Assembly: GCA_017462785.1 (NCBI GenBank)
Contig: JAFTQJ010000018.1
Coordinates: forward strand, 1 to 34,208
Source of the DNA: Oscillospiraceae bacterium
GTDB lineage: Bacteria; Bacillota; Clostridia; Oscillospirales; Ruminococcaceae
Length of the DNA stretch: 34,208 nt
Reading direction: 5' to 3'
Below are positions 1 to 34,208 of this stretch, in pieces (the first letter of the stretch is position 1; every line of letters starts with the position of its first letter). A model generated the notes under the pieces. The model saw only the letters and a program-made list of their open reading frames with translations. It did not search any database and was not told where the DNA came from. Made by a program: the position numbers and the translations under genes.

Positions 1-1705
1 CCAGGTACCGGCTGATGCTGCTCCTGGTACAATCTACAACCTGACCTTCGAGGGTCTGACCGTTTATGACATCAACATGAACGAGCTGACACCTGTACAG
101 GTTCCTGGTTGGATCAAGATCGCTGACGAAACAACAACAACAGAGTCCGAGACCACATCTGAGCCTGAGACTACTACAACAGAGTCTGAGACAACAGTAA
201 GTGAGCCTGAGACTACTACAACAGAGTCCGAGACTACAACAACTGAGTCTGAGACTACTACAACAGAGTCCGAGACTACTACAACAGAGTCCGAGACTAC
301 AACAACTGAGTCTGAGACTACAACAACAGAGTCCGAGACTACAACAACAGAGTCCGAGACTACAACAACTGAGTCCGAGACTACTACAACAGAGTCTGAG
401 ACTACAACAACAACAGAGCCCGAGACATCTGCAACAACTACCACAGAGAGTTTCGAGGATGTTGAAACAACAAGCAACTCCTATGAAACAACTACAACTG
501 TAACAGAAACCACCACAACAGAGTCTGAGACTACTACAACAGAGTCTGAAACTACCGAGACCACCACCACTACAGAGACCACACCGGCTCCTGCAATGGC
601 TACATGGCAGATCGGTACAGTAGAGGCTAAGCCCGGCGAAACTGTAACTGTTGATGTAACAGTATACGGCGACACAGGTCTGAACTCCTACACATTCCAG
701 ATGCTCCAGGATGCAGGTCCGACAGCACTCAATGCAGCTGCTGGCGATGCATATGCAAACCTCGCATTTGAGTATGTTCTGGATACTCTGACATTCGGTG
801 CTACTGGCGTAGACGTAACTAACGTAGTTGCTGCTGACGGTGCAGTTGTCCTGACAGTAACCTTCCAGGTTCCTGAGGATGCAGCTGAAGGCACAATCTA
901 CAACCTGACATTCAATGGCGACGTAACAGCACACAATGCTGACATGACACCTCTCGACATCACTGAGGTTCCTGGTTGGATCAAGGTACTGCCGGCTGAC
1001 GTAACTGTAACTGGTTACAGATACGAAGTAGTTGGTCAGAGCCAGTTCTACTTCTCTCATGATATGAGACCGTTCGATCCGGCTGACCTCGTAACATCTG
1101 TAATGCAGTATACTCAGTATTCTGACGGCACAGAGAGCGAAGGCGTTGAGATCAACGTATCCGAAGTGAAGTTCGACGTTCCTGGCTGGACAAACCCTGA
1201 AGAAGTATTCAAGGCACAGGTTCTCGATGAGAACGGCAAGCCGAAGTCTGATTATGACGTATACTATAAGGGTGCGATCCCGGCAACCATCATCGATCCG
1301 GCTGGCGAGACACAGACAATTGAAGGCGTAGGCACAGCATACATCGCAGTTAAGGGTGACGCAACTCTGACTGGTGAGGCTGACGCTAAGGACGCTGCAA
1401 TCGTTCTGATGTACGCAGCTAAGGTTGGTGCAAACGTACCTGCATACCTCTACTCTGAGACTGACGCAGAGCTGGAAGCATTCGCATACTTCCTGACTGA
1501 CGTAACAGGCGAGTCCGAGGATAACGGTGCAACCGATTCTCTGGGTAACGAGAAGTCTGACTGCGACGCTAAGGATGCAGCTAAGATTCTGGTTTACGCA
1601 GCAGTAGAAGGCTCCGGTAAGTACGCAGACTGGGCAGAGATCCTGTCCGAGCCGCTGCCGAAGTACACCGCAGCAATTGCAGCTTACAAGGCAGCAAATG
1701 CATAA
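1..1705 (+). CDS. Scaffoldin, 3' end: cohesins, Ser/Thr/Glu linker, X-dockerin (5' truncated)
   Basis: The reading frame is open from base 2, so the gene begins upstream of the window. Bases 2-121 encode the end of one cohesin, closing with VPGWIKI. Bases 122-590 encode a linker of seven-residue TTTTESE units. Bases 595-990 encode a second, complete cohesin starting ATWQIGTVEAKPGE and closing VPGWIKV. An X-like module follows to about 1350. The end is a dockerin whose two repeats are DATLTGEADAKDAAIVL and SDCDAKDAAKILVYAA, separated by a long insert. Cohesins hold dockerin-bearing enzymes; a terminal X-dockerin is how Ruminococcus scaffoldins dock onto a cell-wall-anchored partner. The protein is therefore a structural cellulosome subunit acting outside the cell. 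Which Sca protein it corresponds to cannot be decided without the 5' part. It stops at TAA just before a terminator. Confidence 0.93.
   Translation, partial: QVPADAAPGTIYNLTFEGLTVYDINMNELTPVQVPGWIKIADETTTTESETTSEPETTTTESETTVSEPETTTTESETTTTESETTTTESETTTTESETTTTESETTTTESETTTTESETTTTESETTTTESETTTTTEPETSATTTTESFEDVETTSNSYETTTTVTETTTTESETTTTESETTETTTTTETTPAPAMATWQIGTVEAKPGETVTVDVTVYGDTGLNSYTFQMLQDAGPTALNAAAGDAYANLAFEYVLDTLTFGATGVDVTNVVAADGAVVLTVTFQVPEDAAEGTIYNLTFNGDVTAHNADMTPLDITEVPGWIKVLPADVTVTGYRYEVVGQSQFYFSHDMRPFDPADLVTSVMQYTQYSDGTESEGVEINVSEVKFDVPGWTNPEEVFKAQVLDENGKPKSDYDVYYKGAIPATIIDPAGETQTIEGVGTAYIAVKGDATLTGEADAKDAAIVLMYAAKVGANVPAYLYSETDAELEAFAYFLTDVTGESEDNGATDSLGNEKSDCDAKDAAKILVYAAVEGSGKYADWAEILSEPLPKYTAAIAAYKAANA
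122..590 (+). repeat. 21-bp tandem repeats coding the scaffoldin linker
   Basis: About fifteen to twenty imperfect 21-base units code for TTTTESE. Units differ mostly at third positions (TCC/TCT for Ser, ACT/ACA for Thr), so protein sequence is kept while DNA identity is eroded. The Thr/Ser richness suggests a glycosylated flexible spacer between cohesins, as in other scaffoldins. Confidence 0.9.
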
Positions 1706-1732
1706 GTGATACCGGTTCATTCCAAGCAACAA

Positions 1733-1763
1733 AAACACCCTCCATCACGGAGGGTGTTTTTTT
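1733..1763 (+). terminator. Intrinsic terminator of the scaffoldin gene
   Basis: AACACCCTCC and GGAGGGTGTT form a 10-bp stem with a 5-base loop, followed directly by a run of seven T. It lies 28 bases after the scaffoldin stop codon. Confidence 0.92.
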
Positions 1764-1794
1764 GTGGAAAGCAGAACAGAACATGCAAATAGAA

Positions 1795-1822
1795 GAAATC
1801 CCCCGAACATTCGGGGGATTCT
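1795..1822 (-). terminator. Intrinsic terminator of the aro operon
   Basis: AATCCCCCGA and TCGGGGGATT form a 10-bp stem with a 4-base loop three bases beyond the DUF4364 stop. On the minus strand it is followed by the T-rich TTCTTCTATTTG. It is convergent with the scaffoldin terminator. Confidence 0.8.
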
Positions 1823-1824
1823 TG

Positions 1825-2430
1825 TTAATTATCGGATAGATCAAGAGGTTCTGCCTCATTGTGCATGGCTGCTTCAAGCACCTGATTATAGAACACGGAT
1901 GGATTGGAAAGGATCTTTTCACCCAGCATTTCCGCCTGTTTGCGGTCGGGTGTGAACAGCGTCAGATCCAGCAGTGTGATCGACTGGTCCGTGATCTGCA
2001 CACGCAGGTGACAGCCGTTTTCCAGCGGAATATAGTCGATTTTCACATCATCCCGATTGCGTCGGCGGGCAATTTCCCGTTTTGCCGCAAGCACGATATG
2101 GTCACGGTAGGACTTTGCCGCAAAGGTTTTCAGTCTGCGGGCACAGTCCACCCCTTTTTCCGTAAGCGTATAGGTCGTCTCGCCCTTTTCATTCGTGTTC
2201 ACTGTGACGGAACCATTTGTCTGCAAGGACTGCAACGCATCCTGAAAGGTGAAATAATTGATGATACCGCCGGTCACTGCAATATCATAAAGCAGTTCTG
2301 ATTCCAGCGGAACCTTGACCCTGTACAGCATGTAGCAAAGCAGAACATTGGCAACGGAAGAATCCGTTACACTGCGGTCGGCGAGCTCAGAAATTTTCAT
2401 GAGGTTCTCGTCACGCATTTGCTTCTTCAT
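1825..2430 (-). CDS. DUF4364 family protein, winged-helix-like
   Basis: 201 residues. The N-terminal part (NVLLCYMLYRVKVPLESELLYDIAVTGGIINYFTF, residues about 28-62, then LQTNGSVTVNTNEKGETTYTLTEKG) has the helix-helix-strand-wing pattern of the DUF4364 family of Firmicutes, which is predicted to bind DNA. The C-terminal half is a mixed alpha/beta region with no motif I recognise. Its ATG shares one base with the aroC TAA stop, so it is the last gene of the aroB-aroA-aroC operon and is translated by coupling. A regulatory role for the shikimate genes is possible but is only suggested by position. Confidence 0.8.
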   Translation of the reverse strand: MKKQMRDENLMKISELADRSVTDSSVANVLLCYMLYRVKVPLESELLYDIAVTGGIINYFTFQDALQSLQTNGSVTVNTNEKGETTYTLTEKGVDCARRLKTFAAKSYRDHIVLAAKREIARRRNRDDVKIDYIPLENGCHLRVQITDQSITLLDLTLFTPDRKQAEMLGEKILSNPSVFYNQVLEAAMHNEAEPLDLSDN

Positions 2431-3527
2431 TATTCAACAAAATGGGGGTAGTCCAGCATATGGGACAGCAGTGCAATATTCACCGCAGCCTCCACACACG
2501 GCACAGCTCTTGCAACGATGCAGGGATCATGACGGCCCTGAATCACCAGTGTGTCATTGGTCATGGAACTCATGTTGACGGTCTGCTGGGGCTGCCCGAT
2601 GGATGCAGTGGGCTTGATGGCAACCTTCATGGTGATGGGCATGCCGGAGGAAATACCGCCGAGGATGCCGCCGTGGTTGTTGGAAACGGTTCTGACATGT
2701 CCACGGTCATCCACATAGAAGCTGTCATTGTTCTGGCTGCCCACCATCTTGGCAACCTCAAAGCCGGCACCGAATTCCAGTCCCTTGACTGCCGGAATGC
2801 CGAAAATCAGCTGAGAAATGGTGTTCTCCAGACCGTCAAACATCGGTGAGCCGATGCCTGCCGGCACATTTACAGCCACACATTCGATGATGCCGCCGAG
2901 GGATTCGCCGCCCTCACGGGCTGCAAGAATGTCCTCCTGCATTTTCTTGCCCTGTGCGTTTTTGATGACGGGGAAATTTTTGTAGCGAACCGCCAGAATA
3001 TCGTCCTTTGTGACGTTTACATGGTCGAACTCCTCATCCTTGATGCCGTGGATCTCGGCAACATGTGCACCGACATAGATCCCACGCCGTTCGAGGATCT
3101 GACCGCAGACCGCACCTGCAAAGCAAAGCGGAGCCGTCAGTCTGCCCGAAAAATGTCCGCCGCCCCTCACATCATTGAAGCCCTTGTAACGCAGTGCACC
3201 GGTATAATCTGCATGACCGGGGCGGGGGAGCTTCATGAGATTGGAATAGTCCTTGGAACGGGTGTCCGTGTTCTGGATGAAGGCACACAGCGGTGTACCG
3301 GTCGTGCGGTCGTTCATCAGACCGGACATGATCTGGTTCATATCCTTTTCCTTGCGGGGGGTCGTTGTGCCGTCACTCTTCGGTGCACGGCGTTCCATAA
3401 ACTGATGGAGCTTTTCGATGTCGATGAACTCTCCCGGCGGCAGATTGTCGATCGTCACACCGATCGCAGGGCCGTGGGACTCACCGAAAATAGAGATGGA
3501 GATGCGGTTATTCCAGAATGATGCCAT
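2430..3527 (-). CDS. aroC: Chorismate synthase
   Basis: Converts 5-enolpyruvylshikimate-3-phosphate to chorismate using reduced FMN, the last step of the shikimate pathway, in the cytoplasm. Visible family signatures are GESHGPAIGVTIDNLPPG near the N-terminus, RRAPKSDGTTTPRKE, PRPGHADYTG, RGGGHFSGRLTA and, near the C-terminus, GRHDPCIVARAVPCVEA. The length of 365 residues is normal. I place the start at ATG 3527, because AGGAGG lies eight bases upstream of it; a TTG two codons earlier lies only two bases from that AGGAGG. The start overlaps the end of aroA by 20 bases, so the two are translationally coupled. Confidence 0.97.
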   Translation of the reverse strand: MASFWNNRISISIFGESHGPAIGVTIDNLPPGEFIDIEKLHQFMERRAPKSDGTTTPRKEKDMNQIMSGLMNDRTTGTPLCAFIQNTDTRSKDYSNLMKLPRPGHADYTGALRYKGFNDVRGGGHFSGRLTAPLCFAGAVCGQILERRGIYVGAHVAEIHGIKDEEFDHVNVTKDDILAVRYKNFPVIKNAQGKKMQEDILAAREGGESLGGIIECVAVNVPAGIGSPMFDGLENTISQLIFGIPAVKGLEFGAGFEVAKMVGSQNNDSFYVDDRGHVRTVSNNHGGILGGISSGMPITMKVAIKPTASIGQPQQTVNMSSMTNDTLVIQGRHDPCIVARAVPCVEAAVNIALLSHMLDYPHFVE

Positions 3528-4749
3528 TGGCAATACCTCCTAAATGCTGATAATCCTCAAAAAATGCAGGATAGGACTTTTCCACACACTCCGCCCCCAG
3601 AATCGTGACCGGTGCCGTACAGCGTGTTGCAGCGATTGCCGCACACATTGCAATGCGATGGTCGCCGAAGCTGTCCACAGTGCCGCCGTGCAGCTGCGGA
3701 ACCGGATGGATCTCCAGCCCGTCCTCATGCACGATGACCTTGCCGCCGAGCCGGTTCAGCAGCTCGGAAACAGCGGTCAGCCGGTCGCTTTCCTTGATCC
3801 GCAGACGCTCCGCACCCGTAATCACAGATACCTCATCCCCGAACGTGCCCAGCACAGCAAGGATCGGTACAAGATCGGGAATGTCGGACGCATCCACATG
3901 GAATGCTGCATTTTTTCCGTTATTTCTATTATAACACATTTCGCCGATGATTTCAACAATTTTTCGGTCGCCCTGCACGGATTTTTCCGGAATATTTTCG
4001 AGCACGACCTCATTTCCGATGGCATTTGCTACATAGAAGAACGCCGCTTGTGAAAAATCGCCCTCCATGTGCACATCAGCTGCCCTGTAAACCTGATTGC
4101 CCCGTACACGGTAATTGCTCTCCGGCGTTTCCTCAACCTCCACGCCGAATTTTCTCATGCAGTCGATCGTCATGTCCGCATAGGGCTTGGACTGCAGGGG
4201 GGAGGTCATCACGATCTCTGAATCGCCGTCAAGCAGCGGCAGTGCAAACAGCAGTCCTGTGATGAACTGTGAGGAAATATCCCCCTCCAGCCGGAACACG
4301 CCGCTTTGCAGCCTGCCCTCCATCACAAAGGGCATGGTGTTGTCATAGCGGAACTGCACGCCCTTGAGCGAAAGCTCACGGAGATAGGGCGTGATCGGAC
4401 GCTGGGGAAGCCTGCCCTGTCCACGGAATTCCGTGCGGATGCCCAGAGCCGCCGCCACCGGAATCAGAAACCGCAGCGTGGAGCCGCTTTCACAGCAGTC
4501 AGCGACTGCCGTTTCCTTTGCCGCCGTGATACCCTCCATCGTGACAGCGGAGCCGTCTTTCCGGAATGCAGCCCCGAAAGCCTCCATAATGCTAAGTGTT
4601 GCGTCAATATCCTTGGAATAGTCGATTCCCGTCAGTCGGGAAGTACCCTCCGCCAGTGCCGCACAGATGATGGCACGGTGCGTCATACTCTTTGAGGAGG
4701 GAATGGAAACACTGCCGGAAAGGCGGTGCGGTGTGATTTTCAGATCCAT
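3508..4749 (-). CDS. aroA: 3-phosphoshikimate 1-carboxyvinyltransferase (EPSP synthase)
   Basis: Joins phosphoenolpyruvate to shikimate-3-phosphate. 413 residues. Visible motifs: IPSSKSMTHRAIICAALAEG (residues 16-35, the substrate-binding Lys and Ser), ESGSTLRFLIPVAAA, GDISSQFITGLLFALPL, SDIPDLVPILAV with the conserved Asp, ITGAERLRIKESDRL and SFGDHRIAMCAAIAAT. The fold is the two-domain inside-out barrel known for the family. The start ATG is six bases after AGGAGG. It lies ten bases after aroB and overlaps aroC, in the order aroB-aroA-aroC on the minus strand. Confidence 0.97.
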   Translation of the reverse strand: MDLKITPHRLSGSVSIPSSKSMTHRAIICAALAEGTSRLTGIDYSKDIDATLSIMEAFGAAFRKDGSAVTMEGITAAKETAVADCCESGSTLRFLIPVAAALGIRTEFRGQGRLPQRPITPYLRELSLKGVQFRYDNTMPFVMEGRLQSGVFRLEGDISSQFITGLLFALPLLDGDSEIVMTSPLQSKPYADMTIDCMRKFGVEVEETPESNYRVRGNQVYRAADVHMEGDFSQAAFFYVANAIGNEVVLENIPEKSVQGDRKIVEIIGEMCYNRNNGKNAAFHVDASDIPDLVPILAVLGTFGDEVSVITGAERLRIKESDRLTAVSELLNRLGGKVIVHEDGLEIHPVPQLHGGTVDSFGDHRIAMCAAIAATRCTAPVTILGAECVEKSYPAFFEDYQHLGGIANGIILE

Positions 4750-4759
4750 AAGCCCCTCC

Positions 4760-5803
4760 TTACTTCACAAACAGGTCGTGGAATTCCTGCAAGGTAACGG
4801 TTCTGATGACGGCATTGCCCACCGGCTCGCATACCACATAGCGGAGCTTGTCGCCGGCACGCTTCTTGTCGCCGCCGCAGAGGGGAACCAGCTCTTCCAG
4901 CGAAGCCTCTACCGAGGTCGGGAGCTTGTACGCCTCACAGCATGCACAGAGCTTTTCGTACTGCTCCTGTGTGCCGGTCTGCTCTGTCATCATGCACATA
5001 CCGGCAGCCACTGCACTGCCGTGGGTGTAGGTTTCATAGTGATAATAAGTTTCGATCGCATGGGCAAGCGTGTGACCGAAATTCAGGATCATTCGCTCGC
5101 CGTGGTCAAAGGGGTCGTTCTCCACCACATCACGCTTGATGGCGATGCAGGCGGGGATGATCTCATCAAATTCTGTCTGCACCGTGCAGAGATCAAGACC
5201 GCAGAGCTTGTCGAAGAGCTGTGCGTCACGGATCATGCCGTACTTGATGACCTCGCCCATGCCGTCCGCAAGAAAGACCTCGGGCAGCGTGGAAAGTGCG
5301 TCGGGGTCGCAGAGCACCACGATCGGCTGTTTGAATGCCCCCACAAGGTTCTTGCCCTGCGGCAGGTCAATTGCGGTCTTGCCGCCGACGGAGGAATCCA
5401 CCTGAGCAAGGAGCGTGGTCGGGATCTGCACATACTGCATGCCACGCAGGAACGTAGCCGCCGCAAAGCCCGTAATATCGCCCACAACGCCGCCGCCGAG
5501 TGCGATCAGGCAGTCGCTTCTGGTGATCTCATTTTCGCACAGAAAGGCGTAGATCTCCAGCAGTACCTGTGCGTTTTTCGAGCCTTCGCCATGGGGAAAA
5601 ACGAATTTCACCACGGAAAAGCCGTTTTCCTCCAAGGATGCCGTCACTGTGTCCGCATAGAGTGCGTTCACATTGTCATCGGTGATGATGGCACATTTTC
5701 CAGCCTTGGTCAGCGGTCGGATGTATTCGCCGCATTTTTGCAGAATTCCACGCTCCACGAGCACGTCATAGGGATTCTGCGTATGTACAGAAATCGTTTT
5801 CAT
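4760..5803 (-). CDS. aroB: 3-dehydroquinate synthase
   Basis: Cyclises DAHP to 3-dehydroquinate, the second shikimate-pathway step, with NAD and a divalent metal. Motifs: IALGGGVVGDITGFAAATFLRG (nucleotide-binding segment), IPTTLLAQVDSSVGGKTAID, then the metal ligands in GMGEVIKYG, LNFGHTLAHAIE and THGSAVAAGM. The frame is open further upstream (to 5881), but GGAGG lies five bases before the ATG at 5803, and the protein from there begins MKTISVHTQNPYDVLVERG and has a normal length of 347 residues. It is the first gene of the operon and follows the promoter at 5853-5881. Confidence 0.96.
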   Translation of the reverse strand: MKTISVHTQNPYDVLVERGILQKCGEYIRPLTKAGKCAIITDDNVNALYADTVTASLEENGFSVVKFVFPHGEGSKNAQVLLEIYAFLCENEITRSDCLIALGGGVVGDITGFAAATFLRGMQYVQIPTTLLAQVDSSVGGKTAIDLPQGKNLVGAFKQPIVVLCDPDALSTLPEVFLADGMGEVIKYGMIRDAQLFDKLCGLDLCTVQTEFDEIIPACIAIKRDVVENDPFDHGERMILNFGHTLAHAIETYYHYETYTHGSAVAAGMCMMTEQTGTQEQYEKLCACCEAYKLPTSVEASLEELVPLCGGDKKRAGDKLRYVVCEPVGNAVIRTVTLQEFHDLFVK

Positions 5804-5852
5804 CATATCCTCCAGTCCGCAGTGCTTCCGCTGCATGATATACCTATATAAT

Positions 5853-5881
5853 ATCATATCGGATTTTCTCTGTTTTGTCAA
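5853..5881 (-). promoter_or_regulatory. Sigma-A-type promoter of the aro operon
   Basis: Read on the minus strand, TTGACA (5881-5876) and TATGAT (5858-5853) are separated by 17 bases. The leader to the aroB ATG is about 45 bases. Confidence 0.85.
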
Positions 5882-5919
5882 GAGTTTTTTTCAATTATTT
5901 AAAGTGCTGAATTATGAAA

Positions 5920-5935
5920 TTCCCATGCATGGGAA
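5920..5935. promoter_or_regulatory. 16-bp perfect palindrome, candidate operator
   Basis: TTCCCATGCATGGGAA lies about 40 bases upstream of the aro -35 box and about 70 bases upstream of the first restriction-operon -35 box, in the middle of the divergent intergenic region. Its form suits a dimeric regulator. No regulator can be assigned. Confidence 0.45.
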
Positions 5936-5995
5936 GCGATGCAGTGAAAGCATGCGGTTTTGTCAAACCATGTCGAAAAAAGCCGAAATATGTCG

Positions 5996-6031
5996 GCGGC
6001 ACTTGACGAACGGTGCCGCATCTGCTATAAT
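5996..6031 (+). promoter_or_regulatory. Upstream promoter (P1) of the restriction operon leader, with inverted repeat around the -35
   Basis: TTGACG (6003-6008), a 17-base spacer and TATAAT (6026-6031) make a strong consensus promoter. The -35 box is enclosed by a perfect 7-base inverted repeat, GCGGCAC at 5996-6002 and GTGCCGC at 6013-6019, the layout of a repressor operator. Transcription would begin near 6038 and soon meets the terminator at 6082-6106. Confidence 0.75.
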
Positions 6032-6037
6032 GAACAT

Positions 6038-6106
6038 GGGTCCGGAAAACCGGATACTATATGCTCTACATAAAGCAAACTTCCCTGCCGGATGGCGGGG
6101 ATTTTT
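6038..6106 (+). ncRNA. Candidate short RNA or attenuated leader between P1 and its terminator
   Basis: A transcript from P1 would be about 70 bases. It would contain a small hairpin (TCCGG/CCGGA, 6041-6054) and end at an intrinsic terminator. I see no start codon with a ribosome binding site in it and no riboswitch class I recognise. It is either a small RNA of its own or an attenuator controlling read-through into the restriction genes. Confidence 0.4.
6082..6106 (+). terminator. Intrinsic terminator in the restriction operon leader
   Basis: TCCCTGCC (6082-6089) pairs with GGCGGGGA (6094-6101), eight pairs including one G-U, with a GGAT loop, followed by TTTTT. It lies between the two tandem promoters. 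Confidence 0.7.
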
Positions 6107-6123
6107 GCGTATCAGGAAGAAGC

Positions 6124-6152
6124 TTGACAACCACCATATAATATGGTACACT
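6124..6152 (+). promoter_or_regulatory. Downstream promoter (P2) of the restriction operon with spacer palindrome
   Basis: TTGACA (6124-6129), a 17-base spacer and TACACT (6147-6152). The spacer holds a perfect inverted repeat, ACCATAT-A-ATATGGT (6134-6148), that a regulator could cover to block RNA polymerase. Confidence 0.65.
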
Positions 6153-6209
6153 GATACTAATCCTCAAAACCTCAACTGTCTATCGGTTTTTTGGGGAGAT
6201 TAGTATCAG
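6151..6209 (+). repeat. Long inverted repeat before the restriction endonuclease gene
   Basis: CTGATACTAATC (6151-6162) and GATTAGTATCAG (6198-6209) are perfectly complementary 12-base arms. Inside them AAAACC (6166-6171) and GGTTTT (6185-6190) extend the fold. RNA started at P1 would carry the whole hairpin; RNA started at P2 begins inside the left arm, so the two transcripts would fold differently just upstream of the GTGAGGAA ribosome binding site. Confidence 0.7.
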
Positions 6210-6225
6210 AAAGTGAGGAATCTCT

Positions 6226-7062
6226 ATGGCAAAAGCATGGGAAGAACTTGAAAACAAATGCTTTGAACATGTGAAAACCAGCTTCGGACACGCCGCTGTG
6301 ATCGAAGCATATGGAAAGGCGGACTCCACCAAAGCCGACATCAGAGTTGCTGCACCCTCCGGTGATTTTTTTGTGGAGGTGAAAGCGAAAAGCTCACAGT
6401 GCTGTCAGTTTGTGCTCTTTCCGGATGACGAAACCGGAAGTTTTGAGTTCTCTGACCGCAACAAAGTCCCCCTTACCCCGAGCTGTCAGAAGATCATTGA
6501 TCACATGAACCAGAATTATGACAAATATAGCAGAGTCGGCAAAAAGCCGATTCCGATCAATGTGGAAAGCTCAGTTTTCTATGGGCTTGTTGATGAATTC
6601 TACAGTGCAAAGAATGTGAAATGTTTCATGACCGAAGGCGAGGAGATCATGATTTTTCCTGCTGCGAAATTCCCCGAATATTTCGAGATCGCTGGATTTT
6701 ACCGCAGAAAAAACAGCGGCTCTTCCGAACCGAATGAAGCCAAAAACCATGCTGAGATCATACAGGGATTGGCGGATTACGGGATCGAGGGGGATGTTGT
6801 GTACCAGTCTGTCAGCGGTAAAATCAGATGCCTTTTGCATACGGATGCAAAGCTCGATGGACAGAGAATGATGTGTGATGAGTATACCTACCAGTTCAAG
6901 GACAATCCGCATTCCCAGAAAGTAACCAAACAGAAACAACATGTATTTGAAGTCAGACGGCTCTCCAATACCAGCAACCCGAATGTCATCTGCCAGCTGA
7001 CCCTCAAAAAGCACCAGCAGGACAAAGACGATCTCGCCGCATTTGAAGCTCTTCTGAAATGA
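6226..7062 (+). CDS. Type II restriction endonuclease, HhaI-like (predicted GCGC)
   Basis: 278 residues. It has a PD-(D/E)XK-type active site: D38 (KADIRV), then E51-V-K53 (FFVEVKAK). The stretch after it, SSQCCQFVLFPDD, and the later blocks CQKIIDHMNQNYDKYS, SSVFYGLVDEFYSAKNVKC and EYFEIAGFYRRKNSGS resemble R.HhaI as I remember it, which is about 258 residues. The neighbour is a close match to M.HhaI, which supports cleavage at GCGC. The start ATG follows GTGAGGAA at eight bases. The family assignment rests on memory of R.HhaI, the motif and the partner gene. If the identity is wrong, it is still very likely the restriction partner. Confidence 0.82.
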   Translation: MAKAWEELENKCFEHVKTSFGHAAVIEAYGKADSTKADIRVAAPSGDFFVEVKAKSSQCCQFVLFPDDETGSFEFSDRNKVPLTPSCQKIIDHMNQNYDKYSRVGKKPIPINVESSVFYGLVDEFYSAKNVKCFMTEGEEIMIFPAAKFPEYFEIAGFYRRKNSGSSEPNEAKNHAEIIQGLADYGIEGDVVYQSVSGKIRCLLHTDAKLDGQRMMCDEYTYQFKDNPHSQKVTKQKQHVFEVRRLSNTSNPNVICQLTLKKHQQDKDDLAAFEALLK

Positions 7063-7081
7063 CATTCCCTTTTCCGCATGC

Positions 7082-7110
7082 TTGCAATTTACCGCCTCTT
7101 GTGTTATAAT
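7082..7110 (+). promoter_or_regulatory. Separate promoter for the methyltransferase
   Basis: TTGCAA (7082-7087), a 17-base spacer and TATAAT (7105-7110) sit in the 84-base gap between the endonuclease and methyltransferase genes. A dedicated promoter lets the protective methylase be made independently of the endonuclease, as is common in type II systems. Confidence 0.75.
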
Positions 7111-7146
7111 GAAAAGGATATTGATATTGAACAGGAGGGTGAGTGC

Positions 7147-8142
7147 ATGATTCATATTGAGAAAAAGCTGCTGGAAAACAGGACGTTCATAGATCTGTTC
7201 GCCGGATTGGGCGGTTTCCGGCTTGCTCTGGAATCTCTGGGAGCAAAATGTGTTTATTCCAGTGAATGGGACGAACACGCCCAAAAAGTGTATGCACGCA
7301 ATTTCGGGGATACGCCGGATGGGGATATTACCAAGGTCGATGAAAACACCATTCCGGAGCATGATATTCTCTGTGCAGGATTTCCATGTCAGCCCTTTTC
7401 CATCAGCGGCAAGCAGAAAGGCTTTGAGGACAGCAGAGGAACCCTTTTCTTTGATGTTGCACGAATTGTCAAGGCGAAGCGTCCGCTGGTGGTTTTCATG
7501 GAGAATGTCAAAAATTTTGCGGCTCATGATAATGGACGCACCCTCGCAGTTGTCCGGAATACCATGGAGGAGCTGGGTTATACATTTTTCCAGCAGGTGC
7601 TCAATGCTGTGGATTACGGGATTCCGCAGAAGCGTGAGAGGATCTATATGGTGTGCTTCCGGAAAGATCTTGGGATCGAACAATTCCAGTTCCCCAAGCC
7701 CTTTCCGCTGGAAAAGCATGTCGAGGATCATCTGCTTACGGATGAAGCACAGGTCGAGCATCTGTGCATCGAACGGCAGGACACCTATTTCAACGGTGTG
7801 CCGGATGATCAGTACAGCACCAGATCCATCCGGCTTGGCATCGTAAACAAGGGCGGTCAGGGCGAACGTATTTACAGCACGAAGGGAATCGCCATCACAC
7901 TTTCTGCCAACGGCGGCGGTGTATTCGCCAAAACTGGCGGCTATCTGGTCAATGGAAAAACAAGACGGCTCCACCCAAGAGAATGTGCACGGATCATGGG
8001 TTATCCGGATTCCTACCAGCTCTGTGATAATCCAAGTCAGGCATATAAACAATTCGGCAATTCCGTTGTCATTGACGTACTGCAATACATCGGGATCCAG
8101 ATCGGCTCACGATTGGTACCACAAAAAGGAGAAACCCCATGA
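7147..8142 (+). CDS. DNA (cytosine-5) methyltransferase, M.HhaI-like (predicted GCGC)
   Basis: 331 residues. The motifs of C5 methylases are all present in order: I, FIDLFAGLGGFRLAL (residues 14-28, AdoMet binding); IV, GFPCQPFSI with catalytic Cys81, the same number as in M.HhaI; VI, FMENVKNF; VIII, PQKRERIYMV; IX, RRLHPRECARIMGYP; X, YKQFGNSVV. The target-recognition segment reads GGQGERIYSTKGIAITLS, with Gln238 and Arg241 one position from the M.HhaI bases-contacting Gln237 and Arg240 as I recall them. GCGC is therefore the expected target. The frame is open from 7078, but AGGAGG lies eight bases before ATG 7147. Its TGA overlaps the next ATG. Confidence 0.95.
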   Translation: MIHIEKKLLENRTFIDLFAGLGGFRLALESLGAKCVYSSEWDEHAQKVYARNFGDTPDGDITKVDENTIPEHDILCAGFPCQPFSISGKQKGFEDSRGTLFFDVARIVKAKRPLVVFMENVKNFAAHDNGRTLAVVRNTMEELGYTFFQQVLNAVDYGIPQKRERIYMVCFRKDLGIEQFQFPKPFPLEKHVEDHLLTDEAQVEHLCIERQDTYFNGVPDDQYSTRSIRLGIVNKGGQGERIYSTKGIAITLSANGGGVFAKTGGYLVNGKTRRLHPRECARIMGYPDSYQLCDNPSQAYKQFGNSVVIDVLQYIGIQIGSRLVPQKGETP

Positions 8143-10700
8143 AATCAATCACCCTCGGCATTCTTGCCCATGTCGATTCCGGAAAGACCACGCTCTCGGA
8201 GGCTCTGCTGTATGAAGCAGGTGAGCTTCGCCGTCTGGGGCGTGTGGATCATGGGGATGCCTTTCTCGATACCCACCGTCTGGAGCGTGACAGGGGCATC
8301 ACCATTTTCTCAAAGCTTGCACGGCTCCACGCAGGCGATACGGAATTTACCCTCCTCGATACTCCCGGACATGTCGATTTTTCGGCGGAAATGGAACGTA
8401 CACTGCAAGTCCTCGACTACGCCGTCCTCGTCATCAGCGGCTCGGAGGGCGTTCAGAGCCACACGGAAACACTCTGGCACCTCCTTGAACACAGCGGTGT
8501 TCCCGTCTTTCTGTTCATCAACAAAATGGACCTCTCCCTTCGCAGCCATGAGGAGCTGATGCAGCAGCTCAATGCCCGACTGCACGGGAGCTGCGTGGAT
8601 TTCACGGACATGCAGTCCGAGGCGTTCGCCGAAAGCCTCGCCGTCTGTGATGAAGCCCTCATGCAGGAGCTGCTCGAAGAAGCAGAATTGCAGCCGGAAA
8701 CCATCGCTCAGGCAGTCGCTTCACGCCATGTGTTCCCCTGCCTGTTCGGTTCTGCCCTGAAAAACGACGGCGTAAAGGAGTTTCTCAGTCTGCTTGATGC
8801 CTTCACACGCCCCCGTCCGGCACTGGAGGAGTTCGCCGCAAAGGTCTACAAGATCACCGAGGACGAACAGGGACGCAGACTCACCCATATGAAGATCACC
8901 GGCGGCACGCTCCGTGTGCGTGACGTTCTCGAAGGAACCGACGCACAGGGCGAGCCGTGGCAGGAAAAGGTGAACCAGATCCGCCTGTATTCCGGTGCGA
9001 AATTCCAGCCGGCGGAGGATGCCCCTGCCGGAACCGTCTGTGCCGTGACCGGTCTGACCCATACCTACGCCGGACAGGGACTCGGTGCAGCCAGTGACAC
9101 CGGCAGTCCGCAGCTTGAACCCGTTCTGCGGTATTCCGTTGTGCTGCCGCAGGAGATCGACGTGCACACGGCACTCTCCGCCCTCCGCCGGCTGGAGGAG
9201 GAGGATCCGCAGATGAAAGTTGCCTACCAGCCGCAATTGCAGGAGATCCATGTCCTGCTCATGGGCGAGATCCAGATGGCAGTCCTGCGGCATGTGCTCG
9301 CTGAACGCTTCGGCATCCATGCGGAATTTGCCGCCGGCGGCGTTGCCTACAAGGAAACCATTGCCGATAAAGTGGAGGGCATGGGGCATTATGAACCCCT
9401 CCGGCACTACGCTGAGGTGCGGCTCATCCTCGAACCGCTTCCGCAGGGCAGCGGCATGAAATTCACCAGCATCTGCCGTGAGGATGCCCTTGACCGCAAC
9501 TGGCAGCGGCTCATTCTGACGCATTTGCAGGAAAAATCCCACCTCGGTGTGCTGACCGGTTCACCGCTGACGGATGTGAAGATCTCCCTCGCCGCCGGAC
9601 GTGCCCACAAGAAGCACACGGAGGGCGGCGACTTCCGGCAGGCGACCTACCGTGCCGTCCGTCAGGGACTGATGCAGGCGGAAAGCATCCTGCTCGAACC
9701 TTGGTACCACTTCCGGCTGGAGGTGCCGCCGGAGTGTGTGGGCAGGGCGATCACGGACATGCAGCTCATGAACGCCAGCTTCGACCCGCCCGAAACAATG
9801 GGCGAAATGACGCTCCTGCGTGGAAAAGCACCGGCAGCCGCCATGATGACCTATCAGGGGACCGTCATGGAGTACACAAGGGGCAGGGGACGGCTCTCCT
9901 GCACCTCGGCAGGCTACGCCCCCTGTGCGAATGCGGAGGAGGTGCTCGAACGGATCGCCTATCAGCCGGAAGCGGACACGGACAATTCACCGGACTCCGT
10001 ATTCTGTGCCCATGGTGCGGGCTTTCTGGTGAAATGGGACGAGGTGCACAATTATATGCACACCGAAAGCTGTCTGCATCCGGAAACAGAGGAGCTGACC
10101 GCACCGCAGAGAACCCCCGAACGCACGAAATACACCGGCAGTGCGGCACAGGACGAGGAGCTGATGAAGATCTTCGAGCAGACCTACGGAGCGATCAAGA
10201 GGGAAGAACGCCATGCCATGCACACGCAGAAGCAGCCCCCCAAGCCCTCACGCAAGCCCGTACCCATCCCCAAGGGACCGCAGTATCTGCTTGTGGACGG
10301 CTACAACATCATTTTTGCGTGGGACGAGCTGAAAACGATTGCGAGGGACAGTCTGGAATCCGCAAGACAGCGGCTCATTGACATTCTGAGCAATTATCAG
10401 GGCTTCCACCAGTGCCGGCTGATCGTGGTATTCGATGCCTACAAGGTCAAGGGCGGCAGGGAGAGCGTTTCGGAGGAGCACGGGGTCAGCATCGTGTACA
10501 CCAAGGAAGCGGAAACAGCGGATATGTACATCGAGCGAGTGACGCACAAGCTCTGCAAGGATGCGAGGGTGAGAGTGGCGACCTCGGACGGTCTTGAACA
10601 GATCATCATCCTCGGCAACGGTGCATGCCGTGTGTCCGCTGAGGAATTCCGCCGTGAGGTCGCACAGACGGAAGAGGACATCAGGGCGATGATACGATAA
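8139..10700 (+). CDS. TetM-like ribosomal GTPase fused to a YacP/Rae1-type NYN nuclease domain
   Basis: 853 residues. Residues 1 to about 660 follow the EF-G/TetM plan: G1 AHVDSGKTT (10-18), G3 DTPGH (about 74-78), G4 NKMD (128-131), then domains II to V with blocks such as GGVAYKETI and LEPWYHFRLEVP. After a Lys/Pro-rich linker (about 690-713), residues 715-853 form a YacP-type NYN domain: YLLVDGYNIIFAWDEL, VVFDAYKVKGG, YTKEAETADMYIE, VATSDGLEQ. Its acidic residues are those of PIN-like nucleases. The B. subtilis homologue Rae1 (YacP) cuts mRNA on the ribosome. The domain IV tip reads RAHKKHTEGGDFR where TetM, as I recall, has a YYSPVS-type loop, so a tetracycline role is doubtful. AGGAG lies seven bases before the ATG, which overlaps the methylase TGA as ATGA. 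Similar fusions exist in Firmicutes databases under Tet names; I know of no described function. Confidence 0.93.
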   Translation: MKSITLGILAHVDSGKTTLSEALLYEAGELRRLGRVDHGDAFLDTHRLERDRGITIFSKLARLHAGDTEFTLLDTPGHVDFSAEMERTLQVLDYAVLVISGSEGVQSHTETLWHLLEHSGVPVFLFINKMDLSLRSHEELMQQLNARLHGSCVDFTDMQSEAFAESLAVCDEALMQELLEEAELQPETIAQAVASRHVFPCLFGSALKNDGVKEFLSLLDAFTRPRPALEEFAAKVYKITEDEQGRRLTHMKITGGTLRVRDVLEGTDAQGEPWQEKVNQIRLYSGAKFQPAEDAPAGTVCAVTGLTHTYAGQGLGAASDTGSPQLEPVLRYSVVLPQEIDVHTALSALRRLEEEDPQMKVAYQPQLQEIHVLLMGEIQMAVLRHVLAERFGIHAEFAAGGVAYKETIADKVEGMGHYEPLRHYAEVRLILEPLPQGSGMKFTSICREDALDRNWQRLILTHLQEKSHLGVLTGSPLTDVKISLAAGRAHKKHTEGGDFRQATYRAVRQGLMQAESILLEPWYHFRLEVPPECVGRAITDMQLMNASFDPPETMGEMTLLRGKAPAAAMMTYQGTVMEYTRGRGRLSCTSAGYAPCANAEEVLERIAYQPEADTDNSPDSVFCAHGAGFLVKWDEVHNYMHTESCLHPETEELTAPQRTPERTKYTGSAAQDEELMKIFEQTYGAIKREERHAMHTQKQPPKPSRKPVPIPKGPQYLLVDGYNIIFAWDELKTIARDSLESARQRLIDILSNYQGFHQCRLIVVFDAYKVKGGRESVSEEHGVSIVYTKEAETADMYIERVTHKLCKDARVRVATSDGLEQIIILGNGACRVSAEEFRREVAQTEEDIRAMIR

Positions 10701-10737
10701 AAAAGGGGTTCATCGGAATCATCCGGTGAACCCTTTT
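10701..10737. terminator. Bidirectional intrinsic terminator
   Basis: GGGTTCATCGGA and TCCGGTGAACCC form a 12-bp stem (one G-U) with an ATCA loop, with AAAA before and TTTT after, so it can stop both the plus-strand restriction operon and the minus-strand dockerin gene. Confidence 0.92.
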
Positions 10738-10739
10738 CC

Positions 10740-11588
10740 TTATTTCTTTCCCATGATGAGATCCATCAGCAGCTGCAAGTCCGCTTCGTTCACCGCATCG
10801 GCGGTGCTGGGCGGTGCGGCGTTCTGGTATTCCTTGTAGTGATAGGAATGGGAGCTGCCGTCAAGGTTGGCGGAGGTCAGATGGATCCTGCCGCTTTCCG
10901 GAGCCTGCAAATACCGTTTGAGCATTGCGGCGTCGAATGCATCCACAGAACCGTCCCCGTTCACATCCCCTTTGGTGCAGGGGTCGAGGGGGATGAAATG
11001 CAGTCCCCAGCTGCGTGCATATGCTTCTGCTCCCGTGCCCTGATAGCCATAAATGGTCTGGGAATCGTCCACAGCTCCGGCAATCAGGCTGTCATTCACC
11101 GTGCAGATGCCGAACGCCCCCAGCCCGATGGTTTCCACACTCGCAGGAATCGTCAGCTCTTTCAGAGCGTCACAGCCATAGAATGCATCCGTCTGAATGT
11201 TCTCCAGACCATCCGGCAGTGTGATCTCCGAAAGCGATGTGCAGCCATAGAACGAGCGATTGCCGATGGATCTGACCGATGCTGCAATTTCAGCCGATTC
11301 CGCCCCCCAGCAGCATTCAAATGCACTGTTCCCGATGGCGGTGATCCCGTCCTCCACGACAATACGGCTCACATCTCCGCACACAGCACTCCATGGGGCA
11401 TCCGACCAATACCGGCAGTCATCTATTTTTCCGGTGCCTGTGATGGTGAGGGTACCATCCTCTCCCAAAGTCCATGTACAGTCCGTGCCGCAGCTGCCGG
11501 ATAAGACCGTTTCCGCAGAAACCGGACCGGAGAGAAGCGTGCATCCCAGAATGGATGCCGCAGTGAGAAAAGCAATCTGTTTTCGCAT
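10740..11588 (-). CDS. Secreted BspA-type leucine-rich-repeat protein with dockerin
   Basis: 282 residues. A signal peptide (MRKQIAFLTAASILGCTLLSGPVSA) is followed by a short beta-rich opening and BspA/LRR_5-type repeats with the pattern IGNSAFECC, IGNRSFYGCTSLSEITLPDGLENI, DAFYGCDALKELTIPASVETI. The C-terminal dockerin has a normal first repeat, GDVNGDGSVDAFDAAMLKRYL. The second begins ANLDG and resumes VNEADLQLLMDLIMG only after about 20 inserted residues (SSHSYHYKEYQ...). It is predicted to be a non-catalytic or binding component displayed on the cellulosome. GGAGGG lies nine bases before the start. Confidence 0.88.
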   Translation of the reverse strand: MRKQIAFLTAASILGCTLLSGPVSAETVLSGSCGTDCTWTLGEDGTLTITGTGKIDDCRYWSDAPWSAVCGDVSRIVVEDGITAIGNSAFECCWGAESAEIAASVRSIGNRSFYGCTSLSEITLPDGLENIQTDAFYGCDALKELTIPASVETIGLGAFGICTVNDSLIAGAVDDSQTIYGYQGTGAEAYARSWGLHFIPLDPCTKGDVNGDGSVDAFDAAMLKRYLQAPESGRIHLTSANLDGSSHSYHYKEYQNAAPPSTADAVNEADLQLLMDLIMGKK

Positions 11589-11620
11589 AGGAAAATCCCT
11601 CCTTGTTGGTTGATACTATA

Positions 11621-11669
11621 ATTATACCAGATTCAGGAAATCTTTTCAAGAGCAAAAATCTTCCTGAAT
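11621..11669 (-). promoter_or_regulatory. Promoter of the LRR-dockerin gene with overlapping inverted repeat
   Basis: On the minus strand TTGAAA (11649-11644), 17 bases and TATAAT (11626-11621). Perfect 9-base arms ATTCAGGAA (11631-11639) and TTCCTGAAT (11661-11669) bracket the -35 box, a layout consistent with an operator. Confidence 0.65.
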
Positions 11670-11709
11670 GGTGGGGCTATACTGACACAAGGAGGAAAAT
11701 GTGGTTTCT

Positions 11710-13137
11710 TTACGATCTTTCACTGATCATGATCTCCATTCTCCCCTGAATCGCCTTTGCCGCTTCTTCAGCAGTACGTTCACCGGCAAAGAGGGCTTCA
11801 ATCTCGTTTTCAATGATGGTGTTAGCCACTTTATCAATTGGTGCATCCATGCGGTGAAGGGAATCAATGAGCCGGAGCAGACGTTCATATTCTTCCTGTG
11901 TCAAATAGCTGACATCCTCGTCAATACCTGAAAAGTCCATAATCCTTGATGTTCCGGCATGGGCGATCATCCCCTCTGCGATCCGTTCAAATGCAGTTTG
12001 ATTGATTGGAAAACCATTTTCTTCAAAATATGGATTCTGTTTGAAGTTATCTTTGTCATAGGACACACAGTTTTTAATCTGTACATCTGCATCGAGCATA
12101 TAACTAAAAAACTCCCACGCTCCCTCCTGTACTGCCGGATGTGCACTTTCACAGATGCTGTAGCGTTTTCTTAAAGTATCCACAAATGAGCCTTGTCCGT
12201 TTTCCGTAGGATATCCCACATAAACAGGATGTTCCTCCCGTAGATACGAGTCGCCATGATAGGACATATGGAAATTGTCAAAACCGTAAAAAATACAAGG
12301 TGCCACGAAATTATTGTTGTAATCCGGTTCAATCTTTACTTTCGATTCTGTAAACTGACTGACAAATTCCAGAAGCCTGATAAATTCGGGAGAATCAAAG
12401 AAACATGTGCCATTTTCATAATCCACAAATGCCCCCATATTGCTGCGGACAAGGCTGCGGTACACGGGCCATTGTGTGCTATTGCCGCAGAAATTCGTCC
12501 CCTCCGGTGCCTGTTCCCATTTTTCGATCATTTCATCCATTGTCCAGTTTTCTTTTGTACCAACATATTCCGCATTGCCGACCATTGTTTCAATTTTATA
12601 GGATAAGGGCATCTGATAGAGCTTTCCGTCATTCTCGTGTATCTCCAGTACATGTGCATTCAATTCTGATCGGGAAATGCCCGAATCACCGTCAAGGAAT
12701 GTGTACAGATCGACAAATGCCCCTTTCTCCGACAATATATCATAATTGCTCAGATCGAAAAATGAATAGTCCATCACGACATCCACATTCTCCCCCTGCA
12801 TGACATCCATCAGCAGCCGCATATCCGCTGTCTGCAGTCCGCCGCTGCCATCCGTCCCCATCACAGCCTTGGAATAGATCACGGGCTTGACATGGTAGCC
12901 GTTGTCGAGCAAATTGAATTCCTCCATTGCCGATTCCAGTTCCGGCGGCAGATATTCCGTTTCGTCCGTTGCGATCCGGATGAGAATATCGCCGTTTTCA
13001 TCAGTAGGAACAGGCTCTTGTGCGGCTGATGTTTCTTCCGGTGCATCGGAGTGGGTCGGCATTGTGTCGGGAATCCGCTGACAGCCTGTGCAGAGAAATA
13101 TTGTCAGTGCTGCACATAAAGTGATGGTTCGTTTCAT
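11710..13137 (-). CDS. Extracellular solute-binding lipoprotein (ABC transporter family 1 type)
   Basis: 475 residues. The N-terminus MKRTITLCAALTIFLCTGC has a lipoprotein signal with the acylated Cys at position 19, then an acidic Ser/Thr/Pro tether. The body has the character of family 1 solute-binding proteins (PVIYSKAVMG, VDVVMDYSFFDLS, KLYQMPLSYKIETMVGN, WTMDEMIEKWEQAP), which bind sugars or oligosaccharides for ABC importers. No permease or ATPase gene lies nearby, so it either works with a distant transporter or acts as a surface binder or sensor. GGAGG lies eight bases before the start. Substrate unknown. Confidence 0.82.
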   Translation of the reverse strand: MKRTITLCAALTIFLCTGCQRIPDTMPTHSDAPEETSAAQEPVPTDENGDILIRIATDETEYLPPELESAMEEFNLLDNGYHVKPVIYSKAVMGTDGSGGLQTADMRLLMDVMQGENVDVVMDYSFFDLSNYDILSEKGAFVDLYTFLDGDSGISRSELNAHVLEIHENDGKLYQMPLSYKIETMVGNAEYVGTKENWTMDEMIEKWEQAPEGTNFCGNSTQWPVYRSLVRSNMGAFVDYENGTCFFDSPEFIRLLEFVSQFTESKVKIEPDYNNNFVAPCIFYGFDNFHMSYHGDSYLREEHPVYVGYPTENGQGSFVDTLRKRYSICESAHPAVQEGAWEFFSYMLDADVQIKNCVSYDKDNFKQNPYFEENGFPINQTAFERIAEGMIAHAGTSRIMDFSGIDEDVSYLTQEEYERLLRLIDSLHRMDAPIDKVANTIIENEIEALFAGERTAEEAAKAIQGRMEIMISERS

Positions 13138-13347
13138 GATTGGTTCCTCCGTTTCTGATTGGTGTGCATTGATGATACCGCATCACCTTATAAACGAATG
13201 AACATCCCAGAATCTGACAACATTTGTAAAACTTTGGGTATGTGCACAAAATCATCTTCCCATTTTATGCATTCCGCCAAATTTCCCCGCCCCATGCAAG
13301 CCCCATCCCCCGAAACCGTTCTTATAGAGTGAAAGGAGGTCATGCAG

Positions 13348-13902
13348 ATGAAGGACGCAGACATTATATCCCTGTATTTCGCACGTTCCGAAGAGGCGAT
13401 CAGCATCACCCGTGAGCAGTACGGCAGACTGATCCGCCGTATCATTTCCGGTATCCTGAAAAATCAGGAGGACACGGAGGAATGCGAGAATGACACCTAT
13501 ATGAATGCTTGGAACGCCATCCCTCCCAACCGCCCCAAGAGCATGAAAGCCTACCTTGCGGTGATTGCACGGAATCTGGCATTCAAACGCTATGAGTACC
13601 TCCATGCAGAAAAGCGGAATCCTGAAGCCGCCGTTTCCTTTGACGAGCTGGCGGAATGCCTGTGCAGTGAGCAGGCATCCAATTCCTATGCAGGCGAGGA
13701 GCTGCGTGAAGCCATCAATGCATTCCTCGGAACACTCAGCACAGAACACCGCCGGATCTTCCTCCTGCGGTACTGGCAGGCGTGCAGTATCGAGGAAATC
13801 ATGCAGATCAGCGGTTTCAGCAAAAGCAAGACCGAATCCATCCTGTTCCGGACACGGAACAAGCTGCGGAAATTTTTAGAGGAAAGAGGGTATATGGCAT
13901 GA
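13348..13902 (+). CDS. ECF-type RNA polymerase sigma factor
   Basis: 184 residues. Region 2 is at about residues 20-90 (YGRLIRRIISGILKNQEDTEECENDTYMNAWNAIPP, then KAYLAVIARNLAFKRYE). Region 4 is at about 125-180 (FLGTLSTEHRRIFLLRYWQACSIEEIMQISGFSKSKTESILFRTRNKLRKFL), with a clear helix-turn-helix. There is no sigma region 3, as expected for ECF factors. I choose ATG 13348, eight bases after AGGAGG; the ATG at 13342 is only two bases from it. The stop overlaps the next start as ATGA, coupling it to the membrane protein downstream, the usual arrangement of a sigma factor and its anti-sigma factor. Confidence 0.92.
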   Translation: MKDADIISLYFARSEEAISITREQYGRLIRRIISGILKNQEDTEECENDTYMNAWNAIPPNRPKSMKAYLAVIARNLAFKRYEYLHAEKRNPEAAVSFDELAECLCSEQASNSYAGEELREAINAFLGTLSTEHRRIFLLRYWQACSIEEIMQISGFSKSKTESILFRTRNKLRKFLEERGYMA

Positions 13903-16100
13903 AACGTGAAGAATTGAAAAACATGCTCTCTCAGGTGGATGAGCAGTACATTGCAGAGATTCTCGATGCTGAGGATATGACCTCCGAAGCCGCCCCCGTC
14001 CCTGCACGCCCGAAACGCTTTGCCGTCTGGACAGCCGCCGCCGCAGTGCTGTGCATCTGTACGGTCGGGGGAGGATGCCTGTGGTGGACGCAGGTGCACC
14101 GGCAGGAGCTTCCGCAGCAATCTGCGGAAAGCGGCGGAGAAGCAACTGCGATGCAGGCGGATACCATCAGGGAAGAACGGAACGGATATGTCCTCCGGTG
14201 GGAACTGGAGGGGAGAAACAGTACTCCGGATTATCAAAGAAATTTTAACGGTCCGATCGAACAATTTGGCATATGTGAATTGCCGGTCACTGTGGAGAAT
14301 ACCGAACTGTCCCTGTCCCTCTACCATGATGAAAACGGCGATCCTGTGGAAGCATCGGCTGTGCTCCGGAATCAGGAACAGCAGATGGTGTTCAACCTCA
14401 GCTCCAAGGGAAAGCTCTACCCTCTCTATTGTGAGGGCGATCTGACGGAGGATGCGGCATGTGACCAGCCCGTGATCCACATTTACGACAATACGACACA
14501 GCGGGATGAAACTGAGTATGAATACGAGCTGTACTATCTGCACGAGGGTACGGCAATGACCATGCGAACCTATGGCTTTTCCGCTGAGGAGGCAGAAGCA
14601 CTGGCAGCCGCATTCCTGCAAGACGGCACAACGCCTGCAAAGCTCTCAGAAACCGCAACCAACCGGAACGAGGAGGACAGAACCGAGTATATACTGGTGT
14701 GGGACGAGGGGGAGCAGCTCTATCTGAATATTGACCCCGAGTACCTCACCTATCCGGCATCCTATGAAAGATATACCACCAAGCTGATTCCTGTCGGCGG
14801 TGATGATTTCACGGATATTTATGGCAGTGTGGGTTTTGATGAGAACGGCATTCCCTATGAGGTTCTTGCAGAATACAAAAAGGACGGAAAGCGGCTGACG
14901 ATTAAGGTCAACGACCGTGAGCATCCCATGAAGAGTCCCTCCGGCAGCCTTTACTGCAAGGAGCTTGCGGAGGAACACGGCAAGCCCACCATTGTGGCAA
15001 TGAAAACCGGCACCAACAGCTACCAGCTCTGCTTTACACAGGACAACACAAGCGTCCTACTCAGTGCGGATGGCTATACCGCAGAAGAGGCGGAGGCGAT
15101 CACTGTAGAGTTGATGCAGCAGCACAGAACCGCAGCACAGATCTATGACGACGAAAAAATGATTGATTACAGCCAATATTTCACACTCGAACAGCCCGTC
15201 CCTGTTTCCGCAGATTTCACATTGGAAACGAACGGCGGTGTCCATGAGCTGGATGAAACCTCTCCGTTTTTCGATCTTTCTCCCTTCGGTCCGACTGACT
15301 TTGCAGGACGTTTCTATCTGCGTGAAAACGGGTCCACCGCCAATATCCGGCTGGAGTACCGCAGCGATGACGGACGCTCCGTGACTGTGACCGCCGGCGG
15401 AACAGGAAAAATGTATGCACATGGACAGCTTGCAGAGGACGGCGGCACGGAACGCAATTCGGGCAGAATTTACGGCAGCCGCACGGAGGACGGCGGCACT
15501 GCACTGAGCTTCCGTGTCTGTGACTGGGACTGTGAGATCATCGGTGACGGCATGACGGAGGAGGAAATGATCCTGTTCTATGACAGGCTGTCTGCGTACC
15601 TGTGGGAGAACTTCGGTGATACGGTGTTCCTGCATGCGGAGGACTGCTTCTCCCGTGATGTATCCGAGATCACCACCCAACGCATCGACCTTGTGTGGAA
15701 TGGTCTGCACCAATATCCCATCACAGACCCCGGCATCTTCACAGGGCTGGGACTCCAGTCCGCAGAGGTGCACTGCACCGGTGACGGCACTCCGCAGCAT
15801 GCCCTGCTGTATTACAGCACGGGGCAAACGTCCATTGATATTTTCATGAGCAGCTATGGCGAAATGGGACCAGTTTTCCCGATCTCCGGTGCATCGGACG
15901 GGTTCAGACGCAATGGCATCATGATGTACGGCTTTTCCGATGCACAGAACCCCGATCACAGGGAGCTGTGCTTCGTCACTGCAAACAACATCGGCGTGCA
16001 TCTGATCTGCTATGGTGTGGATGCCGAAGAGATCCTTGCACTGGCAGATCGGCTGATCGAATCCGGAAACAGTCCGGCACAGCTGCTGGATGGCAATTAA
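13899..16100 (+). CDS. Membrane anti-sigma-like protein with four repeated extracytoplasmic units
   Basis: 733 residues. A cytoplasmic N-terminus of about 40 residues (MKREELKNMLSQVDEQYIAEILDAED) is followed by one membrane segment (FAVWTAAAAVLCICTVGGGCLWW, about 42-64) and some 670 outside residues. The outside part contains four diverged units, each closing with the same pattern: YGFSAEEAEALAAAFLQDG, DGYTAEEAEAITVELMQQH, DGMTEEEMILFYDRLSAYL and YGVDAEEILALADRLIESG. GAGG lies nine bases before the ATG, which overlaps the sigma stop. The context and topology suggest a membrane-bound partner that holds the ECF factor until an external signal arrives. No known sensor domain is recognised. Confidence 0.78.
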   Translation: MKREELKNMLSQVDEQYIAEILDAEDMTSEAAPVPARPKRFAVWTAAAAVLCICTVGGGCLWWTQVHRQELPQQSAESGGEATAMQADTIREERNGYVLRWELEGRNSTPDYQRNFNGPIEQFGICELPVTVENTELSLSLYHDENGDPVEASAVLRNQEQQMVFNLSSKGKLYPLYCEGDLTEDAACDQPVIHIYDNTTQRDETEYEYELYYLHEGTAMTMRTYGFSAEEAEALAAAFLQDGTTPAKLSETATNRNEEDRTEYILVWDEGEQLYLNIDPEYLTYPASYERYTTKLIPVGGDDFTDIYGSVGFDENGIPYEVLAEYKKDGKRLTIKVNDREHPMKSPSGSLYCKELAEEHGKPTIVAMKTGTNSYQLCFTQDNTSVLLSADGYTAEEAEAITVELMQQHRTAAQIYDDEKMIDYSQYFTLEQPVPVSADFTLETNGGVHELDETSPFFDLSPFGPTDFAGRFYLRENGSTANIRLEYRSDDGRSVTVTAGGTGKMYAHGQLAEDGGTERNSGRIYGSRTEDGGTALSFRVCDWDCEIIGDGMTEEEMILFYDRLSAYLWENFGDTVFLHAEDCFSRDVSEITTQRIDLVWNGLHQYPITDPGIFTGLGLQSAEVHCTGDGTPQHALLYYSTGQTSIDIFMSSYGEMGPVFPISGASDGFRRNGIMMYGFSDAQNPDHRELCFVTANNIGVHLICYGVDAEEILALADRLIESGNSPAQLLDGN

Positions 16101-16114
16101 CCAGTGCTACAACT

Positions 16115-16142
16115 GAGGAAGCATTCACAAAAATGCTTCCTC
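16115..16142 (+). repeat. First copy of a duplicated terminator-like hairpin
   Basis: GAGGAAGCATT and AATGCTTCCTC form an 11-bp stem with loop CACAAA. This copy lacks a T-run. The identical 28 bases recur at 16306-16333, where a T-run follows. Confidence 0.85.
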
Positions 16143-16307
16143 TCAGTCTGTCGAAAAACTTCAACAGGTTCAAAGGGCTTTGCCCTTTGGCGGGCGGAGG
16201 GTACGCAGTACCCTCCAAATATAGCCCCTCCCCTCGGGGAGGGGTTGGGGTGGGGGGCAATCTTTGGGGTTCTAACCCCCAAAAAAGACTTTTTTGACAA
16301 GCTGAGA
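16141..16307. mobile_element. MITE-like dispersed repeat, copy A
   Basis: The segment has imperfect terminal inverted repeats: it opens TCTCAGTCTGTCGAAAAACT and closes GACTTTTTTGACAAGCTGAG(A). Inside are nested GC-rich hairpins (AAAGGGC/GCCCTTT, GAGGGTAC/GTACCCTC, CCCCTCCC/GGGAGGGG). Related sequence occurs at 27516-27590 and 30740-30863. No ORF is present, so it would be a non-autonomous element or a REP-type repeat. Confidence 0.65.
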
Positions 16308-16338
16308 GGAAGCATTCACAAAAATGCTTCCTCTTTTT
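16306..16338 (+). terminator. Intrinsic terminator of the sigma/anti-sigma operon
   Basis: Second copy of the GAGGAAGCATT/AATGCTTCCTC hairpin, here followed by TTTTT. It lies directly upstream of the promoter at 16340-16368. Confidence 0.85.
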
Positions 16339-16339
16339 C

Positions 16340-16368
16340 TTGACAAAAATCCCCCCATATGATACGAT
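16340..16368 (+). promoter_or_regulatory. Promoter of the DUF4832-dockerin gene
   Basis: TTGACA (16340-16345), a 17-base spacer and TACGAT (16363-16368). The leader to the ATG at 16401 is short, about 25 bases. Confidence 0.7.
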
Positions 16369-16400
16369 TGAAATACCAATGCATTAAAGGAGGAATCACC

Positions 16401-18848
16401 ATGAACAAAATCAGAACAGGCTGCCTCTGTCTTGCCGCTGTCCTTGGCACCGTCTTTGCAGGACAGCTCCCCGTCCGGAGCCATGCGGCACAGGAGCTGA
16501 AGGATTCCGGCATCAACTACACGGAATCCACCGAAACAATCGAAAACCCCGGTGCCGGCTATACCAACACGCTCTGGATGAGCTGTGCACCGGAGGATAC
16601 CCCCATCTATAACCCCACCGGAAACCTCATGCTCATTCTTGTTGATCTCGGCGGCTTCTCCAGCGGCTCGAACGGCACCACCGACGAGGACGGCAATTAC
16701 ACCGAGGGCACGGATTATGATCTGGACGAAACTTTTTTCCGGAATCTCCGTGTGACCCTCGAAAACTGCCGCAGGAACGGCTGTACCATCGCCCTGCGGT
16801 TCCGCTATGATGATGTCGGCAGACTGAACCCCGAACCTGCCACATTCGACCGGATGGTAAAGCATATCGAGCAGATCCGTGCGGACGGCTTCCTTGAGGA
16901 TTATCAGGACATCATTGCATTTGTAGAATCGGGCTTTGTCGGCTCATGGGGCGAACACTGGGGCGGCAAATACTGCTCCTTCGAGGACAAGGCTCGGGTG
17001 CTTGATCTTCTGCTGGATGTTGTGCCGGCTCCCATCCCCGTCACCGTCCGGACTCCCCCGACCTTTACCACATGGGCAGGCATTACCGAGGACGATCTTA
17101 CCGGCTACACCCCCGAACCCGGCAGCGATGCAGCGAGAGTCTGCCTGTACAATGACGGCTACATGGGTTCGGATATCGACCTTGGCACCTACCACGACCG
17201 TGAACGGGATACGGCATGGGTCGGCAGACAGGCTCTGACTTCCTATTTCGGCGGTGAATTCTCCGGCAATCTCGAATTTGCCATGCAGTATGACACCTAC
17301 CTCCCCGAAAATGCCATCCCCGAAATGTACAAGACCCACCTGAGCTATATCAATTCCAATATCTACCAGCTCTACAAGGACTATACTTTCGGGGAGCAAT
17401 ACGATGTGGAGCATGCGGATCACAGTGCCTACTACGGGCAGACCGTGTACAAATTCATGCGGGATCACCTCGGCTACCGCTTTGTCCTGCGTGACAGTGA
17501 CCTCAGTGCGGAGGCAGAGCAGGGCGGCGTGCTGACCGTGCAGGCGGACATTGAGAATACCGGCTTTGCCAACCCCATCATGGAGCAGAAAGCCGAGATC
17601 CTGCTGGAAAAGGACGGCAATTACATCCGCACAGAGGTCGATGCGGATACCAATACATGGTACTCCTGCACGACCGTTTCACCGGAATTCCAGCTCAAGC
17701 TTCCCGGCGGTCTGGAAACGGGTGAGTGGAATGTCTACCTCAAGCTCTCTACGGGTGACAATACGCTCGATGAAATGCACATGCGTTCCGTGCAGTTCGC
17801 CAACAACGGTACATGGCATGCAGGACTCGGGGCGAACCTGCTCGGTTCGTTCACAGTGACGGAAAGTGACAATGCCGCACAGCGTTCCGATGCCGGTTTT
17901 TATCAGGTGAATGCGGAGCGTCCGGTCACAGCCTCGGACGGTGAGATGTTCACCGTCAACCAGACGGCGGCAGCGGACGGATATATCAGCAATGCCACAG
18001 AGCGGGACAAATCCCTGCAATACGCCGAAAACGGCGAAAACAGCCTCTATATCACGAATGATGACAAATACCTCTATGTCATGGCGGAGATCGTGCACAA
18101 TGCCAAGTCCCCCGTCTATAATATCAGCTTCAAAAATCAGGCAAACGGCAAAAACTACTGGCTCTACTATCAGGGCAACGGCTTTATCTATTTCAATCAG
18201 GGCACACCCTACGGCGTAGTGCAGAAGCATTACGGCAATACGGTGGAATTCCGTCTGCCGCTGGGTGAACTGATGGGACTGGAGGCAGGTGTGCTCCTGC
18301 ATGATGTGAATGTGACCATTCAGGACGAATCCGATTCGTGGACAAAGGTGGCGATCCTGAATGCGGAGGAATACACCATCGCCGACCGTTTCAATATCTA
18401 TTCGGCAAAACGCACCGTTTACCTCCCCGAAACCGAAAGCATGACTCTCACCGCAAGAACCACCTGCGAGGGACTTTCCTGCCAGTGGATGCTGGACGGT
18501 GTGCCGGTCGAAAATGCCAATGCCCCCACGCTCACCATCTCCGGTGCACAGAAAGGGCTGTACTCCGTGGAGATTACGTCCGCAGGCGGCACGGTGCAGA
18601 CTGCGGAGATCTGCGAGGTGCTCGCCGGTGCGAAACAGCTTCGGGGTGATGTGGATCTCGACGGCAGTGTCAGCACGGCGGATGTGATCCTCCTCCAGAA
18701 GTACCTGCTCGGTCTTGCTCCGCTGCAAGCCGCACAGACAGCCGCCGCCGAGCTGCACGAGGACGGCAGAACGGATGCCTTTGACCTGAGTCTGCTCAAA
18801 CGCCTCCTTCTTTCCCCAGAATCTTCAAAAATTGCGAAAAACTCTTGA
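16401..18848 (+). CDS. Secreted DUF4874/DUF4832 protein with C-terminal dockerin
   Basis: 815 residues. A signal peptide (MNKIRTGCLCLAAVLGTVFAGQLPVRSHAA) precedes a region matching the DUF4874-DUF4832 pair, from ENPGAGYTNTLWMSC through ALRFRYDDVG, FVESGFVGSWGEHWGG and TVRTPPTF; a TIM-barrel-like part followed by a beta-sandwich is expected. Residues about 500-660 look like a CBM9-type or similar beta-sandwich (TNDDKYLYVMAEI, FRLPLGEL), then an Ig-like segment. The dockerin repeats are GDVDLDGSVSTADVILLQKYLLG and LHEDGRTDAFDLSLLKRLLL. It is a probable glycan-active cellulosomal enzyme of unknown substrate. AGGAGG lies seven bases before ATG 16401; an ATG at 16359 in frame is inside the promoter and is rejected. 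The TGA overlaps the next promoter. Confidence 0.85.
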   Translation: MNKIRTGCLCLAAVLGTVFAGQLPVRSHAAQELKDSGINYTESTETIENPGAGYTNTLWMSCAPEDTPIYNPTGNLMLILVDLGGFSSGSNGTTDEDGNYTEGTDYDLDETFFRNLRVTLENCRRNGCTIALRFRYDDVGRLNPEPATFDRMVKHIEQIRADGFLEDYQDIIAFVESGFVGSWGEHWGGKYCSFEDKARVLDLLLDVVPAPIPVTVRTPPTFTTWAGITEDDLTGYTPEPGSDAARVCLYNDGYMGSDIDLGTYHDRERDTAWVGRQALTSYFGGEFSGNLEFAMQYDTYLPENAIPEMYKTHLSYINSNIYQLYKDYTFGEQYDVEHADHSAYYGQTVYKFMRDHLGYRFVLRDSDLSAEAEQGGVLTVQADIENTGFANPIMEQKAEILLEKDGNYIRTEVDADTNTWYSCTTVSPEFQLKLPGGLETGEWNVYLKLSTGDNTLDEMHMRSVQFANNGTWHAGLGANLLGSFTVTESDNAAQRSDAGFYQVNAERPVTASDGEMFTVNQTAAADGYISNATERDKSLQYAENGENSLYITNDDKYLYVMAEIVHNAKSPVYNISFKNQANGKNYWLYYQGNGFIYFNQGTPYGVVQKHYGNTVEFRLPLGELMGLEAGVLLHDVNVTIQDESDSWTKVAILNAEEYTIADRFNIYSAKRTVYLPETESMTLTARTTCEGLSCQWMLDGVPVENANAPTLTISGAQKGLYSVEITSAGGTVQTAEICEVLAGAKQLRGDVDLDGSVSTADVILLQKYLLGLAPLQAAQTAAAELHEDGRTDAFDLSLLKRLLLSPESSKIAKNS

Positions 18849-18874
18849 CAACTACTGGCAAAAAGTGCTATAAT
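18845..18874 (+). promoter_or_regulatory. Promoter of the xylanase gene
   Basis: TTGACA (18845-18850) overlaps the stop codon of the preceding gene. An 18-base spacer leads to TATAAT (18869-18874). Confidence 0.8.
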
Positions 18875-18887
18875 TGCAAGTAGCACA

Positions 18888-18944
18888 GATAAAACTACCG
18901 TGCATTTATACAAGCAGTAAAGAGCCGCTGCTTTTGGTTTTATC
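18888..18944 (+). promoter_or_regulatory. Folded 5' leader of the xylanase mRNA
   Basis: GATAAAAC (18888-18895) pairs with GTTTTATC (18937-18944), and inside it AAGCAG (18912-18917) pairs with CTGCTT (18928-18933). The fold ends about ten bases before the AGGAGG of the xylanase gene. It could stabilise the mRNA or control translation. Confidence 0.55.
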
Positions 18945-18971
18945 GTGCATCATTCAAAGGAGGGTCAACTT

Positions 18972-20783
18972 ATGGCAAAGAAAAACTTAAGCCGTATCCT
19001 TGCCGGTGCAATGGCAGCAGTCTGCGTCACAACTGCTGTTCCGCTGTGCTCCGTCGATGCTGTGGAGATCACAGAGGGTGCGGTCATCTACGCAACGGAT
19101 TTTGAGGATGGTATTGTGGACAAGTTCACAGGCAGAGGCGGTGTGGAGGTCATGACAGCTGTGACCGATTACGCCAACAGCGGTGAATACTCCATGTGCG
19201 TCAGCGAACGTGCCAAGGGCTGGCATGGTCCGCAGCTCCTGCTTGACGAGATCTGCGAGCCGAACAAGGAGTATACCGTCAGTGCCTTTGTCCGTGCGGA
19301 ATGGTACAATGACATCAAGCTCAGTCTGGAGTACACCGACGCAGAAGGGGAGCGTCATTACTCCAATCTCAAATCCGCAGTCAATCAGGGCGACGGCTGG
19401 AGCGAATTTTCCGAGGTGAAATTCAGCTTCACCGATGATGTATCCAAGGTCTATCTCTACTTCGAGGGCAATGATGCCGCTAAGATCTGGATCGATGACT
19501 TCACCCTGAAGGAAGCACCGATCATCCCGATTCAGGATGATATTCCGTCCCTGCAGGCAGTGTACAACGATCATTTCAAGGTGGGCACTGCGATCATGGC
19601 ATCGAACCTCGCTTCCCCGTCCTTCATGGATCTGACCGAAAAGCATTTCTCCGACAGCATCACCTTCGGCAATGAGCTGAAGCCCGATGCACTTCTCAAG
19701 CAGGATGCATGTCAGGCGTATATGGAGGAGAATGACGGCGATGACACCAATCCCCAGATCTCTCTGTCCTCCGCAAGAAGCCTGCTCAACTACTGTGCAG
19801 AAACCGGCACTCCCGTCAGAGGTCATACCCTCGTATGGCACAGCCAGACACCGGACTGGTTCTTCAAGGAGGGCTATGCGGATGACGGCGAATGGGTAAC
19901 ACCCGAGAAGATGCTGCTGCGTATGGAGAACTACATCAAGAACGTCATGGAAGCTCTCGAAACAGAGTATCCGGATGTGGAATTCTACGCATGGGACGTT
20001 GTGAACGAAGCATGGCTCGACAGCGGTGTGCCCCGTACTGCCGGTGAGCAGGGAGCAAACGGCTCCAACAATTCCGCATGGGTGCAGGTATTCGGTGATA
20101 ATTCCTTCATCAAGTATGCATTCCAGTATGCAAGAAAGTACGCCCCCGAGGGCTGCAAGCTCTATTACAACGACTTCAACGAGTACATGCCGCAGAAAAC
20201 CGATGCCATCATTGCAATGGCGGAGGAGCTGAAAGCCGAGGGTCTGATCGACGGTATCGGCTTGCAGTCCCATCTGGATGTCGGCTTCCCGTCCGTTTCC
20301 GTCTATGAAAAGGCAATCGCCAAGTTTGCCGCAACCGGTCTGGACATTCAGGTAACGGAGCTGGACATTACCACCGCCGACACCTCCGAGGCAGGCATGG
20401 AAACACAGGCTCAGATCTACAGCGATATTTTCGATGTGCTGGTGAAATATTCCGATTCCATCTCCGCTGTTGTGCTCTGGGGCGTAACCGATGACCAGAG
20501 CTGGAGAGCTGCCAAGCTCCCCCTGCTGTTCGACGCAGAATTTCAGGCAAAGCCGGCATTCTATTCCGTTGTGGATGGTCTGGAAGAGCCGGTCTATGCA
20601 ATGGGCGACACCAATATGGACAGCAAGATCTCTGTCAATGACATCATTGCACTGCAAAAGCATCTGCTGCTCACCAAGAAGCTCAGTGCTTCCGCATGCA
20701 AGCTTGCCGACCTGAACGAGGACGGCGTTGTCAATGCGTTCGACCTTGCATTCCTGAAAAAGCAGATCCTTACAAAATCCTGA
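18972..20783 (+). CDS. Endo-1,4-beta-xylanase: CBM22-like, GH10, dockerin
   Basis: 603 residues, secreted. The signal peptide ends near VDA. Residues about 38-185 form a beta-sandwich like CBM22/CBM4_9 (ATDFEDGIVDKFTGRGGVEV ... KIWIDDFTLKEAP). The GH10 domain runs from about 195 to 530 with the hallmark blocks RGHTLVWHSQTPDWFF, the acid/base Glu346 in WDVVNEAW and the nucleophile Glu463 in QVTELDIT. The dockerin follows: GDTNMDSKISVNDIIALQKHLL and ADLNEDGVVNAFDLAFLKKQIL. It hydrolyses xylan while held on a scaffoldin. AGGAGG lies eight bases before ATG 18972; a GTG in frame at 18945 is inside the leader hairpin region and is rejected. Confidence 0.96.
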   Translation: MAKKNLSRILAGAMAAVCVTTAVPLCSVDAVEITEGAVIYATDFEDGIVDKFTGRGGVEVMTAVTDYANSGEYSMCVSERAKGWHGPQLLLDEICEPNKEYTVSAFVRAEWYNDIKLSLEYTDAEGERHYSNLKSAVNQGDGWSEFSEVKFSFTDDVSKVYLYFEGNDAAKIWIDDFTLKEAPIIPIQDDIPSLQAVYNDHFKVGTAIMASNLASPSFMDLTEKHFSDSITFGNELKPDALLKQDACQAYMEENDGDDTNPQISLSSARSLLNYCAETGTPVRGHTLVWHSQTPDWFFKEGYADDGEWVTPEKMLLRMENYIKNVMEALETEYPDVEFYAWDVVNEAWLDSGVPRTAGEQGANGSNNSAWVQVFGDNSFIKYAFQYARKYAPEGCKLYYNDFNEYMPQKTDAIIAMAEELKAEGLIDGIGLQSHLDVGFPSVSVYEKAIAKFAATGLDIQVTELDITTADTSEAGMETQAQIYSDIFDVLVKYSDSISAVVLWGVTDDQSWRAAKLPLLFDAEFQAKPAFYSVVDGLEEPVYAMGDTNMDSKISVNDIIALQKHLLLTKKLSASACKLADLNEDGVVNAFDLAFLKKQILTKS

Positions 20784-20800
20784 TCACAAGATGACAAAAC

Positions 20801-20834
20801 GATCCCCCATGCAGCCGCATGGGGGATTCTTGTT
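20801..20834. terminator. Intrinsic terminator shared by convergent genes
   Basis: ATCCCCCATG (20802-20811) pairs with CATGGGGGAT (20818-20827); TTCTTGTTGT follows on the plus strand and GTTTTG on the minus strand. It separates the xylanase and esterase genes. Confidence 0.82.
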
Positions 20835-20844
20835 GTATCGGGGA

Positions 20845-23800
20845 TTACTTTACATAGCCATACAGACCATTGATCTTCTGGGACTTGACTGCATTTGCAA
20901 CCAGCCCCGCAACCACATTTGCACCGGTTTCACAGAAATGTGTACCGTCCGTGCTGCCCTCCACAGCTCCGCAGAGGTGGTAGGAATTGGCGGTATTGTA
21001 GCCAACGGAATTATAATGGTTCACCATGATCGTATTCAGGTCGATGCAGGGAATGCTGTGCTTTGCTGCCAGATTCTTGCATGCATCGCAGTAGTTGGAA
21101 TAGGAATTGCCGAATTTGCCGGTGGAGCTGTTGTATGCCTTCATGCCGATGACGGTCGTCACCAGAATCGGGGTTGCTCCCTTAGCCTTCGCATCGTTGA
21201 TGAACTGGGTCATGTACCATTCGTAGGAACCCTCGGTCGGATTGTCCACATTGCCGCAGGTCGGAGCATATCTGTCCGCATTGGCTGCACCGGAATCGTT
21301 GATGGCAAACTGGATCAGAACATAGTCGCCTTCCTTCAGGCTGTCTGCAAGGCTCTGCCATCTGCCCTCGTCATATGCCTTCTTTGTGCTTCTGCCAGCC
21401 ATGGAACGGTTATCCACGGTCACATCCTCGGTGAAGTAATCTGCCAGATAGTAACCCCAGCCCTGCTGCGGTGCATAACTTGCACGGTAGGACTGTACGG
21501 TCGAGTCGCCCAGAATGAATACGGTGGGCTTTGTGCCGTCGGAAACATCCTCGTTGACTTCGGGAACGTAGGTTTCCGCATACGGTTCATCCGTCAGGGT
21601 CAGATCAATATAGTCGAGGTTCGGTGCACCTGCATCCGCAACAGCGGACTGGAATTTGATGGTGTTCTCGCCGGCATTCAGCGGCAGAACCAGACCGATC
21701 TCCGTCCATGTTGTCCATGCACCCGTGCCGGGGAAGGACTGCATCCAGTAGTCCTGTGTGTTGCCGTTGACATAGACGGTCATCTTTCTGTCAATCGCAG
21801 AACCGTTCGCAAAGCGGATATGCGTCATGTAATTGCCCTTTTCAGCCACCTTGACTGTAAAGGTGATGTTGCTGGTGTTATTATTGCCGAGGTTCACATA
21901 GCCCTCTTCCTTGGTATAGCCGGCATTGGTCGTTTCCTTCATGCCGTCCTCCCAGATCTGATCGACTGCATAGTAGGTGCTCTCGAATCTTGGAGCCGGC
22001 TTTGCAAAATGCACAGCTCTTGCATGAGTAAAGTCACGCACCATCTTGGTGTCGGAAATGTCAATGCCGCCGTCACCGGATACATCCGCTGCACGGAGCT
22101 GGTCATCGGAGAAGCCCTGACCGGTACGCAGATACTTCTTGAGCATTGCTACGTCAAACGCATCCACACGGCCGTCCTTGTTGAAATCGCCCATGACAAC
22201 ATCCTCTTCCGGATCCGGAACATCCGGTACAACGGGCGGATCCGTGGGCTGTTCCTCGGTGGGCTGCTGCTCTGTCGGCGGCTCGGTCGTCGGTTCGTCC
22301 GGAATCTCGACCTTGACTGCCTGCCAGTTCTGGCACTTGCTGTATGTCCAGCCCCACTGCTGTACATTCGCACCGCTTGCATTGCTTGCAGAAGCTACTT
22401 CCACAAAGCATGCATCCTTGGAGGAACGTGTGGAAATGTAGTAGGAACCGTCACCGACCTTGGTGAACTGGAACAGCATCATGCTGTCCTTGCTGGAATA
22501 GGGGACGATCTCGATGTTGCCGCCGTCCGAACCCGTCATTGCCTTGAGGACGTAATTCGGGTCAGCTGCGGAATGCACATAATAATAGGTCGTGCCGTTC
22601 GCAAAGGGGCGAAGCTCCCACTGCTGGCAGGTCAGGTCATTGCTGCCCCACTGCTGCACATTGGTGCCCTCTGCCATGGTACCGCCCTCAATATCCATCA
22701 CCATGCCGCTGTTGGTGTTCTTGAAGGTGTAGTATACGCTGGTGTCCATAGCGGTGTCGCCGATCTTCATCAGGCCCTGTGCCAGCTCTGCATTCTTCTG
22801 TGCACCGAGCTTGCTCTGGTGGAGGTCGTCATTGGCTGCATAATAGTCCGCCATGCCGTCATAGCCCACTTCAAGACCGAAGTTCTGCCATGCGGTGAAC
22901 AGGTCGATGACCTGTACGTTCTGTTCTGCACCGATCTGGTCGAGCTGACCGCCGAACCATCTGCCGCCGAGGAGGGTTTCTCTGTTTAAGTCGCTGCGTC
23001 TGCCCTGCTGCTTGACGAGGATGACGTTCATGCCCTTGGACTTTGCGGTCTTTACCATCTCGGTGACAACGGTATAGTATTCATCTTTGTTGGAGTAGTT
23101 GGTATCGTTGATGCCGATGGAAATGACATAGTAGTCGCCTGCTTTGCCGTAGGTCTTGACAGCATCGAACTGACCGCCGTCATAGAAGCCCTTGGCATAC
23201 TGACCGCTTGCCGCCATATTGCGGACTTCAAACACATTTGTGTTGATGTAGTTTTCGAGGTACTGACCCCAGCCGTGCTGGGAAGTATCGGGCTAGTTGT
23301 AGTAATTGGCAACCGTCGAGTCACCGCAGAGCCATACGGTGGGCTTGGTTTCACCCGTGGTATTGAGCTGTGTGATCTCGATTGCAGAGATGGTGTACTG
23401 TGCATTGTTCATGCCTGCCACCGCCGCAATATTGAGCTGCCCGTCCGTGACCGGAATCTGGATGCTCTCCACTGCATTGTTGCCGCAGAGGTTGATCATC
23501 TGGAGCATGCCCTCCATCGTGATGGAGGTTCTCGGGCTGTTGCCGGTGGTGACAGTGACCTGATACAGACCATTCGGCAGGTCAACCCTGAACTCGCCGC
23601 CCGTGAATCGTACCGCATCGCTGAGTGCACCCGAACCGCCGGCTGTCACATCGGACACGCTGCCGGAAAAACCGTAGCCGTTCGATGCATTGTAGCCCGT
23701 ACCTGCGGAAACGCCGGTATAGCCGCTTGCTGTGCCTGCACCGCCGAGGTCAAATTTCCAGTTTGCGGCGGCTGCCTCCGCCCTCCGGTCAGCGATCTCC

Positions 23801-23904
23801 GGCATTGCTGCAAAGGCTGTCAGTGCCAGTGCAGAAGCGGTCACGCCGCTGACAAACCGCTTCAAGCGGCTTTTGGTTTTGCTTGCTTTCTGAAACAGAT
23901 TCAT
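20845..23904 (-). pseudogene. CE12-CBM13-dockerin-CBM35-CE12 acetyl esterase with in-frame TAG
   Basis: The frame spans 1019 codons, interrupted only by TAG at 23293-23295 (codon 204). Before it lie a signal peptide, a beta domain (ANWKFDLGGAGTASGYTG...) and the first GDSL block, WLCGDSTVANYYN. The same frame resumes PDTSQHGWGQYLENYI and finishes CE12 domain 1 (ISIGINDTN, NDDLHQSKLGA). CBM13 follows (about 388-531), then a Pro/Thr/Glu linker, an internal dockerin (GDFNKDGRVDAFDVAMLKKYL, about 568-630), a CBM35-like module (about 633-775) and CE12 domain 2 (FILGDSTVQSY, FAINDSG, DGTHFCETGA). This module order is known in R. flavefaciens. It would remove acetyl groups from xylan or pectin. Apart from the stop it shows no decay. 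The start is ATG 23904 after AGGGGGAA. Confidence 0.88.
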
Positions 23905-23968
23905 TGCAATTCCCCCTTGTGAAAATGAATTTTTTGTAAATGACAAAACGATACTTCTTCTTTCATAT

Positions 23969-23997
23969 ATTATACATGATTCGGAAGAAAAAAGCAA
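23969..23997 (-). promoter_or_regulatory. Promoter of the esterase gene
   Basis: On the minus strand TTGCTT (23997-23992), 17 bases and TATAAT (23974-23969). An intact promoter argues that the gene is still transcribed despite its internal stop. Confidence 0.75.
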
Positions 23998-24139
23998 TTG
24001 CATTTTCGGGTGGTTTTGTTGCATTTCTGTTCATATTCCGCTGAGAGCTGCTGTTTTGAAGCTCCGTTCCGTGATGGACGGGCAGATCTGCATGGAAGAA
24101 TTTGCCTTTCGTCTTTTTGGAGAATTTTCCTGACGGTAT

Positions 24140-24170
24140 TGCAAAAAAATCAGGGATCGTGTATAATAGA
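24140..24170 (+). promoter_or_regulatory. Promoter upstream of the 31-codon ORF
   Basis: TTGCAA, a 17-base spacer (AAAAATCAGGGATCGTG) and TATAAT lie shortly before the ribosome binding site of the small ORF. Confidence 0.65.
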
Positions 24171-24200
24171 AGTATACCTGATGTAAAGGAGAGGAAGCCG

Positions 24201-24296
24201 ATGCTGATCGATGTTTCACAGGGAGCTTTTCCTGCTGCATTCCCGTCTTTTCGTCACCCTGCCCAACATACTCCGGAATTGAAAGAAAAAAAGTGA
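24201..24296 (+). CDS. Small ORF, 31 residues, unknown
   Basis: The ORF MLIDVSQGAFPAAFPSFRHP... ends in a charged tail, ELKEKK, and a TGA. It has a consensus promoter upstream and AAAGGAGAGG seven to ten bases before the ATG, better signals than chance ORFs here. It lies ahead of the VTC operon promoter. There is no membrane segment or recognisable domain. It might be a real microprotein, a leader peptide or a remnant. Conservation in related genomes would decide. Confidence 0.4.
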   Translation: MLIDVSQGAFPAAFPSFRHPAQHTPELKEKK

Positions 24297-24310
24297 ATAT
24301 TCAATAAAGC

Positions 24311-24343
24311 TTTAAGTTTATTTTAAGATACAAGCCGTATAAT
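24311..24343 (+). promoter_or_regulatory. VTC operon promoter with response-regulator-type direct repeats
   Basis: Two TTTAAG hexamers (24311-24316 and 24322-24327) lie 11 bases apart, one helical turn, and end ten bases before TATAAT (24338-24343). There is no good -35 box. Direct repeats replacing the -35 are typical of promoters activated by PhoB/OmpR-type regulators. Confidence 0.55.
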
Positions 24344-24474
24344 GTGATTGTAAGATACAGAGAAACGTATGGGAACGCTGGACTGCGGAGAAACGTGCAT
24401 GATTCCGCAAACAGCAGAAATTCATTACAGAAAGGAGCGGCAGACATCCGGCTGGGAGCCGGAATGTCAAAGGT

Positions 24475-25245
24475 ATGGCAATCAGTACATTTCAGAGAAA
24501 GGAAATCAAATTCCTGCTTACACTCGAACAGTATGAGGCACTGCTCGAGGAAATCCACAAGTATATGGATCCGGACAAGTACTGTGTCGGCGGAAAAGAC
24601 TATGGTATCTACAATATCTATTATGATACGCCGGACGATTTTCTGATCCGTGAGTCCATCGCAAAGCCCTATTACAAGGAGAAGATCAGACTCCGCAGCT
24701 ATTATTCCCCTGCATCCCCCGATGACAAGGTATTCCTTGAGATCAAGAAAAAGGTCGGCGGCATCGTGACCAAACGCCGTGTGACCATGACGCTTGCAGA
24801 AGCGGATGCATACATGCTTCAGCGGAAAAAGCCCGTGGACACGAGCAAATACCTCCAGAAGCAGATCTTCGGCGAGCTGGATGTATTCCTGAACAATTAC
24901 CCCGTTATCCCCAAGCAGTACATCAGCTACCAGCGTTCTGCATTCTTCGGCAAGGACGATCACGATTTCCGTCTGACCTTCGACCGTCAGATCACCGAAC
25001 GCAGATATGATCTTTCCCTGTCCATGCCCAGCTACGGTGCACAGATCATTGCTCCCAATCACCGCCTGATGGAGGTCAAGATCGCCGGTGCAATGCCCCT
25101 CTGGCTTTCCAGAAAGCTTGCCGAGCTGCAGATCTACAAAATCAGCTTTTCCAAGTACGGCAAGGCTTACCAGAGATATGTCCGCAATCAGCTCTACAAT
25201 GAAAGAGTACTGAACGAAAAGAAAGGAAGTATGTTACATGTTTGA
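24475..25245 (+). CDS. VTC-domain protein (polyphosphate polymerase family)
   Basis: 256 residues, one VTC domain. Basic and acidic tunnel residues expected in the family are visible: FQRKEIKFLL, YYKEKIRLRSY, FLEIKKKVGGIVTKRRV, FRLTFDRQI and LMEVKIAG. In yeast VTC the domain makes polyphosphate from ATP; the substrate of bacterial homologues beside DUF4956 is not firmly known. The ATG at 24475 has a weak ribosome binding site; a better AAAGGAG lies 37 bases upstream, separated by a 7-bp hairpin at 24447-24463. It overlaps the DUF4956 gene by eight bases. Confidence 0.9.
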   Translation: MAISTFQRKEIKFLLTLEQYEALLEEIHKYMDPDKYCVGGKDYGIYNIYYDTPDDFLIRESIAKPYYKEKIRLRSYYSPASPDDKVFLEIKKKVGGIVTKRRVTMTLAEADAYMLQRKKPVDTSKYLQKQIFGELDVFLNNYPVIPKQYISYQRSAFFGKDDHDFRLTFDRQITERRYDLSLSMPSYGAQIIAPNHRLMEVKIAGAMPLWLSRKLAELQIYKISFSKYGKAYQRYVRNQLYNERVLNEKKGSMLHV

Positions 25246-25939
25246 TTCCATCCTTACTTATGATGCGGTGACTGGTTCCGTTGTGAACCTGACCGTTATG
25301 CAGTTCGTCATCTGCATTCTTTCCTCCCTCGTGATCGGCTTCGGCATCAGTCTGCTCTACCTCATCACCCACCGCAAGGAGGGCTTCGCACAGAGCTATG
25401 CACTCACCGTGATCATGCTCTCTCCCATCGTTGCCATCCTCCTCATGCTCATCAGCACGACCGCCGGCGGTCTGGCACTCGCTGGCGTATTCACCCTCTG
25501 CCGCTTCAGAAGCATTCCGGCAGACCCCAAGGATGTCAGCTATGTATTCCTCTCCATGGCAAGCGGTGTCATCTGCGGCAAGGGCTATATTGCGATCGCA
25601 TTCATTTTCTTCATCCTGCTCGCTGCTGTGATGTATGTACTCCACATCACCAACTATGCAGCACCCAAGGCAAGTGACATGACCCTGAAGATCTCCATTC
25701 CTGAGAACCTCAACTATGAAGGCCTGTTCGATGCCGTACTGAACAAGTACACCACCAGCTGGAAGCTTCGCAGAGTCAAGACCACCAACTTCGGCTCCAT
25801 GTTCGACTGCATCTACAGCATTCAGCTGCCGGATAATGTGGAACAGAAGAAGTTCCTCGATGAGCTGCGAACCCTCAACGGCAACATGACCATTACCCTG
25901 ACCCTGTTCCGCTACGAGGATAAGCTCTACGAAAAGTAA
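25238..25939 (+). CDS. DUF4956 membrane protein
   Basis: 233 residues. Three to four membrane segments lie in the first 140 residues (MQFVICILSSLVIGFGISLLY; SYALTVIMLSPIVAILLMLI; GYIAIAFIFFILLAAVMYVL), with the conserved GVFTLCRFRSIPADPKDVSYVF between them. The C-terminal 90 residues form a soluble alpha/beta domain (MTLKISIPENLNYEGLFDAVL). DUF4956 proteins almost always sit beside VTC-domain genes and may form a membrane partner for the polymer product. The function is unproven. The start overlaps the VTC gene by eight bases after AAGGAA. Confidence 0.92.
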   Translation: MFDSILTYDAVTGSVVNLTVMQFVICILSSLVIGFGISLLYLITHRKEGFAQSYALTVIMLSPIVAILLMLISTTAGGLALAGVFTLCRFRSIPADPKDVSYVFLSMASGVICGKGYIAIAFIFFILLAAVMYVLHITNYAAPKASDMTLKISIPENLNYEGLFDAVLNKYTTSWKLRRVKTTNFGSMFDCIYSIQLPDNVEQKKFLDELRTLNGNMTITLTLFRYEDKLYEK

Positions 25940-25951
25940 GATGACCTTCAT

Positions 25952-25983
25952 AAGACCGGATGGTGATCCGTCCGGTCTTTTTG
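25952..25983 (+). terminator. Intrinsic terminator after DUF4956, possibly partial
   Basis: AAGACCGGA and TCCGGTCTT form a 9-bp stem followed by TTTTT. It lies between DUF4956 and the lipoprotein gene, 29 bases before the latter's ATG, so the lipoprotein is probably made at a lower level by read-through. Confidence 0.8.
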
Positions 25984-26011
25984 TGATACCTCCCCAGAAA
26001 GGAAGATGATT

Positions 26012-27475
26012 ATGAAATATGCAAGGAACTGGCTCGATCTGCTTCTGGTACTGGCACTGACGGGCAGCATGGCAGGCTGCGGCAGCAAACAGGAGGAGCT
26101 GGCAGGCGATACCGAAACCACCGCAGCAGTGCAGGAAGAAGAGGAGGACGATGCAAGCCCCGAGGATTACCTCAAAGAAACCGATGACCCCGATGATGAT
26201 AAGCCCATTGATCTGGAAAATCTTGTGATCGGCACACAGGCAACCGCACCGGCGGCAGCATCGACCGCAGAATCCGCCGCAACAGTCCAGACCACGGCAT
26301 CCTCTGCCGCATCCGGACAGACCTCGGCTGCATCCTCCGCTGCCGCACAGCAGACCGATGCTCCCGAACAGCAGGCGGCTGTCAAGCCGTCTGATACACA
26401 GGCAGCACAGTCCTCCGCACAGCCGGCAGCAACACAAGCCGCACAGACTGTGACCCAAACCACCGCACAGGCAGCAACTCAGGCACCCACCCAGCCCCCG
26501 ACCGAACCGCCCACGGAGCCTCCCACAGAGCCTCCGACGGAAGCTCCCACCGAGCCGATCGACCCCGAGGATGTGGTGATGGCGGTCATTGACCTGAACA
26601 AGATGGGCATTGACGGCTCCGGTGCGGCTGTCAACGGCAATGTCATCACCATCACGCAGGCGGGTACTTATATCGTCAGCGGTTATCTGGGTGACGGCAT
26701 GATCGAGGTCAGCACGACCGAGAAGGTCAAGCTCAAGCTCAACGGTGTGGACATCACCAATTCCACCGGTCCGGCGGTGCTGGTAACGGATGCCAAGCGG
26801 CTGACCATGACGCTGATCGAGGGCACAGTCAACTCCCTCACGGGCGGCAGTGCTGCCCATGACGGTGCGATTTTCTCCAATGATACGCTGGAGATCAAGG
26901 GAGCCGGAACGCTCTATGTCAACGGCACTGTGGAGCACGGCATTTCGAGCGATGATGATATTGTGGTAAAGAACGGCGATATTTATGTGAATGCAGTCAA
27001 GACCGGCATGATGGCGAATGACGACATCACCGTCAGCGGCGGCACCCTCCATGTGACGGGCAGCACCAACGGCATGAAGTCCAAGGGCACCATGCACATT
27101 GCCGGCGGCAGTCTCTGGGTAACGGGCGGACCGAAGGAAACGAAAAGCGGTCTGTACTCTGCAACGACCTTTACCGTAACGGGCGGTGATATCTATGTGA
27201 TCGGCTGTGATGCGTCCGCACCGGATGCAGCGACTTCGACCCAGTGTGCACTTGCGGTGAAGTTCGTGCCCTCTCTCGCAGGCGGCAGCAGTGCATGCAT
27301 CAGCAGCGGCGGCGTTGCCCTCTTTGATGCCTACTCCGACATGGCATACAACACCGTTTTCATCTGTTCCCCCGACATCTGGGACGGCATGGAATTCAAC
27401 GTATCCGCCAATGGCGTGGATTACGGCGTATTCAATACCGCCGGTATGATGACAAATGTAACAGCAGGATCTTAA
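26012..27475 (+). CDS. Surface lipoprotein with Cthe_2159-type carbohydrate-binding beta-helix
   Basis: 487 residues. A lipoprotein signal with Cys near position 22 (LTGSMAGCGS) is followed by an acidic patch and about 130 residues of Ala/Gln/Thr/Pro-rich tether (PPTEPPTEPPTEAPTEP). The C-terminal 290 residues are a parallel beta-helix of the Cthe_2159 (carbohydrate-binding, PF14262) type, with repeats such as DGAIFSNDTLEIKGAGTLYV, HGISSDDDIVVKNGDIYV and MMANDDITVSGGTLHV, rich in Asp that may bind Ca2+. Cthe_2159 of Clostridium thermocellum binds cellulose and pectin-type polymers. I use ATG 26012, seven bases after AAGGAA. It completes the VTC-DUF4956 operon. Confidence 0.87.
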   Translation: MKYARNWLDLLLVLALTGSMAGCGSKQEELAGDTETTAAVQEEEEDDASPEDYLKETDDPDDDKPIDLENLVIGTQATAPAAASTAESAATVQTTASSAASGQTSAASSAAAQQTDAPEQQAAVKPSDTQAAQSSAQPAATQAAQTVTQTTAQAATQAPTQPPTEPPTEPPTEPPTEAPTEPIDPEDVVMAVIDLNKMGIDGSGAAVNGNVITITQAGTYIVSGYLGDGMIEVSTTEKVKLKLNGVDITNSTGPAVLVTDAKRLTMTLIEGTVNSLTGGSAAHDGAIFSNDTLEIKGAGTLYVNGTVEHGISSDDDIVVKNGDIYVNAVKTGMMANDDITVSGGTLHVTGSTNGMKSKGTMHIAGGSLWVTGGPKETKSGLYSATTFTVTGGDIYVIGCDASAPDAATSTQCALAVKFVPSLAGGSSACISSGGVALFDAYSDMAYNTVFICSPDIWDGMEFNVSANGVDYGVFNTAGMMTNVTAGS

Positions 27476-27495
27476 AGAAAGAGGATCATTTGACA

Positions 27496-27518
27496 GAGCC
27501 GGTGCACTGCACCGGCTC
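27496..27518 (+). terminator. GC-rich hairpin after the VTC operon
   Basis: GAGCCGGTGCA-C-TGCACCGGCTC is a perfect 23-base palindrome 21 bases past the stop codon. No clean T-run follows, so termination would be imperfect. Confidence 0.55.
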
Positions 27519-27590
27519 AGCTTGTAGAAAAAGCCCTTTTCTCAGGGTTGGGATGGGGGCGGTTTTGGAGTGCTGACCCAAGAAAAAAGT
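27516..27590. mobile_element. Dispersed repeat, copy B (internally deleted)
   Basis: It opens CTCAGCTTGTAGAAAAAG, matching the terminal repeat of copy A, then jumps to GGGTTGGGATGGGGGC and ends TGACCCAAGAAAAAAG, matching the inner right part of copy A. The left hairpins are missing. Confidence 0.55.
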
Positions 27591-27704
27591 ATCTGTATTG
27601 AATTGACGGCGTAATCATTATTTTCCCAATGAACAAATATGTTCTAAATGTGTATTTGTTTCTAAAATCTTGCTTTTCATATTGCGTTCACAAAAATTTA
27701 CACG

Positions 27705-27725
27705 TTTTCGTAAAAATTACGAAAA
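27705..27725. promoter_or_regulatory. Perfect inverted repeat in AT-rich region
   Basis: TTTTCGTAA-AAA-TTACGAAAA, with 9-base arms. It is not followed by a T-run on the plus strand, so it is more likely a protein-binding site or part of the start region for the RNA candidate that follows. Confidence 0.4.
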
Positions 27726-27779
27726 AAGACAAAAAATCAGATACAAAAATATAGTTTTCAAGATGATTGTGTATTGAAA

Positions 27780-28079
27780 GAGAGGGGAAAATCAGGTAAA
27801 ATATAAAAAACAGCAAAACACTGATCCGAAACGTGCGAAGATCTCCACGGAGCATCCCCCTCTCATAGTTCCGTCGAGCTTCTCGGATAAAGAATTGTTG
27901 TTGAAAAATTAAATCTTTTAACTAAGCGCAGTGGGAGTCAGATCCCAGTTGAAACGATTTGATTTTTCAAAGTAACAGCTTTCAGTGCAGATGAGATATT
28001 CTCATAAAATTAAGCTGTACATTTTTTTACCTTCCTCTTTATGAAAACTTCCGACATTCTGGTCGGGAGTTTTTATTTT
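27780..28079 (+). ncRNA. Candidate structured noncoding RNA, about 300 bases
   Basis: No ORF of note covers this stretch, yet complementary segments abound. GAGAGGGG (27780-27787) pairs with CCCCTCTC (27857-27864). ATCAG (27791-27795) pairs with CTGAT (27821-27825). ACGGA (27847-27851) pairs with TCCGT (27870-27874), crossing the first helix as a pseudoknot. CGAG-CTT-CTCG is at 27875-27885. A 15-bp helix joins 27901-27915 to 27956-27970 with one G-U and encloses TGGGA/TCCCA. ACAGCTT (27975-27981) pairs with AAGCTGT (28012-28018) around ATGAG/CTCAT. An intrinsic terminator closes it. It matches no RNA class I recognise. No convincing promoter is seen. Confidence 0.55.
28046..28079 (+). terminator. 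Intrinsic terminator of the RNA candidate
   Basis: AACTTCCGAC (28046-28055) pairs with GTCGGGAGTT (28062-28071), ten pairs with one G-U, followed by TTTTATTTT. No plus-strand gene ends within 550 bases upstream, so it implies an unannotated transcript. Confidence 0.82.
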
Positions 28080-28108
28080 ACGGGGAAGTTTTTGCAGGCA
28101 GATAGATG

Positions 28109-28141
28109 AAAAGGACAGTGCACAAACGGCACTGTCCTTTT
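28109..28141 (-). terminator. Intrinsic terminator of the large LRR-dockerin gene
   Basis: AAAAGGACAGTGC and GCACTGTCCTTTT form a 13-bp stem with a 7-base loop, 20 bases beyond the stop codon at 28162-28164. It could work in both directions. Confidence 0.85.
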
Positions 28142-28161
28142 CGTTTGGAAGGGAATCAATC

Positions 28162-30678
28162 TTACTTGTTGGCAATGTAGTCCTCAATGGAATCCGTGCC
28201 GCCGGTGCCGGTGTAGGCTGCGTACTGGAGGATGAGTGCTGCATCGGATGCGTCGAATTTGCCGTCGCCGTTGACATCGGAGCTTGCCTCCTGTGCGGCA
28301 TTCAGTCCGCTTTCGCCGCTGACACCTGCTGCTGCGGCTGCCTGCAGGAGCGTTGCCGCATCGCTTGCGTCAATGCCGCCGCTGCCGTCCACGTCACCTG
28401 TTGTGACGGGGGCACTTGTGCTGTCATTGCCGATGCAGTTGATGACTGCATTCAGCAGCTCTCTGTTCTCATCACGGATCAGGATCTCGTTCCACATTTC
28501 CTCCGTACCTGCATAAATGACCGTTTCAAGGGAAGTACAGCCGTAGAATGCACCCCAGCCGATGGAGCTTGTGGAAGCCGGCAGATACACTTCGGTCAGT
28601 GCGGAGCAGTTAGAGAAAGCATAATCATTCACATTGCTCACGCCTTCGGGAATGCTCACGGATGTCAGGCTGCTGCATCTGTTGAATGCACCGTGCATGA
28701 GGTTCACCAGAGTGGAGGGAAGTGTGACGGATTCGAGATTGATGCAGCCCTCGAACGCTGCATCGGAGATCATTGTCAAGCCCTCGGGGAGGATGACCTC
28801 TGTGATGCCTTCAAAGTTTTCAAATACACCGCCGCCGATGCTCTTGACATTGTCCGGAATGGTCACAGTACCGCTGACTGTGTACGGGCAGTAAACGAGT
28901 GTATTGTCCTTGTGGGTGATGATCATATTGTCCTCGGTGTAGAAATAGGTGTTCCCCTCTGCAATGGTGATCTCCTCCATGCTGGTGCAGTCGGTGAATA
29001 CACCGGAACGGATGGACTGGAGGCTCGCAGGAATGTGTACTGCGGTCAGTGCGGTGCAGTGTTCAAAAGCATGGTCCATGATGGTGATCATTGTCTCGGG
29101 GAGGGTGATCTCTGTGATGCCCTTGCAGTCACTGAATGCATACTGGTCAATGACGACAGTGCCGTCCGGAACGGTGTACGCACCCTGTCTGCCGCTGGGG
29201 TAGGTCACCAGCGTTCTGCCGTCCTTTTCAAAGACAACGCCGTCAATGCTCTTGTATCCTATGTTCTGTTCGTCCACGTTGATGGCGGTCAGGTTCTTGC
29301 CGGAAAAGGCTCTCGCATTCAGGTGGGTGACGGATCTCGGCAGATCCACCGTTGTCAGGCTGTCGCAGTCCTTGAATGCAAATTCATTGATGACCTTGAC
29401 ATTGTCCGGAATGATAATGGATTCCAGTGCAGTACAGCCGCCGAAAGCATCGTGGGAAATGTATTGCAGTGTTTCCGGCAGTTCGATGGAACGCAGACTG
29501 CTGCAACCGCTGAAGGCACCATTGCCGATCGTTTTCAGGTGTTCCGGAAGCGTCACATTGGTCAGGTTCTTACAGCTTGAGAAAAGACTGTTGTTAATGA
29601 CAGTGATGCCGCTGCCGAGCTTGACATCCGTCAGTGCCTGACAATGCGTGAAGGCATATTCGTGCAGTGACTCGACAGAATCGGGGATCTCAATGGAGGT
29701 CAGGGCGGAGCAGCTATAAAACGCAGCCCTCTCAATGCTTTCGAGGGTATCCGGCAGGGTCACGGTTTTGAGTGTCTCACAGCCTGCAAATGCAGTAGTA
29801 GCAATGGACTTGACCGGCAGCCCTTCGATCGCAGCAGGAATGTCGGCGGATGTGATGCCCTCGTCCGCACCGGTGATCTGGATATAGCCGCCGAAGCTCT
29901 GGTAATGCAGACCGTTGTAAACGCCCTCGGAGATGATGGTGCAATGTACGTCCGCTGTCAGAAGGATGGTGTTGTTGCTGTCGATTGCGATGGTATCCCA
30001 GCCGGATTCACTGCCGCCATAGTAAACATCATGGACAGCGGAGCCGTTGAATGCACCGAAGCCGATGGAGGTCATGGTGCTGGGGATGGTGACGGAGGTC
30101 AGATCACTGCAATTCACGAATGCCTCCGGCTGGATCGCAGTCACACCCTCCTCAATTACCACGCTTTGCAGATCAATGCAGCCTGCAAAACACATGTAGG
30201 GGATGCTTTCAACTGCACCGGGGATCACCAGTGTGGTCAGACCGGAGCAGTTCATAAACGCACCATTGCCGAGCGTGATGTGAAGCCCCTGAATGTCGAT
30301 CACGGACAGACCGCTGCATCCGTAGAATGCATATTCACCGATGCTCTGGATGCCGGCATGGATGGTCACGGAGTTGATCCACATGCATTCATAGAATGCC
30401 CGATCCTCGATCGCAGTCACTGCCACGCCGTCGATCTCAGCCGGAATTACAATATCGGGTGTGGCAACCTCCAATACCCCGGAAACACCTGCGATGGTGA
30501 CGAAGTTTCCATAATTCCGATAGATCAGACCGTTATAAACGCCCTCGGTGTAGGTGGTGTCCTCTGCGGATGCAGTGAGCATGGACACCGTGCGGACGGA
30601 GGAGATGGGAGCTGTATTTGCTCCGAACATCATAACTGCTGCTGCGGCAAACGCCAGAATACGTCTGTAGTTTTTCAT
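28162..30678 (-). CDS. Large secreted BspA-type leucine-rich-repeat protein with dockerin
   Basis: 838 residues. A long signal peptide (MKNYRRILAFAAAAVMMFGANTAPISS..., cleavage probably near ASA at about 38) is followed by some two dozen LRR_5 repeats of about 23 residues with the pattern I-x-x-x-A-F-x-x-C-x-x-L-x-x-I/V-x-I/L-P. Variants such as YNGLIYRNYGNFVTIAG and YNGLHYQSFGGYIQITG mark the starts of two superunits. The C-terminal dockerin is GDVDGSGGIDASDAATLLQAAA and SDVNGDGKFDASDAALILQYAA, of a different flavour from the DAFDxxxLKK dockerins elsewhere in the window. It is probably a binding or scaffolding surface protein. GGAAGGAA lies five bases before the start. The promoter is not seen; the 5' side carries repeat copy C. 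Confidence 0.9.
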   Translation of the reverse strand: MKNYRRILAFAAAAVMMFGANTAPISSVRTVSMLTASAEDTTYTEGVYNGLIYRNYGNFVTIAGVSGVLEVATPDIVIPAEIDGVAVTAIEDRAFYECMWINSVTIHAGIQSIGEYAFYGCSGLSVIDIQGLHITLGNGAFMNCSGLTTLVIPGAVESIPYMCFAGCIDLQSVVIEEGVTAIQPEAFVNCSDLTSVTIPSTMTSIGFGAFNGSAVHDVYYGGSESGWDTIAIDSNNTILLTADVHCTIISEGVYNGLHYQSFGGYIQITGADEGITSADIPAAIEGLPVKSIATTAFAGCETLKTVTLPDTLESIERAAFYSCSALTSIEIPDSVESLHEYAFTHCQALTDVKLGSGITVINNSLFSSCKNLTNVTLPEHLKTIGNGAFSGCSSLRSIELPETLQYISHDAFGGCTALESIIIPDNVKVINEFAFKDCDSLTTVDLPRSVTHLNARAFSGKNLTAINVDEQNIGYKSIDGVVFEKDGRTLVTYPSGRQGAYTVPDGTVVIDQYAFSDCKGITEITLPETMITIMDHAFEHCTALTAVHIPASLQSIRSGVFTDCTSMEEITIAEGNTYFYTEDNMIITHKDNTLVYCPYTVSGTVTIPDNVKSIGGGVFENFEGITEVILPEGLTMISDAAFEGCINLESVTLPSTLVNLMHGAFNRCSSLTSVSIPEGVSNVNDYAFSNCSALTEVYLPASTSSIGWGAFYGCTSLETVIYAGTEEMWNEILIRDENRELLNAVINCIGNDSTSAPVTTGDVDGSGGIDASDAATLLQAAAAAGVSGESGLNAAQEASSDVNGDGKFDASDAALILQYAAYTGTGGTDSIEDYIANK

Positions 30679-30739
30679 ATTGATTCCTTCCTTTCTTCTT
30701 CCGCTGTTCTGCGGTGGTAAGCAATGGCAGTAATTTGAA

Positions 30740-30863
30740 TGGGTTCAAAGGGCGGCAGCCCTTGCCGGTGCCGGTGCGGAGCACCGGCTTCATTCTTCCC
30801 CTCCCCTCTGGGGAGGGGGCAGGGGTGGGGGCAATCTTTGCACGACTTTTGAAAAGCGGCTGA
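30740..30863. mobile_element. Dispersed repeat, copy C
   Basis: GGGTTCAAAGGGC...GCCCTTG, GGTGCGGAGCACC, CCCCTCCCCTCTGGGGAGGG and GGGGTGGGGGCAATCTTTG follow the same order as in copy A, and the right end GACTTTTGAAAAGCGGCTGA resembles the terminal repeat of A. The left terminal repeat is not visible. It lies just upstream of the large LRR gene. The rest of the gap, 30864-31041, shows nothing I can name. Confidence 0.6.
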
Positions 30864-31041
30864 CATTGCAATGTAGGGGATGGTGGATAATTTCAGAACA
30901 TGTTCTCTTTTCGGTCAGTTGTTCACTGCCTTTTGCTTATTAAACAACGCTCGGCGGAAAAGATTGGAGGAATTTCAGAAATATTTTTGCATTTGTTATA
31001 GTGCACAAAAAACGGATTCCATTTTGTACATTTCTGTGAAA

Positions 31042-32295
31042 TTACTGCTTCTCCCAGCCCTCTCTGATCCTCTCAGCCTCTGCCTGCACCATCACTGCCA
31101 CCGTTTCCTCCGGTGCAAAGAGGGAAGCATAGCTGTAAAACGCCGTACCGCTGACCTGCTCCAGCGATGCACAGAATGCCTCCTGTGCCGAAAGCACCTC
31201 CGGATCCGTGCACCACTCCTGTGCACCGGCACCTGCCCACTGATCCGTCAGCCCGATCTTGTACGGGGCAAGCCCGATGATGAGCTTTGCCGCCGATGCC
31301 GTTTCTGCCCAGAGCCGAGCCGTTTCCGCAAAGGGACAGGTGCTGTTGGCAAATCCATAGTAGATCTGCGGCACGATGTAGTCACAGAAGCCCTCCTCGC
31401 TGCACCAGCGTTCCGTGTCCGCATAGAGCTTGTCATGATTCGTCCCCATGTTCCCCTGCGGACTGATGCCGAACAGGAGGGCGGAGTCCTTTTCTTTGAC
31501 TGCCCCGTACATTTCACGCACCATTGCACTGCAATTCTCACGCCGCCATTCCCCGAGATCCGCCGCACCGCTTGCCGCAAATGCCGCTGCATCAAAACCG
31601 GCATCCTGCGTTGGGTAGAAAAAATCATCAATGTGCACCCCATCCACGTCATACTGCGTCACGATCTCCGATACGCCCTCTGCGATCAGCTGCCGCACCT
31701 CCGGATACGCCGGATTGAGGTAGTACAGCGAGCCGGACTGTACCAGAAATGTCCCGTTCTTCTCCCCGTCCCGATACCATTCTCCCAGCACACCGGCATC
31801 CTCCCGTGCAAGCCTGTCCGCAGAAGCCGTCCGCATCGGGTTGATCCATGCATGGATCGAAAGCTCCCTTGCATGTGCCTCCTCCGTCATAATGGCAAGG
31901 GGATCATAGTCCCCGTCCAGATAGCTGCCGGCAGGGAAGAGGTCGGAATGGTAATAGGCATCCCCGTATGCCCGTACATGCACATAGACTGTATTGATGC
32001 CGAATTCTGCACATTTCCCGAATCCCTCCCGAACCGCATTCCGGAATTCTGCTTCGGTCTTTCCCGTCATCCAGTCCCCGTACTGCATGACGGGGATCCA
32101 GACCGCATGCACCCTTTCGTAATTCAGCACCCTGTCCTCGCTTTCCTGTACAGCGTCCTTTTTGGGCAGTTCTGCATCCAGATACAAATGAGCTGCCTCC
32201 TGTATGTAATATTTCGGCTCCGGCACACTCTCCTCCGTACCGCATCCGCAGAGCAGAACCAAGGCTGCCGCCAGACATGTGAAGATCCGCTTCAT
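31042..32295 (-). CDS. GHL10 (DUF187) family lipoprotein, predicted glycoside hydrolase
   Basis: 417 residues. MKRIFTCLAAALVLLCGC is a lipoprotein signal with acylated Cys at 18. The body is a glycosyl-hydrolase-like 10 TIM barrel: VHAVWIPVMQYGDWM, FGINTVYVHVRAYGDAYYHSDLFP, LSIHAWINPMRTA, YLNPAYPEVRQLIAEGVSEIV, the Asp-rich strand VDGVHIDDFFYP, LFGISPQGNMGTNHDKLYAD and DYIVPQIYYGF. Homologues such as DigH of E. coli act on denuded peptidoglycan glycan strands, so a cell-wall role is likely. AGGAGG lies seven bases before ATG 32295; the frame is open further upstream but without a ribosome binding site. It is divergent from the VanY-type gene, another wall enzyme. Confidence 0.88.
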   Translation of the reverse strand: MKRIFTCLAAALVLLCGCGTEESVPEPKYYIQEAAHLYLDAELPKKDAVQESEDRVLNYERVHAVWIPVMQYGDWMTGKTEAEFRNAVREGFGKCAEFGINTVYVHVRAYGDAYYHSDLFPAGSYLDGDYDPLAIMTEEAHARELSIHAWINPMRTASADRLAREDAGVLGEWYRDGEKNGTFLVQSGSLYYLNPAYPEVRQLIAEGVSEIVTQYDVDGVHIDDFFYPTQDAGFDAAAFAASGAADLGEWRRENCSAMVREMYGAVKEKDSALLFGISPQGNMGTNHDKLYADTERWCSEEGFCDYIVPQIYYGFANSTCPFAETARLWAETASAAKLIIGLAPYKIGLTDQWAGAGAQEWCTDPEVLSAQEAFCASLEQVSGTAFYSYASLFAPEETVAVMVQAEAERIREGWEKQ

Positions 32296-32417
32296 GGACA
32301 GCCCTCCTTTCTCCTGCATTCTATGCAGAGAACGGCAGGAAAATGCAGTGCTCTTTCCGCATTTGTGTGATAAAACGTGGAAAATCGAAAAAAAGACTTC
32401 CCTTTTTGATTCTTTTG

Positions 32418-32426
32418 TGGTATAAT
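32418..32426 (+). promoter_or_regulatory. Extended -10 promoter of the carboxypeptidase gene
   Basis: TGGTATAAT fits the extended -10 form; the -35 region (TTCCCT, 32398-32403) is weak. The ATG lies 46 bases downstream. Confidence 0.6.
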
Positions 32427-32471
32427 AGAGGTGTATCTGTAAATTCCAACAAAGAAACGGAGTGAATTCCC

Positions 32472-33563
32472 ATGGGAAAAACGCAGAAAAAGAAAACAAT
32501 GACCCCCACACAGAAGCGGGTGCTGGATGTGATCCTTTCCGCAGCATTGGTCGGTGCGGTCGGTTTCGGCTTTTATCATGTGGCAAGCGGCAGCAGTGCC
32601 ATTGACCAGACAACTACATATACTCCCACAGCCGATGAAACACAGCCCACGGAGGAAACGACCGAGGAAGCAAAGATCATTTACCAGAATGAAGAATACA
32701 TGAATCTCGAAGTTTACAACGGTCCCCTCATGCTTGTCAACAATCATGAGCCGTTCCGTGGCTCCGAGGATGATCTTGTCAGCCTGTACGAAGTCAAGCT
32801 CGGTGCCGACAGCCACAGCTTTTCCGTCCGTGATGCGGAGCTGTATGTGCGTCAGGTCGCAGCTGATTACCTGATTGAAATGTTCGATGATTTCTTTGAG
32901 GAAACCTATGACGACAATCTCCTTGTCATCAGCGGTCACCGTTCCAAGGAAAGACAGCAGGAGCTGTACGAGGAGGATCTCGAACAGACCGGAGAGGACG
33001 ATTCCGAGCGTGTTGCAAAGGCTGGCTACAGCGAGCATCAGACCGGCTATTGTGTGGATCTTACCCTCCTCGGTGATGAGGAATATGACGGCACCGGCAT
33101 TTATTCATGGATCGACGAGCATTGCTACGAATACGGCTTCATTCTCCGCTATCCGGAGTCCAAGACCGTGATCACGGAGATCCAGTACGAGCCGTGGCAT
33201 TACCGCTATGTCGGACAGCCCCACGCCTACTATATGACCAGCGGCAGACTCTGTCTGGAAGAATACATCGAAATACTCCGAGAGTACCCCTATGACGGCG
33301 AGCACCTCACCATCACCAACTATGACGGCAAGGTCTATGAGGTGTACTATGTGCCCGCTTCCTCCGATTTTGCAAGCACGATGGTTCCCGTCCCCGGACA
33401 GCTCAGTCACAGCGTTTCCGGCAATAATTCCGACGGCTTCATTGTGACCGTTGATACCGGAGAAACCGCAGATCCGCCCGTGATCTCCACCAATACTGCA
33501 AGCACCGAGGATACCGCCGCATCCACAGAAGCATCCGACTCCGACGAGGGGGAGGAAGAGTAA
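32472..33563 (+). CDS. D-alanyl-D-alanine carboxypeptidase, VanY/M15B family
   Basis: 363 residues. A basic N-terminus and one membrane segment (VLDVILSAALVGAVGFGFYHVA, about 17-38) anchor it. A Thr/Glu-rich spacer leads to the M15B domain at about 100-265 with its metal and catalytic motifs: ISGHRSKERQQELY, the His and Asp of SEHQTGYCVDLT, and EPWHYRYVG. The family trims the last D-Ala from peptidoglycan stem peptides. The C-terminal 100 residues include a small beta region (LTITNYDGKVYEVYYVPAS) and an acidic Ser/Thr tail. GGAG lies shortly before ATG 32472. A link to vancomycin resistance is not implied; no vanHAX genes are seen. Confidence 0.92.
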   Translation: MGKTQKKKTMTPTQKRVLDVILSAALVGAVGFGFYHVASGSSAIDQTTTYTPTADETQPTEETTEEAKIIYQNEEYMNLEVYNGPLMLVNNHEPFRGSEDDLVSLYEVKLGADSHSFSVRDAELYVRQVAADYLIEMFDDFFEETYDDNLLVISGHRSKERQQELYEEDLEQTGEDDSERVAKAGYSEHQTGYCVDLTLLGDEEYDGTGIYSWIDEHCYEYGFILRYPESKTVITEIQYEPWHYRYVGQPHAYYMTSGRLCLEEYIEILREYPYDGEHLTITNYDGKVYEVYYVPASSDFASTMVPVPGQLSHSVSGNNSDGFIVTVDTGETADPPVISTNTASTEDTAASTEASDSDEGEEE

Positions 33564-33638
33564 TCATTCAGAGAATCGTCATAATGCACAAAACCGATAC
33601 CTGCTTTGTAACGCAGATGTACAAATCAGGAAAATATC

Positions 33639-33667
33639 TTGCTATTTTTTCAAGAATGTGCTATAAT
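33639..33667 (+). promoter_or_regulatory. Promoter of the zinc-ribbon gene
   Basis: TTGCTA (33639-33644), a 17-base spacer and TATAAT (33662-33667). A CCGGC/GCCGG hairpin (33717-33731) lies in the leader about 35 bases before the start. Confidence 0.7.
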
Positions 33668-33765
33668 GGATATGATGATGTAAGCACATGTAATTGGGAA
33701 ATAGAACGAGGGATTTCCGGCGGTCTGCCGGAGTTCTTTCAAAGATAGAAAGTCGGTGATGACGT

Positions 33766-34208
33766 TTGATTTGTCCGAAGTGCGGAGAAAACAACGATAG
33801 TAAATTCACATTCTGTGTCAAGTGCGGCACGCCCCTGAAGGGTGCACCCAAGACCGCACGGCAGGCGGCTCCCAAGCCCGCTGCACCGCAGCAGAAGCCG
33901 GCACCTGCAAAGCCGCAGAATCCGCAGGGGACAGCCCAGCCCCAGCAGATGCAGAGGAGCACCATGCCCCAGAATCCGCAGATGATGCAAAACCCTGCAC
34001 AGCCGCAGATGGGCGTGATGCCCCAGAATCCGCAGATGATGCAAAATCCTGCACAGCCGCAGATGGGCATGATGCCCCAGAATCCGCAGATGGTGCAAAA
34101 CCCTGCACAGCCGCAGATGGGCGTGATGCCCCAGAATCCGCAGATGATGCAGAATCCTGCACAGCCGCAGATGGGCGTGATGCCCCAGAATCCGCAGATG
34201 ATGCAGAA
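33766..34208 (+). CDS. Zinc-ribbon protein with Met/Pro/Gln tandem repeats (3' truncated, TTG start)
   Basis: Only a TTG is available as start in this frame: TTG at 33766, five bases after GGTGAT, which matches the 16S rRNA tail; an in-frame TGA precedes it at 33760. Translation begins MICPKCGENNDSKFTFCVKCG, a four-cysteine zinc ribbon (C3, C6, C17, C20) of the type found at the start of many Firmicutes membrane and regulatory proteins. A Pro/Ala/Gln/Lys region follows, then repeats MPQNPQMMQNPAQPQMGV to the window edge. The rest of the protein, often membrane segments in such families, is outside the window. Confidence 0.75.
   Translation, partial: MICPKCGENNDSKFTFCVKCGTPLKGAPKTARQAAPKPAAPQQKPAPAKPQNPQGTAQPQQMQRSTMPQNPQMMQNPAQPQMGVMPQNPQMMQNPAQPQMGMMPQNPQMVQNPAQPQMGVMPQNPQMMQNPAQPQMGVMPQNPQMMQ
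33964..34208 (+). repeat. 54-bp tandem repeat in the zinc-ribbon gene
   Basis: Units begin at 33964, 34018, 34072, 34126 and 34180 and are nearly identical in DNA, each coding 18 residues. The array continues past the end of the window. High DNA identity implies recent expansion or homogenisation. Confidence 0.95.

Follow-up and report, generated by a model that had tools for sequence, protein, structure and literature searches.

Gene organization and genomic setting

The window (the whole 34,208-nt stretch of DNA that was analysed) carries on its forward strand a single unbroken frame at 8139-10700, opened by an ATG. Its 853-amino-acid translation contains all five domains of an EF-G/Tet-type GTPase followed, in one chain, by a short extension, a linker and an NYN domain (Pfam and alignment). 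The features are as follows, each Pfam match being at or above its own cut-off:

8124..8131, + strand: ribosome-binding site AAAAGGAG, with the ATG 7 nt downstream (sequence)
8139..10700, + strand: gene for the fused translational GTPase (trGTPase), extension, linker and NYN domain (ORF calling, translation, Pfam)
8145..8804, + strand: G domain, GTP_EFTU (PF00009), residues 3-222, E 3.5e-50 (Pfam)
within 8145..8804, + strand: G-domain motifs AHVDSGKTT (residues 10-18), RGIT (52-55), DTPGH (74-78) and NKMD (128-131) (motif counts)
8832..9329, + strand: domains II and III, residues 232-397 (Pfam PF22042 and PF14492; EF-G_D2 at 232-312 with 27 bits, cut-off 27; EFG_III at 327-397)
9339..9680, + strand: domain IV, EFG_IV, residues 401-514 (Pfam PF03764)
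9597..9638, + strand: domain-IV tip GRAHKKHTEGGDFR, residues 487-500 (alignment, motif counts)
9690..9932, + strand: domain V, EFG_C, residues 518-598 (Pfam PF00679)
9996..10037, + strand: clade-specific extension motif SVFCxHGxGFxVxW, residues 620-633 (alignment, motif counts)
10062..10277, + strand: variable linker, residues ~642-713, containing an EL..IFEQTYG stretch that is semi-conserved (alignment A1)
10287..10688, + strand: YacP/Rae1-type NYN domain, residues 717-850 (Pfam NYN_YacP, E 8.2e-49, 166.2 bits against a cut-off of 24.6; PDB match; alignment A2)
10702..10737, + strand: terminator-like hairpin of 16 pairs, 3' of the stop codon (hairpin scan)

The earlier note had described one uninterrupted frame joining the GTPase to the NYN domain, and this description holds, with all the motifs that it cited found in the translation. 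Taken alone, the hairpin match is weak, because the scan of the region returned 6 such hairpins where 6.9 were expected. A full fused ORF was observed at 79 of the best 80 loci, with 50-60% identity to the window protein, and the frame of the remaining locus (L193) is split into two pieces. Since 79 of these 80 loci give the full ORF, the fusion is not an assembly accident, and the window protein is a member of a large family.

The host is described as a gut-type bacterium. The fusion gene lies downstream of a type II restriction-modification pair, with a 4-nt overlap with the methylase gene; this pair gave no tblastn match (1e-5) at the other 114 fused loci. Neither rlmB nor sigH is found next to the fusion gene in the window, which does not have the placement of the rlmB-yacP-sigH locus, and the rlmB of the source genome is on a different contig (C100) from the fusion (C63). 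No conserved neighbour of the fused gene was found: the commonest nearby family occurred at 15 of 115 fused loci in a first count, made with longest-ORF-first gene calling that displaced the methylase of the window by an antisense ORF, and at 10 of 115 in a recount of all ORFs of at least 100 aa within 4 kb. Operon partners were rejected on both counts.

The GTPase half

The GTPase half had been called TetM-like, which is only loosely apt. Its best PDB match is indeed TetO, and it shares the five-domain layout of TetM, TetO and TetW, but it reached only 392.3 bits on the tetracycline-protection family NF012153 (NCBIfam), against a cut-off of 775, and it differs from these proteins in its separate clade, domain-IV tip, SVFC extension and NYN domain. 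With EF-G it shares the five-domain trGTPase architecture and a histidine in the domain-IV tip, His490, which aligns with the histidine of the EF-G tip; its score on EF-G TIGR00484 (269.6 bits) is, however, under the cut-off of 659.4, and a genuine EF-G is encoded separately in the source genome (L003, 1197.7 bits).

In the trees a single clade unites the fused GTPases (61 of 62 rows, SH-aLRT 98; 33 of 33 in the thinned set, SH-aLRT 99), apart from the tetracycline-protection proteins, of which four rows were included; both clades are starred. The SVFCxHGxGFxVxW motif is common to the fused and unfused members of the GTPase clade. The domain-IV tip is equal in length to that of the four tetracycline-protection rows in the alignment and differs in sequence from their GLYYSPVSTPADFR; motif counts placed the SPVST.ADF tip in 0 of 113 fused proteins. 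The other tip sequence does not exclude tetracycline protection activity, because loop III of TetM is described as tolerating the triple change S508A P509A V510A (PMC4750697).

The NYN half

A PDB search with the NYN domain matched B. subtilis YacP only (5mq8 and 5mq9; E 4e-28), and D720, D766, D795, E799 and D817 are invariant across all 80 rows of alignment A2, in agreement with the earlier assignment of this half to Rae1. By our own count, D7 and D81 of Rae1, which we take to be catalytic, align with D720 and D795. The window protein has the same NYN domain as Rae1/YacP, with the acidic residues retained. It differs from the B. subtilis type, which is free, of ~170 aa, mostly encoded in the rlmB-yacP-sigH locus and ends in a LEKxRR-type tail, in being fused to a GTPase, encoded elsewhere and tailless. 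This tail motif, picked after inspection of the alignment, is present in 22 of 28 free NYN proteins versus 2 of 111 fused ones; it is a feature of the free members and is not known to define the Rae1/YacP family.

Distribution of fused and free forms

The two forms were found together in a single genome (G417) of the 192 in the class with an NYN match; in G263, G314 and G346 the second NYN match is a fragment of 21 bits, below the cut-off. By size, fused and free NYN frames fall into two groups: among the 150 rows listed, 86 have at least 600 aa, 59 have at most 220 aa and 5 lie between. The mutual exclusion may partly stem from shared ancestry, given that most families among the rows listed hold one form only. 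Within the order, 51 of 147 genomes have an NYN match, none of them in a free-standing frame: 50 are in frames of at least 833 aa and one is in a frame of 465 aa located at the end of its contig. The function is dispensable, since the other 96 genomes have no match.

In the order, 12 genomes encode a protein that exceeds the tetracycline-protection cut-off; 10 of these carry the fusion, versus 41 of the 135 others (Fisher p 0.0005, kinship ignored). Genomes with unfused members of the GTPase clade hold a free NYN in 12 of 20 cases and no NYN match in the other 8, which is too weak for a link in trans between unfused GTPase and free Rae1. The free NYN of G347 (L056/L106) nests among the fused ones and was considered as a secondary release; the AU test does not reject its grouping with the other free NYN proteins (p 0.44), so nothing is inferred from it.

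NYN matches occurred in 24 of 72,556 plasmid records. Two of the 15 plasmid records listed have a GTPase-type label under the match, namely, TetM/TetW/TetO/TetS and "translation factor GTPase family protein". Judged by label, the fusion or a near relative is thus carried by two large plasmids, occurrences that fit mobile resistance as well. The expectation that databases usually label such proteins as tetracycline resistance is borne out by one of these records, too few for "usually".

The rlmB-sigH interval

Free NYN genes adjoin rlmB (NCBIfam; the one tested was over the cut-off) and also lie beside a small gene with an RNase III domain, judged by eye to be mrnC. The fused gene lies away from the rlmB-yacP-sigH locus, except in G330, where it is a few kb distant. 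In seven fused genomes rlmB adjoins sigH with no intervening NYN match, the interval measuring ~55-283 nt in six and 659 nt in one, compared with 546-735 nt at 12 free-NYN loci. The interval of G259 likely contains a yacP remnant: a 59-aa open stretch scores 11.5 bits on the free-NYN profile, where the best of 500 shuffles gave 1.8. Several intervals had been scanned before this remnant was chosen, each of its two segments is weak when scored singly (4.3 and 5.7 bits), and the tblastn score of the interval was equalled by 1 of 200 shuffled intervals. The other five intervals tested gave no yacP remnant beyond shuffles.

Interpretation

The fusion architecture is not new. A Tet-type GTPase followed by a YacP-like NYN domain in one chain was recorded in ten clostridial species, for which antibiotic resistance via the RNase activity was suggested (Atkinson 2015, PMC4342817). 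The window protein has this architecture and, compared by the published description, very probably belongs to the same family. In contrast to that suggestion, the distribution observed here points to replacement of Rae1. In the literature, mRNA in the A site is the described target of Rae1 (PMC6613710, PMC12320835). The near-absence of coexistence with free Rae1 in the sampled relatives suggests that the fusion took over the Rae1 job and is not ordinary tetracycline resistance, and the distribution favours a Rae1-like role. On balance, we regard the fusion as probably, though far from certainly, a ribosome-directed mRNA endonuclease that replaces free-standing Rae1/YacP in many Clostridia.

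In such a mechanism, the GTPase in its GTP form would dock at the factor site when a ribosome has stalled with its A site empty, and domain IV would probe that A site with its own tip. GTP hydrolysis and domain movement would then allow the tethered NYN domain to cut the mRNA in or adjacent to the A site, after which rescue and mRNA decay could proceed. The GTPase module would substitute for the elements with which free Rae1 docks on the ribosome, among them perhaps the C-terminal tail. We infer ribosome binding, cleavage, GTP dependence and timing, and the substrate of the fusion protein from its sequence relationships. Domain IV and the NYN domain cannot occupy the A site simultaneously, which we counted against this explanation, as we did the dispensability of the function, the lack of a conserved neighbour and the plasmid occurrences.

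Protection of the ribosome from tetracycline, or from a different drug that acts at the A site, supplemented by RNase activity as Atkinson suggested in 2015, would agree with TetO as nearest PDB relative, with the placement of the fusion in the Tet subfamily (PMC4342817), with the shared tip length and the relaxed requirement for the loop III letters described for TetM (PMC4750697), with the patchy presence in the order and with the two plasmid records. Its role as the main function is weakened by the profile score, the separate clade, the tip, the co-occurrence with true tetracycline-protection genes and the scarcity of plasmid matches, and we consider it unlikely. Equally improbable is a variant of the preferred explanation in which the NYN domain cuts first and the EF-G-like module then translocates or splits the ribosome; the aligned tip histidine and the unfused GTPases found alongside free NYN would suit it, but 12 of 20 genomes is not clearly over the background of free NYN.

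A GTPase-guided enzyme for the maturation of rRNA or tRNA would recall the initial proposal for the NYN_YacP domain (cited in PMC4342817) and the free genes beside rlmB and the putative mrnC. Later papers have Rae1 cutting A-site mRNA (PMC6613710, PMC12320835), and the fused gene lies outside the rlmB locus, which makes this role quite improbable. Least credible is an anti-phage effector. The defence role proposed in the earlier note has as its sole support the one adjacent restriction-modification pair, which does not recur at the other fused loci, and a PADLOC search with the protein at E 0.1 gave no match.

Beyond Rae1 replacement, the fusion could, more tentatively, perform GTP-timed ribosome quality control in a single chain, the EF-G-like module sensing the vacant A site, licensing the tethered nuclease through its nucleotide state and then clearing the ribosome. 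In eukaryotes, Dom34-Hbs1 plus a nuclease does such work in separate chains. If true, a bacterial trGTPase would here carry a nuclease of its own, one chain doing the work of Dom34-Hbs1 and the nuclease.

In the literature searched, no description of the fusion beyond PMC4342817 and no functional test of it were found; Condon 2018, on Rae1 distribution, may mention fusions. As far as searched, the new elements are the separate GTPase clade with its tip, the single fused clade, the exclusion between fused and free forms, the rlmB-sigH junctions without yacP together with the likely remnant, and the tail loss.

Only a small number of endonucleases, Rae1 among them, are described as cleaving mRNA in the A site of bacterial ribosomes. 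In many Clostridia, a GTPase-attached version seems to have taken the place of Rae1. The attached GTPase offers a direct handle, as analogues could freeze it and show when and where cleavage occurs. Moreover, the family, to which annotations in gut bacteria sometimes assign tetracycline resistance, may consist of mRNA quality-control enzymes, in which case the tetracycline labels would inflate resistance-gene counts.

The fusion gene and its surroundings

The fusion gene occupies one unbroken frame behind a good ribosome-binding site, and Pfam assigns its product the five domains of a trGTPase and, at the C terminus, NYN_YacP, all at or above cut-off. Every sequence motif named in the earlier note was present in the translation. 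Genes for a restriction enzyme and a methylase lie directly upstream, the end of the methylase gene overlapping the start of the fusion by 4 nt.

6226-7062, + strand: type II restriction enzyme (PADLOC REase_II, E 1.4e-36)
7078-8142, + strand: C5 cytosine methylase (Pfam)
8139-10700, + strand: fusion gene, 853 aa (ORF translation)

When the other 114 fused loci were searched by tblastn at 1e-5, neither gene of the restriction-modification pair gave a match. A scan of the window revealed no tRNA and no Rfam match above gathering score. The fusion is the sole NYN_YacP match of its genome, with the caveat that the assembly (2.58 Mb, 103 contigs) is 88% complete. Cohesin/CttA-like and dockerin proteins, one of them a GH10 enzyme, are encoded at 77-1705, 10740-11588, 16359-18848, 18945-20783, and 28162-30678; by these genes, the genome appears to be cellulosome bearing and Ruminococcus-like.

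Conservation of the fused family

Relatives of the fusion were collected by a profile-guided scan of GTDB genomes, from which the best 80 loci were taken. A full fused ORF was present at 79 of them, and at the other (L193) the frame is broken in two. The named sources of these loci include Intestinimonas, Ruminococcus flavefaciens, Flavonifractor, Herbinix, Anaerovorax, and Fusibacter, and many sources are uncultured Clostridia. The 80-row alignment shows no variation at NYN residues D720, D766, D795, E799, and D817 and conservation of 90% or more at the P-loop and DTPGH residues; among fused proteins, the motifs DTPGH, TAD..IE, and DGYN occur in 111, 110, and 109 of 113, respectively. Comparison with PDB sequences gave B. 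subtilis YacP entries as the sole matches of the NYN half.

An LEKxRR-like C-terminal tail motif, picked after the alignment was seen, occurs in 22/28 free NYN proteins versus 2/111 fused ones. Arg166 of B. subtilis Rae1 presumably falls inside this tail. Because a missense change of Arg166 was recovered among loss-of-function suppressors (accessible text of PMC6613710), the tail may matter for Rae1 function, and its role may have passed to the GTPase.

The GTPase half was described as TetM-like in the earlier note. This agrees with its PDB matches, where TetO is best and EF-G next (best 60 of 230 matches), but its clade and domain-IV tip differ from those of the tet protection proteins. Other Clostridia have unfused proteins (~650 aa) that share this GTPase, SVFCxHGxGF extension included. 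In a 104-row tree (GTDB rows thinned to every third; SH-aLRT support from quick searches), fused and unfused GTPases form a single clade (support 100) that excludes EF-G, the four tet protection proteins in the tree, and a second group of unfused Tet-like proteins. One clade holds 61 of the 62 fused rows (support 98), the lone exception, L237, being one half of a disrupted gene and sitting on a long branch; a further thinned set placed 33/33 fused rows in one clade (SH-aLRT 99, quick search). The second unfused Tet-like clade (L200-L207, L209, and L216) scored 484 to 576 bits on the tet-protection model (cut-off 775) and, in the six rows inspected, had a different tip on domain IV (GxHHxxHTHPxDFF).

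The domain-IV tip KHTxGGDF is present in 109/113 fused and 21/21 unfused proteins and in 0/24 other trGTPases, whereas SPVST.ADF is found in 0/113, 0/21, and 7/24, respectively. Lys492 of the fusion aligns with TetM Pro509 (TetM numbering by our own count), for which a contact with C1054 is reported in the available part of PMC8161019, and His490 aligns with the tip His of EF-G. The tip difference calls for caution, since a triple alanine change is tolerated in TetM loop III (excerpt of PMC4750697).

Fused and free NYN across genomes

NYN_YacP was detected in 51/147 genomes of the order sample, in 50 frames of at least 833 aa and one of 465 aa, which lies at a contig end and also encodes the C terminus of the GTPase. 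The class sample gave an NYN match in 192/293 genomes; among the 150 matches listed, 86 frames are at least 600 aa, 59 are at most 220 aa, and 5 are in between. Naive independence would predict ~17 class genomes with both forms (86 x 59 / 293, among matches listed), a soft expectation because the genomes are related. Two matches each were found in four class genomes: G417 carries one fused and one free copy, while in G263, G314, and G346 the second match is a 21-bit fragment below cut-off. Among the class matches listed, different genomes of the same family carry the fused or the free form in four families, and in a fifth (f68) both occur in one genome, G417. The phylum sample gave matches in 163/299 genomes, at least 18 of them fused (among matches listed), and in G623, the sole genome matched twice, both copies are free. 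Another genome, G347 (L106, L231), has a free NYN outside the rlmB-sigH locus, with a sequence that nests, not significantly, among fused NYN domains, and also an unfused member of the same GTPase clade.

The neighbors at 16 free-NYN loci are sigH (15/16), rlmB-type (14/16), and mrnC-type (12/16) genes; rlmB and sigH representatives pass NCBIfam cut-offs, and the name mrnC was given by eye, its representative having no Pfam match other than the RNase III domain. No recurrent neighbor was found at 115 fused loci, the commonest family reaching 15/115 within five genes and 10/115 within 4 kb (88/115 loci spanned 6 kb or more of the 8 kb).

A search for rlmB matched 25 of 26 genomes (22 fused). 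In seven fused genomes (G259, G330, G346, G263, G314, G423, and G169), rlmB adjoins sigH, and a search of the fetched stretch at E 1e-4 yielded no NYN match. The interval between match ends is 55 to 283 nt in six of these and 659 nt in G330, where all frames contain stops and NYN matches did not exceed chance; it is 546 to 735 nt in 12 free-NYN loci directly flanked by both genes. The other 15 fused genomes, including that of the window, had no sigH match within 1.5 kb of rlmB and are uninformative on yacP there.

The interval of G259 contains a 59-aa open stretch resembling the C-terminal part of free NYN, with a total of 11.5 bits (two segments, 4.3 and 5.7) against 1.8 for the best of 500 shuffled peptides; by tblastn, the score of the interval was reached by 1/200 shuffled intervals. 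From this resemblance, we read the stretch as a putative dead yacP remaining after the arrival of the fusion. None of five other rlmB-sigH intervals stood out when a remnant was sought by tblastn against shuffles. The fused gene lies within 4 kb of sigH at 1/115 fused loci, L088 of G330 (minus strand; fused gene 7280-9928, sigH 13412-14056), and this proximity to the usual yacP site could be coincidental or reflect its origin.

Tetracycline protection and mobile elements

A protein over the tet-protection cut-off was present in 12/147 order genomes, and the fusion was found in 10 of these 12 versus 41/135 others (Fisher p 0.0005, kinship ignored). A cell with one protection protein would hardly need another, so this co-occurrence speaks against a primary role of the fusion in resistance. 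Alternatively, larger genomes rich in mobile genes may simply tend to have both.

NYN matches were found in 24/72,556 plasmid and 12/50,697 phage records. Two of the 15 plasmid matches listed, from Monoglobus and Agathobacter, have GTPase-type labels, and the fusion can therefore probably sit on large plasmids; 12 others are Clostridioides difficile records (H4-H15, ~97 to 150 kb) with NYN_YacP-like matches labeled "NYN domain-containing protein." The ten phage rows listed (H16-H25) also have NYN_YacP-like matches and are unannotated. Three of 49 IMG/VR loci (L279, L280, and L305) match fusion residues up to 643-646 at 43 to 48% identity, and no match of the 49 covers the NYN domain. The first 2.2 kb of the L279 and L280 contigs corresponds to residues 1-643 of the GTPase family (48% identity) and may be host DNA flanking a provirus.

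Proposed mechanism

The trGTPases of this class enter the A site with domain IV. Rae1 is described as acting on A-site mRNA in the accessible parts of two papers (PMC6613710, PMC12320835). The simplest joint model would be sequential: the GTPase would dock and probe the A site, GTP hydrolysis and movement would follow, and the NYN domain would then gain access via a linker of roughly 70 residues.

A GTPase-NYN fusion is already in print, with another role suggested and no experiment described in the available text (PMC4342817). Because of this, and since the literature searched, which did not reach key Rae1 papers, yielded neither a functional study of the fusion nor any mention that it and Rae1 exclude each other, we regard the fusion as a variant of known parts for which a role is newly inferred.
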